From contig NZ_JOJL01000024.1 of the NCBI RefSeq assembly GCF_000721705.1, positions 62,001-126,000 on the forward strand: 64,000 nucleotides of DNA, read 5' to 3'. This DNA is from Actinoplanes subtropicus (GTDB lineage Bacteria > Actinomycetota > Actinomycetes > Mycobacteriales > Micromonosporaceae). The translations under genes and the position numbers were made by a program. Under the pieces are notes generated by a model. That model saw nothing but the letters and a program-made list of their open reading frames with translations, was not told the origin of the DNA and did not search any database. The first letter of the stretch is position 1, and each line of letters starts with the position of its first letter. Positions 1 through 64,000 of this stretch are shown here, one piece after another.

Positions 1-1884
1 CTGACCATCCAGAACATCTACATGGTCTCCGGCGGCACCTCCTGGGGCTGGCTGCCGGCGCCGGTGGTGTACAGCTCGTACGACTACGGCGCGGCGATCG
101 ACGAGGGGCGGCAGCTGCGGCCCAAGGCGCAGACGCTGAAGACGCTCGGCTACTTCGTGCAGAGCGTGGCGCCGCTGACCAAGGTGGACAAGGGCGCCGA
201 CGTGGCGGCCTCGTCGCCGGCCGTACGGATCGAGCACACGGTCAACGCCGACACCGGCACCAACTTCTACCTGGCCGTGCACAACCCGTCGAGCGCGACC
301 ACCGACGACAGCTTCACCTTCCCGATCACGACCGCGGACGGGTCGTACACCGTGCCGCTGCGGCTCACCGGGCAGGACGCCAAGACCCTGGTCGCCGACT
401 ACGACCTGGAGGGCAACCACCTCGTCTACTCCACCTCGGAGATCGAGACGCACCTGCCCGGGGTGGCGCTGCTGCACGGGCGGGACGGCGAGGCGGGCGA
501 GACGGTGCTGCGCTACCCGGCCGAGCCGGCGGTCCGCTTCCTCGCCGGGTCGGGGGAGTCCGCGTACGACCCGGCGACCGGGGACCTTCGGCTCACCTAC
601 ACCCATCATGGGCTGATCAAAATCCAGATCACCGCTCCGGACGGCCCGGCGCTGACCCTGCTGATCGCCGACGAGGACACCGCGGCCCAGTTCTGGCGGG
701 TCGACGACCTGCTGGTCCGGGGGCCGGAGCTGGTGCGGACCGCGAAGGTGCGCGGCGGGCGGCTGGCGCTCACCGGGGACACCAAGGCGGCCGCACCGCT
801 GGAGATCTGGGGCGCGCCGGCCGTGCACCGGGTCACCTGGAACGACCGGCCGGTGGCGGTCCGGCCGGCGGTCGGGGGCTCGCTGGTCGCCGTACGGGAT
901 CTGGCCGGGGCGCGGCAGATCACCCTGCCGGAGCTGACCACCTGGCGGTATGCGGCCGAGTCGCCGGAGGCGACGCCCGGGTTCGACGACAGCGGCTGGC
1001 GCACGGCCGACCAGACCGTCACCAACAGCACCACCAAGCCGCCCGCCGGGCAGGTCGTGCTCACCGCCGACGACTACGGCTTCCACCACGGGGACGTCTG
1101 GTATCGCGGGCACTTCGACGGCGCCGCGCCGACCACCGCGAGCGTGACCTGGGGAGGCGGCGGCGCCGGCCTGATGCAGGCCTGGCTGGACGGCACCTAC
1201 CTGGGGCAGAAGGTCCTGCCGAACGCCGTCGCCACGCCACCGACCCGCGCCACCGACACCTTCGCGATCCCGCCCGAGCTGCAGGTGACCGGCTCGCACG
1301 TGCTCTCGATCATGGTGCGGAACAACGGGCACAACGAGGACGGCGGGGTCAACGACGCGCACAAGGAGGGGCGCGGGGTGATCGGGGCGACCTTCGACGG
1401 GGTCGTACCGTCCTCGGTGACCTGGCGGATTCAGGGCGCGGCCGGGGTGGACCCGGTTCGTGGCCCGCTCAACAACGGTGGCCTCTACGGCGAGCGGAAC
1501 GGGTGGTCACTGCCCGGCTTCAAGGATCGCTCCTGGTCGACCCGCTCGCTTCCCGACAACTCCGCTATTTCCGGCACGGCGTGGTATCGGACGACCTTCG
1601 GGCTGAAGATCCCGGCGGACATCGACGCGTCGCTCGGGCTGACCATCGGCGACCCGGCCGTGCCGCACAACGCCAGGCACTACCGTGTATTGATCTTCGT
1701 GAACGGCTGGAACATGGGCCAGTACATCGCCGACGTCGGCCCGCAACACACCTTCGCGCTGCCCACCGGCGTGCTCAACCCGCGCGGCCGCAACACCATC
1801 GCCCTCGCGGTGACCAGCGACGGCGGCGAGGCGAACGCGCTGGAGACGGTCCACCTCACCACGCTGGGGGTGGCCCGCCGCTAA
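1..1884 (+). CDS. GH35 beta-galactosidase, C-terminal part (5' end outside window)
   Basis: The reading frame is open from base 1 and has no start here, so the gene begins upstream. The first residues, LTIQNIYMVSGGTSWGW, match the end of a GH35 catalytic barrel, where family members have an F/S-GGT-N/S-FG/W strand. The remaining roughly 600 residues fit the accessory domains of large GH35 enzymes: a domain 2/3 beta region (about 50-300) and two jelly-roll domains (about 310-470 and 480-625), each with the GFDDSGW or GFKDRSW type signature. The enzyme would release terminal beta-galactose from cell-wall polysaccharides such as pectic galactan. The catalytic Glu residues lie outside the window. 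The gene ends tail to tail with the permease gene, overlapping it by 4 bp. Confidence 0.9.
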   Translation: MTIQNIYMVSGGTSWGWLPAPVVYSSYDYGAAIDEGRQLRPKAQTLKTLGYFVQSVAPLTKVDKGADVAASSPAVRIEHTVNADTGTNFYLAVHNPSSATTDDSFTFPITTADGSYTVPLRLTGQDAKTLVADYDLEGNHLVYSTSEIETHLPGVALLHGRDGEAGETVLRYPAEPAVRFLAGSGESAYDPATGDLRLTYTHHGLIKIQITAPDGPALTLLIADEDTAAQFWRVDDLLVRGPELVRTAKVRGGRLALTGDTKAAAPLEIWGAPAVHRVTWNDRPVAVRPAVGGSLVAVRDLAGARQITLPELTTWRYAAESPEATPGFDDSGWRTADQTVTNSTTKPPAGQVVLTADDYGFHHGDVWYRGHFDGAAPTTASVTWGGGGAGLMQAWLDGTYLGQKVLPNAVATPPTRATDTFAIPPELQVTGSHVLSIMVRNNGHNEDGGVNDAHKEGRGVIGATFDGVVPSSVTWRIQGAAGVDPVRGPLNNGGLYGERNGWSLPGFKDRSWSTRSLPDNSAISGTAWYRTTFGLKIPADIDASLGLTIGDPAVPHNARHYRVLIFVNGWNMGQYIADVGPQHTFALPTGVLNPRGRNTIALAVTSDGGEANALETVHLTTLGVARR

Positions 1885-3725
1885 GGGATCATCCAGCTCA
1901 GCACCGGGGTGCCCTGCAGCGTGACCAGCACGCACATGGCGGCCAGGAGGACGGCGCTCCACCCGATCACGCGGCGGAAGATGTCGCCCTCCCGGCCGGC
2001 CATCCCCACCGCGGCCGCGGCGATCGCCAGGTTCTGCGGGCTGATCATCTTGCCGAGCACGCCGCCCGACGAGTTCGCGGCGGCGAGCAGCAGCGGATCG
2101 AGCCCGGCCTTCGTCGCGGTCTGCACCTGCAGGGCCCCGAACAGCGCGTTGGACGAGGTGTCCGACCCGGTCACGGCCACCCCGATCCAGCCGAGGATCG
2201 ACGACAGGAAGACGAAGAAGCCGCCCGCCTGCGCCAGGAACCCGCCGAGCGTGTTGGTCTGCCCGGACTGGTTCATGACGTAGGCGAGCGCCAGCACGGC
2301 CATCACCGTCACGATCGCGTGCCGCAGCGACCAGTAGGTCTCGCGGTACGCCTTGATCGCCCGCCCCGGCCGCACCCGCAACACGATCGCGGTCAGAATC
2401 CCGGCAATGATCATCAGGGTGCCGGCCGCGGGCAGCCACCCGAACGTGAAGGTGGTCGACGAGACCGGCTTGCCGGTGGCGCCCAGCACGTGCAGCCCCG
2501 GCCAGGCGAAGACGACGGTCCACGGCTCCTTCGCCAGGGCGGTCTTGATCGGCCCAAGATTCACGATCGAGAACAACAAGATCACGATCAAATACGGGGC
2601 GTAGGCGCGGAGGATCTCCGCGGGCCGGTCGCGCTGGTCGAGCATTCCACCACTTCGGCCGTACGTATCGAAGCCCTCCCCAACCGCAGGCTGTTCCGCC
2701 TCACCCCCACCCAACATTCCCGATTTATCCCCATTTTGCGGCGCGGTGTCGTCAGTGCCTCCGGCACCCTTACGCCCATTCCCCTCGACGGTCCGCCCGT
2801 CTCCGGTCGCCACCGTGCCGACCGTCGCCGCCGCCGGCTCGTGCAGCGGCGGCACCTCGCTCGGCCGCCAGACCCGCAGCAGCAACACCACGGCCGCCGC
2901 CGACGCGAGTGACGCGACGATGTCGGTCAGCGGCACCGAGATGTAGTTGGACGCGGTGAACTGCGCCCCCGCGAACACCACCCCCGCCACCGCCGCCGCC
3001 GGCCAGGTCTGCCGCATCCCCCGCCGCCCGTCGATGACCGCCACCAGCACCAGCGGCACGATCAACGCCAGCACCGGCGTCTGCCGCCCGACCATCGCCC
3101 CGATCGTCTCGGTGTTCAGCCGCGGATCCTCCGCCGCCCCCGACGCGACCGTCCCCAACGTCACGATCGGCGTGGCCAGCGCCCCGAACGCGACCGGCGC
3201 CGTATTGGCGATCAGCGCCACCGCCGCCGCCCGCACCGGCGGAAACCCGAGCGCCATCAACATCACCACGGTGACCGCCACCGGCGTCCCGAACCCGGCC
3301 AGCGCCTCGAGCAACGCCCCGAAACAGAACGCCACGATGATCGCCTGAATCCGCATGTCCGGACTGACCCGAGCCATCGACCGCCGCAGCACGTCGAAGT
3401 GCCCGCTCACCACCGTCAGGTTGTAGACCCAGATCGCATTGAGCACGATCCACAGAATCGGGAAGAAACCGAACGCCGCCCCCTCGGTCGCCGACAGCAG
3501 CGCCTGCCCCACCGGCATCGAGTACCCGATGATCGCCACCGCCAGGCTGACCACCAGCGAGATGACGCCGGCGAGCCACGCCCGCATGCGCAACACCCCG
3601 AGCAGCACGAACAACGTAAGAAGCGGCAACACCGCAAAAATGGCCGACAACGCCAGCGACCCACCCACCGGGTCAGTCACGATCCTGAACTGCTCAGCAA
3701 GCACAACAGCCACCCACTCAGCCAC
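1881..3725 (-). CDS. lctP: L-lactate permease (LctP family)
   Basis: A 614-residue polytopic membrane protein. Repeated hydrophobic helices and the family signature around residues 125-190 (EALAGFGTPVAV, then ANTAPVAFGAL) identify the lactate permease family, which takes up L-lactate or glycolate with protons. The C-terminal half keeps a TGSDTSSNALFG-like stretch typical of LctP. A hydrophilic stretch of about 90 residues (roughly 300-390, rich in Gly, Glu and Asp) splits the two membrane halves and makes the protein longer than the usual 550 residues or so. It shares no strand with its neighbours and appears monocistronic. Family assignment is firm; the substrate is inferred. Confidence 0.9.
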   Translation of the reverse strand: MAEWVAVVLAEQFRIVTDPVGGSLALSAIFAVLPLLTLFVLLGVLRMRAWLAGVISLVVSLAVAIIGYSMPVGQALLSATEGAAFGFFPILWIVLNAIWVYNLTVVSGHFDVLRRSMARVSPDMRIQAIIVAFCFGALLEALAGFGTPVAVTVVMLMALGFPPVRAAAVALIANTAPVAFGALATPIVTLGTVASGAAEDPRLNTETIGAMVGRQTPVLALIVPLVLVAVIDGRRGMRQTWPAAAVAGVVFAGAQFTASNYISVPLTDIVASLASAAAVVLLLRVWRPSEVPPLHEPAAATVGTVATGDGRTVEGNGRKGAGGTDDTAPQNGDKSGMLGGGEAEQPAVGEGFDTYGRSGGMLDQRDRPAEILRAYAPYLIVILLFSIVNLGPIKTALAKEPWTVVFAWPGLHVLGATGKPVSSTTFTFGWLPAAGTLMIIAGILTAIVLRVRPGRAIKAYRETYWSLRHAIVTVMAVLALAYVMNQSGQTNTLGGFLAQAGGFFVFLSSILGWIGVAVTGSDTSSNALFGALQVQTATKAGLDPLLLAAANSSGGVLGKMISPQNLAIAAAAVGMAGREGDIFRRVIGWSAVLLAAMCVLVTLQGTPVLSWMIP

Positions 3726-3806
3726 GCCTCAATCGATCACCTTCCATGAACCTAGCCCGCCCCCGGCACCACCGCACCCGCTGCGGCGATCGCACCGCCA
3801 CAGAGC

Positions 3807-4091
3807 TCAGTAGACCAGCCGGAAGTTCGGAATCCTGGGCAGTCTCTCCTCGCGCGGGAGATGGATGTCCCGCGCGACCGCACCGTCGGGAATCGGGGCC
3901 TGCGAGATGCCGATTCCCAGCAGGCAGGTGTCGCACCAGAACGAGGCGTAGCCCACCGCGCGGTCGAGGTCACCGGTGAAGACCAGCCTCAACGTGTGAT
4001 GCCCGCAGTTGGGGCAAGCGAGGTCGGCATCCCGCGGAATCGCCTCGTAGGCCTCCTCGTAGACGTCGAGCCATTCGTCAAAGGTCGCCAT
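3807..4091 (-). CDS. 94-aa Cys4 zinc-ribbon-like protein coupled to the WXG100 gene
   Basis: A small protein with two CxxC pairs, CPNC and CDTC, about 28 residues apart, which suggests a zinc ribbon. The N-terminus is acidic (MATFDEWLDVYEEAYEAI) and the C-terminus proline-rich. Its ATG shares one base with the TGA stop of the upstream WXG100/HEKLH gene (TGATG), so the two are translationally coupled. I do not recognise the family. Gene order fits an immunity protein or a dedicated chaperone for the upstream protein, but nothing in the sequence proves either role. Confidence 0.7.
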   Translation of the reverse strand: MATFDEWLDVYEEAYEAIPRDADLACPNCGHHTLRLVFTGDLDRAVGYASFWCDTCLLGIGISQAPIPDGAVARDIHLPREERLPRIPNFRLVY

Positions 4092-5245
4092 CACTTCGTC
4101 CTCGGCTCCGGCCGGATCGGCTGCCTGTCCCACCATTCGTTCTCGTAGGCGTAGGCCCGAGTCTCCCACTCTTCCCGTTCGTTTTCGTCGTACGGGAACG
4201 GCGCTCCGGCCGCGAGTTCGTCGTGGTGCAGCTTCTCGTGGACGAGGGTCCGGGCCAGGAGTTCCTCGCTCTGGAATCCCGGCGAGAACAGGACGATGCG
4301 CCCGTCCGGGAGAGTGTTCCCGCAGACGCCGCGCAGTCTGGTGGAGCCCAGCGTGATGGTCAGGCCGGAGATGTCGATGCCATATTTTTGGGCGATCGCC
4401 CGCACCGACTCGAGGCGGAAGAACTGCGGTTTGCCGGCGCCGCGTCCCTTGGCTCGTTCGAGGGCCACCTCCGCGGGCCGGTTCTGGAGGCGGCGGAGCA
4501 GGGCTTTGATCGCGTCGAGGGACTCGCGGAGGCGGTCGCCCAGGGCGCCCAGTCGCCGCAGGCTGGTCAGTAGGTCGCGGACCCAGTGGGAGATGCGCTG
4601 CGACCAGATTGAGCACAGGACTGCCGCCTGGTTGGCTACCACCGCTGTTGCGGCGCCGAGGCTGGCCAGTTCCTCGATCGCGTAGTCGATCAGGTGGGCG
4701 ACCACGGTGGCGATGGCGTCGCGGACCATTTGGCGTACGCCGGCGATCAGGGAGGCGGCGGCGTCGGCCATCACGGCCATCGTGTCGGCGGCCTGGGCCA
4801 GGGCCGTGATGGTGTGCTGCTGGTTGGTGGACCAGGCGCGGTAGGCGTCGCCGGCCTCGCCCTCCCAGTCGGTGGTGTCCCAGCGGACCGCGCGGATCAG
4901 GGTGTCGGTGTTGTCGCGCAGGGCGGCGGCGATGTTGCGCCAGGTCTGCGTCTGGGCGGCGATCGCGTCCGGGTCGCCGGCCAGCCAGTCGAGCGCCTGG
5001 GCGAGCGGGCGCACGTGCTCCATCAGCCAGGCGACGCCGTACTGCAGCAGCGAGCCGAACGGGTCGGCCACGAATGAGAGCACGTCCATGCTCGCCGACG
5101 CGCCGGCCACCGAGAACTCCACCCAGCTGCGGTCCTGGACGGCGCTCCGGATCGACTCCACGTCCTCGGCCAGCCAGACACCCGCCCACGGGCTGACCGG
5201 GGAGTCCACGGTCGGTGCCACCAGCGGGTTGGTCATGCTCCCCAA
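4091..5245 (-). CDS. WXG100-type protein with C-terminal HEKLH zincin-like domain
   Basis: A 384-residue protein with no signal peptide. The first 200 residues or so are helical and contain a W-x-G turn (WEGEAGDAYRAW) flanked by long amphipathic helices, as in WXG100/ESX substrates exported by type VII secretion. A basic linker follows. The last 110 residues form a separate domain holding HEKLH at 336-340, an HExxH zinc-protease motif, followed by an acidic segment (DENEREEWETRAYAYENEW) that could supply the third ligand. The layout resembles polymorphic effector proteins: export module, linker, enzymatic tip. The coupled 94-aa gene lies directly downstream. Peptidase activity and export are inferred; no EccC-type secretion gene lies in the window. 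Confidence 0.7.
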   Translation of the reverse strand: MGSMTNPLVAPTVDSPVSPWAGVWLAEDVESIRSAVQDRSWVEFSVAGASASMDVLSFVADPFGSLLQYGVAWLMEHVRPLAQALDWLAGDPDAIAAQTQTWRNIAAALRDNTDTLIRAVRWDTTDWEGEAGDAYRAWSTNQQHTITALAQAADTMAVMADAAASLIAGVRQMVRDAIATVVAHLIDYAIEELASLGAATAVVANQAAVLCSIWSQRISHWVRDLLTSLRRLGALGDRLRESLDAIKALLRRLQNRPAEVALERAKGRGAGKPQFFRLESVRAIAQKYGIDISGLTITLGSTRLRGVCGNTLPDGRIVLFSPGFQSEELLARTLVHEKLHHDELAAGAPFPYDENEREEWETRAYAYENEWWDRQPIRPEPRTK

Positions 5246-5358
5246 ACGACGCCGAAGCGTGTTGGGTTCAGCTCGCGGGAAGCCGCCATAAGCTGGCCAT
5301 ACAGCCGAAACACCGGGTGGTTAGCGTCGTGCCCTCTCCAGGGAAAGTGAGTCCACGC

Positions 5359-6429
5359 GTGACCCCCTACATAGATCGACGTTCCTTGCTTCGTGGCGGC
5401 GCCGCCCTCGGGCTGTTCGGGGCGACCTCCGCCGTGCTTGCCGCGTGCGGCGGCGGTGATGACAAACCGGCCACGTCGGCCAGCACGAGCAAGAGTTTCG
5501 GCGCGCTCAGCTATCAGCTCTCCTGGGTCAAGAACGTGGAGTTCGCCGGGGCCTATATCGCGGACACCAAGGGCTACTACACCGCCGCCGGGTTCGGCAG
5601 CGTCAACCTCATGGCGGGCGGCCCGAACGTCAGCCAGGACGCCGTGGTCGCCTCGGGCAAGGCGCTGCTGGGCATCTCGTCGCCGGACATCACCGCGGCC
5701 GCCGTTCTCAAGGGCGCCGATCTGGTCATCGTGGGTGCGCAGTACCAGAAGAACCCGTTCTGCATCATGAGCCTGGCGAGCGCGCCGATCAGCACGCCGC
5801 AGGAGATGATCGGCAAGAAGATCGGCGTGCAGGCGGTGAACGAGCCGGTGTGGAACGCGTTCCTCAAGGCCAACAGCATCGATCCGGCCAAGGTCACCAA
5901 GGTTCCGGCCCAGTTCGACCCGTCGCCGCTGGTATCGAAGGAGGTGGACGGCTGGTTCTCGTTCTTCACCAACGAGCCGAACCTGCTCAAGACCAAGGGC
6001 GTCGACACCACGATCATGCTGCTGAACGATCACGGCTATCCGATGGTCTCCGAGACGTACGCGGTGAAGAGGAGCACACTGACCGGCGACCGGGACAAGC
6101 TCAAGGCCGCCCTGATCGGCGACATCAAGGGCTGGACCGACTCGATCGCCGACCCGAAGCTCGGTGCCGGCCTCGCCGTCACCAAGTACGGCAAGGACCT
6201 CGGCCTGGACGAGGCGGAGCAGACGCTCGAGTCGACCGCGCAGAACACCGTGGTCTCGACCGCCGACACCAAGGCGAACGGGTTGTTCACGATCACCGAT
6301 GAACTGATCGACGAGACGATCAAGACGCTGGCGCTGGGCGGCACGACGATCACCAAGGACAAGCTGTTCGACCTGTCCGTTCTCAAAGAGGTCTACGCCG
6401 AGAACCCGACCCTCAAGGGGGTGGCCTGA
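5359..6429 (+). CDS. NMT1/THI5-like ABC transporter substrate-binding lipoprotein
   Basis: The start is taken at GTG 5359, with a purine-rich GGGAAA about 12 bases upstream; this gives 356 residues. The N-terminus has a twin-arginine-like segment (DRRSLLRGG), a hydrophobic core and a lipobox (LAAC), so it is probably an exported lipoprotein. Mature residues such as [20 protein letters not shown] match the NMT1/THI5-like family, which binds thiamine precursors, pyrimidines, riboflavin, aromatic sulfonates or related small molecules. It is followed directly by an ATPase and two permease genes. No TPP or FMN riboswitch is apparent in the 113 bases upstream, so the ligand is open. An upstream GTG at 5347 is an alternative start. 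Confidence 0.88.
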
Positions 6430-6431
6430 CC

Positions 6432-7211
6432 GTGCCGGACCGGGGGATCGTCCTGAGCCGGGTGACCAAGCAGTTCACGATCCGCCGGTCCACCGTCACC
6501 GCGCTCGAACGGGTCGACCTGGACACCCCGGCCGGCGCGTTCGTCGCACTGCTCGGCCCGTCCGGCTGCGGCAAGTCGACGATCCTGCGCATCCTCGCCG
6601 ATCTCGACAAGCCGACGAGCGGCGAAGCGTACATCCACGGCGAGGCGCCCGAGGTCACCCGTCGCAACCACCACCTCGGCATCGCCTTCCAGGACGCGGC
6701 GCTGTTGCCCTGGCGCTCGGTGACCGCCAACATCCGCCTCCCGTTGGAGGTCGGCGGGATCGAGGTGGACGACGCCGCGATCACCGAGCTGATCCGCCTG
6801 GTCGGCCTCGAGGGCTTCGAGCAGGCCCGCCCGGCGCAGCTGTCCGGCGGCATGCGGCAGCGGGTGGCGATCGCTCGTGCGCTCGTGGTGGAGCCACGCA
6901 TCCTGCTGCTCGACGAGCCGTTCGGCGCCCTCGACGAGATGACCCGGCAACGGCTCAACCTGGAGCTGCAGCGGATCTGGACCGAGCGCTCCACCACGAC
7001 GCTGCTGGTCACCCACTCGATCGCGGAGGCGGTGTTCCTCGCCGACACGGTCGCGGTGATGAGCGCGCGCCCGGGCCGGATCGTCGCCCGGGTGGAGATC
7101 GACCTGCCGCGTCCGCGTACGCCAGAGATGATGCGTACGGCTCGTTTCCACGAGCTCGAGGACGAGCTGAGCGCGCTCCTGTTCAGCAGCGAGCGGGAGA
7201 CGGTCGGGTGA
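6432..7211 (+). CDS. ABC importer ATP-binding protein (SsuB/TauB/ThiZ type)
   Basis: A 259-residue ATPase starting at GTG 6432, two bases after the lipoprotein gene. It has Walker [10 protein letters not shown] at 42-50, a Q-loop (FQDAALLPW), the signature [14 protein letters not shown] and Walker [13 protein letters not shown], with an H-loop (THSIAEA). The LPW after the Q-loop Gln is typical of the nitrate/sulfonate/taurine ATPase group. It energises uptake through the two permeases that follow. The stop codon overlaps the next GTG. Confidence 0.95.
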
Positions 7212-7948
7212 GGCGCGGCGCGATCGGCATCCTCGCCCTGCTCGTGCTCTGGGAGGTCCTGGGCCGTACGGTCTTCGCCGGTACCCGTGCCGTTCCGCCA
7301 CCCACCGCGATCGTCCAGCAGCTGACCCGGGACGGCTTCGCGTTCTACTGGCCGAATGTGCGCACAACGCTGCGCGAGGCCGGCGAGGGCTGGCTGTGGG
7401 GCAACGCCATTGCGGTCGTGCTGGCCCTCGTGCTGATCCAGTTCCCGCTGATCGAGCGGGCCGGCATGCGGCTCGCCCTGGTCAGCTACTGCCTGCCGGT
7501 GATCGCGATCGGCCCGGTGCTGGCCGTGCTGTTCAGCGGCGACGCGTCCAAGGTGATCCTGGCTGCGATCTCGGTCATCTTCACCACCCTGGTCGGCGCG
7601 CTGGTCGGCCTGCGCAGCGCCGACCGCACCAGCCTCGACCTGGTCCGCGCGTACGGCGGCGGCAGGTGGACCCAACTGTGGCGGGTCCGTCTGCGGTTCA
7701 GCCTGCCCAGCCTCTTCGCCGGCCTGCGCATCGCCGCGCCGGCCGCGATGCTCGGCGCCATCATCGGCGAGTACCTCGGCGCCGAGTCCGGCCTGGGAGT
7801 GGCGATGATCAATTCGCAGCAGAGCCTGGCCGTCGAGCGCACCTGGGGAATCGCCCTGGTCGCCACGGCCCTCTCCGGCGCGGCGTACGGCCTGACCGCG
7901 CTGGTCGGGCGCGTGCTCACCCCGTGGGCCCCGCGAGCGTCCCGATGA
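7208..7948 (+). CDS. ABC importer permease 1 (SsuC/TauC-like)
   Basis: A 246-residue membrane protein with about six helices and the BPD-transporter inner-membrane motif (the segment [19 protein letters not shown] contains the EAA-like loop contacting the ATPase). GTG 7208 overlaps the ATPase stop, and its own TGA overlaps the ATG of the second permease. The pairing with a second, different permease suggests a heterodimeric channel, whereas most SsuC/TauC systems have one permease gene. Confidence 0.92.
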
Positions 7949-8739
7949 GGGCGGCGTGGCGCCTGGCCAAAGGGATCGGTGGCGCGCTGCTCTCGGTGGC
8001 GGTGATCTGCGGCGTGTGGCAGTTGCTGGTCAAGGGCTTCCACCTGGATCCGTTCCTGACCCGCGGGCCGCTGGACGTGTGGCGTTACCTGACCGACCCC
8101 ACGCACGGCGCCGAGCGCACGGTGCTCTGGCAGGCGAGCCGCACGACGGCCGTCGACGCCACGATCGGTCTGCTGGGCGGCACAGTGGCGGCGCTGGTCA
8201 CGGCCGTGTCCTTCGCCCTCTGGCGCGGTGTCGAGCAGACCCTGCTGCCGATCGCCATGGCCCTGCGCGCCGTCCCGCTGGTGGCGATGACCCCGCTGAT
8301 CGCCCTGATCTTCGGCCGCGGCCTGCTGGCGGTGACCGTCATCGCCGGCATCGTCACCTTCTTCCCTGTGCTGGTCAACGTCTCGCTGGCGCTCCGTGCC
8401 GTCCCACGCTCCTCGATGGACCTGATGCGCGCCTACGGTTCCTCGCCCTACTCCACCCTGCGCCGGGTGCAGCTGCCCGGTGCGTTTCCGGCTCTGTTCG
8501 CCGCGATGCGCGTCGCCGCGCCGTTGGCACTGGTCGGCGCGCTGCTGGCCGAGTGGCTGGCCACCGGCAAGGGCCTCGGCTACCTGATGCTCGCCTCGGT
8601 GACCACCTTCGAGCTGGACCGCATGTGGGCCGGCGTGACCATCGTGACCGTGGCGTCGATCCTGCTCTACACCCTGATCAGCTTCGTGGAGCAGCTCACC
8701 CTGGCCCGCTTTGCCCCCGAACAGACCCGCGCTCTTTGA
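7945..8739 (+). CDS. ABC importer permease 2
   Basis: A 264-residue paralogue of the preceding permease. It shares the same fold and a conserved cytoplasmic loop (DLMRAYGSSPYSTLRRVQLP). ATG 7945 sits in an ATGA overlap with permease 1. The two proteins share the loop but have diverged elsewhere, which supports a heterodimer rather than a recent duplication. It ends 5 bp from the end of the opposite-strand isochorismatase-like gene, with no obvious terminator between. Confidence 0.92.
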   Translation: MRAAWRLAKGIGGALLSVAVICGVWQLLVKGFHLDPFLTRGPLDVWRYLTDPTHGAERTVLWQASRTTAVDATIGLLGGTVAALVTAVSFALWRGVEQTLLPIAMALRAVPLVAMTPLIALIFGRGLLAVTVIAGIVTFFPVLVNVSLALRAVPRSSMDLMRAYGSSPYSTLRRVQLPGAFPALFAAMRVAAPLALVGALLAEWLATGKGLGYLMLASVTTFELDRMWAGVTIVTVASILLYTLISFVEQLTLARFAPEQTRAL

Positions 8740-8744
8740 CCGCT

Positions 8745-9299
8745 TCAGGGTTTGAAGTCGATGTCGGCGGCGGTGACGAGACCGGCGGTGCGGCCGGGTG
8801 CGGTCGTGAACTCCCAATACATGTTGGTGTGGGCGATCACCTCGGCGGGGGCGGGCGCGCCGTACGGCCGGAGGTCTTCGGTGGTGTGCGCGTCGGAGAC
8901 GAGGGTCGTGTCGTAGCCGCGGGTCAGCGCACCGTGCAGCGTGGCCCGGATGCAGGCGTCGGACTGGGCGCCCGACACATACAGATGCCCGACCTGCCGT
9001 GCGGCCAGCACCGCCTCGAGGTCGGTCGCCTCGAACGAATCACCATACGTCTTGCGAACCACCGGCTCGTCGACGGAGCGGCGGAGCTCGGGCACGATCT
9101 GCCAGCCCTCGCTGTCGATGGTCATGTGGTCGTCGCTGTGCTGCACCCAGACGACGTCGACCTCGGCGGCGCGGGCCTTGTCGATCACTTCGGCGATGGT
9201 GGCGACGATCCGGTCGCGGTCGTGCGCCTGGCCGACGACCGAATTCTGCACATCGATGACCAGCAGGGCGGACTTGGTGCGGCCTTCGAGAGTTGTCAT
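8745..9299 (-). CDS. Isochorismatase-family cysteine hydrolase
   Basis: A 184-residue protein with the Asp-Lys-Cys catalytic set of the family: D16 in LLVIDVQNS, K83 in VRKTYGDSF and C116 in VSGAQSDACIRAT. Members hydrolyse isochorismate, nicotinamide, N-carbamoyl amines or other amides; the substrate cannot be read here. It begins 10 bp after the DUF6390 gene on the same strand, so it could be the last gene of the hydrogenase transcript, though it has no known role in hydrogenase biogenesis. The start is ATG 9299; a start 30 bases upstream would overlap the previous stop. Confidence 0.88.
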   Translation of the reverse strand: MTTLEGRTKSALLVIDVQNSVVGQAHDRDRIVATIAEVIDKARAAEVDVVWVQHSDDHMTIDSEGWQIVPELRRSVDEPVVRKTYGDSFEATDLEAVLAARQVGHLYVSGAQSDACIRATLHGALTRGYDTTLVSDAHTTEDLRPYGAPAPAEVIAHTNMYWEFTTAPGRTAGLVTAADIDFKP

Positions 9300-9309
9300 G
9301 GCCCAGACG

Positions 9310-10032
9310 CTAGACCGGAGGTACGACACTTTCCGGCGAGGGAAACGACGCCCGCAGCTGCCGCTCCTCGAGCGCCTCGATCCGCCCCGCCTGGGCTGCG
9401 GTGATCACGTCGCAGACCCAGTCCCAATGCAGCGCGACCAGGTCGCCGGGGGAGAGGCCGGCCAGCAACGACCGCCCGCCCGCCGACCAGGCCACGCTCT
9501 CTTCCCGAGGAGGTCCCGGCGCCAGCGCCGAGCCATCCCAGACCAGGGGTCGCGACGTCACCCGGGCCGTCTCTCCCGCGACCGAAACCACTTTCCCCGT
9601 ACGAATCCGGCAGCGATCAAGCACAGAGACGGCCGTCGGATTCCCGGTCCGCCGCAGCATCGCCGCCCACGGATAGACCTCGAAGACGTGAAAACTGTGG
9701 TGCGGCAACGCCCGCCCACCCGCCGATTCCCAGGTTCCGCCTCGCTGCCCCACGAACCGCGTCCCGAGAAATCCCAATAAATCCGAAAAATCGGACGTGG
9801 CGAGCAGATCGTTCCCGACCCAGTAAGCCTCCACAACCGCGGGGTCAAGCGGGTCACCAGGACTCAGATACTCGAGATACGCCCACGCCCCGGAAAACCC
9901 CCGAGCCCGCCGCGCGATCTCCCCCGGAAGATCCGCTCGCAACAGCTCCGCCGCGCCGGACGGCCCGCAATACCCCAGCTCATTGGGCGGATACGCATAT
10001 CGGGCAAACAGCAACGCCCCCGAATCCGACAT
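9310..10032 (-). CDS. DUF6390 family protein, hydrogenase-associated
   Basis: A 240-residue protein beginning MSDSGALLFARYAYPPNELG with a YCGP motif. I recognise this as the DUF6390 type found at the end of actinobacterial hydrogenase loci; the name is from memory and not checked. No membrane segment or nucleotide-binding motif is evident. It follows hypE after 4 bp, so it is transcribed with the maturation genes. Function unknown. The start at ATG 10032 avoids the overlap with hypE that the more upstream start would create. Confidence 0.75.
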   Translation of the reverse strand: MSDSGALLFARYAYPPNELGYCGPSGAAELLRADLPGEIARRARGFSGAWAYLEYLSPGDPLDPAVVEAYWVGNDLLATSDFSDLLGFLGTRFVGQRGGTWESAGGRALPHHSFHVFEVYPWAAMLRRTGNPTAVSVLDRCRIRTGKVVSVAGETARVTSRPLVWDGSALAPGPPREESVAWSAGGRSLLAGLSPGDLVALHWDWVCDVITAAQAGRIEALEERQLRASFPSPESVVPPV

Positions 10033-10036
10033 GACT

Positions 10037-11076
10037 TCAGCAGATCCGCGGAAGCTGCTCACCGATCGGCATGTTCACGATCCGCGTCCCGCCGAGCGCC
10101 GTCCGCGCCACCACCATCCCCGGATGCTCCGCCACACACCTGCCGATCACCCGAGCTCCACCGCCGAACGGATGCGCCCGCATCGCCGCCAGCACCGCAT
10201 CGGCGTCGCCCGGCGGCACGAAGGCCAGCAACTTCCCCTCGTTGGCCACCTGCAACGGATCCAGCCCCAGCAAACTGCACGCGTCCGCCACCGGCTCCGG
10301 AATCGGCAACGACGGCTCGTCCACCGCGATCCCCACCTTCGCCGTCCGCGCGATCTCGTTCAGCGACGCCGCCACCCCGCCCCGAGTCGGGTCCCGCAGC
10401 GTGTGCACGTCCGCCCCGGTCGCCAGCATGGCCGCCACCAGCCCGTGCAGCGGCGCGCTGTCGCTCTTCACCGTCGTCTCGAACTCCATCCCCGCCCGCA
10501 CGCTCATCACCGCGACCCCGTGCACCCCGATGTCCCCGCTGATGATCAGCACATCGCCGGCCGCCGCCCGCGCCGGCCCGATCTCCACGCCGTCGGGCAC
10601 CACCCCCACGCCCGCCGTGTTGAGGTAGACCCCGTCCCCGCTCCCGTTGTCCACCACCTTGGTGTCCCCGGTGACCACCGAGACCCCCGCCGCGGCGGCG
10701 GCGGCACCCACCGCGTGCGCGATCCGCCCGACCGTCGCCAGCGGCGTCCCCTCCTGCAGGATGAAGGCGATCGTCAGGTACCGCGGCGTCGCCCCGGACA
10801 TGGCCAGGTCGTTGATCGTCCCGTTGACCGCCAGGTCCCCGATCGAGCCGCCCGGAAAGACCATCGGCTTGACCACGTACGAGTCGGTGGTGAGCGCGAT
10901 CCGCCCGCCGAGCAGCGGCACCACGGCGCTGTCCGCCGGTGACACCGCCGACCCGTACGCGGGCAGGAAAAGGTGCTCGACCAGCTCGCCCGACATCGCC
11001 CCGCCGCCGCCGTGCCCCATCACCACCTGCGGCGTGTCCCGGAGCGGAACCGGGCAGCTCCAGTTGTCGAAATCGA

Positions 11077-11080
<4 letters not shown>
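10037..11080 (-). CDS. hypE: Hydrogenase maturation protein HypE
   Basis: 347 residues of the PurM/AIR-synthase fold. HypE takes the carbamoyl group from HypF on its C-terminal cysteine and dehydrates it to a thiocyanate that supplies the CN ligands of the NiFe site. The diagnostic C-terminus PRIC is present as the last four residues, and the N-terminal half has the [19 protein letters not shown] motif of the ATP site. ATG 11080 overlaps the hypD stop (ATGA). Confidence 0.97.
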
Positions 11081-12163
<1,083 letters not shown>

Positions 12164-12180
<17 letters not shown>

Positions 12181-12418
12181 CGAACTCCTCCTCGAGGATG
12201 CCCATCTTCTCGAAGTTGGCCAGGGTCTGCCGTGCCGACTCCTCGTCGAGTACCTGAATGGCGAACCCGACGTGCACGACGACGTATTCGCCGGCCGTCG
12301 CGTCCGGCACGTACTGCAGGCAGACGTCCTTCCGCACGCCGCCGAAATCGACCTCCGCCATCGGCACGCCGTCGGCCTCGGCGATGCTGACAATGCGCCC
12401 GGGAACAGCCAGACACAT
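12164..12418 (-). CDS. hypC: Hydrogenase maturation chaperone HypC (stand-alone copy)
   Basis: 84 residues beginning MCLAVPGRI. The N-terminal Met-Cys is the HypC signature; the cysteine binds the iron precursor after Met removal. An OB-like beta barrel follows ([18 protein letters not shown], then [13 protein letters not shown]). This is a second HypC-type sequence: a diverged copy is fused to the N-terminus of HypF in the next gene upstream. An SD-like GGAGGT precedes ATG 12418. Confidence 0.96.
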
Positions 12419-12426
12419 GTGACCTC

Positions 12427-14931
12427 CTAAAACGATCCGACCATCAGCTGGCCCAGCGCGATACCGCCGTCGTTCGGCGGCAGCAATCGCGGGCGCAGCA
12501 CGGTGAAGCCTCGTTCGCCCAGCTCGCGCACCGCCGCCGCGAGCAGCAGCGCATTCTGGAAAACGCCGCCGCCGAGCGCGACCACATCGAGCCCGGTCAT
12601 TTCCCGGCCACGCTCGGCGAGCTCCCCGATCAGCGCGGCGACGGTGGCGTGGAACCGGGCCGCCACCGTCGGCGCCGGCACTCCGCCGAGCACGTCCCGC
12701 GCGATCTGGCGGATCAGCGGGCCGGCGTCGGCGACCTCCGGGCCGTCCTGGCTCGGGCACAATTCCAGCGCGTACGGGTGATCCAGCCCCGCCGACGCCG
12801 ATCGCGCCAGTCCTTCGAGCACGATGGCCGCTTCCGCCTCGTATTCGACGGTCTGCCGCACCCCGCACAGCGCGGACACCGCGTCGAACAGCCGGCCCAT
12901 GCTCGAGGTAGGCACGCACCCGGCCCCGCTTCCGAACTGCCGCGCGAGCAGCTCCCGCTCGGCCGGCGGGCAGGCGGCGACCGCGGGCAGGTCCGGGTGC
13001 CAGGGCACGCCCGCGGCGTGCAGATGCGCCAGGGCCATCCGGTACGGGCGCAGCACGCTCGCATCGCCCCCGGCCAGCGGCACGTACCCGAGCCGGGCCG
13101 CCCGCGTGTAGTCCCGATAGCCGGCGATCAGCATCTCGCCGCCCCACACCGCGCCGTCCGGCCCGTAGCCGGTGCCGTCGAACGCGATGCCGAGGACCCG
13201 CTCCTCCGCCCCGAGCCCGTGCTCGGCCATCACCGACGCGACGTGCGCATGGTGATGCTGCACCCGTTTGACGATCCGCCCGCCCGCGTGCCGCCGCGCC
13301 CACTCGCTCGACCGGTACCCCGGGTGCAGATCGGCGACGACGATCTCCGGTCGTACGCCGGTCAGTTCTTCCAGATGTTGTTCGGTACGGGTCAGCGCAT
13401 CCACCGTGGACAGATCGTCCATGTCCCCGATGTGCTGGCTCAGCCACGCATACCGGCCGCTCGCCACCGCGCAGGTGTTCTTGAGATCCGCCCCGGCCGC
13501 GAGCATCGGCGGCACCTCGAACGGCAGCGCCAGCGGCAGCGGCGCATACCCCCGGGACCGCCGGATCGGCAGTTCGGCCCCCGCCACGTGCCGGCTCACC
13601 GAGTCGTCGCACGGTACCCGGATCGCCCGGTCGTGCCGCAGCCACGCGTCCGCCAGCGCCCCCAGCCGCTCGACCGCCTCCTCGTCCCCGGTCACGATCG
13701 GCTCTCCGGAGAGGTTCCCCGACGTCATCACCAGCACGTCCGGCCCGGCGGCATCGCCCGGAAGACCAAAGAGCAGGAAATGCAGAGGTGTGTACGGCAA
13801 GAGGACGCCCAAGTCGGGATTGTCCGGCGCGACCTCGTCGGCGATCGTCGCCCCGGCCCGCCGCGGCACCAGCACGATCGGCCGCCGGATGTCGGTCAGC
13901 AGCCGCTCGTCGTCCTCGCTCAGGTCGGCGAGCCCGCGGGCCGTCTCGACATCGGCCACCATCACCGCGAACGGTTTACCCCCACGCCGCTTCCGCCGCC
14001 GCAACTCGGCCACGGCCGCCGGGTTCCGGGCGTCGCACGCGAGGTGATAGCCGCCCAGCCCCTTGACCGCCACGATCTTCCCGTCGGCCAGCAGCCGCCG
14101 GCACTCCGCGACCGCATCCCCGTCGGCAGGTGGCTGGAGTTCCAGCGTCGGGCCGCAGCCGGGGCAGGCGATCGGCTGGGCGTGGAAGCGCCGATTCGAC
14201 GGATCCAGGTACTCCGCCCGGCAGGCCGGGCACATCGGGAACTCCGCCATCGTCGTCGCCGCGCGGTCGTAGGGGAGCGACTCGATGATGGTGAATCGCG
14301 GCCCGCAGTTGGTGCAGGTGATGAAGGGGTGCCGATAGCGCCGGTCGGCCGGGTCGCGCAGGTCACGCAGGCAGTCGGCGCAGATGGCGACGTCCGGCGA
14401 GGCCAGGGTCCGGGCCTCGGCGCCGTCCTTGGACGCCTCGATCGTGAAGCCGGTGCCGCCTTGCAGCGGCACCTCCTCCGACTCGACCGCGATCACCATC
14501 GCCAGCGGCGGCGCGTCCGCCCGCAGCCGCCGGCCGTACTCGTCGACCGCCTCGGCCTCGCCCTCCACCTCGACCACCACGCCGTCGGGAGTGTTCGCCA
14601 CCGACCCGGAGAGGGCGAGGGCGGCGGCCGTCGCGTACGCGAAAGGACGGAAGCCCACCCCCTGCACCAGGCCCGACACGGTGTACCGGCGGCGCAGCCG
14701 GCGGGCCTGACCGACCAGTTCGAGCCCGCTCATCGCCCGCGACGCCTCCCGCGCGTCGATGATCTCGACCGCGAAGCCCAGGTGGATCAGCACCCACGCG
14801 CCCGGGTCCGGCGGATCGTCGAGCATGCCGATGTTGACCCGCCGCCGGGCCCCCTCGACGTCGACCAGCGCGAGGTGGCCCGCATACCCGTCGACGATCT
14901 CGACGACCTGGCCGGGGATCCCGAGGCACAT
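12427..14931 (-). CDS. hypF: HypC-HypF fusion (carbamoyltransferase with N-terminal HypC domain)
   Basis: 834 residues against about 750 for ordinary HypF. Residues 1-70 are a full HypC-like domain starting MCLGIPGQVVEIVDG and ending LIHLGFAVEIIDA. After a basic linker come the HypF parts in order: acylphosphatase (VQGVGFRPF at 89-97), two zinc-finger pairs (CADC with CTNC, CPAC with CPGC), a YrdC-type domain (KIVAVKGLGGYHLACDA) and a Kae1-like domain with HHHAH. HypF makes carbamoyl adenylate from carbamoyl phosphate and ATP and passes the group to HypE. The fusion is read in one uninterrupted frame. ATG 14931 follows the endopeptidase stop by one base. Confidence 0.95.
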   Translation of the reverse strand: MCLGIPGQVVEIVDGYAGHLALVDVEGARRRVNIGMLDDPPDPGAWVLIHLGFAVEIIDAREASRAMSGLELVGQARRLRRRYTVSGLVQGVGFRPFAYATAAALALSGSVANTPDGVVVEVEGEAEAVDEYGRRLRADAPPLAMVIAVESEEVPLQGGTGFTIEASKDGAEARTLASPDVAICADCLRDLRDPADRRYRHPFITCTNCGPRFTIIESLPYDRAATTMAEFPMCPACRAEYLDPSNRRFHAQPIACPGCGPTLELQPPADGDAVAECRRLLADGKIVAVKGLGGYHLACDARNPAAVAELRRRKRRGGKPFAVMVADVETARGLADLSEDDERLLTDIRRPIVLVPRRAGATIADEVAPDNPDLGVLLPYTPLHFLLFGLPGDAAGPDVLVMTSGNLSGEPIVTGDEEAVERLGALADAWLRHDRAIRVPCDDSVSRHVAGAELPIRRSRGYAPLPLALPFEVPPMLAAGADLKNTCAVASGRYAWLSQHIGDMDDLSTVDALTRTEQHLEELTGVRPEIVVADLHPGYRSSEWARRHAGGRIVKRVQHHHAHVASVMAEHGLGAEERVLGIAFDGTGYGPDGAVWGGEMLIAGYRDYTRAARLGYVPLAGGDASVLRPYRMALAHLHAAGVPWHPDLPAVAACPPAERELLARQFGSGAGCVPTSSMGRLFDAVSALCGVRQTVEYEAEAAIVLEGLARSASAGLDHPYALELCPSQDGPEVADAGPLIRQIARDVLGGVPAPTVAARFHATVAALIGELAERGREMTGLDVVALGGGVFQNALLLAAAVRELGERGFTVLRPRLLPPNDGGIALGQLMVGSF

Positions 14932-14932
14932 G

Positions 14933-15397
14933 TCAGGATCCCTCGAGGCTCAGGTCGATCAGTTTGTGCACCGCGTCGATCGCTCCGGGGACCGCCGCCT
15001 CGACCCGCGGGGTCAGGCCGATCTCCTCGAACGTGGTGTCGATCCGGCAGCCGACCAGGTACGTGGGCGGCAGCGGCTCGCCGATCCGCTCGAGCGTGCC
15101 GAGGATGGCGCCCGGGCTCATCTGGTGCGCGTCGAAGGGCGTGGGCTCGATGTCGCCCGGGCCGATCTCGAGCACCACCAACTCGCCCGGAGCGTTCTCG
15201 GTCGGCAGGGCGTCGACCAGGATCAGCCGGTCGGAGCCGTACATGTCGTAGGCGAGGTGCACGCCGCGGATCCCATAGTCGATGATGCGTACCCCGTCGG
15301 GCGGCGGCCCCTCGGCGAGCAGCCGCTTGATCACCTCGGGACCGAAGCCGTCGTCCCCGAGGAATATGTTGCCGATGCCGGCGACCAGGATTTTCAC
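14933..15397 (-). CDS. Hydrogenase large-subunit maturation endopeptidase (HupD/HyaD family)
   Basis: 154 residues with the family N-terminus ILVAGIGNIFLGDDGFG, whose acidic residue binds nickel, a second acidic site (ILVDALPTE) and a conserved His (FDAHQMSPG). It removes the C-terminal peptide of HhyL after nickel insertion; the expected target is the 22-residue tail after DPCLPCGVH. The start is GTG 15397, which overlaps the stop of the 40-aa peptide gene (ATGTGA), so the two are translationally coupled. Confidence 0.95.
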   Translation of the reverse strand: MKILVAGIGNIFLGDDGFGPEVIKRLLAEGPPPDGVRIIDYGIRGVHLAYDMYGSDRLILVDALPTENAPGELVVLEIGPGDIEPTPFDAHQMSPGAILGTLERIGEPLPPTYLVGCRIDTTFEEIGLTPRVEAAVPGAIDAVHKLIDLSLEGS

Positions 15398-15516
15398 ATC
15401 GATCGGATTCGCAGGTACCGCTGGATGTCGGGGAGCGACTCGACCACGAGCGTCGCGGCGTAGGCGGCGGCCGCCGCGGCCGCGATCGTGGTCACGGCGC
15501 CGATGAATCTGAGCAT
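15394..15516 (-). CDS. 40-aa single-span membrane peptide (DUF6893-like), hydrogenase-associated
   Basis: This small gene encodes a peptide starting MLRFIGAVTTI. A hydrophobic, alanine-rich helix of about 20 residues follows, then VVESLPDIQRYLRIRSM. A strong SD (AGGAGGT) lies six bases before ATG 15516, directly after the stop of the 414-aa gene, and its own stop overlaps the endopeptidase start. The RYLRIRSM ending recalls small proteins I know as DUF6893 beside actinobacterial hydrogenases; that match is from memory. One membrane span with a basic C-terminal tail suggests an anchor or assembly factor. Function unknown. Confidence 0.8.
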   Translation of the reverse strand: MLRFIGAVTTIAAAAAAAYAATLVVESLPDIQRYLRIRSM

Positions 15517-16761
15517 TCAGACCTCCTTGTCGATGGGCTCGAGTTCGTCGGGGGCGAAGTAGAAGTACCGGCCGTACCAGTCGTGCAGGTCGGCGGCCGG
15601 GTCGTCGACCAGCACCAGGGCCACGTGTGTCCCGCCGTCCACGTCGGACATGACGGCGGTCACCCGGGCCACCTGGCCGGCGAAGAACAGGTCCTGCGCG
15701 TCGGCCCGGCGGTTCGGGTGCACCCGCACCAGGCTGCCCTGGCCGACCCGGACCCCGTTGATCAGCACCGAGTCGGGGCCGGGGTCGTCGGTGGCCGGGT
15801 CCCACCAGGGCGAGTCGTCGAGCCGGGTGCCGTGCAGCCGCTGCAGCTCGCCGGGGGTGAGCGTGTCGCACCGGTCGACGATCGCGCCGGCCCGCGGGTC
15901 GGTGGCGCGGGCCTCGGCCTTTTCCTGGTCGGTCATTGTCATGACCCGCAGGGTGAGGATCTCGTCGATCTCGGTGGCGTCGAACAGGGCGCCCGGGCTC
16001 TGCGCGGCGACCGCCGGATTGTCGTACAGGATGATCGGCGCGCCGAGCAGCACCGTCTCCGACCCGGCGAGCACCGGCCAGCAGCGTTCCTGGTGGCAGC
16101 GGGCGGCGGCAGCGGCCGCGGCGGGCGGCGGGTCCTGCATGGAGACGAAGGTCGCGTCGTGCGCCTCGAGCAGCAGGTGCGCGCCCAGCAGGGAATGCCG
16201 GATCGCCTGGTCCTTGCTGGTCACCTCGTCCGGATGCTCGTTGGTCACCTCGATGCTGAGCCGGCGGAAGTCGTCGGCTTCCACCCGCACCCGTACCCGT
16301 GCGGTCAGCGGCCAGCGGCGACGCACGATCAGACCGTCGTCGCCCAGCGGCTCCTCGTCGACGCCCCCGGGGATGAAAACCGGAAAGTCGGATCTGTCGG
16401 ATGCAAGCGACAGGCCGAACGTCAGCTCGTGCTCGACCGCCTCGTCCCAGCTCAGGACCGTCTCGTCGCGGTGGCGCAGGGAGGTGACCGCGCGGCAGTC
16501 CGCGTCCAGGACCTGGCGCGCCTGCAACTGGAGGAACCGCAGATGGATGGTGACGCTCCCCGGACGTACGGCCGAAGGAAGCAGGCACCGCATCGCCATG
16601 CGCGGGTCCTCGGCGAAGGCCGGCGAGGCCGCCGCCGGCGGGCCGAGCACGCCGAACTGCCAGCGCGACCGGTTCTTGGCCGCGCTCGCCCGATAGGGAT
16701 AGAGCAGATAGCCCTCGTAGAGCACCGCATCGGCGACCGCCCGGGCCGCCTCGACCGTCAT
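15517..16761 (-). CDS. 414-aa hydrogenase-locus protein of unknown function
   Basis: A soluble protein starting MTVEAARAVADAVLYEGYLLYPYRASAAKNRSRWQFGVLGPPA. The opening segment looks conserved-family in character. A cysteine pair appears in ARCHQERCWP near the middle, and the C-terminus is acidic. I see no P-loop, SAM or radical motif. ATG 16761 overlaps the stop of the DUF6084 gene; its own stop abuts the 40-aa peptide gene. Its place inside a tightly coupled hydrogenase operon argues for a role in assembly or function of HhySL rather than general metabolism. Confidence 0.85.
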   Translation of the reverse strand: MTVEAARAVADAVLYEGYLLYPYRASAAKNRSRWQFGVLGPPAAASPAFAEDPRMAMRCLLPSAVRPGSVTIHLRFLQLQARQVLDADCRAVTSLRHRDETVLSWDEAVEHELTFGLSLASDRSDFPVFIPGGVDEEPLGDDGLIVRRRWPLTARVRVRVEADDFRRLSIEVTNEHPDEVTSKDQAIRHSLLGAHLLLEAHDATFVSMQDPPPAAAAAAARCHQERCWPVLAGSETVLLGAPIILYDNPAVAAQSPGALFDATEIDEILTLRVMTMTDQEKAEARATDPRAGAIVDRCDTLTPGELQRLHGTRLDDSPWWDPATDDPGPDSVLINGVRVGQGSLVRVHPNRRADAQDLFFAGQVARVTAVMSDVDGGTHVALVLVDDPAADLHDWYGRYFYFAPDELEPIDKEV

Positions 16762-17384
16762 CGCCCCGCCAGCAGGCGGCGCATCGTCTCGTCCCAGCCG
16801 ATCAGATCGTGCCGGGCGCGGTAGGCCGCCAGCTCCTTCAGGACGTCGCCGCTCACCCGGACGTAGCCGCTGTTCGGGAAAAACGCGTCGATCATCTCGC
16901 GCCAGACCCGCACCGGCAGGTGCCAGCGCGCCTCGCACGCCCACGGCACCTGCTCGACCTCGAAGCCGGTCGCGCCCTTCGTGAAGACCGTGCCGGAGAA
17001 CAGCAGGTTGAGCGGCACGTCACCGGCGTCGAGCGCGTGCAGGTAGCGGGCGCCGATCACCTCGAGGTCGTACGTGCAGGGCAGCGCCAGCTCGGCCTCG
17101 GTCTCCCCGGTGAAGCCCTGCACGGTCGCGTTGGCCTGCATCCACTGGAACGCCTTGAGCGTCTCGCCCCAGCGCTCCGGCTCGCCGAACAACCCGCGCA
17201 GCGCGTCCTGCTCGGCCGGCTCGTACCGGCGGCGCTGCGGCTCTATCCGCACCTGGCAGCGCAGCGCGATCGCGTGCACCCGCCGGCCGGTGCTCTCCTC
17301 GATCCGCAGACGCGCGGTGAGCTGCGGCGACGCCGCGTACGGCTCGGCCGTCACGTCCAGCACGGAGAAGGTGTACGCACTCAT
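16758..17384 (-). CDS. DUF6084 family protein, hydrogenase-associated
   Basis: 208 residues: MSAYTFSVLDVTAEPYAASPQL, then a beta-rich region (RIEESTGRRVHAIALRCQVRIEP). It has no catalytic motif or signal peptide that I can see. I place it in DUF6084 from memory of hydrogenase loci. It is coupled by 4-bp overlaps to the DUF5947 gene upstream and the 414-aa gene downstream. Function unknown. Confidence 0.8.
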   Translation of the reverse strand: MSAYTFSVLDVTAEPYAASPQLTARLRIEESTGRRVHAIALRCQVRIEPQRRRYEPAEQDALRGLFGEPERWGETLKAFQWMQANATVQGFTGETEAELALPCTYDLEVIGARYLHALDAGDVPLNLLFSGTVFTKGATGFEVEQVPWACEARWHLPVRVWREMIDAFFPNSGYVRVSGDVLKELAAYRARHDLIGWDETMRRLLAGR

Positions 17385-17947
17385 CTCGCCCTCGCCCGGA
17401 CCCGATCGAAGAGTTCCTCGACGGCGGCGTGCGCCTGCTGCCCGCCGTCGAAACCGCGCCAGAGGGTGCGCAGCCGCCCGACCAGCTCGTAGCAGACATC
17501 GATCGGCACCAGATAGCCGTCCTGGCCGCGCCGCAGCAGCAGCGCCTCGACATCCGGCCGCAGCTCCGCGGCGATCGGCAGATCCAACTCGGACTCGGTG
17601 GCCCCCGCCGGTCCGGGATAGAGGGCGACCATCCGGCCGAGCGCCGAGTTGTGGAACAGGAACGCCAGGCCGACGGGAATCTGGAGCTCGTCCCATGTCC
17701 TCTCGTCGAGGAAATTCCCGATACGTGCATATCGGTCGGGAATGGCCCTATAACGCAGATGTGCCTCGTCGTTCGTGAACAAGAGATAGCAGGGCCTGCA
17801 GGCGCACAACAGTTGCCGGGACTGCACGTCGACCACGTGCCCGTGGCCGGGCGCGATCTCTTCCGCGCACATCTCGCAGCGCTCGGGCCGTGGCCCGGTC
17901 GGCCGGTTGCGGACGACCCGCCGCAGAGTGGCCAGCGAGTCGCTCAT
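17381..17947 (-). CDS. DUF5947 family Cys-rich protein, hydrogenase-associated
   Basis: 188 residues. Near the N-terminus are CEMC (preceded by RPER) and CACRPC, four or five cysteines that could bind zinc or an Fe-S cluster. The rest is mixed alpha/beta (LFTNDEAHLRYRAIPDRYARI). I recognise it as DUF5947-like, a family known to me only from hydrogenase neighbourhoods. A metal-binding protein encoded between the large subunit and the maturation genes could act in cluster delivery or as an electron-transfer partner; this is inference. Confidence 0.8.
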   Translation of the reverse strand: MSDSLATLRRVVRNRPTGPRPERCEMCAEEIAPGHGHVVDVQSRQLLCACRPCYLLFTNDEAHLRYRAIPDRYARIGNFLDERTWDELQIPVGLAFLFHNSALGRMVALYPGPAGATESELDLPIAAELRPDVEALLLRRGQDGYLVPIDVCYELVGRLRTLWRGFDGGQQAHAAVEELFDRVRARAR

Positions 17948-18396
17948 GACGCGGGCCGGGTGAACAAAGCGGACACCGGGATGAGAGGCGTCGGCGCCTC
18001 CACGGAGACACCGGTGATCTCCGGGGCGGCCGCCTCGATCAACTGCTCGAGGCCGTGCGGTCGGCGACCCCGCAGCCGGCACAGGCCGTCCTCGGTGATC
18101 TCGATCAGCTCCACGCCGGTGCCCTTGATCGCGAGGGCGACCCGGGTGGCCGTGTCGTGCGGGTGCAGGCCGTGCACCAGCAGCAGGCCGGCGACCAGGT
18201 CGTCGCCGGCCAGCGCCTCGAGCGCCGCGTCGGTGAGCGCACCCCGCTCGTACAGCAGGTCGAGCATCCGCTCCAGGCCGGCGCCGTACAGGTCGGCCAC
18301 GGTGCGGACCAGCTCCTCGCCGGTGTCGCCCGCGGCTGCCAGCAGCGTGTCGATGCGCGCGGCGGATTCCCGCCAGTCGGTGCCGGCCACGCTCAC
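17944..18396 (-). CDS. NifU C-terminal-like protein lacking the CxxC site
   Basis: 150 residues from GTG 18396, chosen because it overlaps the hhyL stop as GTGA, the pattern used throughout this operon. The C-terminal half (GTGVELIEITEDGLCRLRG, then LIEAAAPEITGVSVEA) follows the NifU C-terminal-domain pattern, but the CxxC that carries the transient Fe-S cluster is absent. The N-terminal half is helical. It may be a structural relative that assists cluster insertion into HhyS rather than a scaffold. Family assignment is moderate. Confidence 0.72.
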   Translation of the reverse strand: MSVAGTDWRESAARIDTLLAAAGDTGEELVRTVADLYGAGLERMLDLLYERGALTDAALEALAGDDLVAGLLLVHGLHPHDTATRVALAIKGTGVELIEITEDGLCRLRGRRPHGLEQLIEAAAPEITGVSVEAPTPLIPVSALFTRPAS

Positions 18397-20144
18397 TCGG
18401 CCCCGGCGGACTGGGTGGGGGAGTGCAGCAACTCCAGCTTCTTGCCGCCGCCGAGATACATGTGCACGCCGCACGGCAGGCAGGGATCGAAGCTGCGCAC
18501 CGTACGCATGATGTCGATGCCCTTGAAGTGCTCCCGGTCGTTCTCCTCGAAGATCGGCTGGCCCTGCACCGCGTCCTCATACGGGCCGGGCGTGCCGTAG
18601 CTGTCCCGCGGGTTCGCGTTCCACGGCGTCGGCGGGTACGGGTGGTAGTTCGCGATCTTGCCGTCCCGGATGACCATGTGGTGCGACAGCACGCCCCGGA
18701 CCGCCTCGGTGAAGCCGCACCCGATGCCCTCGTCCGGCACCTCGAACGACTCCCAGGTCTTGGTGCGCCCGGCCCGGATCTCGGCCAGCGCCTTCTCCGC
18801 GAAATGCAGAGCACAACCGGCCGCGTACGCCTGGAAGTAGGTCCTTGCCCGGTTCCGCTCGATCGTGTTGCTCCACCGCGGGATCTTCCACTCGAACTCG
18901 ACCGCGGGCTTTAGCGCCGTCTTCGGCAGGTTGATCTTGACACTGCTGCCGGTGGATTTGACGTAGCCGATGTCGACCAGGCCGGCCAGCGCGGTCGACC
19001 AGAGCCGGGCCAGCGGGCCGCCGCCGGTGTCCAGCGCCAGGTAGTTCTGCCCGTCGTACCAGCGCGGCGACATCACCCAGCTGTACTTGCCGTCGAGGTC
19101 GCGCTTCTGCGGGCGCGGGTTGGTGTGCTGGTTCCAGGGGTGCCGGCGGTCGACCGGGTTGCCCAGCGGGTCGCGGGTCACGAACATCTCCTGGCCGTCC
19201 CAGTCCTCGTAGTAGGACGAGCCGAGCAGGATCCGGATGCCCAGGTTGATCTCGACGAGGTCGGTGGTGATCAGGTTGCCGTCCACCACGATGCCCGGGG
19301 TCACGTACATCTTGCGGCCCCAGTCGGTCATGTCCTCGTACTTGAAGGTGCAGGCGTCCGGGTCCTGGAAGGAGCCCCAGCAGCCGAGCAGGACCCGCCG
19401 GTTGCCGACCTGCTCGTAGCCGGGCAGCGCCTCGTAGAAGAAGTCGAAGAGGTCGTCGTGCATCGGGACGACCTTCTTCATGAACTCGACGTACCGCATC
19501 AGCCGGGTGAGGTAGTCGGTCATCAGCTGGATCGTGGCGACCGTGCCGACGCCGCCCGGGTAGAGCGTCGACGGGTGGACGTGCCGGCCCTCCATCAGGC
19601 AGAACATCTCCCGCGTCATCCGGCTGACCTGCAGCGCCTCGCGGTAGAACTCGCCGGTGAACGGGTTCAGCGAGCGCATGATGTCGCCGATCGTGCGGTA
19701 GCCGTGCATCCCGGCGTGCGGCGCCTCGGTGCGGTTGGCCCGCTCGAGCACGCCCGGGTTCGTCTCGCCGACCATCTTCTCGCAGTAGTCGACCCCGACC
19801 AGGTTCTCCTGGAAGATGTTGTGGTCGAACATGTACTCGGCCGCCTCGCCGAGATTCACGATCCACTCACCCAGGTGCGGCGGCTTCACCCCGTACGCCA
19901 TGTTCTGCGCGTAGCAGGAGCAGGTGGCGTGGTTGTCGCCGCAGATGCCGCAGATCCGGCTGGTGATGAAGTGGGCGTCCCGCGGGTCCTTGCCCTTCAT
20001 GAAGATGGAGTACCCGCGGAAGATCGAACTGGTGCTCTTGCACTCGGCGACGACCTTGTTCGCGAAGTCGATTTTCGTGTAGATGCCGAGGCTGCCGACG
20101 ATCCGGGTGATGGGATCCCATGACATTTCCACTAAATCGGTCAT
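18393..20144 (-). CDS. hhyL: Group 1h [NiFe] hydrogenase large subunit
   Basis: 583 residues from ATG 20144 (ATGA overlap with hhyS). The N-terminal metal motif is RICGICGDNHATCS, with C65 and C68, and the C-terminal motif is DPCLPCGVH, with C555, C558 and H561. The NHATC form of the first motif is characteristic of the actinobacterial (group 1h, formerly group 5) enzymes that oxidise hydrogen at atmospheric level in air. A 22-residue C-terminal tail after His561 remains for the endopeptidase to cut. No membrane segment. Transcribed with hhyS and the accessory genes. Group assignment is by motif recall rather than a tree. Confidence 0.96.
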   Translation of the reverse strand: MTDLVEMSWDPITRIVGSLGIYTKIDFANKVVAECKSTSSIFRGYSIFMKGKDPRDAHFITSRICGICGDNHATCSCYAQNMAYGVKPPHLGEWIVNLGEAAEYMFDHNIFQENLVGVDYCEKMVGETNPGVLERANRTEAPHAGMHGYRTIGDIMRSLNPFTGEFYREALQVSRMTREMFCLMEGRHVHPSTLYPGGVGTVATIQLMTDYLTRLMRYVEFMKKVVPMHDDLFDFFYEALPGYEQVGNRRVLLGCWGSFQDPDACTFKYEDMTDWGRKMYVTPGIVVDGNLITTDLVEINLGIRILLGSSYYEDWDGQEMFVTRDPLGNPVDRRHPWNQHTNPRPQKRDLDGKYSWVMSPRWYDGQNYLALDTGGGPLARLWSTALAGLVDIGYVKSTGSSVKINLPKTALKPAVEFEWKIPRWSNTIERNRARTYFQAYAAGCALHFAEKALAEIRAGRTKTWESFEVPDEGIGCGFTEAVRGVLSHHMVIRDGKIANYHPYPPTPWNANPRDSYGTPGPYEDAVQGQPIFEENDREHFKGIDIMRTVRSFDPCLPCGVHMYLGGGKKLELLHSPTQSAGAE

Positions 20145-21151
20145 GCCCGGACCCTTCTGCGCCGCCACTTGGGTTCTTGATCAAGGGTGTGCGTGGTGAT
20201 CTTTCTTAACCTGGAGATCGTCGTGCCGTACCAGCCGACGGCGGTGGTGGACAGCCGGCCGCCGGGCGGCTCGTCCATGAACGGCATGAACTTGTCGGGG
20301 AAGCCGGGCATCGTGCAGCCGATGCAGATGCCGCCCACGTTCGGGCAGCCGCCGACGCCGTTGAGCCAGCCGCGCTTGGGCACGTTGCACTTCACGACCG
20401 GGCCCCAGCAGCCGAGCTTCACGATGCACTGCGGCTCGCCGTACGCGGTGGCGAAGTTCGCCTGCTCGTAGTAGCCGGCCCGGTCGCAGCCCTCGTGCAC
20501 GGTGCTGCCGAACAGCCAGGCCGGGCGCAGCGCGTCGTCCAGCGGGATCGCCGGCGCCTGGCCGGTCGCCTGGTAGAGCAGGTAGGTCAGCGTCTCGGCG
20601 AGGTTGTCCGGCTGGATCGGGCAGCCCGGCACGCACACGATCGGGATGCCCGCCTTCGACTTCCACTGCCAGCCCAGGTAGTCGGGGACGCCCATGGCAC
20701 CGGTCGGATTCCCGGCCATCGCGTGGATGCCGCCGTACGTCGCGCAGGTCCCCACCGCCACCACCGCGGTCGCCTTGGGCGCCAGCCGATCCAGCCACTC
20801 GCTCGTGGTCATCGGCTGCCCGGTCGCCGGGTCGTTGCCGAAGCCGCACCAATACCCCTCGGCGTGCAGCGACTCGTCCGGGATCGACCCCTCCACCACC
20901 AGCACGAACGGCTCCAGCTCACCGCGGTCGGCCTTGCGGAACCACTCCAGGAAGTCGTCGGCGCCGCCGGTCGGCCCGCACTCGAAGTCGATCAGCGGCC
21001 AGTGCACGGCAATCCGCGGCAGGCCGGGCAGGGCGCCGAGCGCGATCTCCTCGACGCTGGGCTGGGTGGCCGCCGTCAACGCGACCGAATCGCCGTCGCA
21101 GCTGAGGCCCGCATTGATCCACAGGACATGGATGAGGGGATCGTCCGGCAT
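20141..21151 (-). CDS. hhyS: Group 1h [NiFe] hydrogenase small subunit
   Basis: 336 residues. The proximal cluster site reads CDGD (C18, D21), the three-Cys-one-Asp arrangement known for the actinobacterial-type hydrogenase of Cupriavidus. Further cluster cysteines occur in VGTCATYGG, CVPGCP, GCDRAG, GCWGPVVKCNVPKRG and GGCPNVGGICIGC. There is no Tat signal and no C-terminal membrane anchor; the C-terminus is basic (KWRRRRVRA). So the enzyme is predicted cytoplasmic or peripherally membrane-bound. SD-like AAAGGTGG precedes ATG 21151. First gene of the leftward operon. Confidence 0.96.
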   Translation of the reverse strand: MPDDPLIHVLWINAGLSCDGDSVALTAATQPSVEEIALGALPGLPRIAVHWPLIDFECGPTGGADDFLEWFRKADRGELEPFVLVVEGSIPDESLHAEGYWCGFGNDPATGQPMTTSEWLDRLAPKATAVVAVGTCATYGGIHAMAGNPTGAMGVPDYLGWQWKSKAGIPIVCVPGCPIQPDNLAETLTYLLYQATGQAPAIPLDDALRPAWLFGSTVHEGCDRAGYYEQANFATAYGEPQCIVKLGCWGPVVKCNVPKRGWLNGVGGCPNVGGICIGCTMPGFPDKFMPFMDEPPGGRLSTTAVGWYGTTISRLRKITTHTLDQEPKWRRRRVRA

Positions 21152-21291
21152 GACGGACCCACCTTTCCGGGGTCGTCCGTGACCCCTGCGGCGGAGGGGT
21201 CGGCGCTCGGCCCTTCGGGTGAGGCAGATAACACAGTAGTCCTGCGCTGTGTGACAATGTCAATCCATTCAGTAGATCCGGGGCCTCTCCC
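21152..21291 (+). promoter_or_regulatory. Divergent control region between hhyS and hypA
   Basis: 140 bp separate the two divergent starts. Two inverted repeats are visible: ACACAG (21231-21236) with CTGTGT (21247-21252), spacer 10; and TGACAaTGTCA at 21252-21262. On the minus strand a TTGACA -35-like hexamer overlaps the second repeat and faces hhyS. These are likely operator and promoter elements for a regulator not identified in the window. Confidence 0.5.
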
Positions 21292-21621
21292 ATGCACGAG
21301 TTGGCGATCGCGGAAGACATCGTGGACGCGGTGTGCGCACGCGCCGACGGACGCGTTGTGCGACGCGTGACGGTCCGAATCGGAAAGTTGACCGCGGTCG
21401 TCCCGGCGGCGATGAGATTCTGCTTCGATCTCGCGGTCGAGGGCACCGTGGCCGAGGGCGCCCGGCTCGACATCGAGGAACGGGCCGGCGCGGCGCACTG
21501 CAACGAGTGCGGCGCCGAGGTCGAGCTCGCCGACCCGATTCTGCTCTGCCCCTGCGGCAGTGCGGACCTGGCCGTCACGGCCGGTCGCGAGCTGCAGATC
21601 GTCTCGATGGAGGTGGGCTGA
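21292..21621 (+). CDS. hypA: Hydrogenase nickel-insertion protein HypA
   Basis: 109 residues. The N-terminal MHE that binds nickel is intact, and the zinc site reads CNEC, then CPCG about 16 residues later. HypA delivers nickel to the large subunit with HypB. It is divergent from hhyS, and its stop overlaps the hypB start, so nickel insertion is controlled from its own promoter rather than with the Fe(CN)2CO genes. Confidence 0.96.
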   Translation: MHELAIAEDIVDAVCARADGRVVRRVTVRIGKLTAVVPAAMRFCFDLAVEGTVAEGARLDIEERAGAAHCNECGAEVELADPILLCPCGSADLAVTAGRELQIVSMEVG

Positions 21622-22289
21622 TGTGTGCGACCTGCGGCTGTGGGCACAGCCACGAGGTGATCACCCTGGAGCAGCGGGTGCTCGCCAAGAACGACGAGCT
21701 CGCCGCGACGAACCGGTCATTTCTCGAAATGAACGAGATAACGGCGATCAATGTGATGAGCTCGCCGGGCTCGGGCAAGACCACGCTGCTGGAACGCAGC
21801 ATTCGCGATCTGCCCGGAAAGAGGATCGCGGTGATCGAGGGCGATCAGGAAACGACGCTGGATGCCGAAAGGATCAGGAGCACCGGCTGCCCGGTGGTGC
21901 AGATCAACACCGGGGCGGGCTGCCACTTGGACGCGGCCATGTTGCGCGACGCGATCGACCGGCTCCAGCCGGAGAGGCGGGCGCTGCTGTTCGTCGAGAA
22001 CGTGGGTAACCTGGTCTGTCCGGCGTTGTTCGACTTGGGAGAGCGAGGGAAGGTCGTGGTCATCTCGGTGACCGAGGGGACCGACAAACCGTTGAAGTAT
22101 CCATACATGTTCGCTACTGCCGATCTTGTGGTGGTGAACAAGGTGGACCTGATGCCCTACGTCGACTTCGACCTCGGCGCCTGCCGTGCGCAGGTCGCCT
22201 CGGTGAATCCGAAGGCGGAGGTCCTGGCTGTTTCCGCGACCCGGGGGGACAACCTCGACTCCTGGTACGACTGGCTCGCCGCCGCCTGA
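21621..22289 (+). CDS. hypB: Hydrogenase nickel GTPase HypB
   Basis: 222 residues. The N-terminus CATCGCGHSHE gives the Cys2-Cys5-Cys7 high-affinity nickel site. The P-loop is SPGSGKTT at 48-55, followed by EGDQET, and a G4-like NKVDL specifies guanine. There is no long His-rich stretch, so it lacks the nickel-storage function of some homologues. It ends 3 bp from the oppositely oriented 22293-22871 gene. Confidence 0.96.
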   Translation: MCATCGCGHSHEVITLEQRVLAKNDELAATNRSFLEMNEITAINVMSSPGSGKTTLLERSIRDLPGKRIAVIEGDQETTLDAERIRSTGCPVVQINTGAGCHLDAAMLRDAIDRLQPERRALLFVENVGNLVCPALFDLGERGKVVVISVTEGTDKPLKYPYMFATADLVVVNKVDLMPYVDFDLGACRAQVASVNPKAEVLAVSATRGDNLDSWYDWLAAA

Positions 22290-22292
22290 CAC

Positions 22293-22871
22293 CTAGTTCA
22301 GGCTCGGCTCGCGGCGGCGCTGCCAGACCTGGCACAGATCGGCGCCCTCGAGGGTGCGCAGCACCCGCAGCACCCGATCGGCCCGCAGGTAGCTGGCGAT
22401 CTCCGCGGTCACGTCGAGCAGCGCCGCCACCGGGGTGACCACCACCGGCAGGCTGCCGGCGTCGAGCAGCCGCTCCACGATCGCCGCGTCCCGCAGCATC
22501 TCGCCGTGCCGGTGCCGCACCCGCATGGCGACGACCTCCTGCCGGGGAAGGCGGGCGCGCAGGCCGGCGGCCATCGAGTGCTGCACCGAGCGGACGTTCG
22601 AACCGAAGACCACCAACAGCTCCCGGTCGGCGGCGAGCGCGGCGAGCCGGGACATCACCATCTCCGGGTGCCACGCCGCGTCGCGCTCGCGGACCGCCGC
22701 CACGGTCACGCTCGACCCGGCCTGCCGGGTGCCGGCCTGCTGGGCCGCCCACCAGCCGGCCTCGGGCTCGCGAACCACCAGGGGGACGTGCGAGCGGGTC
22801 GCCGTGCCGCGGGTGCATTCCACCGGTATCGCCGTCAGCGCGCGTCGCGCCGTGAATCGTTGCCAGAGCAA
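22293..22871 (-). CDS. Small protein with weak resemblance to amino-acid (carbamate) kinases
   Basis: I place the start at TTG 22871 because a good SD (AGAGGTGGG) lies six bases upstream; a start at 22961 would add 30 residues. The 192-residue product is not firmly recognised. Residues SRLAALAADRELLVVFGSN and DAAIVERLLDAGSLPVVV, then a TAEIASYLRADRVLRVL stretch, follow the order and spacing of parts of carbamate kinases (an aptitude for AEHELVVTHGNG and DKDLAxxLA motifs), but the middle third and key glycine loop are missing. Placed beside hypB, a carbamoyl-phosphate-linked role is an attractive but unproven idea. Confidence 0.55.
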   Translation of the reverse strand: MLWQRFTARRALTAIPVECTRGTATRSHVPLVVREPEAGWWAAQQAGTRQAGSSVTVAAVRERDAAWHPEMVMSRLAALAADRELLVVFGSNVRSVQHSMAAGLRARLPRQEVVAMRVRHRHGEMLRDAAIVERLLDAGSLPVVVTPVAALLDVTAEIASYLRADRVLRVLRTLEGADLCQVWQRRREPSLN

Positions 22872-23045
22872 GGCAGTCCCACCTCTTGAGTCGTCGGGGC
22901 CGGCGCGCCGGGTCGTCACGCCACGTAGCCGGGGGTGTCCGGCCCGGTCACCAGGCTGCATGACGGCGTGTCACCGGCACCAGACCCACTGCTGTCTACC
23001 CAGATGTGGTTCGGATCCGCTACCGGGTGATCATGCGAAGAGCCT

Positions 23046-23077
23046 GGTCACTGTGGTGACCGGACACTTGTGTCCGG
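23046..23077. promoter_or_regulatory. Two adjoining palindromes upstream of the 22871 gene
   Basis: GGTCACtgtgGTGACC (23046-23061) runs into CCGGACACttGTGTCCGG (23060-23077). Within them GGTGACCGGACAC (23055-23067) is found again, inverted, at 24202-24214 beyond the other end of hhyS2. The palindromes also sit 43 bp past the hhyS2 stop, so they could act as its terminator hairpin (no T tract), but the shared 13-mer favours a regulator site. The rest of 22872-23120 shows no gene. Confidence 0.45.
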
Positions 23078-23120
23078 GAGGTTGGCGCCGACTTCGTGCT
23101 TCTGGGGGATTCCCTGGTGC

Positions 23121-24113
23121 CTAGTGTCCATGCGTCGCGACCCGCAGCGTGAAACCACGAAGCGTACGAATCAATGGGGCATATCCGGCAGACGGCACGG
23201 CCTCGGCGGGGTTCGATTCCATGAACGGCATGAACTTGTCCGGGAAGCCGGGCATCGTGCACGCGATGCAGATGCCGCCCACGTTCGGGCAACCGCCCAC
23301 CCCGTTGATCCAGCCGCGCTTGGCCACGTTGCACCGCACCACCTGGCCCCAGCAGCCGACCTTCACCAGGCAGTTGGTCGCGCCGTACTCGACGGCGAAG
23401 TCGCTCTGATCGTAGAAGGATGCCCGGTCGCAGCCGGAGTGCACGGTCGACTCGAACAGCCAGCGCGGGCGCAGCGACTCGTCCAGCGCCATCTCCGGCG
23501 ACTGGCCGGAGACCTGGAAGAGCAGCTGCAACAGGGTCTCGGCGAGATTGTCGGGATGCGTCGGGCAGCCCGGCACGCAGACGATCGGCAGGCCGGCCTT
23601 CGACGTCCAGTCCCAGCCCAGGTAGTCGGGGACGCCCATGGCGCCGGTCGGGTTCCCGGCCATCGCGTGCACCCCGCCATACGCCGCGCAGGTGCCGACC
23701 GCCATCACCGCCGTGGCCTTCGGCGCCAGCCGGTTCAGCCACTCGCTCGCGGTGATCGGCTGCCCGGTCAGCGGGTCGTTGCCGAACCCGCTCCAGTAGC
23801 CGTCGACCTTGTTGTTCTCGTCGGCCACCGAGCCCTCGACGATCAGGATGAACGGGTCGAGCTCGCCCCGGTCGGCGCGGTGCCACCACTCGATGAAGCT
23901 GCTCGCGCCGCCGTCCGGGCCGCTGTCGAAGTCGAAATACGGCCAGTGCAGGGCGATCGGCGGCAGCCCGGGCAGGGCGCTGGCCACGATCTCCTCGATG
24001 CTGGGCTGGGTCGCCGCGGTCAGGGCCACCGACTCGCCGTCGCAGCTGAGGCCGCCATTCATCCAGAGGATGTGCAGCACCCGCTCATCCACGTTCGCGG
24101 GCGGGGTGTCCAC
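23121..24113 (-). CDS. Orphan second group 1h hydrogenase small subunit
   Basis: 330 residues from GTG 24113, closely related to HhyS over its whole length: SVALTAATQPS, AVGTCAAYGGVHAMAGNP, GCWGQVVRCNVAKRGW and GGCPNVGGICIACTMPGF are all kept. The proximal site reads CDGE (C24, E27) where HhyS has CDGD, so the fourth ligand would be Glu. The C-terminus diverges after FMPFME and lacks the basic tail. No second large subunit is present, so it must pair with HhyL, act alone, or be regulatory. No frameshift or stop suggests decay. Its promoter region faces the HTH gene at 24255. Confidence 0.93.
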   Translation of the reverse strand: MDTPPANVDERVLHILWMNGGLSCDGESVALTAATQPSIEEIVASALPGLPPIALHWPYFDFDSGPDGGASSFIEWWHRADRGELDPFILIVEGSVADENNKVDGYWSGFGNDPLTGQPITASEWLNRLAPKATAVMAVGTCAAYGGVHAMAGNPTGAMGVPDYLGWDWTSKAGLPIVCVPGCPTHPDNLAETLLQLLFQVSGQSPEMALDESLRPRWLFESTVHSGCDRASFYDQSDFAVEYGATNCLVKVGCWGQVVRCNVAKRGWINGVGGCPNVGGICIACTMPGFPDKFMPFMESNPAEAVPSAGYAPLIRTLRGFTLRVATHGH

Positions 24114-24188
24114 CGGCCGTCACCATCCGATCAGCGCCGAGATGCGGGCGATGTTATGCAACTTGCGCGTGAGACGAAAGGCCTTCAT

Positions 24189-24214
24189 CACTCGATCGAG
24201 TGTGTCCGGTCACC
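24189..24214. promoter_or_regulatory. Palindrome plus repeated 13-mer between hhyS2 and the HTH gene
   Basis: CACTCGATCGAGTG (24189-24202) is a perfect 14-bp palindrome. It is followed at once by GTGTCCGGTCACC (24202-24214), whose reverse complement occurs at 23055-23067. Lying between divergent starts at 24113 and 24255, it is a likely operator. Confidence 0.45.
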
Positions 24215-24254
24215 GTAAGCTCGCCATGATGGCATTGTCTCCCGCGGAGGCCGG

Positions 24255-24791
24255 ATGGTGGAGCACATCGAGATCCTGCCCATCGAGGTGGTGGCGCAGG
24301 CCTTTCCCGCGCGTCCGGCCGCACTGCCCGACGTGCGCGACTTCGTACGCCGGCAGCTGATCGACACCCGGGTGTCCGACGACGACATCCGCATCCTCTG
24401 CGAGCGCGTCGCCGAGGTGCTGCTCGACGGCGCGGGCTCGGCCGGGAACATCCAGGTCTCCCTGCGGATCTTCCCGGACGCGGCCGAGGTCGACGTGCTC
24501 TTCGCGCCCGAGACGGCGCCGGTCCGGGTCCGCAGCACCGCGGCCGCGCCGCTGCCGATATCGGCGCCCCGGCAGCTCGCGGTGCCGATGTCGCCGGTGC
24601 CGGTCGAGCGCACCTCGTTCGCCACCTGGCTGGCCGGCCGGCTCCGCGAGGAGGGGCTGACCATGGAGGCGGCCGCCCGCAAGCTCGACGTCTCCACCAA
24701 GACGATCAGCCGGTGGGTGGCCGGCAGCACCGAACCGCGGATGCGTGACCTCTACCGCATCCGGGAGACCTTCGGCGAGCCGTTGCCCTGA
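24255..24791 (+). CDS. RsbW-like N-terminal domain fused to C-terminal HTH
   Basis: 178 residues. Residues 15-85 (FPARPAALPDVRDFVRRQLI, later VRILFPDAAEVDVLF-like strands) resemble the first half of a GHKL/RsbW ATPase, with an ICERVAEVL helix where the N-box Glu-Asn would be; the Asn is not evident and the ATP lid is missing. After a proline-rich linker comes an XRE-like HTH (about 122-170: GLTMEAAARKLDVSTKTISRW). It has a good SD (GGAGG) before ATG 24255. Likely a DNA-binding regulator with a sensory N-terminus; divergent from hhyS2, which is its natural first target candidate. Confidence 0.7.
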   Translation: MVEHIEILPIEVVAQAFPARPAALPDVRDFVRRQLIDTRVSDDDIRILCERVAEVLLDGAGSAGNIQVSLRIFPDAAEVDVLFAPETAPVRVRSTAAAPLPISAPRQLAVPMSPVPVERTSFATWLAGRLREEGLTMEAAARKLDVSTKTISRWVAGSTEPRMRDLYRIRETFGEPLP

Positions 24792-24836
24792 TCGAGCTGC
24801 CCTGATCGAGCTGCCCTGATGGAGTTGCCCTGATGG
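24787..24836 (+). repeat. 14-bp tandem repeat, 3.5 copies
   Basis: The unit CCTGATCGAGCTGC occurs at 24787 and 24801, a variant (CCTGATGGAGTTGC) at 24815 and a partial copy at 24829. The first copy holds the stop of the HTH gene and the last holds the start codon of the decarboxylase, so copy number sets the distance between the two genes. Confidence 0.85.
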
Positions 24837-25960
24837 ACACGCCATACCTGCTCATCGACATCGCGGTCGCGGCCGACCAGTACCGCCGGATCGCCGCGGC
24901 CTTTCCCGGCGTGCCGGTGTATTACGCGGTCAAGGCCAATCCCGAGCCACTGCTGGTGCGCGAGCTGGTCGAGGCCGGCTGCCACTTCGACGTCGCCAGC
25001 CGCAACGAGGTCGACCTCTGCCTGTCCGCGGGGGCCGATCCGTCCGTGTTGTCGTTCGGAAACACCATAAAAAAGGCCGAGGACATTGCGTACGCGTACG
25101 GCAAGGGTGTTCGGATTTTCGCCTTCGACAGCCTCGGCGAGGTGGAGAAGCTGGCCGAGCACGCGCCCGGGTCGACCGTGATCTGCCGGGTGCTCGCCTC
25201 GAGCCAGGGCGCGCGCTGGCCGCTGAGCCGCAAGTTCGGCTGCGCCCCCGAGATGGCCGCCGACCTGATCCGCTGGGCCGCCCGCAACGGCCTCGACCCG
25301 GCCGGGATCTGTTTCCACGTCGGATCGCAGCAGCTCGACCCGGGGCGCTGGGAGCCGAGCATCGCCGAGGCGGCCGCCCTGTATGCCCGGCTGCGCGCGG
25401 AGGGGATCGCGTTGCGGCTGCTCAACTGCGGCGGCGGCTTCCCGGTGGACTATCTCGCGCCGGCGCTGCCGATCCCGGCGTACGCGTCGGCGATCACCAC
25501 CGCCGTCGACCGGCACTTCCCGGCTGCCCGGCCGAGCCTGATGATCGAGCCGGGCCGCTACATCGCGGCGCCCTGCGGGGTGCTGCACACCGAGGTGGTG
25601 CTGGTCTCCCGCAAGTCGTACGCCGACGAGCCGCGCTGGGTCTACCTAGACGTCGGGCGCTTCGGCGGCCTGGCCGAGACCGAGGACGAGGCGATCCGCT
25701 ACCGGCTGACGACCCCGCACGACGGCGCCCGCACCGGCCCGGTCGTGCTGGCCGGCCCGACCTGCGACAGCGTCGACATCCTCTACCAGAACACGACCTA
25801 CGACCTGCCGATGGCACTGCGCCCCGGCGACCTGGTGCAGATCCACGGCACCGGCGCCTACACCGCCACGTATGCCTCGGTCGGCTTCAACGGCTTCCCG
25901 CCGCTGCGCACGGTCGTGCTGCCGCCTACAGATCGCTCCGAACCCGGCGAATCTCCCTGA
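24833..25960 (+). CDS. PLP-dependent ornithine/diaminopimelate-type decarboxylase (fold III)
   Basis: 375 residues of the alanine-racemase-like fold. K34 in VYYAVKANP forms the PLP aldimine; HVGSQ, a glycine-rich phosphate loop (LNCGGGFPVDY), EPGR and CDSVD carry the other active-site residues. The CDSVD cysteine comes from the partner subunit in the dimer. The size and the short N-terminus favour ornithine or lysine decarboxylase over LysA. It follows the HTH gene with a tandem repeat between, and its 3' end overlaps the convergent regulator gene by 35 bp. Confidence 0.9.
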   Translation: MDTPYLLIDIAVAADQYRRIAAAFPGVPVYYAVKANPEPLLVRELVEAGCHFDVASRNEVDLCLSAGADPSVLSFGNTIKKAEDIAYAYGKGVRIFAFDSLGEVEKLAEHAPGSTVICRVLASSQGARWPLSRKFGCAPEMAADLIRWAARNGLDPAGICFHVGSQQLDPGRWEPSIAEAAALYARLRAEGIALRLLNCGGGFPVDYLAPALPIPAYASAITTAVDRHFPAARPSLMIEPGRYIAAPCGVLHTEVVLVSRKSYADEPRWVYLDVGRFGGLAETEDEAIRYRLTTPHDGARTGPVVLAGPTCDSVDILYQNTTYDLPMALRPGDLVQIHGTGAYTATYASVGFNGFPPLRTVVLPPTDRSEPGESP

Positions 25961-26774
25961 TCGCCGCGTCCTTCGTCAGGCCCGAGTCGATCAGCGTGTC
26001 GGCGGCGTCGTGATAGCCGGCGATCACGTCCTTGTCGCGGATCAGCACGTTCCGCACCGGGGACTCGACGAAGACCACGTCCGGATCCTCCGCGCCGGCG
26101 AATTCCAGCAGCTCGAAGCCGCCGCCCGGGCCGGGCATCAGGCCGTGCCGCAACGGCACCACGACCAGCCGCACCTGCTGGTCGGCGACCACCTGCAGGA
26201 GCCGGTCGAGCTGCCCGCGCATCACCGCGGCGCCACCGATCCGGCGTTCCAGCACGGCGCCGTCGAGCACCGCGGTCAGCCGCACCCGCTTGTCCAGCTC
26301 GGTCTGGCGCCGCATGACCAGTTCCAGCGCGCTCTGCACCCGCGGGTCGTCGGGCTTCTTCCCGGCGGCGGCGGTGAGCGCCATCCGCGCGTACGCCTCG
26401 GTCTGCAGCAGGTCGGGAATGTGCAGCGCCTGGTACGCGGTGATCCGCGCGGCCGTGCTCTCGTACGCGACGAAATCCCGGACCTCGCTCTCCAGCTGGA
26501 ACCCGCTCCACCACTGCCGGCGCCGGGCGGCGATCGCGAGATCGGTGAGCGCCGCGACCTCCCCCGGATCGTGGATCCCGTAGATCTGCAGCAGCGCCTG
26601 GGCATCCAGCGGCTGAACGGTGACCGCGCCGGTCTCGATCCGGTTCAACTTGGACAGCGACCAGTGCGTCCGCGAGGTGACCGCGTCGGGCGTCAGCCCG
26701 CTCAGCCGGCGCAACTCGACGAGCCGCGACCGCAGACGCTCCCGGGCGACCGCCTGGCCGACCTCATCCGGCAT
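25926..26774 (-). CDS. XRE-family regulator with DUF5753 (tandem copy 1)
   Basis: 282 residues: an N-terminal HTH (about 12-70, HWSLSKLNRIETGAV) and a C-terminal DUF5753 ligand/partner domain with the family marks YESTAARITAYQ, IPDLLQTEAYAR and a PVRNVLI-type end. Such proteins pair with small DUF397 proteins and control secondary metabolism or differentiation in actinomycetes. No DUF397 gene adjoins this copy; the nearest are at 28995 and 29204. Confidence 0.9.
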   Translation of the reverse strand: MPDEVGQAVARERLRSRLVELRRLSGLTPDAVTSRTHWSLSKLNRIETGAVTVQPLDAQALLQIYGIHDPGEVAALTDLAIAARRRQWWSGFQLESEVRDFVAYESTAARITAYQALHIPDLLQTEAYARMALTAAAGKKPDDPRVQSALELVMRRQTELDKRVRLTAVLDGAVLERRIGGAAVMRGQLDRLLQVVADQQVRLVVVPLRHGLMPGPGGGFELLEFAGAEDPDVVFVESPVRNVLIRDKDVIAGYHDAADTLIDSGLTKDAAIREIRRVRSDL

Positions 26775-26859
26775 GGTGTCCGCCCCCGTCCGCCCACCCG
26801 ACGCTCCCGGTTCGAACCACGTTACCCCGCCGTTCCCACCACGGCGCCGGCCGGCGTGG

Positions 26860-27717
26860 TCAACTTCCGATCTCGCCTTGAATCCGCCGCACCAGCGCGA
26901 CGGCGTCGGCGCCGCGCAAGCCGGTCGCGAGCAAGGAGTCCAGGATGGGCCGGTAGACGTCGTGCACGTGGATGCCGCGCACGATCTGGTCGCGGATCGT
27001 CGACTCGAGCAGCACGGTGGTCAGACTCGGGTCGTTGCCGAACTCGAGCAGTTCGAAGATGCCGCCCAGGCCGGGATGTCCGCCCTCGCTGGTCGGCATG
27101 ACCACCAGGGTCACCTTTCCGTTCTCCGCGGCGGAGGCGAGGTGGCCCAACTGTTCGGTCATCAGCTCCGGACCGCCGATCACGCGGCGTAGGACGATCT
27201 CGTCCACGATCGCCAAGAACTGGACGTCCGGCCGAGCCGCGATCCGGCTCCGCCGTTCGGCGCGCACCCGGACTCGTGCCACCACGACCGGATCGTCCTC
27301 GGGCCGGCCCAGGATGACCGCGGTCGCCGCTCGCGCGTACCGCGGGGTCTGCAGCGGACCGGGGACGACCAGGGGCTCGTAGATGCTGATTCGGGTGGCC
27401 TCGGCCTCGTAGGCGACGTAGTCCTGGTACTCGTCGGTCAGCCCGTGCAGCGCCCACCACGGACGCGACCAGGCGACCTGAGCGAGCAGCAGGAGCCGTT
27501 CCGCCTCGGGCCCGCTCACCTCGTACACGCCCAGCAGCGCGTCCACCTCGAGCGGCGGGAGCGGGAGGAGGCCGGACTCCACCTCGTCGATGGTCGACGC
27601 CGACCAGTTCAGTCGCTGCCCCACCTCGGCGGGTGCGAGGCCGCGGGATTCGCGGAGCTCCCGCAAACGTGCGCGGAGCCGATCGCGGGCGGCCGCCGGT
27701 CCGATGATCTCTGGCAT
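26860..27717 (-). CDS. XRE-family regulator with DUF5753 (tandem copy 2)
   Basis: 285 residues with the same architecture as its neighbours: HTH at about 12-68 (LNWSASTIDEVESG) and DUF5753 beyond 90 (EYQDYVAYEAEATRISIYEP, VVPGPLQTPRYARA). Its HTH is the most diverged of the three. The genes lie head to tail with 85-200-bp gaps, large enough for separate promoters, so they need not be one operon. Confidence 0.9.
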   Translation of the reverse strand: MPEIIGPAAARDRLRARLRELRESRGLAPAEVGQRLNWSASTIDEVESGLLPLPPLEVDALLGVYEVSGPEAERLLLLAQVAWSRPWWALHGLTDEYQDYVAYEAEATRISIYEPLVVPGPLQTPRYARAATAVILGRPEDDPVVVARVRVRAERRSRIAARPDVQFLAIVDEIVLRRVIGGPELMTEQLGHLASAAENGKVTLVVMPTSEGGHPGLGGIFELLEFGNDPSLTTVLLESTIRDQIVRGIHVHDVYRPILDSLLATGLRGADAVALVRRIQGEIGS

Positions 27718-27918
27718 GACGAGCCTCTCTGCGAGCGAGGTCCGACTTCGGCGTCGTCCTGAGGCGGGCTATGGATATGGAAGGAGAGGGGCTCCTCTCG
27801 AGGGATCAACAGCGAGTGACAACAACGATACCGAGAACGTTTCGAGCGGGAAGAGAAGCTCGACTGTCCTGGCCGGAAATGGACCATGACCGGTTTCGCG
27901 ATGCGTGAAATCGGGTCG

Positions 27919-28791
27919 TTACTGTCGGAGGGCCTGCACGGCGTTGGCCACCGCACGGTCGAGGCTGTCGCCGGCCGCGTCGGTGGCGAGCAGTTCGTCC
28001 ATGATCTCACGAAACGGCTCTGTTTCCTCCGCGTCGGCGAGGAGGAAATCGGCAGCGGGAGTCTCGATGAAGACCACGTCCAGGTCGTCGTCCTCGGAGA
28101 AGGTGAGCAGTTCGAAGGAGCCGCCGAGTCCGGGATGGACGCCGAGGCGGAAGGGCGTCACGACGATCTCGATGTTCGCCTGGGCGCTCATCGCCACCAG
28201 GTGGTCGAGCTGGGCGGCCATCACCTGATCGCCACCGACCGGCCGCAGCAGGACACCCTCGTCGATCACCTGGCTGACGTGTGGCGGGTTGTCGCCGGCC
28301 AGCCTCGCCCGCAACGTCTCCTGCCGCTTCAGCCGGACGTCGACGATCTTGCGCACCCGCGGGTCGCGGGCGGGCTTGCGGAGGATCGACGAGGTGAGGG
28401 CCATGGCGTACTCCGCCGTCTGCAGCGCGGCCGGGACGAAGGTGGCCTGGTAGCCGTAGAGGTGCGAGGCGTCGTTCTCGAAGGCGATGAAGTTCAGGAA
28501 GTCCTCACCGAGGTGCTCGTGCTCGTCCCGCCACCACATGCGCCGGCGGGAGGCCACCGAGAGCTCGACCAGCCGGCCGACCTCGGCCGGGTTGGTGAGG
28601 CCGTAGTGGCGGGCGAGCGCCTCCACCTCGATCGGCTGGATCGTGACCTTGTTGTTCTCGATCCGGTTCAGCTTGGAGAGCGACCAGTGCATCGCCCGGG
28701 CGACCTCGGCCGCCGGCCGGTCCTCGCGCATCTCCCGCAGCTGGTTGGAGAGCCGCATGCGAGCCAGCGCCGGTCCCACGCCTTCGGTCAT
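27919..28791 (-). CDS. XRE-family regulator with DUF5753 (tandem copy 3)
   Basis: 290 residues. The HTH (AMHWSLSKLNRIENNKVTIQP) is nearly identical in its recognition part to copy 1, while the DUF5753 half differs (FENDASHLYGYQATFVPAALQT). It is transcribed away from two DUF397 genes through a shared control region holding inverted repeats. That divergent arrangement makes it the probable partner of those DUF397 proteins. Confidence 0.92.
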   Translation of the reverse strand: MTEGVGPALARMRLSNQLREMREDRPAAEVARAMHWSLSKLNRIENNKVTIQPIEVEALARHYGLTNPAEVGRLVELSVASRRRMWWRDEHEHLGEDFLNFIAFENDASHLYGYQATFVPAALQTAEYAMALTSSILRKPARDPRVRKIVDVRLKRQETLRARLAGDNPPHVSQVIDEGVLLRPVGGDQVMAAQLDHLVAMSAQANIEIVVTPFRLGVHPGLGGSFELLTFSEDDDLDVVFIETPAADFLLADAEETEPFREIMDELLATDAAGDSLDRAVANAVQALRQ

Positions 28792-28843
28792 GAGCCCTCC
28801 CTCCGTGATCGTCCCTAAACGTTAACTCAGGACCGGCCGCTGG

Positions 28844-28872
28844 ATCTGCAAAGTGCAGTTAGGAAATTTCCT
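28844..28872. promoter_or_regulatory. Operator-like motifs upstream of XRE copy 3 and DUF397 genes
   Basis: ATCTGCAAAGTGCAG (28844-28858) contains CTGCA-aag-TGCAG and recurs exactly at 39459-39473. It is followed by the perfect palindrome AGGAAATTTCCT (28861-28872). Both lie in the 203-bp gap between divergent starts at 28791 and 28995. Confidence 0.5.
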
Positions 28873-28994
28873 GGGGGTGGACTACCATCGCTGAGGTTCC
28901 CGTCCGGCTATGCTAAACCGGTCATAACGGGCATACTTCTCCCGGCCGCGTGCAACGGCGCCTCCGGCCGGTCTAGATAGGTGGTGAACTGGCC

Positions 28995-29198
28995 GTGGAC
29001 GGTCACGAGGAAACGCCACGCTGGCGGACGAGCACGCGAAGCAGCGGTGGCGCCTGTGTCGAGGTGGCTCCCCAGCGGAAAACCATCCTGGTCCGTGACT
29101 CCAAGGACCGCGGCGGGCCGGTTCTCGCCTTTGACCGGGCCGTCTTCGCCGCCTTCATCGACGGCGTGACGCACGGCGAGTTCGACCTGCGGTCCTGA
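28995..29198 (+). CDS. DUF397 protein 1
   Basis: 67 residues from GTG 28995. It carries the DUF397 pattern: Trp-Arg-x-Ser-x-Ser near the N-terminus (RWRTSTRSSGGACVEVA), then VRDSKDRGGPVLAFD and a terminal FIDGVTHGEFDL. These small proteins act with XRE/DUF5753 partners, probably by direct contact. Five bases separate it from the second DUF397 gene. Confidence 0.9.
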   Translation: MDGHEETPRWRTSTRSSGGACVEVAPQRKTILVRDSKDRGGPVLAFDRAVFAAFIDGVTHGEFDLRS

Positions 29199-29203
29199 CC
29201 GCG

Positions 29204-29413
29204 ATGACCTCCGCCACGGACCTGTCCGGCGCGGTCTGGCGCCGCAGCCGCCGCTCGGCCGGTGACCAGGATTTCGTCGAGGTCGCCGACAACATCCCGG
29301 GCATCGTCGCCGTCCGCGACTCCCGAAACCCGGACGGCCCCGCCCTGGTCTTCAACCTGCGCGAGTGGGAGGCCTTCGTCGGCGGCGCCAAGGACGGCGA
29401 GTTCGACCTGTAG
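29204..29413 (+). CDS. DUF397 protein 2
   Basis: 69 residues, a diverged second copy: VWRRSRRSAGDQDFVEVAD, then VAVRDSRNPDGPALVFN and VGGAKDGEFDL. The usual cysteine before VEV is replaced by Asp-Phe. It is transcribed with DUF397 protein 1 and probably with the phosphotransferase fragment 11 bp downstream. Confidence 0.9.
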   Translation: MTSATDLSGAVWRRSRRSAGDQDFVEVADNIPGIVAVRDSRNPDGPALVFNLREWEAFVGGAKDGEFDL

Positions 29414-29424
29414 ATTGGCCGCCG

Positions 29425-30081
29425 ATGGAGGCCGTCGAGATCGGCGAGCCGTCCGCGCGCTTCCCGGACACCTGGTCGGTCAACCGGTGGGTGGCCGGGG
29501 TGGCGGCCGACCAGGAACCGATCAGCCGGCCGGATGCGGCCGACCGCCTCGCCGGCTTCCTGCGGGCGCTGCATCGCCCGGCGCCGGCGGAGGTGCCCAC
29601 CAGCCCCACCCACGGCGGTCCGCTGACCGCGCACGCCGACGGCATCGAGAATTGGCTGTCCGTTCTCGACGGCGGGGAGCGCGCCGCGGCACGACGGGTC
29701 TGGGAGGACGCCGTGGGGGCGCCGGAGTGGGATCGCCCGCCGTTGTGGGTGCACGGTGACCTCCATCCGGCCAACGTCGTCGTCGCGGACGGGACGCTGA
29801 GCGGCGTGGTCGACTTCGGCGAGCTGAGCGCGGGGGACCCGGCCGCGGATCTCTCCGCCGCCTGGGTGCTGCTGCCCACCGGCGCGGCGCCGCGGTTCCT
29901 CGAGGCGTACGGCGTGGCCGACGACGCGACGATCCGGCGCGCCGGCGGCTGGGCGGTGCTGCGCGCCCTGGTCCTCATCAGCATCGGGCGGATGGGCGAG
30001 CGGGGCCTGCCCGGCGGCAAGCCGGCCTGGCTCCCGGCCGGCCGGGCGGCGCTGCGGCGGGTGCTCGCCGCAGCGCCGTGA
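29425..30081 (+). pseudogene. Aminoglycoside phosphotransferase-family protein lacking the N-lobe
   Basis: 218 residues from ATG 29425 against about 290-300 for the family. The catalytic part is intact: HGDLHPAN at 110-117 and the metal-binding VDFGELSAGDPAADLSAAW. The protein starts within the hinge region (DTWSVNRWVAG), so the N-terminal lobe with the ATP-binding Lys and Glu is missing. The upstream 11 bases and DUF397 gene leave no room for it. A deletion that joined a DUF397 gene to the APH C-lobe would explain this. It is probably inactive, unless a partner supplies the lobe. Confidence 0.7.
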
Positions 30082-30085
30082 CGGG

Positions 30086-31069
30086 TTACTGGACGGGGTT
30101 CCAGCCGTCGGAGCCGGCCAGGTACTTCTGGGCGGTGTAGTTGGCCGCCGTGGCGGAGCTCATCTGCGGGCGGTCCGAGGTGCCCTGGGAGGCGCCGGCG
30201 CCCGAGTTGTTGTATTCGTTGAAGCGGCACGTCTTCCAGGAGAAGCCGCTCATGTCCTGCCACGCGCCGGCCTGGCGGATGTGGCCGCCCAGCGCGGAGT
30301 CGCGAACCAGGACCTGGCCGATCGAGTCGGCGGCGCCGCCGGCGTGCCAGCAGCGGCCCAGGGCGACCGTCTTGGCGGCGGCGCTGGACGACAGGGTCGA
30401 GCGGGTGATCAGGATGCCGTACGGGTTGGACGCGTTGGTCGCGGCGGCGGTGATGTAGCCGTTGTTGCTGCTGTTGAGGTTGAGCGAGTGGATCGTCGAG
30501 CTGTCGATCACCAGCGCCCCGTTGCCGTAGATGAAGTCGACCGCGCCCTCGATGTAGCTCTTGTAGACGTACTGCCGGACCTGCTTGCTGCCGGTCCCGC
30601 CCCAGGACAGGAAGGTGTCCTGGTAGCCGAGCAGCCGGACGTTGCGGTAGGTCTGCCGGTCGCCGCCGGCGTAGAGGGCGAGGGCCTGGCTGCCCGACCC
30701 GTACGTGTTGGCGATCGTCACCCCGGTGATGGTGGTGTTGGCCGCGAGGTTGAGCACCGTGGCGCTGACCGTCGGGCCGCCGCTGGACTGCGGGGTGTTC
30801 CCGGTGATGACGATGTCGGTGGCGGTGCCGGTGGCGCCCTTGATGGTGATGCCCGACTTGGCCGACGCGATCGAGACCTGGCCGTGGTACGTGCCGGCCT
30901 TCACCGAGATGGTGTCGCCGGACTTCGCGGCGGACAGCGCGGCCTGGATCGTTGTGTAGTTCCCGGAGCCGTCGGCGGCGACCGTGATGGTGGTGGCCGC
31001 GTGGGCCGGGGCCGCCGGCGCGAGGATCAGCGCGGCGGCGGCGAGCAGGGGGATCGTGGGGCGACGCAT
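30086..31069 (-). CDS. Secreted pectinesterase (CE8), copy 1
   Basis: 327 residues from ATG 31069 with a perfect SD (GGAGGAGG). A Sec-type signal peptide of about 24 residues ends AHA-ATT. The mature right-handed beta-helix opens with VAADGSGNYTTIQAAL and holds the CE8 catalytic motifs GYQDTFLS and VDFIYGNG. It demethylates homogalacturonan outside the cell so that lyases can cut it. The upstream region has ATCACC-cc-GGTGAT (31106-31119) near a possible promoter, a candidate operator differing from that of the other pectin genes. Confidence 0.95.
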   Translation of the reverse strand: MRRPTIPLLAAAALILAPAAPAHAATTITVAADGSGNYTTIQAALSAAKSGDTISVKAGTYHGQVSIASAKSGITIKGATGTATDIVITGNTPQSSGGPTVSATVLNLAANTTITGVTIANTYGSGSQALALYAGGDRQTYRNVRLLGYQDTFLSWGGTGSKQVRQYVYKSYIEGAVDFIYGNGALVIDSSTIHSLNLNSSNNGYITAAATNASNPYGILITRSTLSSSAAAKTVALGRCWHAGGAADSIGQVLVRDSALGGHIRQAGAWQDMSGFSWKTCRFNEYNNSGAGASQGTSDRPQMSSATAANYTAQKYLAGSDGWNPVQ

Positions 31070-31169
31070 GGGGGACCTCCTCCACACCGGAGGTGTTCCC
31101 ACGACATCACCCCGGTGATCGTTGTTGTCGTTGACGCGGGACGATAGCGATCGAGAGCGATCGATGCAA

Positions 31170-32246
31170 TCAGGCGGCGATCGACCCCACCGGCTCCAGC
31201 CCGAGCCAGTCCGCGAGCTCGGCCAGCTCGGCGCCCACCGCGGCCTCGTCGAAGGCGATGTCCTCGTGGATCGCGTCCACCCGCAGCACGCCCGCCTTCC
31301 GGTCGGCCGTCGCGTCCACCTTGCCGACCAGCTGGTCGCCGACCAGGATCGGCAGGGCCCAGTAGCCCCATCGCCGTTGCTTGGCCGGCTTGTACATCTC
31401 CAGCTGGTAGTCGAACTCGAACAGGTCGGTCATCCGCTTGCGGTCGAAGACGAGCCGGTCCAGCGGGGACAGCAGCGCGACCCGCCCCTCGAAGGGCCGG
31501 TCCAGCTGGGCCGGATCGAGCCGCCACGTTCCCCGTACGCCGTCGACCACGGCCGGCTCGCCGACGAACGGCTCGACCTGGGTGGACCGCCCGCGGACCA
31601 GGCCCATCGAGGCCAGCTCCCGCTCGTCGCGGCGGCGCAGCGCCTCCTCGAGCGGGACCGCCGGCTCGTCCGGGTAGACCCGCTCGGCCAGGTCCCAGAT
31701 CCGGTCGCCGCGCCGCCGGCCGGCCAGCGCCACCTCGCCGCGCTGCACCATCAGGTCGAGCAGCCGATCCAGGTTGCGATTGTTGTTCCAGCCGCTCGAC
31801 CGCCACGGCACCGTGCACGTGTCCGGCAGCTCGCGCGTGGTCAGCGGGCCCTCCGCGTCGAGCCGGGCCAGGATGTCCCGGCGGCAGCCGTCGTTCGCCC
31901 GTACCCAATCCAGAAGGTTTTCCTGCCAGCGGAGGAGCTTGCCGCGGCCGGGCCAGGCGGCCATCTCGGCGCGGTAGAGCGCGATGTCCTCGGCCGGGCG
32001 GATCATGCCGCGCAGCTCGATCAGCGTGCGTTCGGCGAGCGCCGCGGTGAGATCGGCGGGGGAGTACGCCGAACCGATCCGGCTCCAGGCGACCAGGTGG
32101 GCGCTCGGCGCGACGGCGGCGGTCGGGTCGGCCTGCAGCAGGGTCAGCCCATGGACGGCGTCGAGCAGACTGTCGGGGCGCGCGGCGTCGAGCAGCTGGG
32201 CCCGGACCGCGATGCGCCTCGCCTCCGCCCGGGAGAGCTTGTGCAT
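31170..32246 (-). CDS. Winged-helix DNA-binding domain protein (HTH_42, YcaQ/AlkX-like)
   Basis: 358 residues starting MHKLSRAEARRIAVRAQLL. The central part (about 45-150, with LVAWSRIGSAYSPADLTAAL) and the distal LSPLDRLVFDRKRMTDLFEFDYQ segment are typical of the winged-helix family that includes DNA crosslink and alkylation repair glycosylases. It lies 11 bp past the radical-SAM gene on the same strand. It may be co-transcribed and could protect DNA from the RiPP product, but the family is also a common stand-alone gene. Confidence 0.85.
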   Translation of the reverse strand: MHKLSRAEARRIAVRAQLLDAARPDSLLDAVHGLTLLQADPTAAVAPSAHLVAWSRIGSAYSPADLTAALAERTLIELRGMIRPAEDIALYRAEMAAWPGRGKLLRWQENLLDWVRANDGCRRDILARLDAEGPLTTRELPDTCTVPWRSSGWNNNRNLDRLLDLMVQRGEVALAGRRRGDRIWDLAERVYPDEPAVPLEEALRRRDERELASMGLVRGRSTQVEPFVGEPAVVDGVRGTWRLDPAQLDRPFEGRVALLSPLDRLVFDRKRMTDLFEFDYQLEMYKPAKQRRWGYWALPILVGDQLVGKVDATADRKAGVLRVDAIHEDIAFDEAAVGAELAELADWLGLEPVGSIAA

Positions 32247-32257
32247 GGTCAACGAGC

Positions 32258-33955
32258 CTAACGGCCGGGGACCGCCGGGACGGCCAGGCCGATCGCGCGG
32301 TCCTCGTCGAGGAAGAGCAGGCCACGGGCCGCGAGCTCGGCAATGGCATTTTGTCCCATCTTCTCGGATACGCCGGCCTCGCGGGCGATCGCGGCAACGG
32401 AGCGTGGCCGCTCGTCGCAGGCGAGATAGATGGCCGCGACCGGGTCGGGAAAGGTATAGGTGCCACGGGGGAAAGCGGGGCGGCGGTCCTGGATCTGCAG
32501 CAGGCCGGGAATGGCGCGGTAGGTCAGCGTCGGCCGTTCGAGGGAAGCCCAATTGCTGTTCCAGAGGCCGACCGCGGAACGGACGCCGGTATACACCGCA
32601 TCGTCGAGCGGGGACGGCCATTCGAAGAAATACGCGGCCCTCGAGAGGTCCACCGAGGACGGGTAGACGTAGCGGTAACTCGGCTCCGGCTCGGGCGAGA
32701 CCGCCTCGGCGAAGAGCGGGCTGAAGCGTTCGAGCCAGATGCGGTCGGCCGAGCCGGGCGGTTGGAGGTGGGCGAGGCTCGGGATGGCGGCGGCCTGGGC
32801 GGAGTAGTCGTCGGCCGTCTCACCGGGAAAGCCCCAGAGCAGATTCCAGGCGATGTCGATGTCGTAGTAGCGGGCCCACTTCAGGAGGCAGACGTTCTGC
32901 GCGGCGCGTACGCCCTTGCGCATGAGCCGTAGCACCCGCGAGCTGAGCGATTCCAGCCCGGGTTGCAGCCGCCGGACGCCCGCCCGGGCCAGCAGGCGCA
33001 GATCGGCCCGGCTCAGGTTGGCCTTGACCTCGTAGAACAGGTCGTAGCCGGCCGAGGTGAGCGCGGGCATGACGGTGGTCAGATAGCGCGGGTCGAGGAT
33101 GTTGTCGACCGCCTCGAAGCGGAAGGTCCGATAGCGCCGGGCCAGCGTGTCCAATTCGGCGAGGACCTGTTCCGGCGGCTTGCTTCGATAGCGCATGGTC
33201 TCGCCGTTGAGGCCGCAGAACGTGCAATGGTGTTTCTCGCCCCACCAGCAGCCGCGGCTCGACTCGTACGGGAGCAGCACGCTTTCCCGATCGAGCAGGC
33301 CGAGCCGCTCCGCCCGCTCGAAGTACTCATCGAAATCGGGAATCCCGGAAATGTCCGAAGGGGGCGCCCCGAGCAGCAACGGCAGAGCGGCCTCTCCCGG
33401 CCCGGAGACGAAGTGATCCACGCAGGACAGAGCACGGTGATACTCGGCCCCCATCACCCCGTCGAAGTTCGCCCCACCGAAGACAGTGACGATCCCCGGA
33501 TACCGCTCCTTGAGCCGCCGTGCCAGCGCAAACGAGGCGACATTCTGCTGAAATGTCGTGGTAAACCCGACAAATTGCGCGGCGCGCCAAGCGGGATCAC
33601 CGGCCAACGAGTCGAGAAAGGATGGCACCACCCGATCCCGCAGCTCCAGCAGATCGAGCGGCGGCACCTCGGAACCGAAATCCGCCACGATCGAGCCGGC
33701 CGGATCGGGCGCGCCGCGGCCGAATGCGGCAACCGAGAAGAGCCAGTCCCCGAACTGCCGCCCCCGGTGGGCCGCCAGCATCCGATACGCCGACATCCCG
33801 ACCAAGGATGCGAAATCCAGAGAAGCGTGCATCGTTCGTACGGCAAATCCCGCTTTTTCCACCGCGACCTTGAGCAGGCCCAGCTGCAGCGACGGCCGAT
33901 CGGCATCCGCGAACGGCATCGAGACCAGCACCACCGAGGCGCCGGCCGGGCTCAC
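32258..33955 (-). CDS. RiPP maturation B12-binding radical SAM protein (C-methyltransferase type)
   Basis: 565 residues from GTG 33955, overlapping the precursor stop (GTGA). Residues 1-190 form a cobalamin-binding-like Rossmann half (VVLVSMPFADADRPSLQLG, VFGGANFDG). The radical SAM part has the unusual cluster motif C236-x7-C244-x2-C247 in GCWWGEKHHCTFCGLNG, which I know as the mark of the RiPP maturation radical SAM C-methyltransferase group. A C-terminal region ends in a winged-helix-like segment (ACDERPRSVAAIAREAGVSE). It is expected to modify carbon atoms of the 103-aa peptide encoded just upstream. Confidence 0.9.
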   Translation of the reverse strand: MSPAGASVVLVSMPFADADRPSLQLGLLKVAVEKAGFAVRTMHASLDFASLVGMSAYRMLAAHRGRQFGDWLFSVAAFGRGAPDPAGSIVADFGSEVPPLDLLELRDRVVPSFLDSLAGDPAWRAAQFVGFTTTFQQNVASFALARRLKERYPGIVTVFGGANFDGVMGAEYHRALSCVDHFVSGPGEAALPLLLGAPPSDISGIPDFDEYFERAERLGLLDRESVLLPYESSRGCWWGEKHHCTFCGLNGETMRYRSKPPEQVLAELDTLARRYRTFRFEAVDNILDPRYLTTVMPALTSAGYDLFYEVKANLSRADLRLLARAGVRRLQPGLESLSSRVLRLMRKGVRAAQNVCLLKWARYYDIDIAWNLLWGFPGETADDYSAQAAAIPSLAHLQPPGSADRIWLERFSPLFAEAVSPEPEPSYRYVYPSSVDLSRAAYFFEWPSPLDDAVYTGVRSAVGLWNSNWASLERPTLTYRAIPGLLQIQDRRPAFPRGTYTFPDPVAAIYLACDERPRSVAAIAREAGVSEKMGQNAIAELAARGLLFLDEDRAIGLAVPAVPGR

Positions 33956-34263
33956 CGCCCGATCTTCCCCAGCTGCACCTTGACCGTGTCGTCCGACCCG
34001 CCGCCGCCCCCGTCCGCGGTCAGCGCCGGCGCGAACGCCTGGTCGAAGATGGTGGACAGGTCGGGCAGCTCCGCACCGTGGGCGACCGTCACCCCCGGCA
34101 CGCTGCGAACGACCCGGGTGTCGGGCAGGGTGCGGCCGAGCGCGTCGGCCGCGATCGCGAAGAGGGCCAGCAGCACCGTCTGCTCCTGCTCGCTGAGCTG
34201 GACGGTGGCGAGCTTCTCGGCCAGGGAGTCGAGGTCTTGCCGGGTAATGGTCGTGGTCGTCAT
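33952..34263 (-). CDS. Putative RiPP precursor peptide (103 aa)
   Basis: Starts at ATG 34263 after a clear SD (GGAGGT). A helical, charged leader (residues 8-45, RQDLDSLAEKLATVQLSEQE onward) precedes a variable middle part, a Gly-rich hinge (five Gly) and the end SDDTVKVQLGKIGR, which may be the core. No cysteine is present, so a thioether or lanthionine product is unlikely and C-methylation fits better. It is coupled to the radical-SAM gene by a 4-bp overlap. No protease or exporter gene is adjacent. The precursor role is inferred from context and composition. Confidence 0.7.
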   Translation of the reverse strand: MTTTTITRQDLDSLAEKLATVQLSEQEQTVLLALFAIAADALGRTLPDTRVVRSVPGVTVAHGAELPDLSTIFDQAFAPALTADGGGGGSDDTVKVQLGKIGR

Positions 34264-34307
34264 CGTGACCTCCGGCCACCCATGCTCGGCGCGCCCGGCC
34301 GCCCGGG

Positions 34308-37070
34308 TCAAGGCGCCGTCAGCAATCGGTCACGCACCGCCGCCGTCTCCGGATGCTCCAGGAACTCGAAGATCTCCAGCGCCTCCCGCCAGCAGTCCCG
34401 GGCCGCGCCGAGCCGCCCGTCCTCCCGGCACGTGTCGCCGAGCGAGACCAGCGTGTCCGCCTCGTTGAACCGGTCGCCGAACTCGCGGTAGAGCCCGGCC
34501 GCCCGCCGGTAGTGCACCTCGGCCGCCGGGTACGACCCGAGCCGCCGATGGATGTACCCGAGGCTGTCCAGCGTCTCCGCCTCGCCGAACCGGTCGCCGA
34601 TGCGCCGCTGCCGGTCGAGCGCCGCCGCGCACCGGGCGAGGGCCCGCCGATGGTCGCCGAGCCGGGCGTGGAACCAGCCGACCGCGTTGAGCGCCCGGCC
34701 CACGCCCGCGTCGTTCCCGGCCTCCCGATGCGACGCCAGGGCCAGCCGGGCGCGGTCGAGGGCTTCCCGGTCGCGGCCCTGTCGTTCCAAAACCCAGGCG
34801 GCCGTACGGTGCACCCGAGCCCGGCCGCCCGGATCCCCGAGCCGCGCGAAGAGCGCCAGCGCCGACTCCAGCTCCGCGGCCGCCTCGCCGAACCGCCCGA
34901 GCCGCACCAGCGCCGAGCCCAGCATCCGGCGCGTCTCGGCCCGCAGCGACGGGTCGTCCAGCCGGGTCGCCGCCGCCAGCGCCGAGGTCAGCACGTCCAC
35001 CTTGTCCTGCCAGTGCCCGGCGTAGTCCAGGAACGACACCATGGTCCAGGCCAGCCGCACCACCTTGTCCTCGTGGCCTCGGTGCCGGGCCATCGCCAGC
35101 AGTACCGGGCGCTCGCCGGCCAGCCACCCCGCGGCCTCCCGCCGGTCCGCGAAGGCCGCGACCGTCACCCCGGCCGCCGCCCCTTCCACCGGGGAACGGT
35201 CGTCGCGATGCGGCTTGAGCAGCATGTCCGCCTCGTGCGCCGAGTGCAGGTAATGATCGAGCAGGCGGATGCTCGCGGCCTCGCGGTCCGCCACCGGGTC
35301 CTCGTCGCGGTGACGGCCGATCGCGTACGCCCGAAGCAGGTCGTGCAGCTCGAACCGCCCGCCGGCCCGCTCCCCGATCAGGTGTGCCCCGGCCAGCTCG
35401 GCCAGCGCCCGCCGGGTCGCGGCCACCGGCTGGGCGGCCAGGCTGGCCGCGGCCGCCACCCCGAAACCCGGCCCGGGATGCGGCCCGAGCAGCCGGAACA
35501 ACCGGGCCGTCGGCGGGCTCAGCTGGCGGTACGACCAGTCGAACGCGGCCCGCACGTCGGCCGACCGGTCCTCGACCGAGGCCACGAAGGCCGGCGCCGC
35601 GAAGCCCTCCCGCACCTCCTCGGCCACCTGGCCGAGCGACAGCCCCGGCCGGGTCACCGCGCGCGCCGCCACCACCGCGAGGGCCAGCGGCAGCCGCGCG
35701 CACGCCCCGATCAGCGTGGTCACCGCGCCGGGCTCGGCCGCGACCCGCTCGGCGCCGAGCCGGGCGCGCAGCAACAGCCGGGCCGCGGCGTACCCGGGCA
35801 GGTCGAGCGCGACCGGCCGGGCGCCCTCGGCCACCACCAGGCCGGTCAGGTCGTTGCGGCTGGTCACCAGCGTCAGGCAGCCGGGGGTGCCGGGCAGCAG
35901 CGGGCGCACCTGTTCGCTGCTGCGCGCGTTGTCCAGCAGCACCAGCATCCGGCGGCCGGCGAGCAGGCTGCGGTAGAGGGCGGTCTGGCCGGTCAGCGCG
36001 GGCGGCACGGCGTGCGCGGGGACGGCCAGCGCGATGAGGAAGTCGCGGACCACCTCGCCGGGGTCGGCCTGCTCGCCGTCCGGGTCGAAGCCGCGGAGGT
36101 CGGCGTAGAGCTGCCCGTCCGGGAAACGGGCCCGGACGCCGTGCGCCCACCGTACGGCCAAACTGGTCTTGCCCACGCCCGCGGTGCCGGCCAGCACCGC
36201 CACGGTCGCCCTGTCCCGCCCGTCGACCAGCGCGTCCAGCCGGTCCAGCTCGTCCGCCCGGTTGACGAACTCGGGCAGCCCCGGCGGCAGCTGCGCGGGC
36301 GCGACCCGGGCCGCCGCCGGCGCGTCGAGGCCGGGATCGGCGTCCAGCATCCGGCGGTGCAGGCGTTGCAGGGCGGCGGTCGGCTCCACCCCGAGCTCGT
36401 CCCGCAGCAGCCGGGTCAGCCGGCGGAACTCCGCCAGCGCCGCCTCCCGCCGGCCGTCCCGGTAGAGCGCGAGCATCAGCAGCCCGCGCAGCCGCTCGTC
36501 GGCCGGGTGCTCGGCCACGATCGGGCGCAACTCGTCGATCTCCACCCGGCCGTGCAGCTCCAGTTCGGTCTCGACCCGGTCGGCCGCCAGCGCGAGCCGC
36601 AGCTCGTCCAGCCGGTGTCGCTCGGCCGCCAGGTACAGTCCGGGCAGACCGTCGCAGAACGGCCCGCGCCACACGTCGAGGGCGGCGCGCCAGGCGGCGA
36701 GTGCGCCGGCCAGGTCGCCGTCGCGGCGCAGCGCCCGGCCGGCCGCGACCTGGCGTTCGAACTCGTCGAGGTCCCGGCGCCCGGGCGGGACGGCCAGCAC
36801 GTAGCCGTGCTCGGTCCAGCTCAGCAGGCGGTCCGGAGCCAGGGCCGAGCGCAGCGCGGAGACGTGTTTCTGCAGCTGGTTCACGGCGTACGCGGGAGGC
36901 TCCTCGCCCCAGACGGCCCGGATCAACCGATCCCGGCCGAACGGCCGGTTGGGCCGCAGCAGCAGCGTGGCGAGCACCGCCTGGCGCTGCGCCGAACCGA
37001 GCCGGACGACGCTCTCGCCCCGACGGGCCCGCAGCGGCCCGAGCAGCTCGAAGCGCAGGGCCACGTCCAT
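34308..37070 (-). CDS. AfsR/SARP-type transcriptional regulator with NB-ARC and TPR domains
   Basis: 920 residues. An OmpR-type winged helix (about 1-95, RLGSAQRQAVLATLLL, AVNQLQKHVSALR) is followed by a BTAD domain (to about 250), an NB-ARC ATPase with P-loop AGTAGVGKTS near 295, and C-terminal TPRs (LGDTCREDGRLGAARDCW). Such SARPs activate nearby biosynthetic genes. It lies 44 bp upstream of the RiPP precursor on the same strand, so it is the probable pathway activator. ATG 37070 faces the divergent 37187 gene. Confidence 0.92.
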   Translation of the reverse strand: MDVALRFELLGPLRARRGESVVRLGSAQRQAVLATLLLRPNRPFGRDRLIRAVWGEEPPAYAVNQLQKHVSALRSALAPDRLLSWTEHGYVLAVPPGRRDLDEFERQVAAGRALRRDGDLAGALAAWRAALDVWRGPFCDGLPGLYLAAERHRLDELRLALAADRVETELELHGRVEIDELRPIVAEHPADERLRGLLMLALYRDGRREAALAEFRRLTRLLRDELGVEPTAALQRLHRRMLDADPGLDAPAAARVAPAQLPPGLPEFVNRADELDRLDALVDGRDRATVAVLAGTAGVGKTSLAVRWAHGVRARFPDGQLYADLRGFDPDGEQADPGEVVRDFLIALAVPAHAVPPALTGQTALYRSLLAGRRMLVLLDNARSSEQVRPLLPGTPGCLTLVTSRNDLTGLVVAEGARPVALDLPGYAAARLLLRARLGAERVAAEPGAVTTLIGACARLPLALAVVAARAVTRPGLSLGQVAEEVREGFAAPAFVASVEDRSADVRAAFDWSYRQLSPPTARLFRLLGPHPGPGFGVAAAASLAAQPVAATRRALAELAGAHLIGERAGGRFELHDLLRAYAIGRHRDEDPVADREAASIRLLDHYLHSAHEADMLLKPHRDDRSPVEGAAAGVTVAAFADRREAAGWLAGERPVLLAMARHRGHEDKVVRLAWTMVSFLDYAGHWQDKVDVLTSALAAATRLDDPSLRAETRRMLGSALVRLGRFGEAAAELESALALFARLGDPGGRARVHRTAAWVLERQGRDREALDRARLALASHREAGNDAGVGRALNAVGWFHARLGDHRRALARCAAALDRQRRIGDRFGEAETLDSLGYIHRRLGSYPAAEVHYRRAAGLYREFGDRFNEADTLVSLGDTCREDGRLGAARDCWREALEIFEFLEHPETAAVRDRLLTAP

Positions 37071-37186
37071 CCGGCCTCCCGTGGGGCGTCGCGCTCAGAT
37101 TAGCCCGGTCCAGGCCGCGTTCCAGCGGTCGTTCCAGCGGGCCGGGCGACGCTCGGGACAGCAAGCCAACGAAACGAGGAGGACCA

Positions 37187-37540
37187 ATGCCCAACCTGAC
37201 CGATTACGCCGTCGTCCAGGACACCTCGGTGAAGCTGCCGAAGTCCAACGGGGACATCGACCACGACTACCCGAAGTTCGGCGCGGCCGGCCTGGCCGCC
37301 GGGCGCTCGATCCTGATGTTCAAGATCAACCCGGAGGGCACCGCCGAGCTGAAGGTGACCCTGAACAACTCCGACGTGCTGACCTCGACCTTCAGCACCG
37401 ACCCGACCCGCACCTGGCATGAGATCATCGACGACGGCGTGCTCAAGGAGAGCGACAACGTCCTGACCATCACCCGCAACGACGGCGACGGCTCGCTGGA
37501 GGTCTCCGACGTCCTGGTGATGTACCAGCACGAGGTCTGA
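37187..37540 (+). CDS. 117-aa beta-rich protein of unknown function, divergent from the SARP gene
   Basis: Starts at ATG 37187 after GAGGAGGA, one of the strongest SD sites in the window. The protein is acidic, has no cysteine or signal peptide and alternates short beta strands (ILMFKINPEGTAELKVTLNN, NVLTITRNDGDGSLEVSDVLVMY), suggesting a single beta-sandwich. I do not recognise the family. It is a candidate target of the SARP because the two share a 116-bp divergent promoter region. Confidence 0.8.
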   Translation: MPNLTDYAVVQDTSVKLPKSNGDIDHDYPKFGAAGLAAGRSILMFKINPEGTAELKVTLNNSDVLTSTFSTDPTRTWHEIIDDGVLKESDNVLTITRNDGDGSLEVSDVLVMYQHEV

Positions 37541-37557
37541 TCGGGGCGGCCCGCCGG

Positions 37558-37794
37558 TCAGTGTGTCCAGCGGATGAACCGGTCGAACATCTCGGCCGGC
37601 GGGCCGGTCGGCTGGTCGCCGAAAGCGTCGTCCAGCTGCGCCCACATGTGGGTGGCAAGGGCCGCCTTGTCCAGCCGCGCCGCCAAGTGGTGGCGCGCCG
37701 GTGCGCAGGGCCACGGGTTGCCGCAGGAGCGGCAGCGCCACGACGGCCGGTCGGGGATGTGGTCGGTCGCCACGGCGTCAGTTTGCGCGCGCAC
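37558..37794 (-). CDS. Small CxxC protein of unknown function
   Basis: 78 residues if begun at GTG 37794, or 71 from GTG 37773; neither has a clear SD. The middle holds CRSCGNPWPC (a CxxC plus a third Cys), followed by helices rich in Ala and ending DRFIRWTH. This kind of short protein often lies beside XRE/DUF5753 genes in actinomycetes. It is divergent from the XRE gene at 37875 and converges on the 37187 gene. Confidence 0.6.
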   Translation of the reverse strand: MRAQTDAVATDHIPDRPSWRCRSCGNPWPCAPARHHLAARLDKAALATHMWAQLDDAFGDQPTGPPAEMFDRFIRWTH

Positions 37795-37874
37795 TTTTAC
37801 CCGGTCAACTACGCAACCACGGGTACGTCACCGCAAAGAGTGAACCCTCCGCATCGATCAGGCACAATGCGGCC

Positions 37875-38714
37875 GTGGACAGTCCCACGTTCGTGAGGTT
37901 CCAGCTCGGCGCCCAGCTGCGCCGGCTGCGCGACGAGGCCAAGATGCCGACCGAGCGCGCCGCCGACGTCATCGAGGTGTCCGCGAGCACGCTGCGCCGG
38001 ATCGAATCGGGCCGGGTCGGCATCAAGGGCCCGGCGCTGACCGCGCTTCTCGACGAGTACGGCGTGCGGGACGCCGCGCTGCGCGAGACGCTGCTGTCGA
38101 TGGCCCGGGAGGGCAAGCGCCGCGGCTGGTGGGCCAAGTTCGGCGACCTGCCGCCGGCGTACCGGCAGTACATCGGCCTCGAATCGGCGGCCGACCAGAT
38201 GCAGAACTTCGAGACCATCGTGGTGCCCGGCCTGCTGCAGACCGAGGCGTACGCCCGGGCGATGACGAACTCCGACGCGTTCAAGCCGACCCCGTCCGCG
38301 ATCGAGCAGCGCGTGACGGTCCGGATGGAGCGGCAGAAGCTGATCAAGGAGGACCGCTTGCAGCTCATCGCGGTCATGGACGAGGCGGTGCTGCATCGCC
38401 AGATCGGCGGCCCGCGGGTGATGCACGACCAGCTCACCGCGCTGCTGGAGGCGGCCGAGCTGTGGAACGTCACGCTCCAGGTGATCCCGTTCCGGGAGGG
38501 GGCGTACGCCTCGATGCTCTCGTCCTTCGCGATCCTCAGCTTTCCCGACCACGAAGGAGTGGTTTACATCGAGGGTCTGACCGGAGACCTTTACGCTGAG
38601 GGTGTTGACGTCAACCGATGCACGACCGTCTTCAACGACCTCCGGTCGTCCGCGTTGTCGCCGTCCGAGTCGATCGCGATGATCACGCAGATTCGCGATG
38701 CCCAGCAGGCTTAG
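37875..38714 (+). CDS. XRE-family regulator with DUF5753 (paired with DUF397)
   Basis: 279 residues from GTG 37875. The N-terminal HTH (about 10-65, MPTERAADVIEVSASTLRRI) and DUF5753 (YIGLESAADQMQNFETIVVP, LLQTEAYARAM, then a late ASMLSSFAILSFPDHEGVVY) are complete. A DUF397 gene follows 9 bp downstream on the same strand, the classical pair. It is only distantly related to the three tandem copies at 26-29 kb. Confidence 0.92.
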   Translation: MDSPTFVRFQLGAQLRRLRDEAKMPTERAADVIEVSASTLRRIESGRVGIKGPALTALLDEYGVRDAALRETLLSMAREGKRRGWWAKFGDLPPAYRQYIGLESAADQMQNFETIVVPGLLQTEAYARAMTNSDAFKPTPSAIEQRVTVRMERQKLIKEDRLQLIAVMDEAVLHRQIGGPRVMHDQLTALLEAAELWNVTLQVIPFREGAYASMLSSFAILSFPDHEGVVYIEGLTGDLYAEGVDVNRCTTVFNDLRSSALSPSESIAMITQIRDAQQA

Positions 38715-38723
38715 GAGTCAGGG

Positions 38724-38912
38724 ATGCTCGACCAGAGTTGGCGCAAGAGCACGCGCAGTGGCAGCAACGGCCAGTGCGTCGAGGCCCGCCGGATGGGCGA
38801 CACGATCGAGCTGCGCGACAGCAAGGACCGCTCGGGCCCGGTGCTCTCCTTCACGCTCGGCCAGTGGACCGCGTTCACCGCCGGCGTGAAGGGCGCCGAG
38901 TTCGACCGCTAG
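38724..38912 (+). CDS. DUF397 protein 3
   Basis: 62 residues: WRKSTRSGSNGQCVEARR, then IELRDSKDRSGPVLSFT and a terminal VKGAEFDR. This is the canonical form of the family, with the Cys-Val-Glu intact. AGGAGTCAGGG upstream provides the SD. Its end overlaps the DUF6232 gene by 4 bp on the other strand. Confidence 0.92.
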   Translation: MLDQSWRKSTRSGSNGQCVEARRMGDTIELRDSKDRSGPVLSFTLGQWTAFTAGVKGAEFDR

Positions 38913-39361
38913 TCGTAGGGGCTCAGCTGACGGTTGTCCTCGACCGCGCGGACCAGCGCGCGCCAGACGAACCCGAAGATCCGATGGTCCCGCGTGCCGA
39001 ACAGCACGACCCGTCGGCCGCGCAGCGTCGCGTGGATCTCCTGATATCGCGGGTTCTGGTGGAAGTCGTTGAGCGCACCCACCGCCATCCCGCACGCGGA
39101 GAGCAGCCCCACCCCGATCATCAGGGCCGACCCGTAGAAGACCGCGAACGGCGCCGCGATCGCCACTTCCAGCCCCGCGGTGATCGCCGCAACCCGGACC
39201 GTCGGGTAGCTGTAGGTCAGATGCCGCTCCGCGGCCCACAGCTCCGAGACGTTGATCCGCAGCCCGTCCACGTGGATGTGCCAGCTCGTGATGGTGATCT
39301 CGTCACTCTGATAGAGGACCCGAAAGACCGGTTTCGGCCGGCTCGCGCTGCTGGTGGACAT
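38909..39361 (-). CDS. DUF6232 family membrane protein
   Basis: 150 residues. A soluble N-terminal part (ITSWHIHVDGLRINVSEL, then a tyrosine-rich strand) precedes two hydrophobic helices (about 58-98), and a soluble tail with GFVWRALVRAVEDN follows. I recognise this as the DUF6232 type found in Streptomyces and Micromonosporaceae. Function unknown. Upstream are three TGCAGnTAG sites, one of them within the 15-mer shared with the XRE/DUF397 promoter at 28.8 kb. Confidence 0.75.
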   Translation of the reverse strand: MSTSSASRPKPVFRVLYQSDEITITSWHIHVDGLRINVSELWAAERHLTYSYPTVRVAAITAGLEVAIAAPFAVFYGSALMIGVGLLSACGMAVGALNDFHQNPRYQEIHATLRGRRVVLFGTRDHRIFGFVWRALVRAVEDNRQLSPYD

Positions 39362-39412
39362 CTGTGACCCCTTCGTGACCCCGTCCCTCCATTAGACGCG
39401 GCGCACGCTACT

Positions 39413-39477
39413 TGCAGGTAGCCAAAAGTCAACAGCGAATCACGATGTGCGAAAACCAATCTGCAAAGTGCAGATAG
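39413..39477. promoter_or_regulatory. Repeated TGCAGnTAG sites upstream of the DUF6232 gene
   Basis: TGCAGGTAG at 39413-39421 and TGCAGATAG at 39469-39477 lie 56 bp apart. The second belongs to ATCTGCAAAGTGCAG (39459-39473), identical to the sequence at 28844-28858 upstream of XRE copy 3. A shared regulator site is the simplest reading. Confidence 0.5.
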
Positions 39478-39725
39478 CCGATGGCGGCTACGCGAGGTGG
39501 ACCTTGCCTCCGTTCTACCCGAAACCCGAAATTCACCACATCACGTGTACGCGTGACCCAGTCCCGAACCGCAGCCGGGACCGCCCCGCCTCATCAGGCG
39601 GCCTGGCTGCAACGACAGCCTTTGCCGCCCGCGCCGGGCTGAGCTGCCACTCCCGCCGCCCCGCCGACACAGCGGCCCCACCACGCCCCCCGCCCCGCCG
39701 GCCAACGGCCCGCCCCGCCCCGGGC

Positions 39726-39821
39726 GGCTGCTGCTTCGGCCGGCTGCTGCTTCGGCCGGCTGCTGCTTCGGCCGGCTGCTGCTTCGGCCGGCTGCTGCTT
39801 CGGCCGGCTGCTGCTTCGCCG
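39726..39821 (+). repeat. 16-bp tandem repeat, six copies
   Basis: The unit GGCTGCTGCTTCGGCC begins at 39726 and recurs every 16 bp to 39806; five copies are identical and the last is degenerate. The junctions read CGGCCGG, so each unit can pair with its neighbour. Confidence 0.92.
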
Positions 39822-39881
39822 GACCCCGCTGCGGCGCCGACCGTCCGGGCGACCGCCGCGCGCCGTGTCGGTAGCCCGGCC

Positions 39882-39989
39882 GATCTTGAAGACGCGGCGT
39901 TCGGCGCGAACGGAAACTCTTCGTCGTTGCGTTCGCCCAGCTGAAGAGTGGTGGTTTCCGTTGGCTGTGAACGCCGCGTCCTCAAGATC
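39882..39989. repeat. 108-bp imperfect inverted repeat (MITE-like or hairpin element)
   Basis: The left arm (39882-39922) begins GATCTTGAAGACGCGGCG and continues with AACGGAAAC and CTCTTC; the right arm (39943-39989) is its reverse complement with small insertions, ending CGCGTCCTCAAGATC. The loop is 20 bp. It has no transposase gene and no obvious target-site duplication next to GATC. It resembles a non-autonomous element or a large bidirectional hairpin. Confidence 0.8.
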
Positions 39990-40042
39990 TAACTGGCACG
40001 CGACCGGCGGCCCTAGGCGGCGCGGCACGGCGCCCTGTCTTG

Positions 40043-40258
40043 CTCTGCGCACTGTGGCGGGCCCCGCTCTGCGCACTGTGGCGGGCCCCGCTCTGCGCAC
40101 TGTGGCGGGCCCCGCTCTGCGCACTGTGGCGCGGCCCGCTCTGCGCACTGTGGCGCGGCCCGCTCTGCGCACTGTGGCGCGGCCCGCTCTGCGCACTGTG
40201 GCGGGCCCCGCTCTGCGCACTGTGGCGCGGCCCGCTCTGCGCACTGTGGCGCACCCCC
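40043..40258 (+). repeat. 24-bp tandem repeat, nine copies in two variants
   Basis: The unit CTCTGCGCACTGTGGCG plus seven more bases recurs every 24 bp from 40043. Copies 1-3 and 7 end GGCCCCG, copies 4-6 and 8 end CGGCCCG and copy 9 is degenerate. The mixed order shows recombination or conversion between units. The 24-bp period keeps all six frames open, which explains the repetitive ORFs there. Confidence 0.93.
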
Positions 40259-40335
40259 GGGTTCGGCCCGACGGCGGGCGCGGGCGCGGCGGGAGCGCCA
40301 GGAGAGGTGGCTGCGGGAGAGCTTCCGCGCTTTCG

Positions 40336-41436
40336 TCAGGGGAGGGTCCAGCTTTGGGCGGTCGCGCCGGTGCACCTGGTCGTCTTGGCGGTTGCGCCGG
40401 CCGTGCCCGGGTCGGTCAGGCACTCGTTGGTGGACGGGTTGACCAGCGTGTGCGACGGGCCCGCTCGCCACTGCTGCGTCGCCGTGCTGCCGCAGCCCTC
40501 GATGTGGACGGTGGCGTCGCCGGTCACCTGGGCGCAGCGGCCCGATACCCGCAGCGTGCCGTCGGGCGTCAGGGTGAAGCTCTGGGCCGGCAGGTTTACG
40601 CAACCGGTCACCACCAGCGGGCTGCCGTCCACGCCCAGCAGTCCACCCAGCGCCAGGCAGCGGCCGCTCGCCGCGGTCATCTTGCCGGTCCGGTCGGCGG
40701 ACGGCGGCGCGGCCAGCGTCGACGAGGGGGAGGGCGACGCGGTGGCCGAGGCCGATTCGCTGGCCGAAGCCGACGGGGAGGCACTCGACGAACTCGGCGA
40801 CGGCGAGGCGCTGTGCGACGCCGACGGCCGGGCCGAGGCCTTGACCGGGTCCGCCGGCAGCGTCGTGGTGAACTTCGGCAGCACCGCGCCCGGCTGGCTC
40901 GTGTGCTTCTCCGGGGCGAAGACCAGCCACCCGACGATCGTCAGCGCCACGGCCAGCCCGCCGGCCAGGATCAGCAGGCGCAGCGGCACCCCGAGGCGGG
41001 GCCGGCGCGGCGGCGCGGGTGGCGGCGTCGCCGGCTCGTCGACGATCACGGACTGGATCAGCACCGTGGGCGCATCCGCGGGCCCCCGGCTCGGCTGGTC
41101 CGGCACCGGTCCGATGTAGGGCCGGACCAGGACCGGGTCGGGCCGCTCGGACCTCGACACAGCCGTGTCGGGCCGCACCCGGTCGGCGCGGCCGGTGGCG
41201 GGCTGGCCGGTCGGGGGCTGGCTGGTGGCGGACCGGGCGGTGGCGGGCTGGCCGGTCGGGGGCTGGCCGGTGGCGGGCTGGCCGGTGGCGGACCGGGCGG
41301 CGGCGGGCTGGCCGCTCGGGGGCTGGCCGGTGGCGGACCGGGCGGCGGCGGGCTGGCCGCTCGGGGGCTGGCTGGTGGCTGGTTGAGCCGTGGCGGGCTG
41401 GGCGGTGGCGGGCCGGTCGTCGTTCATGTCGGTCAT
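40336..41436 (-). CDS. Membrane-anchored ricin-type beta-trefoil lectin protein
   Basis: 366 residues. The first 75 are a low-complexity cytoplasmic part built of repeated SGQPAAARSATGQP-like units. Residues about 150-172 (LRLLILAGGLAVALTIVGWLVF) form one membrane span, followed by a Ser/Ala/Pro-rich wall-spanning stretch. The last 120 residues are one beta-trefoil, with repeated Q-x-W marks (QSFTL, QQWRAG, QSWTL) and paired cysteines (GRCLALGG, TGCVN, GRCAQ, EGCGS). It should display a carbohydrate-binding domain at the surface. The coding repeats are also visible in the DNA between 41190 and 41410. Confidence 0.85.
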   Translation of the reverse strand: MTDMNDDRPATAQPATAQPATSQPPSGQPAAARSATGQPPSGQPAAARSATGQPATGQPPTGQPATARSATSQPPTGQPATGRADRVRPDTAVSRSERPDPVLVRPYIGPVPDQPSRGPADAPTVLIQSVIVDEPATPPPAPPRRPRLGVPLRLLILAGGLAVALTIVGWLVFAPEKHTSQPGAVLPKFTTTLPADPVKASARPSASHSASPSPSSSSASPSASASESASATASPSPSSTLAAPPSADRTGKMTAASGRCLALGGLLGVDGSPLVVTGCVNLPAQSFTLTPDGTLRVSGRCAQVTGDATVHIEGCGSTATQQWRAGPSHTLVNPSTNECLTDPGTAGATAKTTRCTGATAQSWTLP

Positions 41437-41524
41437 GTCGGGCCTCGGTCGACGGGGAGGACAAGCAGGTGACCATACGCGAAAAGGGACTCGAAGGGAT
41501 CAACGGCGGCCGCCCGCATCGTAA

Positions 41525-41538
41525 GGTAAGCGCTTTCC
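41525..41538. promoter_or_regulatory. LacI-type operator-like palindrome upstream of the lyase gene
   Basis: GGTAAGCGCTTTCC is palindromic except for one position, with AAGCGCTT perfect at its centre. A TTGACA hexamer lies at 41569-41574, with TACCGG 18 bp further, placing transcription start almost at ATG 41606. A related palindrome precedes the pectinesterase at 49272. Confidence 0.5.
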
Positions 41539-41605
41539 GCATCATGAGCGCGATCACCAAAACATCGATTGACATGGATCACTGCGACCGCGTACCGGTA
41601 GGCCC

Positions 41606-44248
41606 ATGACACCACCGCTGACCCGCCGGACCCTGCTCGCCGGCTCGCTGGCCGCCGCCGCCCCGCTTCCCACCCTGCACTTCGAGGAGGACGCATTGCC
41701 CGAGGCCGAGCTGCACTGGCTCGACGGCCCGCCGCGGGAGACGACCGGCAGCGCCTGGGGTGTCCCGTGGCCGCGCGGCCGCCTGGCCCGCGACACCGAA
41801 CTCGCGCTCACCACCGCCGATGGCACCCCGGTCCCGGTCCAGTCCTGGCCGCTCGCCTACTGGCCCGACGGCACCCTCAAGTGGACCGGTCACGCGATCG
41901 CCCCCGGCGCCGAGGCCGCCGCGTACCGCCTGACCCCCGGAAACCCCGCAAATCCCGAAACCCCGATTGCCGTACGCCGGGACGGCAGCGACCTGATCCT
42001 CACCAACGGCGTCCTCGAGGTGCGCCTGGCGACCCGCGGCGACGTCCCGATCCGCGCGATAACCCGGGCCGGCCGGAGCACGGCGACGGGCGGCCGCCTG
42101 GTGCTCGACCTGCAGGACCGGCCCGACGACGACGCCGGCACGCCGGTGCGGACGGCCTACCGCGCGACCATCGAGAAGGCCACCGTCGAGCAGTCCGGTC
42201 CGGTCCGAGCCGTCGTCAAGCTCACCGGCGCGTACCACCGCGGCGGCCGGCGCATCCTGCCCTGGACGCTGCGGGTCTACCTCGCCGCCGGCGCCGAGGC
42301 GATCCGCCTGGTGCACAGCTTCACCTGGGACGCCGACCCGGCCCGTGACTTCATCCGCGGCCTCGGCCTGCGCTTCGACGTCCCGATGACCGACGCCACC
42401 CACGACCGGCACATCCGCTATGGCGTCGCCGGGGGCGGCGTCTGGGGCGAGCCGGTCCGGGTGCTCACCGGCCTGCGCCGCGACCCCGGCGCCGCAGTCG
42501 ACGCCGCCCAGGTGGCGGGCACCCCGACCCCGCCGGTCGCCGAGTGGAACACCCAGGTCAGCGCCGGCTACCAGCAACTGGCCGAGTGGAACGACTTCCG
42601 GCTCACCCAGGATTCCGCCGACCACTTCACCGTCGCCAAGCGCACCTCGGCCGCCGGCAGCTGGCTACGGCACGCCGGCCGGGGCAAGCGGGCCAGCGGC
42701 TTCGGCTACTGCGGCGGCGTCTCCGGCGGGCTGGGCTTCGGGCTCACCGACTTCTGGCAGCGGTTCCCGCGGGCGCTCGACATCCGCGGCGCGGCCGGCG
42801 CCACCGCCGAGGTGACGCTCTGGTCGTGGTCGCCGTACGCGCCGGCGATGGACCTGCGGCACTACGACACCGGCGCGCACGGCCTGGACCTGGCCTACGA
42901 GGACGTGCAAGCGGGCTTCAGCACCCCGGAGGGGATCGTCGGGTCCACCGAGATCATCGTGTGGGGCTTCGACCGTACGCCCGCAAGGAATCGCATCGCG
43001 GCGCTCGAGGCCGCACTCACCGCAACCCCGCAGGTGGTCGCCGCCCCGCAGTGGTATCACGCGGCCGCCGTCTTCGGCCGGTGGAGCCTGCCCGACCGCA
43101 CCACCCCGGCCCGGGTGACGCTGGAGAACGCGCTGGACAACGAGATCGCCTTCTACGCCGGCCAGGTCGACCAGCGGCAGTGGTACGGCTACTGGAACTA
43201 CGGCGACGTGATGCACACCTACGACCTGGACCGGCACGAGTGGCGGTACGACGTCGGCGGCTACGCCTGGGACAACGGCGAGCTCGGCACGGACGCCCTG
43301 CTCTGGTACGCGTTCCTGCGCTCCGGCAGGTCTGATTTCTTCCGCTCGGCCCGGGCGATGACCCGGCACATCAGCGAGGTCGACACCCACCACGCCGGAC
43401 GGTTCGCCGGGCTCGGCTCCCGGCACAACGTCTCGCACTGGGGCGACGGCGCGAAGGAGGCCCGGATCGGCGAGTCGTTCACCAAGCGGTTCGCCTACTA
43501 CCTGACCGCCGACGAGCTGCTCGGCGAGCTGATCCGCACCTCGCTGCGGGCGGACCGGACGCTGCTGACGGTGGAGCCGCTGCGCGAGGTGCTGCCGCCG
43601 CAGACGCTGGCGCCGACCCGGCTGCGGATCGGGCCGGACTGGTATGCGTTGGTCAGCAACTGGCTCACCGAGTGGGAGCGGACCGGCGACACCCGCTGGC
43701 GGGATCGGATCGTCACCGGCATGACCGACATTTCGGCATTTCCCGCCGGGCTGTTCACCGGCGAGGCCGGGGGAGCGGTCGGCTTCGACCCCGCGACCGG
43801 CCATCTCACCAACTTCAACAAGGGCGACTACACCGGCGGCTACAACCTGGCGATGGCCTTCGGCGGCGAGCAGATCCTGTGGGAGGCGCTGGACCTTGTC
43901 GACGTGCCCGCCTTTAAAGCGAAATTTCTGGAATACGCCCGATACGTGCAGGCGCCGAGCGCGGAGAAGATCGCCCACTTCGGCTTCGACTTCAACCCCG
44001 GAGTCTTCCCGACGATCTACTCACGAGTGACGGCCTGGGCCGGCGAGCAAACAGACGACGCCGTGGTGAAAAAGCGCGGCTGGACCCAGTTCCTCAACGA
44101 CCCATCCGGCAAACCCTGGCCGGCCCCCATCACCGTCGACGGCGTCCAGGAGATCCCGACCGCCGCCGACTTCGCCACCAACGACTTCGCCCAGCGCGGC
44201 CTGGCCATCATCTCGCTACTGGCGATCGCTCCCGGCGAGGCCCCGTGA
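41606..44248 (+). CDS. Exo-rhamnogalacturonan lyase family protein (PcRGLX/YetA-like)
   Basis: 880 residues. The N-terminus has a Tat signal (TRRTLLAGSLAAAAP). The product opens with a RIFT-barrel domain (TGSAWGVPWPRGRL, YWPDGTLKWTGHAI), then a beta-sandwich region and a helical toroid (about 480-800, YWNYGDVMHTYD, YAWDNGELGTDALLWYA). I recognise this as the PcRGLX/YetA type that removes disaccharides from rhamnogalacturonan I. A leaderless or short-leader transcript is likely: the putative promoter places the start near the ATG. The 3' end overlaps the LuxR gene by 33 bp. Confidence 0.88.
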   Translation: MTPPLTRRTLLAGSLAAAAPLPTLHFEEDALPEAELHWLDGPPRETTGSAWGVPWPRGRLARDTELALTTADGTPVPVQSWPLAYWPDGTLKWTGHAIAPGAEAAAYRLTPGNPANPETPIAVRRDGSDLILTNGVLEVRLATRGDVPIRAITRAGRSTATGGRLVLDLQDRPDDDAGTPVRTAYRATIEKATVEQSGPVRAVVKLTGAYHRGGRRILPWTLRVYLAAGAEAIRLVHSFTWDADPARDFIRGLGLRFDVPMTDATHDRHIRYGVAGGGVWGEPVRVLTGLRRDPGAAVDAAQVAGTPTPPVAEWNTQVSAGYQQLAEWNDFRLTQDSADHFTVAKRTSAAGSWLRHAGRGKRASGFGYCGGVSGGLGFGLTDFWQRFPRALDIRGAAGATAEVTLWSWSPYAPAMDLRHYDTGAHGLDLAYEDVQAGFSTPEGIVGSTEIIVWGFDRTPARNRIAALEAALTATPQVVAAPQWYHAAAVFGRWSLPDRTTPARVTLENALDNEIAFYAGQVDQRQWYGYWNYGDVMHTYDLDRHEWRYDVGGYAWDNGELGTDALLWYAFLRSGRSDFFRSARAMTRHISEVDTHHAGRFAGLGSRHNVSHWGDGAKEARIGESFTKRFAYYLTADELLGELIRTSLRADRTLLTVEPLREVLPPQTLAPTRLRIGPDWYALVSNWLTEWERTGDTRWRDRIVTGMTDISAFPAGLFTGEAGGAVGFDPATGHLTNFNKGDYTGGYNLAMAFGGEQILWEALDLVDVPAFKAKFLEYARYVQAPSAEKIAHFGFDFNPGVFPTIYSRVTAWAGEQTDDAVVKKRGWTQFLNDPSGKPWPAPITVDGVQEIPTAADFATNDFAQRGLAIISLLAIAPGEAP

Positions 44249-46978
44249 CAGCTGCGCGCGGGTTTCGCACCCGAGCTTCTGGAACACATGCGTGAGATGG
44301 GTCTCGACGGTGCGCCGCGTGACGTACAGCTGCTGGGCGATCTCCCGATTGCTCAGCCCGCGCGCGGCCATCGTCGCAACCCGGTGCTCGGCCGGGGTCA
44401 GCGCCAGCGAGTCCGCCGACCGCGGCCGGGCCCCCGCCGCCCGCAGTTCCTCGCGGCAGCGCCGGGCCAGCAGCCGCATCCCGCCCGGCTCGGCCAGTCC
44501 CAACGCCTTCGCGAGCGGCTCCCGGGCGGCGGCCCGATGGTTGGCCCGCCGCAGCGTCGCCCCCAACGTGACCAGCACCCGCACGTACTCCAGCCGGCAC
44601 GGCGAATCGGCCAGCAACAGAGCCGCCTCCCGCAACACTTTGATTGCCTCGTCGTGCCCGAGCGTCCCGGCCAGCGCCCGCAACCCCGCCCCGCGCGGCC
44701 CCGGCAGCCCGAGCCGCTCGGCCAGCTCCAGATGCTCCTCGGCGAGCAGCCGCGCCGCCCGCACGTCGCCGAGCTGAACCAGCGCCCGCGAGTCGTCCAC
44801 CCGCCACGCCGCCATCCCCGGGTGGCTCGCCTCCAGCTGCTTCCACGTCTCGGCCGCCGCGGTCAGATCCGCGTGCGCGTCGGCCGGCCGGTGCTGGGCC
44901 AGCCGCAGCCGGGCCCGGCGTTCCAGCAGCAGGCCGGTCGCGATCCAGCCCTCCGGCGGCGACGGGTTGGCCGCCAGCACCGCCTCCGCCTCGGCCGGCT
45001 CGTCCAGCTCGGTGAGCGCCTCGACCAGCGGAAAGATCGACCAGAGCAGCGCCGCGGGCGGGCTGTTGGCCTTCTTGAAGTCGTACGCGATCCGCGCGTC
45101 CGCCTCCGCGTCCCGGATCCGTCCCGCCTGCAGGTGCGCCATGGCCCGCAGGAAGCTGCCGTGCGCCAGCGCTATCCGCCAGCCGCGCGGCCGGGCCAGG
45201 TCGATCAGCGCCGTGCACCGCTCCCGGGCCGCCTCCGGCTCGCCGTAGACGATCAGTGAGAACTTCGCCAGGGTGGCCACGATCGAGTCGTTGTCGTCGG
45301 GCTCGATCGGCGTGGCCAGCCAGGCGCGCGGCTCCGCGGCCGGCCGGCCGTCGCAGAGCGCCTCCCAGGCCAGGCAGATCGGCCGCAGCGGCAGCTCCGG
45401 CGGCAGCCTTCGGACCAGGTCGTGCGCCTCGGCCGCGCCGCCCGCGCGCAGGCAGACCTCGCCGATCAGCTCGGCCTCGAGCCGGGCCAGCACCTCGGGG
45501 TCGGCGCCGGACGGCTGGGCCAGGCCGAGCCGGCACATCCGCACCGCCTCCTCGAAGTAGCCGGCCAGCCCGAGCGCCCGGCCGCCGGCCAGCGCGAGCC
45601 GGGCCCGCTGCCGCGGGTCGGCGGCCATCTCGACGGCCGAGCGGAGCAGGCCGGGCGCGTCCGGGCCGGCCTGGGCGGCGAGCACCAGCCCGAGTCGGCT
45701 GCGTACGTCGGCCTCGTCGGCGCGCTCCGGCGGCGGCTCGGCGAGCGCCCGGCGCAGGAAGGCGGCCGCGCTCTCCGGCGCTCCCCGGCGACCGGCGCCC
45801 TGGGCGGCCTCGCGCAGCGTCCGCACCGTCTCGGCGTCCCGGGCCGGCTCGCTGTGCAGCAGGTGCAGGGCGACCGCCTCCGGGTCGGCCCGCTCCCGGG
45901 CGAGGATCGCCGCCGCCCGGCCGTGCCACTGCGCCCGCTGGCTGGCCGGCAGCCCCTGGTAGAGCGCGGCCGCCGCCATCGGGTGCACCAGCTCGCGGTA
46001 GTTGAGCAGCCCGGCCGTCCGCAGCCGGTCGGCCAGCCGGGCCGCGACCGGCGTCTCCAAGCCGGCCAGCTCGGCGGCGTGCCGCAGCGGCGCGCCCCGG
46101 CCGAGCACGGCGAACGCCCGGGCCAGCGTCTCGGCGCCGGCCGGCAACCGGCACAGCTGGCGCTCGATCGCCCGGGCGACCTGTTCCGGGCCGAACGAGC
46201 TGAGCCGGGCGGCGACCTGCTCGGTCGGGTCGATCCGCTCGGCTCGCAGGTGGGCGAGCAGGGCCCCGAGCAGGAACGGGTTCCCGGCCGTCGCGGCGTG
46301 GCAGGACTCGGCGAAGCCGGGCGCGGCGCCGGGCAGCCGGTCGTCGACCACCGCCGCCACCGCGGCCGGGCCGAGCGGGGCCGGCCGCACGGGCGGCTCG
46401 GCGGTCGCCGCGAGCAGGTCGGCCACCAGCGCGGGCTCGGCCGGTGGCTCGCCGGAGCGGGCCGCGCACAGGATGCCCAGCGGCAGGTCGGCGGACTGCC
46501 GGACGAGCTGGATCAGCCAGCGCAGCGAGGGCGCGTCGGCCCAGTGCACGTCGTCGACCACGAGCAGCGCCGGGCCGCGCTCGGCCAGCCCGCAGGCGAG
46601 CCAGACCAGGCCGTGCGACGCGGCGTGCATGGCCTCGCCGTCCAGCGCCGGCTCGGCGCCCGCGCCGTCCAGGGCGCGGCGGGCCAGGGCGGCCGCGCCG
46701 ACGGCCAGCGACTCCCACTCGGCGCCGACGCGCAGCGGGGCGAACAGCTGGCGGGCGATGCCCCAGCCGGCGTCGTGCTCGAGGGGACCGCCCCAGGCCC
46801 GCAGCACCCGCATCCCGGCCGCGGCGGCGGCCCGCGCCGCGGCGGCGATCAGGCTGGACTTGCCGATGCCGGCCGGACCCTCGACGAGGATCAGCCGGCC
46901 GGCGCCCGCGCGCACGTCGCCGAGCTGGGAGTCGAGGGCGGCCATCTCGGCGTCGCGCTGCAGCAGCAGGCGAGGCAT
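44216..46978 (-). CDS. LuxR-family regulator with N-terminal AAA ATPase (LAL type)
   Basis: 920 residues from ATG 46978. The P-loop is EGPAGIGKSS near 33-42 and a Walker-B-like LLVVDDVHWAD follows. The middle is a long helical TPR-like region. The C-terminal LuxR HTH is complete (LTPAEHRVATMAARGLSNRE, then YVTRRTVETHLTHVFQKLG). Such large ATP-binding LuxR regulators often activate the adjacent catabolic or biosynthetic operon. It diverges from the methyltransferase/aminotransferase pair through a 90-bp region with a palindrome, and converges on the rhamnogalacturonan lyase. Confidence 0.93.
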   Translation of the reverse strand: MPRLLLQRDAEMAALDSQLGDVRAGAGRLILVEGPAGIGKSSLIAAAARAAAAAGMRVLRAWGGPLEHDAGWGIARQLFAPLRVGAEWESLAVGAAALARRALDGAGAEPALDGEAMHAASHGLVWLACGLAERGPALLVVDDVHWADAPSLRWLIQLVRQSADLPLGILCAARSGEPPAEPALVADLLAATAEPPVRPAPLGPAAVAAVVDDRLPGAAPGFAESCHAATAGNPFLLGALLAHLRAERIDPTEQVAARLSSFGPEQVARAIERQLCRLPAGAETLARAFAVLGRGAPLRHAAELAGLETPVAARLADRLRTAGLLNYRELVHPMAAAALYQGLPASQRAQWHGRAAAILARERADPEAVALHLLHSEPARDAETVRTLREAAQGAGRRGAPESAAAFLRRALAEPPPERADEADVRSRLGLVLAAQAGPDAPGLLRSAVEMAADPRQRARLALAGGRALGLAGYFEEAVRMCRLGLAQPSGADPEVLARLEAELIGEVCLRAGGAAEAHDLVRRLPPELPLRPICLAWEALCDGRPAAEPRAWLATPIEPDDNDSIVATLAKFSLIVYGEPEAARERCTALIDLARPRGWRIALAHGSFLRAMAHLQAGRIRDAEADARIAYDFKKANSPPAALLWSIFPLVEALTELDEPAEAEAVLAANPSPPEGWIATGLLLERRARLRLAQHRPADAHADLTAAAETWKQLEASHPGMAAWRVDDSRALVQLGDVRAARLLAEEHLELAERLGLPGPRGAGLRALAGTLGHDEAIKVLREAALLLADSPCRLEYVRVLVTLGATLRRANHRAAAREPLAKALGLAEPGGMRLLARRCREELRAAGARPRSADSLALTPAEHRVATMAARGLSNREIAQQLYVTRRTVETHLTHVFQKLGCETRAQLSRGLAGSDRQ

Positions 46979-47029
46979 GGTCCGACGGTAGGCCCGGCGG
47001 GGGCACCGCGAAACCTCGTGGTCGGATCC

Positions 47030-47045
47030 ACGATTCAGCAATCGT
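47030..47045. promoter_or_regulatory. Palindrome between the LuxR and methyltransferase genes
   Basis: ACGATT-cagc-AATCGT is a perfect inverted repeat with 6-bp arms and a 4-bp spacer. It lies between the divergent starts at 46978 and 47069, a place expected for the binding site of the LuxR-type protein. Confidence 0.4.
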
Positions 47046-47068
47046 CCAGGCAACCGAGCATCGTGGTC

Positions 47069-47898
47069 ATGACTACCACCGAGAGCACCGCCTATTACGC
47101 GCTCCGCCGGACGCCGGAGGAGTACGAGCGACTGCGTCTCCAGGCCCGCGTGTGGGAGGAGGCGACCGGCCGGCTGCTGGACCGGGTCGGGCTGGCCGCC
47201 GGTGCCCGATGTCTGGACGCCGGGTGCGGGCCGGGCGAGACGATGCGGCTGATGGCGCTGCGGGTCGGCCCGGCCGGCCGGGTCACCGGGATCGACGCCG
47301 ACGCGCCGCTGGCCGCGCGGACCGAGCGGATGCTGCACGACGGCGGGCATCGCCAGTGCCGGGTGATCGCGCACGACCTCACCGCGTACGAATCGGTCCC
47401 GGGCGGCCCGGCCCGTACGACCTGGTCTTCGCTCGTCTGTTGTTGTTCCACCTGCCCGAGCGGGTCGCCGTGCTGCGCCGGCTGTGGCAGTCGGTCGCCC
47501 CGGGCGGTCACCTGCTGGTGCAGGACTACGACCTGGACACGGTCGGGGTGCTGCCGCCGTCGGCCGCGCTCGACGAGGCCGGCCGGCTGATCATGGACAC
47601 CTTCGGCGCGGTCGGCTGCGACGTGCGGGTGGGCGCCACGCTGCCGGCCCTGTTCGCCCGGGCCGGGGTGGGTGTGCCGGACGGCACCGACGTGGCCGGG
47701 CGGATCGAGCCGTACGGCAGCGGCCGCCGGATGATCTCGAGCGTGCTGCGCAGCCTGCTTCCGGCCGCGCTCGGGCACGGCGTCGCGACCGCCGGCGAGA
47801 TGGAGGCCGCGATGGCCGCGCTGGAGGCCGACGCGACCCGGCACCCGGACCGGCCGATGACCTGGCCGCTGATGATCGGCGCCTGGAAACGGCGATGA
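47069..47898 (+). pseudogene. SAM methyltransferase, class I, frameshifted
   Basis: The reading frame from ATG 47069 gives a normal N-terminal half: MTTTESTAYYALRRTPEEYE, SAM motif CLDAGCGPGET and GIDADAPL. Around 47400-47416, within gggcggcccggcccg, the coding potential moves to another frame, which continues as PYDLVFARLLLFHLPERVAVL and APGGHLLVQDYDLD to the stop at 47898. One base gained or lost in this GC run explains it. Together they make a protein of about 276 residues. It may be a true mutation or a sequencing error. Stop and aminotransferase ATG overlap (ATGA). Confidence 0.8.
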
Positions 47899-49244
47899 AC
47901 GCCCTCGATGTCGACCGCATCCGCGCGCACTTCGACTTCCCGGCCGCCCAGCGGGTGGTCACCAACAACGCGGCCAGCACCCAGCCGCCGCGCGAGCTGA
48001 TCAAGCTGATGGAAACCCTCGCCCCCGGGTACGAGAACGTCCACCGGGGCCAGTCGGCGGCGTCCCGGCACACCACCGCGCTGTTCGAGGCCTCCTTCGC
48101 CACCATCGCGGCCTGGCTGAACGCGCCCAGCCGCCGCTGCGTGGCCACCTACCGCAACACCACCGAGGCGATCAACGCGGTGATGTACTCGCTGCTCACC
48201 GACTTCCGCGACGGCGACAACGTGGTCACCACGATGCTCGAGCACAACTCGAACTACGTGCCCTGGCACGCGCTGTGCCGGGAGATCCTGCCCCGCCTCG
48301 GCCGCCGGGTGGAGTGCCGGCTGGCCCGCTTCGACGACTCGGGCCGGCTCGATCTCGACCACCTCGCGTCCCTCGTGGACCGTCGCACCAAGCTGGTCTG
48401 CTGCACGGGCGCCTCCAACTTCTTCGGCAGCAAGCCCGACCTGGCCCGGGTGCGAGCGATCGCCGACGCCGGCGGCTACCCCCAGCCGACCGGCGAGCGC
48501 CGCGCGTTGCTGCTGGTGGACGCCGCCCAGCTGGCCCCCACCAGCGCGCTCGACGTGCGGGCGATGGATGTCGACTATCTGGCCTTCTCGTTCCACAAGA
48601 TGCTCGCGCCGTTCGGCGTCGGCGTCCTCTACGCCAAGGAACACCTGCTCGAGCACGCGCTGCCGTTCCTCTACGGCGGCGACATGATCGCCGAGGGCCG
48701 GGTCACCCCGGAGACCGTCGACTGGAACAGCCTCCCCTGGAAATACACCGCCGGCACCCCGAACATCCTCGGCACGATCGTCTCGGCCCAGGCCCTGCGC
48801 CTGCTGATCGACCTCGTCATGCCGACGACCTTCTTCGGCAGATCCGGCCCGATCCCGCGGATCGCGATCGAGGAGGCGATGGCCCGCATCGGCCGGCACA
48901 CCGCGAATCTGACGGCTCGCTGCCTGGCCGGCCTCTCTCAGATCAAAACCTTGCGGGTGTACGGGCCGGAGCACCGCACTCCCCTGATTGCCTTCAACGT
49001 CCCCGGATTCAGCCCGTTCGCCCTGGCCGAGTCCCTGGACCGGCGCGGCGTCGAGTCCCGGGCCGGCTGCCATTGCGCGACCCTGGCCCACCATGCGCTC
49101 GGCCTCGACCCACCGGCGAGTTGCCGCCTGAGCTTCGCCCTCTACAACACCGTCGAGGAGGTGGACCGCGCCGTCGAGGCGGTCGCCGAGATCGTGGCCG
49201 GCGACCGGATCCTATTGACATCGATCGATCATGAGCTAGCGTAG
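47895..49244 (+). CDS. Class V aminotransferase (cysteine desulfurase-like)
   Basis: 449 residues. K235 in YLAFSFHKMLAPFG binds PLP; other marks are NNAASTQPP at the N-terminus, EHNSNYVPW and VDAAQLAP. A late RAGCHCATL stretch offers a Cys in the loop used by desulfurases. Relatives include desulfurases, isopenicillin epimerases and lyases of secondary pathways; the insertion around 270-320 (GGDMIAEGRVTPETVDW onward) sets it apart from SufS. Translational coupling with the methyltransferase suggests a joint small-molecule pathway controlled by the LuxR-type regulator. Confidence 0.85.
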   Translation: MNALDVDRIRAHFDFPAAQRVVTNNAASTQPPRELIKLMETLAPGYENVHRGQSAASRHTTALFEASFATIAAWLNAPSRRCVATYRNTTEAINAVMYSLLTDFRDGDNVVTTMLEHNSNYVPWHALCREILPRLGRRVECRLARFDDSGRLDLDHLASLVDRRTKLVCCTGASNFFGSKPDLARVRAIADAGGYPQPTGERRALLLVDAAQLAPTSALDVRAMDVDYLAFSFHKMLAPFGVGVLYAKEHLLEHALPFLYGGDMIAEGRVTPETVDWNSLPWKYTAGTPNILGTIVSAQALRLLIDLVMPTTFFGRSGPIPRIAIEEAMARIGRHTANLTARCLAGLSQIKTLRVYGPEHRTPLIAFNVPGFSPFALAESLDRRGVESRAGCHCATLAHHALGLDPPASCRLSFALYNTVEEVDRAVEAVAEIVAGDRILLTSIDHELA

Positions 49245-49258
49245 GAAAGCCCTTTCCT
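49215..49258 (+). promoter_or_regulatory. Promoter and operator-like palindrome of pectinesterase 2
   Basis: TTGACA (49215-49220) is followed after about 18 bp by TAGCGT, then the perfect repeat AGGAAAG-cc-CTTTCCT (49243-49258) at the expected transcription start. An SD (AGGAGG) and ATG 49272 follow. Repression by a LacI-type protein would fit; compare GGTAAGCGCTTTCC at 41525. Confidence 0.55.
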
Positions 49259-49271
49259 GCAGGAGGCTCCG

Positions 49272-50498
49272 ATGAACATCGCGGTGGTCGCGACCATGCT
49301 CGCGCTCTCGATGGCCGCCCCTGGCACGGCCACCCGACCGGTCCTGTCCGCCGCCGAGGCCACCCCCTATGTCGCGGCCAACTACCTGGGCTATTCCGGT
49401 GCGTATGCGGCCCCGGTCGCCGACCCGTGGCACCCCGCCCCGATCGCCACCCCGCGCCGCCCCGACCTGCTCGTCGGCGGCCGCCACGGCTTCACCACCG
49501 TGCAGCAGGCGGTCAACGCGGCGTACCGGGCCGGCGGCACGAAACGGCAGTACGTCGGTGTCCTCCCCGGCGTCTACCAGGGCACCGTCTTCATCCCGGC
49601 CGGCTCGCCGCCGCTGACCCTCTACGGCCTGGGCCGCCCCGCCGACGTACGCCTGGAATTCAGCGTCGACGCCACGATCACCCCCGCCGCGTGGGCCGCC
49701 CTGGTCAACGCCGACGGCCGCTACGCCGAGGGCGACCCGGCCTGGCCGATGTTCCAGTCCTGCGCCACCAAGACCACCGCCACCGCCGCCCTGTGCGCCA
49801 CCGTGGTCTGGGCGCAGAGCACCGACCTGCAGCTCAAGGGCGTGACCATCACCAACACGCTGCTCGACACGGTCGACAAGGGCACCCACCAGGCGCTCGC
49901 CCTGCGCACCGACGACGACCGCACCCAGCTCGAGGACATGCGCCTGATCGGCCGCCAGGACACCTTCATGGCCAACGCGAACGACGTGAACCGCATCGCC
50001 CGCGTCTTCGTCCGCGACAGCTACATCGAGGGCGACACCGACTTCGTCTTCGGCCGGGCGGCCGCCGTCTTCACCGCCACCAACTTCCACCTGGTCTCCA
50101 CCCGCAAGCCCGCCGGCGGCGTCATCTTCGCCCCGAACACCGCACCGGCCTACCCGTACGGCTTCCTGGTCACCCACTGCCTGATCACCGCCGACCAGGG
50201 CTATGTCACCGCCCCGACCCCGACCGGCTACCTCGGCCGCTCCTGGGACCAGGGCGCGAGCGCCACCGGCTACCTCCCCGGCCGCACCCCGAACGGCCAA
50301 CTCCTGATCCGCGACTCCCTGATCGGCCCCGGCTTCAACCCCACCACCCCGTGGGCCCCGGCCGCGACGACATCCCGCCCCTACCTCGCCCGCATCGGCG
50401 AGGGCCGAGACCTCAACGACATCAACTTCAACCGCCTCTTCGAGTACGCGAACCACACCCTCCCGGCCCTCCCCACCTCAGCCCCGGTCGCCGGGTAG
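49272..50498 (+). CDS. Secreted pectinesterase (CE8, YbhC-like), copy 2
   Basis: 408 residues with a short N-terminal signal (MNIAVVATMLALSMAAPGTA). The CE8 motifs are present in altered form: RQDTFMAN and the Asp motif DTDFVFGRAA. A cysteine pair (SCATKTTATAALC) lies in an insert before the catalytic coil. The closer match to YbhC-type enzymes and the insert distinguish it from copy 1 at 30 kb. A clear SD (AGGAGG) and promoter with palindrome precede it. Confidence 0.92.
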   Translation: MNIAVVATMLALSMAAPGTATRPVLSAAEATPYVAANYLGYSGAYAAPVADPWHPAPIATPRRPDLLVGGRHGFTTVQQAVNAAYRAGGTKRQYVGVLPGVYQGTVFIPAGSPPLTLYGLGRPADVRLEFSVDATITPAAWAALVNADGRYAEGDPAWPMFQSCATKTTATAALCATVVWAQSTDLQLKGVTITNTLLDTVDKGTHQALALRTDDDRTQLEDMRLIGRQDTFMANANDVNRIARVFVRDSYIEGDTDFVFGRAAAVFTATNFHLVSTRKPAGGVIFAPNTAPAYPYGFLVTHCLITADQGYVTAPTPTGYLGRSWDQGASATGYLPGRTPNGQLLIRDSLIGPGFNPTTPWAPAATTSRPYLARIGEGRDLNDINFNRLFEYANHTLPALPTSAPVAG

Positions 50499-51053
50499 GC
50501 GGAGGCCGTACCGCAGGTAGACCACGCCGCTGTCGAACCGGCGCTCGTCCACCGTCCGCAGATCGAGGCGAAGCCCGTCCGGCAGGAAGCGGGTGCCCCC
50601 ACCCACCACGACCGGCGTGACGAAGAGGCGGACCTCGTCGATCAGCCCCGCGCGGAACGCGTGCGCCGCCAGCCCCGCCCCGCCGACGCTGAGATCCCGG
50701 CCGGCCGAGTCCTTCAACGCCCGCACGGCCTCCGGGTCGAAGGCGCGCGAAATCCGGGTGCGCTCGCTGCGCGCCGCCAGCAGGGTGGTCGAGTACACCA
50801 CCTTGTCGGCGGCCCGCCACAGGGCGGCGTAATCCCGGACGGCCGGAGGCTCGTCCGGCGAGGCGCCCTCGGTCTCCCAGTAGACCATCGTGTCGTACAG
50901 GCGGCGGCCGTACAGATACGTTCCGATCGACCGTTCCTGGTCGTTGATGAAGGCGTGCACCTCCGCGTCCGGCGCCGCCCAGTCGAAGGTGCCCTTCTCG
51001 TCGGCGATGTAGCCGTCGAGCGAGGTAATTGCGGTACAGATCAGCTTGGCCAT
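50478..51053 (-). CDS. RibD C-terminal/dihydrofolate-reductase-like protein
   Basis: 191 residues with the family opening LICTAITSLDGYIADEKGTFDW and the NADPH-site segment (KVVYSTTL, LSVGGAGLAAHAF). It ends GGTRFLPDG. Such proteins are NADPH-dependent reductases of unknown substrate, often annotated only by fold. Its 3' end overlaps the pectinesterase gene by 21 bp on the opposite strand. Confidence 0.9.
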   Translation of the reverse strand: MAKLICTAITSLDGYIADEKGTFDWAAPDAEVHAFINDQERSIGTYLYGRRLYDTMVYWETEGASPDEPPAVRDYAALWRAADKVVYSTTLLAARSERTRISRAFDPEAVRALKDSAGRDLSVGGAGLAAHAFRAGLIDEVRLFVTPVVVGGGTRFLPDGLRLDLRTVDERRFDSGVVYLRYGLRLPGDRG

Positions 51054-51119
51054 TCCTAGAGCTTGACGCCTCGCGGCCGCCCATGCTTATTTGGGTCCGA
51101 ACGATCTGGGGGAGACGAC

Positions 51120-52475
51120 GTGGATCTGAGCAGGTGGCTGGCCGCCGCGGCCGCGGCGAACGCCGAGTGGGCCGAGTCGTACGGGCCCTTCGAGCCGCAT
51201 CCCGCGCTGGCCGTCGACGACGAGCGGTTCGCCGCCGCGTTCGGGCGGCTCACCGAGCGGCTCACCGACAACTATCCGTTCTTCCATCCGCGGTACGCCG
51301 GCCAGATGCTCAAGCCGCCGCACCCGGCCGCGGTGGTCGGCTACCTGACCGCGATGCTGATCAACCCGAACAACCACGCCCTCGACGGCGGCCCGGCCAC
51401 CGCCGCGATGGAGCGTGAGGTGGTCGGGCAGCTGGCCACGATGTTCGGCTACGACACCCACCTCGGGCACCTGACCACCAGCGGCACCATCGCCAACCTG
51501 GAAGCCCTCTACGTGGCCCGCGAGCTGCACCCGGGCAAGGGCATCGCGTACAGCACGGAGGCGCATTACACGCACGGCCGGATGTGCCGGGTGCTGGGCG
51601 TGGCCGGCCACGCCGTGCCGGTCGACGACCGGGGGCGGATGGATCTCGACGCGCTCGAGGCGTTGCTGCGGCGCGAGGACATCGGCACGGTCGTGCTCAC
51701 CGCGGGCACCACCGGGCTCGGCGCGATCGAGCCGGTGCACGAGGCGTTGGCGCTGCGGGAGCGGTACGGCGTACGGATACACGTCGACGCCGCGTACGGC
51801 GGATTCTTCACGCTGCTCGCCGGCGACCTGGGGATCCCGGCGGAGCCGTGGCGGGCCGTCGCGCGGGCCGATTCGATCGTGGTGGACCCGCACAAGCACG
51901 GGCTTCAGCCGTACGGCTGCGGTGCGGTTTTGTTCCAAGACCCCGCGGTCGGGCGCTTCTACCTGCACGATTCGCCCTACACCTACTTCACCTCGGAGGA
52001 GCTGCACCTGGGCGAGATCAGCCTGGAGTGCTCGCGGGCGGGTGCGTCGGCGGCCGGGCTGTGGCTCACCTTCCAGCTGCTGCCGCCGACCGCCGACGGG
52101 CTGGGCCGGGTGCTCGCGGCCGGGCGGCGGGCGGCGCTGCGCTGGGCCGAGCTGATCGAGGAGTCCGACCGGCTGCGCCTCTTCCAGCCGCCGGAGCTCG
52201 ACATCGTCGCCTACTTCGCCGGCGACTCGCTCGCCGGCATCGACGAGGCCAGCAACCGGATCATGCACGCCGGCATGACCGACGCCGACGACCCGGTCTT
52301 CCTCAGCACGCTCCGGGTCGGCGCCGAACGGTTCGCCCGCCGGCACCCGAAGGTCACCGGGGGCGCCGACGGCGCGCGGATCCTGCGCAGCGTGCTGATG
52401 AAACCCGAGGCCGAGACGTACGTCGAAAATCTGCACCGCCGGATCGAGCGGCTCGCGACCCAGAGTATAGGTTGA
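51120..52475 (+). CDS. Group II pyridoxal-dependent decarboxylase
   Basis: 451 residues from GTG 51120, six bases after GGGGGAG. K259 in VVDPHKHGLQPYG forms the PLP aldimine; TTSGTIANLEALYVA and HVDAAYGGFF are the other cofactor contacts. Members decarboxylate aromatic amino acids, glutamate, aspartate or diaminobutyrate; the short N-terminus and NPNNHALDGGPAT segment recall bacterial tyrosine/aspartate-type enzymes. A UbiD-type decarboxylase gene follows 19 bp later, so the two may share a transcript. Confidence 0.92.
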   Translation: MDLSRWLAAAAAANAEWAESYGPFEPHPALAVDDERFAAAFGRLTERLTDNYPFFHPRYAGQMLKPPHPAAVVGYLTAMLINPNNHALDGGPATAAMEREVVGQLATMFGYDTHLGHLTTSGTIANLEALYVARELHPGKGIAYSTEAHYTHGRMCRVLGVAGHAVPVDDRGRMDLDALEALLRREDIGTVVLTAGTTGLGAIEPVHEALALRERYGVRIHVDAAYGGFFTLLAGDLGIPAEPWRAVARADSIVVDPHKHGLQPYGCGAVLFQDPAVGRFYLHDSPYTYFTSEELHLGEISLECSRAGASAAGLWLTFQLLPPTADGLGRVLAAGRRAALRWAELIEESDRLRLFQPPELDIVAYFAGDSLAGIDEASNRIMHAGMTDADDPVFLSTLRVGAERFARRHPKVTGGADGARILRSVLMKPEAETYVENLHRRIERLATQSIG

Positions 52476-52494
52476 TACGAATATGGTGGCTCCC

Positions 52495-53928
52495 ATGGAG
52501 CCACTCCTGAGCCTGCGCACCTTCCTGTCCGATGTGGAGAAGATCGGTGAGCTGCGCGACGTGCGCGGCGCCGACTGGGATCTGGAGATCGGCGCGATCG
52601 CCGAGCTCAGCTACCGCTCGCCGGAGCCGAAGGCGCTGCTCTTCTCCGAGGTGCCCGGCTACCGGACCGGCCGGGTGCTGACCGGCAGCACCGGCTCGGC
52701 CCGGCGGCTCGGCCTCACCCTGCGGCTGGGCGCCGACCACACCGACGAGTCGCTGGTCGACGCGTTGCGCGGCAAGCCGTCGGCGTGGGCCGCCGCGGCC
52801 GCCGACTTCCCGGTGCTGCCGGTGACCGACGCGCCGCTGCTGGCGAACCAGGTGGCCGGCGACATCAACCTGCTCGACTTCCCGGTGCCGCGCTGGCACC
52901 AGCACGACGGCGGCCGGTTCATCGGCACCGGCTGCCTGGTGGTCACCAGCGACCCGGAGACCGGGGTGCACAACGGCGGCTGCTACCGGATGGAGGTGCA
53001 GGACGACGGCCGGTCGGTCACCATCGCCGCCGTCCCCGGCAAGCACGGCGCCCAGCACATCGCCGCCTGGTTCGCGCGCGAGGGCAGGGCCCCGGTCACC
53101 GTGTCGTTCGGGCACGACCCGCTGCTGCTCGCGCTGGGTGGGACCGAGGTTCCGCTGGGCGTCTCCGAGTTGGCGTACGCCGGAGCCGTCGCCGGCGAAC
53201 GCGTCCCGGTCATCATCGCCCCGGACACCGGCCTGCCCATCCCGGCCGGCAGCGAGCTCGCCATCGAGGGATGGCTGCGCCCCGGTTACACCCGGGAGGA
53301 GGGCCCGTTCGGCGAGTGGACCGGGTACTACTCGGGCAGCCGCCGCGCCGACCTGGCCATGGAGATCGTCCGGCTCTACCACCGGGACGACCCGATCCTG
53401 CTCGGCGCCCCGCCCGGCCGCCCGCCGCACGACTACTCCTACATGCGTACGGTGATGAAGTCCGCGATGATCCACGACGAGCTGGTCGCGACCGGGGTGC
53501 CCGGGATCGTCAAGGCGTGGGCGCACGAGGCCGGCGGCGGCCGGCTGTTCGTCGGCGTCGCGATCGAGCAGCGCTACGCCGGGCACGCCCGCCAGGTCGG
53601 CCACCTCGCCGCGCAGCTGCCGGCCGCGGCCTACATGAACCGGTACGTCGTGGTGGTCGACGCCGACATCGACCCGGCCGACCTGGACCAGCTGATCTGG
53701 GCGATCTCCACCCGCACCGACCCGGCCGAGGACGTCGAGATCCAGCGCCGCACCCGGGGCAGCCGGCTCGACCCGATGCTGCCCGACGGGGCGACGCCGT
53801 ACAACAGCCGCGCGGTGATCGACGCCTGCCGCCCCTGGGAGCGGCTGCGCTCGTTCCCGCGGGTGGCCGAGAGCGACCCGGCCTACCTCGCCGCGGTGCG
53901 GGAACGCTGGGGAGCCGTCCTGGACTGA
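52495..53928 (+). CDS. UbiD-family prenylated-FMN decarboxylase
   Basis: 477 residues from ATG 52495, chosen because GGTGG lies five bases upstream; an ATG 12 bases earlier lacks an SD. UbiD marks include NLLDFPVPRWHQHDGGRFIG, EGPFGEWTGYYSG with the catalytic Glu region, and MHNGGCYRM-like GVHNGGCYRM. It would reversibly decarboxylate aromatic or alpha,beta-unsaturated acids using prenyl-FMN. No ubiX-type prenyltransferase is in the window. The last 46 bp overlap the convergent VWA gene. Confidence 0.92.
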   Translation: MEPLLSLRTFLSDVEKIGELRDVRGADWDLEIGAIAELSYRSPEPKALLFSEVPGYRTGRVLTGSTGSARRLGLTLRLGADHTDESLVDALRGKPSAWAAAAADFPVLPVTDAPLLANQVAGDINLLDFPVPRWHQHDGGRFIGTGCLVVTSDPETGVHNGGCYRMEVQDDGRSVTIAAVPGKHGAQHIAAWFAREGRAPVTVSFGHDPLLLALGGTEVPLGVSELAYAGAVAGERVPVIIAPDTGLPIPAGSELAIEGWLRPGYTREEGPFGEWTGYYSGSRRADLAMEIVRLYHRDDPILLGAPPGRPPHDYSYMRTVMKSAMIHDELVATGVPGIVKAWAHEAGGGRLFVGVAIEQRYAGHARQVGHLAAQLPAAAYMNRYVVVVDADIDPADLDQLIWAISTRTDPAEDVEIQRRTRGSRLDPMLPDGATPYNSRAVIDACRPWERLRSFPRVAESDPAYLAAVRERWGAVLD

Positions 53929-54992
53929 GCGGGACCGCGGTTCCACCACAGCGACAGCCCGGCACCGGCCAGCACCAGCAAGGTGCCGAGCAGCACGAAC
54001 CAGACCGTGAGCTCCATCTTCTCCTTGTGCAGGCCGATCTCCCGGGGCAGGTCGTTGAGCACGCCGACGAGCTGGTCGGCGTCCTGGGCCCGGAAGTAGC
54101 GGCCGCCGGTGGTGTCCGCGACCTGCTGCAGCGCGTCCTCGTCGATCTCCTGGCTGCGGAAGCCGCCGCCACCGCGGCCGCCGAAGCCGCCGCCCGGGAA
54201 GCCGCCTGGGCCGCCGAACTGGTCGGCGCCCACCTGGCCGGGAGTGCACACCATCGGCGCCGGGTCGGTGGTGCCGAAGCCGATCGTGAAGATCCGCACC
54301 CGGCGGGCGGCGGCCTGGTGGGCGGCGGTGACCGGGTCGACGCCGGTGGTGTTCGAGCCGTCGGTGAGCACCACGATGGTGTCCGGCTGGTACTCGCCGA
54401 GCGTGTTCGGCGCGGCGTCGCCGAGGTCCACGCCGGTCTTCGCGACGTTCGGGTTGTGCTCGGCGATCGCGTCGATCGAGGTGAGGATCGCCTGGCCGAT
54501 CGCGGTGCCGCGGGCCGTCTTCAGCCCGTCGATCGCGTCCAGCAGCGCGTCCTTGTCGGTGGTCGGCGGCACCAGCAGACCGGCGATCCCGGAGAAGGCG
54601 ACCAGCCCGATCCGGGTGCCGTCCCTCTGCGCCTTGACGAACTTGCGGGCCGCCTCGCTGGCCACGGTCAGCCGGTTGGGCGGTACGTCGGTGCTGCACA
54701 TCGAGCCGGAGACGTCGATGGCCAGCAGGATCGAGGTGTTGTTGGAGGGCACCTGCACGGTCGCCTGCGGCCGGGTCACCGCGGCGCCGACCGCGACCAG
54801 CCCGGCCAGGAACAGCCAGACCGGCACCCGGCGCCGCCACGAGCTGCGGCCGGGCAGCGCGGCCCGGATCAGCGCCACGCTGGAGACGGTCAGCGCCGAG
54901 CGCTTCCGCCGGCGGTTCATCCACCAGCGCAGGAGCAGCAGCACGGGCACGACGAGCAGGGCGAGCAGCGCCCACGGCCAGCTGATCGACAT
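53883..54992 (-). CDS. VWA-domain membrane protein 2
   Basis: 369 residues. Two N-terminal membrane spans (ALLALLVVPVLLLLRWWM; VWLFLAGLVAVGAAV) precede a von Willebrand A domain with an intact MIDAS (AIDVSGSM, then TAIGQA and VLTDGSN). A glycine-rich insert follows (FGGPGGFPGGGFGGRGG), and a third span lies near the C-terminus (WFVLLGTLLVLAGAGLSLWW). It is similar to BatA/BatB-type partners of MoxR ATPases. Its ATG shares one base with the upstream VWA stop. Confidence 0.92.
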   Translation of the reverse strand: MSISWPWALLALLVVPVLLLLRWWMNRRRKRSALTVSSVALIRAALPGRSSWRRRVPVWLFLAGLVAVGAAVTRPQATVQVPSNNTSILLAIDVSGSMCSTDVPPNRLTVASEAARKFVKAQRDGTRIGLVAFSGIAGLLVPPTTDKDALLDAIDGLKTARGTAIGQAILTSIDAIAEHNPNVAKTGVDLGDAAPNTLGEYQPDTIVVLTDGSNTTGVDPVTAAHQAAARRVRIFTIGFGTTDPAPMVCTPGQVGADQFGGPGGFPGGGFGGRGGGGFRSQEIDEDALQQVADTTGGRYFRAQDADQLVGVLNDLPREIGLHKEKMELTVWFVLLGTLLVLAGAGLSLWWNRGPAQSRTAPQRSRTAAR

Positions 54993-55966
54993 CAGATGAA
55001 CCTCCCGTGCCAGCGGGTGCCGAGGAACGCGCCCAGCGCGAGCAGCAGCAGCGCGGCCCCGGCGAACGGCGCGGTCAGCTCGACCGGCTCCTTCTTGCTG
55101 GTCAGCCGCAGGTCGATCGACTTGGTCGTGGCGGCCAGCGCGGCGGCGTCGCCGGCCTGGTGGTACGCGCCGCCGGTGACGTGCGCGACGTTGGTGAGCA
55201 GCGTCTCGTCCAGGGTGGTGGCCAGCTGGTAGCCGTCCACCTCGACCGTGCCGCCCTTCGCGGTGCCGACGCCGACGGTCTGGATGCGGACGCCCGCGGC
55301 CGCCGCGAGCTCGGCCGCGGCCTCGGTGTCCGGCCCGCCGGTGTCCTGCCCGTCGGAGAAGAGCACGATCGTCGCCGACGGCCAGTAGCCGAGCGTCTTG
55401 GTGTCCGGGGAGGCGCCGTTGGCCGGCAGCGCCACCGGCTTGCCGGTGATCGTGCCGAGGGCGACCAGGATGGCCTGCCCGATCGAGGTGCCGCCGCTGG
55501 CGGTGGCCCGCCGGATCGCGGCCTCGGCCAGGCCGTGGTCGTCGGTCGGGGCCTGGGTGAGCAGCGCCTGGTCGCCGAAGACGACCACGCCGACGTCGAC
55601 CGACTCGGGCTGGTCCTCGACGAAGCCGGTCGCCGCCTCCTGCGCGGCGGCCAGCCGGGACGGGGCCACGTCGGTCGCCTTCATGCTGTTCGAGACGTCG
55701 AACACCAGCAGGACGGTGCCGGCGACCCGGGGCACCTCGAGCTCGGCCGCGGGGCGGGCCAGACCCGTGATCAGGATGGGCACGGCGGCGAGCAGCAACG
55801 CGTACGGCAAATGTCGTCTGATGGACGCCCGGCGTGACGTGACCGGGGCGAAGCCGGACGCGGTCAGGGCGGCGGCGCGTCTCTTCTGGACGGCGACATA
55901 GCCGGCGATCGCCAGGGCCGTGACCACGGCGGCGATCCCGAGCACGAGCGGGTAGTCGAAGCTCAT
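54992..55966 (-). CDS. VWA-domain membrane protein 1
   Basis: 324 residues with N-terminal spans (LVLGIAAVVTALAIAGYVAV; LPYALLLAAVPILITGL), a MIDAS sequence VFDVSNSMKATD and a C-terminal span (GAALLLLALGAFLG). A paralogue of the following gene with the same orientation. Together with MoxR and DUF58 it forms the conserved MoxR-VWA module, thought to assemble or remodel complexes at the membrane. Confidence 0.92.
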   Translation of the reverse strand: MSFDYPLVLGIAAVVTALAIAGYVAVQKRRAAALTASGFAPVTSRRASIRRHLPYALLLAAVPILITGLARPAAELEVPRVAGTVLLVFDVSNSMKATDVAPSRLAAAQEAATGFVEDQPESVDVGVVVFGDQALLTQAPTDDHGLAEAAIRRATASGGTSIGQAILVALGTITGKPVALPANGASPDTKTLGYWPSATIVLFSDGQDTGGPDTEAAAELAAAAGVRIQTVGVGTAKGGTVEVDGYQLATTLDETLLTNVAHVTGGAYHQAGDAAALAATTKSIDLRLTSKKEPVELTAPFAGAALLLLALGAFLGTRWHGRFI

Positions 55967-56847
55967 CGGCGTCCCCGTCTCGACTGCTGAACCATGGCGA
56001 CCAGCGCGGCCAGCAGGTCCTGGTCGGTGGTGATCCGGTGCGCGGCCACCCCGGCGGTACGCATCGCCGCGGCCACCGCGTCCTCACGCGCGCCGACCTG
56101 GGTGGCCAGCCGGGAGCGCAGCAGCGGATCGCTGGTGTCGACCAGCAACTGCTCGCCGGTCTCCGCGTCCTCGACCAGGATCACGCCGAGGTCGGGCAGG
56201 TCGAGCTCGGCCGGGTCGACCACCCGGATCACCACGACCTCGTGCCGGTGGGTGAGCCGGGCCAGGTCACGCTCCCAGCCCGGGTCGCCGATGAAGTCGG
56301 ACATCACGAAGATCAGGCTGCGGCGGCGGATCGTGGTGGCGGCGGCCAGGCTGAACATTTTTGACAAATCGGTAGTTTTACCGGTTTTTGCCGAGTAAGG
56401 CGGCTTGATCAGCTCGCGGGTGATCCGGAGGACCTGGTCGCGGCCGGTGCGCGGCGGGATCACCTGCTGGCGGTCGTTGTCGAAGAGGATCGCGCCGACC
56501 CGGTTGCCGCCCTGCGAGACCACCCGGCCCAGGGCGACCGCCAGATCGGTGGCCACCGACTCCTTACCCTGGGCGCCGAACCGCATCGACGCCGACCGGT
56601 CGATCACCAGCCAGCAGGTCAGCTCCCGGTCCTCGGTGTACAGCCGGACGTACGGCTCGTCGACCCGGGCGGTGACGTTCCAGTCGATGTGCCGCACGTC
56701 GTCCTCGGGCAGGTAGACGCGCAGGTCGGTGAAGTCGATGCCGGCGCCGTGCCACACCGTGCGGTAGGCGCCCTGCAGCCGCCCGTCGAGGCGGCGGCCG
56801 AGCCGCCACTCCAGGCGCCGCAGCAGCCGTTCCGGCGTGGTCGTCAC
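55963..56847 (-). CDS. DUF58 protein of the MoxR module
   Basis: 294 residues from GTG 56847. The family block DVRHIDWNVTARVDEPYVRLY followed by a VWA-like region (LVIDRSASMRFG, IFVMSDFIGD) identifies DUF58. No membrane span. Coupled to VWA protein 1 by a 4-bp overlap and 14 bp after moxR. It probably links the ATPase to the membrane VWA proteins. Confidence 0.93.
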   Translation of the reverse strand: MTTTPERLLRRLEWRLGRRLDGRLQGAYRTVWHGAGIDFTDLRVYLPEDDVRHIDWNVTARVDEPYVRLYTEDRELTCWLVIDRSASMRFGAQGKESVATDLAVALGRVVSQGGNRVGAILFDNDRQQVIPPRTGRDQVLRITRELIKPPYSAKTGKTTDLSKMFSLAAATTIRRRSLIFVMSDFIGDPGWERDLARLTHRHEVVVIRVVDPAELDLPDLGVILVEDAETGEQLLVDTSDPLLRSRLATQVGAREDAVAAAMRTAGVAAHRITTDQDLLAALVAMVQQSRRGRR

Positions 56848-56861
56848 GACTATCGCCCCTC

Positions 56862-57860
<999 letters not shown>

Positions 57861-57876
57861 GCAGTCTGCCCTCTTT

Positions 57877-58758
57877 CTACAGTGGCGGGTTGCGGCCGTT
57901 GCCCTGACCGCCGCCGAGCGCCGCGCCGATGGGTACGGCGAAGCCGATGCCGATGAAGGTGCCCGCGTCGGTCGGGTTGGCCAGCGCCACCACGATCCCG
58001 GCGACCTGCCCGCGGTCGTTGAGCAGCGGCCCGCCCGAGGAGCCCGGGTTGACCGCCGCGTCGAACTGGATGAGCCCGGTGATGTCGCCGCCCTGCGCGC
58101 GGGCCATCGTGCGGTCGAGCCCGGAGACCACGCCGCTGGTGGTGCTGGCGGTCAGCCCGAGCGGGTTGCCCATCGCCACCACGTCGTCGCCGACGTTGAC
58201 CGCGCCGCCCAGGGTGGCCGGCACCAGCGTCTCGGGCCCCTTGGCCGGGGTCAGCGTGGCGACGTCGTGCGCCGGGTCGGTGCCCTTCACCTCGGCGGCC
58301 GAGGTGGTGCCGTCGGTGTAGGTGACCTGGATCGCGACGGCGCCGGCGATGACGTGGTTGGCGGTGAGGATCGTGCCGTCCGCGTTGGCGATGATGCCGG
58401 TGCCGGTGGACGACTCGGTCATGCTCTTGGCCGCCGACGCGGCCGGCCCGGCCTTCCCGGTCGACCGGATCGAGACCAGCGACGGCAGCACGAGCTGATA
58501 GACCTGCGCGACGGTCAGCGGCGCGTCCGACGCGGACGGCGAGGCGCTCGGCCGGGCGGCGGCCTTCGATGTGTCGGCCCCGTTGCCCCGGAAGACCACG
58601 ATGCCGGTGATCGCCACCGCCCAGACCACGACGGCGACGACCAGGGCCTTTTTGCGCAGCTGCGGGGTATTCCACTCCCGCCTGGGCTTTTCCTCTGGTT
58701 TGTCGGCGACGTCGGCCGCGAGCACCGTCATCTCCGGACGATCGCCGACGCTCCGCAT
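57877..58758 (-). CDS. Membrane-anchored trypsin-like (S1C) serine protease without PDZ domain
   Basis: 293 residues from ATG 58758 (alternatives: TTG 58785, ATG 58731; none has a good SD). A single span at about 37-56 anchors it with the catalytic part outside. The triad is H135 (TANHVI), D165 (HDVATL) and S241 (NPGSSGGP). The protein ends 50 residues after the Ser, so no PDZ domain is present, unlike HtrA/DegP. It leads the MoxR-VWA operon, an unusual partner that could process or quality-control their product. Confidence 0.85.
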   Translation of the reverse strand: MRSVGDRPEMTVLAADVADKPEEKPRREWNTPQLRKKALVVAVVVWAVAITGIVVFRGNGADTSKAAARPSASPSASDAPLTVAQVYQLVLPSLVSIRSTGKAGPAASAAKSMTESSTGTGIIANADGTILTANHVIAGAVAIQVTYTDGTTSAAEVKGTDPAHDVATLTPAKGPETLVPATLGGAVNVGDDVVAMGNPLGLTASTTSGVVSGLDRTMARAQGGDITGLIQFDAAVNPGSSGGPLLNDRGQVAGIVVALANPTDAGTFIGIGFAVPIGAALGGGQGNGRNPPL

Positions 58759-58857
58759 TTCTCGACTGTAGGAGCGTTTTCTCAAAATTGGTTCGGAGCT
58801 ACCTCAGGGTTCTTGGTCCGCGAGATCACCCACCGTCCGCGTACCCTTGCATTCCGG

Positions 58858-59622
58858 TCACGTCAAGCGCCGAAAACGACGCACCGCCAGCGGCCCGAAG
58901 ACGGCGAGCAGGACCAGTGGCCAGACGACCGCCGGCCACACCGGACCGCTCCGGCCGGGGTTGCCGAAGAGCTCCCGGGTCGCGCCCGCGGTGGCCGACA
59001 GCGGGTTCCACGCCGCGATCGTGCCCAGCCAGGCCGGCATCGTCTCGGGCGCGGTGAAGACGCTGGAGAGGAACGCCAGCGGCCACACCAGGATCTGCAC
59101 CGCCATCAGCGTCTCGGGGCGGCCCGCCGCCAGCGCCAGCCAGATGCCGAACCACAGCAGGGCGTACCGGAGCAGCAACAACAGCGCCACGGCCAACAGC
59201 GCGTCGCCGGCACCGTGATGCCAGCGCCAGCCGACCGCGAGCCCGCAGCCGACCAGCACGGCCAGGCTCACCGCCGCGTTCAGCATGTCGGCCACGCTGC
59301 GCCCGGTCACCACCGCGGCCGCCGAGATCGGCATGGTGCGGAACCGGTCGGTCACCCCGCGCTGCGCGTCCGTCGCCACCGCCGTATACGTGTTCTCCAG
59401 GCCGAACGCCATGGTCAGCGCGAACATCCCGGGCAGCAGGTACTCCCGGTAGTCGCCGCCGCCCGGCACCGCCATCGCCCCGCCGAACAGATAGGCGAAC
59501 ATCAGCAGCACCATCACCGGGAACAAAAGGCCCAGGATCAACTGCCCCGGTTGGTTGCGCCAGTGCAGAAGCGTGCGCCGGGTGAGGATCCAGCTGTCCG
59601 AGACCATCCAGTACGCCGTCAC
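58858..59622 (-). CDS. ABC-2 type exporter permease (DrrB-like)
   Basis: 254 residues from GTG 59622, overlapping the ATPase stop (GTGA). Six hydrophobic helices and the family block [14 protein letters not shown] with [18 protein letters not shown] near the end identify the DrrB/ABC-2 group. With the ATPase encoded upstream it forms a drug-type exporter. Confidence 0.93.
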
Positions 59623-60551
59623 GCGGCACTCCGCACGGTGAGGGCGAGGAAGACCTCGTCCAGGGTGGGCCGGCGCACGCCGAGGTCCTCGGCCTCCAGC
59701 CCGCGGTCGGCCAGCTGTCGCGCGACCTCGGTCAGGGCGGCGACCCGGTCGTGGACCGGCACGCTGGCCAGCCGCCGGTCCGGGTCGAGTCGTGGCTCGC
59801 CGGCGCCGGCCCGGGCCAGCAGTGCGGCCGCCTCGCCGAGCCGGTCGGGGTCGCGCACCACGACGTCGAGGTGGTCGTCGCCGAGCCGGCCCTTGAGCTC
59901 GTCGGCGGTGCCGGCCGCGACGACCCGCCCGTGGTCGATCACGGTCAGCGCGTCGGCGAGCTGATCGGCCTCCTCGAGGTACTGCGTGGTGAGCAGCACC
60001 GTGGTGCCACCGGCGGCGAGTGCCCGGATGGTGCGCCACACCTCGGTGCGGGCCCGCGGGTCGAGCCCGGTGGTCGGCTCGTCGAGGAAGAGCACGGCCG
60101 GATCGGTGAGCAGGCCGGTCGCCAGGTCGAGCCGCCGGCGCATGCCGCCCGAATACCGCGCGGCCGGTCGCTCGCCGGCCTCGGCCAGGCCGAAGCGGTC
60201 GAGCAGTTCGGCGGCCCGGCGGCGGGCCGCGGCGGCGGCCAGGTGGTGCAGCCGGCCGAACATCTCGAGGTTCTGCCGGCCGGAGAGCTGCTCGTCGACC
60301 GCGGCCTGTTGGCCGACCAGCCCGATCCGGGCGCGCACCCGGTCGGCCTCGCGGACGGCGTCGTGGCCGGCGACCCGGGCCCGGCCGGAGCCGGGTCGCA
60401 GCAGCGTGGTGAGGATCCGCACCGCGGTGGTCTTGCCGGCGCCGTTCGGGCCCAGCAGCCCGTGCACGGTGCCGGCCGGCACGTCGAGGTCGAATCCGTC
60501 GAGAGCGGTGGTGGAGCCGAAATGCCGGGTGAGCCCCTCGGCAGTGATCAT
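59619..60551 (-). CDS. Daunorubicin-resistance-type ABC ATPase (DrrA-like)
   Basis: 310 residues with Walker [10 protein letters not shown], signature [12 protein letters not shown], Walker [15 protein letters not shown] and the C-terminal DrrA extension ([13 protein letters not shown]). It powers export of hydrophobic compounds. It is divergent from a TetR regulator, and its start at 60551 is 10 bp from a 46-bp operator-like inverted repeat. Confidence 0.95.
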
Positions 60552-60561
60552 GACATCTCCT

Positions 60562-60607
60562 TACGGTGTACGGAGATGGCCGAGTATAGCCGACTCCGTA
60601 CGCTGTA
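60562..60607. promoter_or_regulatory. TetR-type operator between drrA-like and tetR genes
   Basis: TACGGTGTACGGAG (60562-60575) and CTCCGTACGCTGTA (60594-60607) are reverse complements in 12 of 14 positions, separated by 18 bp that include a TATAGC -10-like element. It lies between the divergent starts, so one repressor dimer pair could silence both promoters. Confidence 0.75.
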
Positions 60608-60611
60608 TGGG

Positions 60612-61364
60612 GTGACCGTCGATTTCACCGGCGGGGGCGACCCGAAACGCAGCATCGAGCTGCTCTGGGGCCTCCGCGAGGGCCCGCGCCCCGGCCCCAA
60701 GCCGCGCTTCACCGTCGCCGAGGTGGCCGCCGCCGCGGTCGCGATCGCCGACGCCGAGGGGCTGGCGGCGCTCTCCATGCGCCGGGTCGCCGAGCGGCTC
60801 GGGGTCAAGGCGATGTCGCTCTACACGTACGTGCCGGGCAAGGCCGAACTGATCGACCTGATGTTCGACTCGGTGCTCGCCGAGGTGTCCGCCGCGGACG
60901 AGTCCGGCGGGGACTGGCGGGCCCGTCTCGAAGGCGTGGCCCGCGACAACTTCGCGCTCTATCTGCGCCACCCGTGGCTGCTCCAGGTGGCGACCAGCCG
61001 GCCGCCGCTCGGCCCGAACGTGGTCGCCAAGTACGACCGCGACCTGCGCGCCGTCGACGGCATCGGGCTCGGCGACGTCGAGATGGACCTGGTCGTGCAG
61101 ATGGTCGGCGACTTCGTGCACGGCGCCGCGCGTACCGCGGTGGCCGCCGGCCAGGTCGCCCGGCGCACCGGCCTCACCGACGAGCAGTGGTGGGAGCGGG
61201 CCGGGCCGGTGCTGGCCCAGGTGCTCGACCCGGCCGCGCACCCCACCGCGACCCGCGTCGGCGCGGCGGCCGGCGCCGAGTACAACGCGGCCGTCGACCC
61301 GGCGCGGGCCTTTGAGTTCGGCCTCGCGCGCCTGCTCGATGGGGTCGCATCTTTGATCGAATAG
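60612..61364 (+). CDS. TetR/AcrR-family repressor
   Basis: 250 residues from GTG 60612 (ATG 60576 is in frame but lies inside the operator). The HTH (about 34-78: [34 protein letters not shown]) is typical, followed by a helical ligand domain of the TetR_C class. Autoregulation and control of the divergent exporter are expected; the inducer is unknown. Confidence 0.93.
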
Positions 61365-61430
61365 ATGCCAATCTTGCCCGCAGGGTTACGCTGACAAGCA
61401 CCGTCACTGCATGATGATCGCGGGGACACC

Positions 61431-63158
61431 ATGAGTGATCTAGGCCTGCCGACACAGGTGACGACCGAGATCGACAGCCCGATCCGGGAGACTCGTCTGA
61501 CCGCGGTGGACGAGCTGTCCCGGCTCGCCGGCGAAGCCGATCTCGCCATGGCCGCTGCCGCGCGCCGGGCCCTCGAAACGCTCACCCAGGACGACAGCCG
61601 GACCGTCTCGGCCGCGGCCGCCGCCGCACTGGAACGCACGGCCATCCGGCTGCGCCCCGACCGCGTCGACTTCGGACAGGTCCCGCCCGGCACCCCGCGG
61701 GTGGTGGCCGACGTGCTGGTCGACGGGCCGCCGCTGGCCGCCGCGACGGCCACGGTCACCGTCTCCGGCCCCGGGCTGCGGGCCATGCTGGCCGGCCGTC
61801 AACTGCGCATCCTCTGGCAGCCCCGGTCCGAGTGGCTGGACGGGTCGGTCACCGTGCGCGGGCCGGCCGGCTGGGCCGACGTGCGGGTGACCGGGCAGGT
61901 GCCGGCGGCCGTGCCGCCGCCGATGACCCGCAGCGGGGTCGAGGCGCAGATGCGGGCGGTCGACGGGCTCAGCACGTACGGGCCGCCGCGGGTGACCGTG
62001 CTGCCGCCGCCGCGCCCGCGCCGCCGCAGCCGGGTCGGTGCGGTCGCGCTGATCGGCGGGCTGACCGCGCTGGTGCTGCTCGGCGGCGTCGGCGTGGCCT
62101 GGGCCCTGGTGAACGACCAGCCGAACGGCGACGGCCTCCTCGCCGCGCCGCCGCCTACCTCGGCCCCGGCGTTCGTAGCCGGCACCGCCCAGGCTGGCAA
62201 CGCGCCCACCCCCGTCGCCACGCTCAACGCGGAACCGCTCGCGCACCGGGTGGTCAGCGTCGCCAAGCCCACCGTCATCGGCACGATCAAGGTCGGCAAC
62301 GAGCCGGAGGGGATGGCGGTCTCACCGGACAGCCGCACCCTCTACGTGGCCGACCAGAGCTCCCACGTGCTCTCCATCGTGGACACCGGCACCCGCCAGG
62401 TGTCGAGCGTGACCCTGCGGGACACTCCGCGCTTCGTCGCCGTCTCCCGGGACGGCCGCCAGGTCTTCGTGTCGATGTACGAGAACGACAAGTCCGGCAG
62501 CGGGGTGGCCGTGCTCGACGCGGCCGGCCGCGACGTCGACCATTACCTCAACACCGGCAAGCAGCCGTACGCGTTGTCGGTCAGCCCGGACGGCCAGGTC
62601 TGGGTGCCGATCCACTCGGCCGGCCGGATCGAGATCTACACGGCCGGCCAGCAGCAGCAGGTCGGCCGGATCACGGTGCCGCCCAACCCGCACGCGATCG
62701 GCTACGCCGGCGACCTGCAGCGCGCGTTCACCGCCAACCACGAGTCCAACGTGGTCGCGGTCATCGACATGCGCTCCGACCAGCTGCTCGGGTCGGTGCC
62801 GGTGAGCAAGTCGCCGCACAGCCTCGCGGTCTCGCCGGACGGCCGCCGGGTGCTGGTGGCCGGCTACGACGCCGACGCGGCCGACCTGATCGACACCGTG
62901 ACGCTGCAGCGCACCGGCCCGTTCAAGGTCGGTCACCAGCCGCAGAGCGTGGCCTGGGCGGCCGACGGCGCGCACGGCTACATCGTCAACGAGGGCGACA
63001 ACACGATTTCGGTGCTGGACGGGCACACCGGTCAGGTGACCGCCACCGTCAAGGTCGGAAAGAGCCCGCGTACGGTCTCGGTCGCCCCGGACGGCCGGCT
63101 CGCCTACGTCTCGAACGGCGACGACGACACCGTCTCGGTCCTCCAGGTGGGTGAGTGA
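61431..63158 (+). CDS. YVTN beta-propeller protein with N-terminal HEAT-like part and one membrane span
   Basis: 575 residues. The N-terminal 70 residues resemble a HEAT-like helix pair, then a beta-sandwich (80-165), a span near 203-225 (GAVALIGGLTALVLLGGVGV) and an external seven-bladed propeller of YVTN repeats (for example GNEPEGMAVSPDSRTLYVAD, GHQPQSVAWAADGAHGYIV). The stop overlaps the ECF sigma gene (GTGA). The external propeller probably binds a surface ligand and may signal to the sigma/anti-sigma pair. Confidence 0.9.
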   Translation: MSDLGLPTQVTTEIDSPIRETRLTAVDELSRLAGEADLAMAAAARRALETLTQDDSRTVSAAAAAALERTAIRLRPDRVDFGQVPPGTPRVVADVLVDGPPLAAATATVTVSGPGLRAMLAGRQLRILWQPRSEWLDGSVTVRGPAGWADVRVTGQVPAAVPPPMTRSGVEAQMRAVDGLSTYGPPRVTVLPPPRPRRRSRVGAVALIGGLTALVLLGGVGVAWALVNDQPNGDGLLAAPPPTSAPAFVAGTAQAGNAPTPVATLNAEPLAHRVVSVAKPTVIGTIKVGNEPEGMAVSPDSRTLYVADQSSHVLSIVDTGTRQVSSVTLRDTPRFVAVSRDGRQVFVSMYENDKSGSGVAVLDAAGRDVDHYLNTGKQPYALSVSPDGQVWVPIHSAGRIEIYTAGQQQQVGRITVPPNPHAIGYAGDLQRAFTANHESNVVAVIDMRSDQLLGSVPVSKSPHSLAVSPDGRRVLVAGYDADAADLIDTVTLQRTGPFKVGHQPQSVAWAADGAHGYIVNEGDNTISVLDGHTGQVTATVKVGKSPRTVSVAPDGRLAYVSNGDDDTVSVLQVGE

Positions 63159-63571
63159 AGAGCCGCGGGCGCGCCGACGAGGTACTGATCCGTCGGGTCT
63201 GCGAGGAGCACGGGGCCGCCCTGCTCGCGTACGCGTCGAGGCTGGTCGGCGATCCGGCGCGCGGGCACGCGGTGGCCCGGGAGGCGCTGGTGGCCGCCTG
63301 GCGCGACCCCGAGGTGCTGGACGGCCCGGCCCGTACCCGGCTCTTCGCGATCGTCCGGGAGATCGCGGGCGCCGGCCCGGCCCCGGACATCGCCCTGCTC
63401 GGCGCGATGGAGGCGCTCGCGCCGGAGGAGCGGGACGTGCTGCGGGCGCTCTACTTCCAGGGGCGGGACGTGGCCGAGGCGGCCGAGTCGCTCGGGGTGC
63501 CGGCCGGGGCGGTCAAGATGCGCAGCTATCACGCGCTGCGGCGGCTGCGGGAGGCGGTGGCGGCCGGATGA
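63155..63571 (+). CDS. Short ECF-type RNA polymerase sigma factor
   Basis: 138 residues from GTG 63155. Region 2 (HGAALLAYASRLVGDPARGH, then ALVAAWRDP) and region 4 (LAPEERDVLRALYFQGRDVA, GAVKMRSYHALRRLR) are recognisable, but the linker is very short; ordinary ECF factors have 160-200 residues. It may be a minimal sigma factor. Coupled by overlap both to the propeller gene and to the anti-sigma gene. Confidence 0.85.
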   Translation: MKSRGRADEVLIRRVCEEHGAALLAYASRLVGDPARGHAVAREALVAAWRDPEVLDGPARTRLFAIVREIAGAGPAPDIALLGAMEALAPEERDVLRALYFQGRDVAEAAESLGVPAGAVKMRSYHALRRLREAVAAG

Positions 63572-64000
63572 GCGAGCACGAGACGGAGCTGCTCGGGGCG
63601 TACGTCCTCGGGGTTCTGGAGCATGGTGAGCAGGCGGCGGTGCGGGCCCACCTCGACGGCTGCGCGCCGTGCCGGCGCGAGGTCGAGGATCTCCGCGGGA
63701 TGGAGGCGGCACTGGGCGAGTTGCCGCCGGAGGCGTTCCTGGACGGGCCGCCGCCGGATGGCGACTTCCTCCTGCAGAACACCCTTCGGGAGGTACGCCG
63801 GATCAGCTCCCGGCAAGCATGGCGGAACAGGGCCCTGGCGGCCGCCGCGGCCGTGGTCGCCGTGGTCGTGGCGCTCGGTGCCGGCGCGGTGGTCGGCCGG
63901 GGGACAGCCAGGCCGGTGGCCGTCGCGCCGACCGTTCCCGGCGCCCGTACCGGAGCGGGCGCCGACGCGGAGACCGGGGTGTCGATGAGCGCCACGGTCC
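63568..64000 (+). CDS. Anti-sigma factor with zinc-finger domain (3' end outside window)
   Basis: The frame from ATG 63568 is open to the last base, so 144 residues are visible. Residues 28-36 (HLDGCAPCRR) give the H-x3-C-x2-C zinc-binding anti-sigma motif. A membrane span (ALAAAAAVVAVVVALGAGAV) lies at about 105-125, and the extracytoplasmic part starts within the window. It should hold the preceding sigma factor inactive until a signal arrives. Confidence 0.9.
   Translation, partial: MSEHETELLGAYVLGVLEHGEQAAVRAHLDGCAPCRREVEDLRGMEAALGELPPEAFLDGPPPDGDFLLQNTLREVRRISSRQAWRNRALAAAAAVVAVVVALGAGAVVGRGTARPVAVAPTVPGARTGAGADAETGVSMSATV

What the first reader, a model, noticed from the sequence alone, without database searches (positions are those of the whole stretch)
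23121..24113. Orphan hydrogenase small subunit with Glu replacing the proximal-cluster Asp
The window has two full-length group 1h small subunits but one large subunit. HhyS keeps CDGD (C18, D21), the known three-Cys-one-Asp proximal site; the orphan reads CDGE (C24, E27) yet retains the other cluster cysteines and the HhyL-contact segments. It has its own promoter region. An alternative small subunit exchanging on HhyL to change electron acceptor or oxygen tolerance, or a hydrogen-sensing subunit, are both testable. I know of no described orphan of this kind.
Basis: partly seen in the sequence, partly recalled or inferred. Interest (0 to 1): 0.75.

Follow-up and report, generated by a model that had tools for sequence, protein, structure and literature searches.

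The report
Second, exchangeable small subunit for hydrogenase
A soil actinomycete carries a second electron-relay subunit for its single high-affinity hydrogen enzyme, and some relatives have lost the usual one and keep only this version, so it is probably a working alternative part rather than a relic.

Summary
The gene at 23121-24113 (minus strand, GTG start, 330 aa) is an intact group 1h-type [NiFe]-hydrogenase small subunit, 70% identical to the HhyS of the same cluster. Its proximal-site motif is CDGE (C24, E27) where HhyS has CDGD (C18, D21). One full HhyL was found in the genome. It belongs to a clade, here called HhyS2, found in 17 of 67 Actinoplanes-group genomes, in Virgisporangium and in Pseudonocardiaceae. 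HhyS2 mostly stands without a large-subunit gene and opposite a conserved HTH regulator gene; in the genus it lacks the HhyS C-terminal tail. In 5 of the 17 genomes no HhyS was found and HhyS2 is the only small subunit for the only HhyL; one keeps a HhyS deletion scar. In Lentzea and three other genomes an HhyS2-type gene directly precedes HhyL. Best reading: a separately regulated alternative small subunit that docks on HhyL. Glu for Asp recurs in other unpaired second copies, but some unpaired copies keep Asp and a few paired ones have Glu, so its effect is unproven. Nothing found points to a sensor role. All evidence is from sequence; there are no protein or expression data.

The parts
23121..24113 (-). 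HhyS2: unpaired group 1h-type hydrogenase small subunit, CDGE proximal motif (C24, E27), no C-terminal tail
24190..24201 (.). perfect 12-bp palindrome ACTCGATCGAGT in the shared promoter region; the site ACYCGATCGRGTGA occurs with 0-2 mismatches in 14 of 17 genus intergenic regions
24255..24791 (+). divergent regulator: Xre-type HTH, with a predicted N-terminal part weakly like RsbW/SpoIIAB
22293..22961 (-). uncharacterised protein near HhyS2 in 17 of 17 genus genomes and both Virgisporangium genomes; weak amino-acid-kinase-like fold hits
20141..21151 (-). HhyS, ordinary small subunit (CDGD; C18, D21) with C-terminal tail
18393..20168 (-). HhyL, the only full group 1h large subunit found in the genome; motifs RICGICGDNH and DPCLPCGVH intact
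17944..18393 (-). small protein after HhyL; no Pfam match itself, but several relatives match NifU; a paralogue lies beside HhyS2 in 12 of 17 genus genomes, not in this strain
17381..18019 (-). DUF5947 protein of the hydrogenase operon
16758..17387 (-). DUF6084 protein of the hydrogenase operon
14933..15460 (-). hydrogenase maturation protease
21292..21621 (+). HypA (name recalled from the sequence; no family search run)
   Evidence: conserved position
21618..22289 (+). HypB (name recalled from the sequence; no family search run)
   Evidence: conserved position (one relative, G027, gave no HypB match there)

Best explanation
The gene encodes an alternative small subunit (HhyS2) of the single group 1h hydrogenase. 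It is transcribed from its own promoter opposite a dedicated regulator. It carries the Fe-S cluster ligands and docks on HhyL in place of HhyS, giving a second form of the enzyme with Glu instead of Asp at the fourth proximal-cluster position, Gln for Pro after the GCWG motif, and no C-terminal tail. Shown by sequence: an intact conserved clade, retained cluster cysteines, purifying selection, a conserved divergent regulator gene, and relatives in which it is the only small subunit found for HhyL. Inferred: physical docking on HhyL in this strain, alternation with HhyS, and changed redox tuning or partner choice.
For: Five of 17 genus genomes with HhyS2 gave no HhyS match but one full HhyL, with intact motifs and purifying selection (median dN/dS 0.169 for HhyL, 0.300 for HhyS2); three of the five are assemblies of 1-2 contigs. 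One (G009) keeps a HhyS scar with the Fe-S core deleted. The losses need at least 3 changes on the HhyL tree, and these HhyL fall among ordinary Micromonosporaceae HhyL. HhyS2-clade genes directly precede HhyL in Lentzea, G448, G589 and G597. In the 12 genomes with both, median dN/dS is 0.215 for HhyS2 and 0.161 for HhyS. The small NifU-related gene after HhyL is present in 12 of 12 genomes with HhyS and in 0 of 5 without, so HhyS was lost together with an apparent partner. Divergent regulator in 17 of 17 genus genomes.
Against: No protein or expression data. In strains with both subunits, docking of HhyS2 on HhyL is not shown. Median dN/dS of both HhyS2 and HhyL is higher in the HhyS2-only genomes (0.300 against 0.215, 0.169 against 0.118), which could mean weaker constraint. 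This strain lacks the NifU-related paralogue that accompanies HhyS2 in 12 of 17 genus genomes, and G022 and G032 (HhyS2-only) show neither copy near the cluster. The join of Actinoplanes and Pseudonocardiaceae HhyS2 has moderate support (93/81; weaker).
Confidence: 0.66

Rival explanations
1. HhyS2 is a functionally equivalent isoform of HhyS. Asp and Glu are nearly interchangeable at this position and the second copy differs only in when it is expressed.
For: CDGD occurs in unpaired HhyS2 of Kutzneria-type genomes and G527, and CDGE in two paired Streptomyces small subunits. Aspartate at Fe-S ligand positions is well tolerated in another [NiFe]-hydrogenase (PMC4070099, passages seen).
Against: Only 7 fixed differences separate the two types in the genus and E27/D21 is one. 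Pseudonocardiales second copies carry both CDGE and the Pro-to-Gln change although they are sisters of their own CDGD copies. In the genus, the HhyS C-terminal tail is missing from all 17 HhyS2.
Confidence: 0.2
2. HhyS2 does not work with HhyL where HhyS is present; it serves alone as an Fe-S protein or as an assembly or decoy factor.
For: Mostly no large-subunit gene beside it; conserved regulator and a conserved unknown neighbour.
Against: HhyS2-only genomes keep HhyL and much of the surrounding hydrogenase gene set; operons with HhyL exist in the same clade.
Confidence: 0.09
3. HhyS2 with HhyL forms a regulatory H2-sensing hydrogenase.
For: A regulator gene is adjacent in all HhyS2 loci read in full on that side.
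Against: No kinase or PAS domain among the ten window proteins scanned against Pfam (neighbours in relatives were not scanned for this). The same regulator also stands before ordinary HhyS-HhyL pairs in G322 and eight Pseudonocardiaceae genomes. By sequence the closest solved structure by far is the C. necator actinobacterial-type enzyme.
Confidence: 0.04
4. HhyS2 is a decaying duplicate.
For: One Kutzneria-type HhyS2 (G584) and one unrelated Pseudonocardiales second copy (G359) are broken.
Against: 17 of 17 genus copies are open and keep 11 invariant cysteines, with median dN/dS 0.250 over all 17 and 0.215 in the 12 genomes with both.
Confidence: 0.01

Closest known systems
Group 1h [NiFe]-hydrogenase small subunit HhyS / actinobacterial-type hydrogenase of Cupriavidus necator H16 (PDB 5AA5)
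   Same: 451.6 bits to the 5AA5 small subunit over residues 12-322, next best structure 129.9 bits; same cysteine set as HhyS.
   Different: Glu for Asp at the fourth proximal position, Gln for Pro after GCWG, no C-terminal tail in the genus, mostly no adjacent large-subunit gene.
Huc (group 2a) of Mycobacterium smegmatis
   Same: High-affinity uptake hydrogenase in which the fourth cluster residue matters for cluster type (PMC10017518, passages and section 7 seen).
   Different: A different group, with three [3Fe-4S] clusters and the HucM scaffold. Group 1h is said to have a specific Asp coordinating the proximal [4Fe4S] cluster (PMC7174314, passage seen).
HhyE of M. smegmatis Hhy
   Same: NifU-like/CxxC protein of group 1h operons, needed for H2 oxidation in M. 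smegmatis (PMC6883350, passages seen); NifU-related and DUF5947 genes accompany HhyS2 in many relatives.
   Different: That the two short proteins correspond to HhyE is my inference; no alignment to HhyE was made.

Membership tests
Group 1h [NiFe]-hydrogenase small subunit | Full-length sequence similarity to group 1h small subunits | tested here: met
   70% identity to HhyS of the window; 5AA5 small subunit the best PDB match, E 1.8e-134; PF01058 and PF14720 above their cut-offs
Group 1h [NiFe]-hydrogenase small subunit | Cluster-binding cysteines retained | tested here: met
   11 cysteine columns invariant in 17 orphan-type and 12 HhyS sequences; which cysteine serves which cluster is recalled, not tested
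Group 1h [NiFe]-hydrogenase small subunit | Typical, not defining: Asp at the fourth proximal-cluster position (CDGD) | tested here: not met
   CDGE in 17 of 17 genus copies; CDGE also in two Streptomyces small subunits next to HhyL, so Asp is not strictly required in the group
Group 1h [NiFe]-hydrogenase small subunit | Typical, not defining: encoded next to a group 1h large subunit | tested here: not met
   No HhyL directly beside it in 17 genus genomes; one full HhyL per genome. Clade members next to HhyL exist in four Pseudonocardiaceae genomes
Group 1h [NiFe]-hydrogenase small subunit | Forms an active complex with a group 1h large subunit | not testable with these tools
   Indirect only: HhyS2-only genomes keep HhyL
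H2-sensing [NiFe]-hydrogenase | Sensor-type large subunit and kinase partner | tested here: not met
   No second full large subunit matching HhyL in the genome; no kinase among ten window proteins scanned. A sensor-type large subunit unlike HhyL was not searched for separately

The most novel reading that the evidence does not exclude
One catalytic [NiFe] subunit is shared by two separately regulated electron-relay subunits: HhyS, and HhyS2 with a Glu-ligated proximal cluster. The bacterium swaps relays to change redox potential or electron acceptor, and similar swaps arose more than once through unpaired second copies that tend towards Glu.
Probability: 0.42. Interest if true: 0.8.

Novelty: new variant of a known kind. 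Interest (0 to 1): 0.62.

Why it matters
High-affinity hydrogenases of this group are thought to drive much of the soil uptake of atmospheric H2 (abstracts of PMC7174314 and PMC8027828, seen in search listings). Two natural small subunits for one large subunit, differing at a cluster ligand, would let the role of that ligand in affinity and O2 behaviour be tested on an otherwise identical catalytic subunit. It also means that surveys based on HhyL or on S-L pairs can miss a second form of the enzyme, and that deleting hhyS alone may not abolish activity in these genera. Several such proteins are named 'hydrogenase expression protein HypE' in public records, which hides them.

Tried and rejected
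A second large subunit: searched and not found in the own genome; in G017 and G039 the only extra matches are weak partial ones. Pseudogene: rejected for the genus. Glu as a strict marker of unpaired copies: rejected, since Kutzneria-type unpaired copies have Asp and two Streptomyces paired copies have Glu. An independent-pairs test of unpaired versus Glu gave 4 usable pairs, on average 3.2 in the expected and 0.1 in the other direction; this cannot reach significance. A Fisher test over Micromonosporaceae copies (19 unpaired Glu, 57 paired Asp, none otherwise, p 2.6e-18) ignores kinship, and the 19 are one clade, so I give it no weight. My label counted the Pseudonocardiales second copies as Pro because it required GCWG; they read GCGGQ, so the Pro/Gln change count printed there (1) is too low. 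The place of the Streptomyces CDGE pair is unstable: next to HhyS2 (85/90, long branch), elsewhere; Glu may thus be older than HhyS2 with returns to Asp. HhyL columns with disjoint residues between HhyS2-only and other genus genomes: one (493, A against V), not followed up. Palindrome: the count in the window is not above chance (2 matches with up to 2 mismatches, 2.4 expected); with up to 1 mismatch, 17 matches in 343,235 bases of genus loci against 0 in one simple shuffle, of which three lie away from the HhyS2 promoter (two strands of one place in L057, one in L065). Outside the genus the site was weak (2 mismatches in one Virgisporangium, 3-4 or none elsewhere). Structure models of 22293-22961 and 24255-24791 gave weak leads only. 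Rfam over 18000-26000: no match. Literature: ten searches in the open-licence PMC library, several with many more papers than the 20 listed, showed no description of a second unpaired group 1h small subunit in the listings or passages I saw; subscription papers, including the 5AA5 paper, were not seen. A multimer prediction tool was not at hand.

Full report
1. What is there. The gene 23121-24113 (minus strand) is an open GTG-started frame of 330 codons. It matches the small-subunit domains PF01058 and PF14720 and, among solved structures, best the small subunit of the Cupriavidus necator actinobacterial-type hydrogenase 5AA5 (451.6 bits; next best 129.9). The own genome has two such small subunits, 70% identical, and one HhyL. 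The orphan ends soon after PGFPDKFMPFM...LRGFTLRVA and lacks the 'TLD.EPKWRR' tail seen in HhyS.

2. It is conserved. In the genus, 17 of 67 genomes (own genome included) have a small-subunit match, and all 17 have the orphan type. CDGE is found in 17 of 17 orphan-type and CDGD in 12 of 12 HhyS sequences. Across these, 11 cysteines are invariant in both, and 7 positions are fixed and different, among them E27/D21 and Q257/P251. Nei-Gojobori medians in the 12 genomes with both are dN/dS 0.215 (orphan), 0.161 (HhyS) and 0.118 (HhyL): purifying selection, somewhat weaker than on HhyS.

3. Neighbourhood. In 17 of 17 genus genomes the orphan is divergent from the gene of 24255 and has the gene of 22293 nearby. 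The first encodes an HTH_3 protein (14 of 14 scanned relatives); the N-terminal part of its AlphaFold model resembles RsbW/SpoIIAB, with Foldseek E-values of only 0.01-0.06. The shared promoter region holds a palindrome, perfect as ACTCGATCGAGT in the window and as ACCCGATCGGGT in four relatives (L051, L052, L060, L061), so both halves changed together. With 0-2 mismatches the site ACYCGATCGRGTGA is found in 14 of 17 genus regions; of the other three, two have 3 mismatches and one has none found. The count in the window alone is not above chance; the shared position and the paired changes are the argument. In 12 of 17 genomes a paralogue of the NifU-related gene after HhyL stands beside the orphan, and in three a DUF5947 paralogue too; the window strain has neither.

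4. Natural experiment. Five genomes (G009, G022, G027, G032, G044) gave the orphan type and no HhyS, but one full HhyL each. G009, G027 and G032 are assemblies of one or two contigs; G022 and G044 are drafts. In G009 the gap before HhyL still holds the HhyS start joined in frame to the HhyS tail, with the Fe-S core gone. All five lack the NifU-related gene next to HhyL, which all 12 genomes with HhyS have. HhyL in the five keeps RICGICGDNH and DPCLPCGVH and a median dN/dS of 0.169 (0.118 in the others). On the HhyL tree, which is poorly resolved inside the genus, the five need at least three separate losses of HhyS, and they fall among the Micromonosporaceae HhyL (100/100 with Virgisporangium, 95/94 for the genus rows). 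If these enzymes work, the orphan type must be the partner of HhyL there.

5. Wider distribution. The family search (354 genomes, 66 with a match) adds two Virgisporangium genomes with both types. All 57 small subunits with HhyL beside them that I read in this family are CDGD (12 genus, 2 Virgisporangium, G322, 32, 10); all 19 unpaired ones are CDGE (17 genus, 2 Virgisporangium). Not counted: G068 (fragments at contig ends, one reading CDGD beside the regulator gene), G168 (fragments), G136 and G137 (distant). A scan of the genome collection (84,980 species by its description) for CDGE in its conserved context gave 31 stretches; 5 are unrelated (L081, L084, L085, L107, L110). Of the 26 real ones, 3 lie next to HhyL (two Streptomyces, one Lentzea) and for 23 no HhyL lies directly downstream in the DNA read; one of the 23 is broken (L089). 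Some of these contigs are short. No matching scan for CDGD was possible, so this is not a rate. The end of the protein varies here: some HhyS2 are short, others (G448, G583) have ends as long as HhyS but unlike it.

6. One large subunit. Genomes with an unpaired and a paired small subunit had one full HhyL-type large subunit in the 12 genus genomes, in 2 Virgisporangium and 4 Amycolatopsis genomes, and in G474, G478, G479, G515, G527, G581, G582, G583, G584 and G585 (G474 and G479 also have weak partial matches). The Acidobacterium (G355) and two Solirubrobacteraceae (G356, G364) have one close HhyL plus more distant large subunits or pieces. G363 and G366 are fragmentary. The Blastocatellia genome (G367) has one CDGE small subunit and its HhyL on another contig. 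G487 and G718 carry two ordinary pairs, G511 seems to, and G554, G557, G558 and G553 also show two small and two large subunit matches; other genomes with two or more matches were not resolved.

7. Tree. With the tail, the Asp/Glu column and the Gln/Pro column left out, the careful tree of 68 rows joins Actinoplanes, Virgisporangium and Pseudonocardiaceae HhyS2 (support 93/81) apart from HhyS; the program warned of long branches at the root and for G022 and the Blastocatellia row. Small subunits that stand between the same regulator and HhyL (G322, G466, G576, G580) are among the nearest relatives, with support of 85-90. This suggests, as inference, that the unpaired locus came from a complete operon that lost its large subunit. 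Unpaired CDGE copies of Pseudonocardiales MAGs are sisters of the paired CDGD copies of such MAGs (100/100); those of Acidobacteria/Blastocatellia and Solirubrobacteraceae are separate. Parsimony gives 7 changes between Asp and Glu and 5 between unpaired and paired. The Pseudonocardiales copies also carry the Gln found in HhyS2; in the 172-row alignment one HhyS2-side row has His there (P0034). The repeated change argues for function, but four independent contrasts cannot give significance, and the exceptions in section 5 stand against a simple rule.

8. How it probably works. Group 1h enzymes are said to have a specific aspartate coordinating the proximal [4Fe4S] cluster, linked with O2 tolerance (PMC7174314, passage). 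Glu at ligand positions was called scarce in [NiFe]-hydrogenase alignments and expected to need second-sphere changes (PMC4070099, passage). HhyS2 would bring such a residue, a Gln near the distal and medial ligands (ligand assignment recalled from other hydrogenases), and a shorter end to the same HhyL. The likely outcome is a different redox tuning or docking partner under conditions set by the divergent regulator. Docking and tuning are inferred; the replacement of HhyS by HhyS2 in some genomes is what the sequences show.

9. Verdict. It is a new variant of a known kind: a small subunit mostly encoded without its own large subunit and probably exchangeable on a shared one. Whether the two forms differ in affinity, O2 response or acceptor is open.

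Noticed in passing
L052:6930-7015: In-frame remnant of HhyS (start plus C-terminal tail, Fe-S core deleted) just upstream of HhyL in a two-contig Actinoplanes-group genome.
   Followed up: yes
L083 and L098: Unpaired Solirubrobacteraceae CDGE small subunits have Arg at the column of H225, the distal-cluster His by recall.
   Followed up: no
L097 and L102: Pseudonocardiales second copies share CDGE and the Pro-to-Gln change with HhyS2 although sister to paired CDGD copies.
   Followed up: partly
L208 and L209 (G068): Small-subunit fragments at two contig ends, one beside the regulator and one beside the 22293-type gene; the assembly cannot show whether the gene is whole or has HhyL.
   Followed up: partly
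window 17944-18393: The NifU-related protein beside HhyL has lost the CxxC seen in Streptomyces relatives; most HhyS2-side copies read in other genus genomes keep one Cys there.
   Followed up: no
window 25926-28791: Three related HTH/DUF5753-type regulators in tandem beyond the HhyS2 region (Pfam scanned for the first only).
   Followed up: no
window 24833-25960: Pyridoxal-dependent decarboxylase next to the regulator, kept at that place in L055, L061 and L066.
   Followed up: no
protein names and C. necator record: Several group 1h small subunits are named 'hydrogenase expression protein HypE' in public records, which looks like a misannotation.
   Followed up: no
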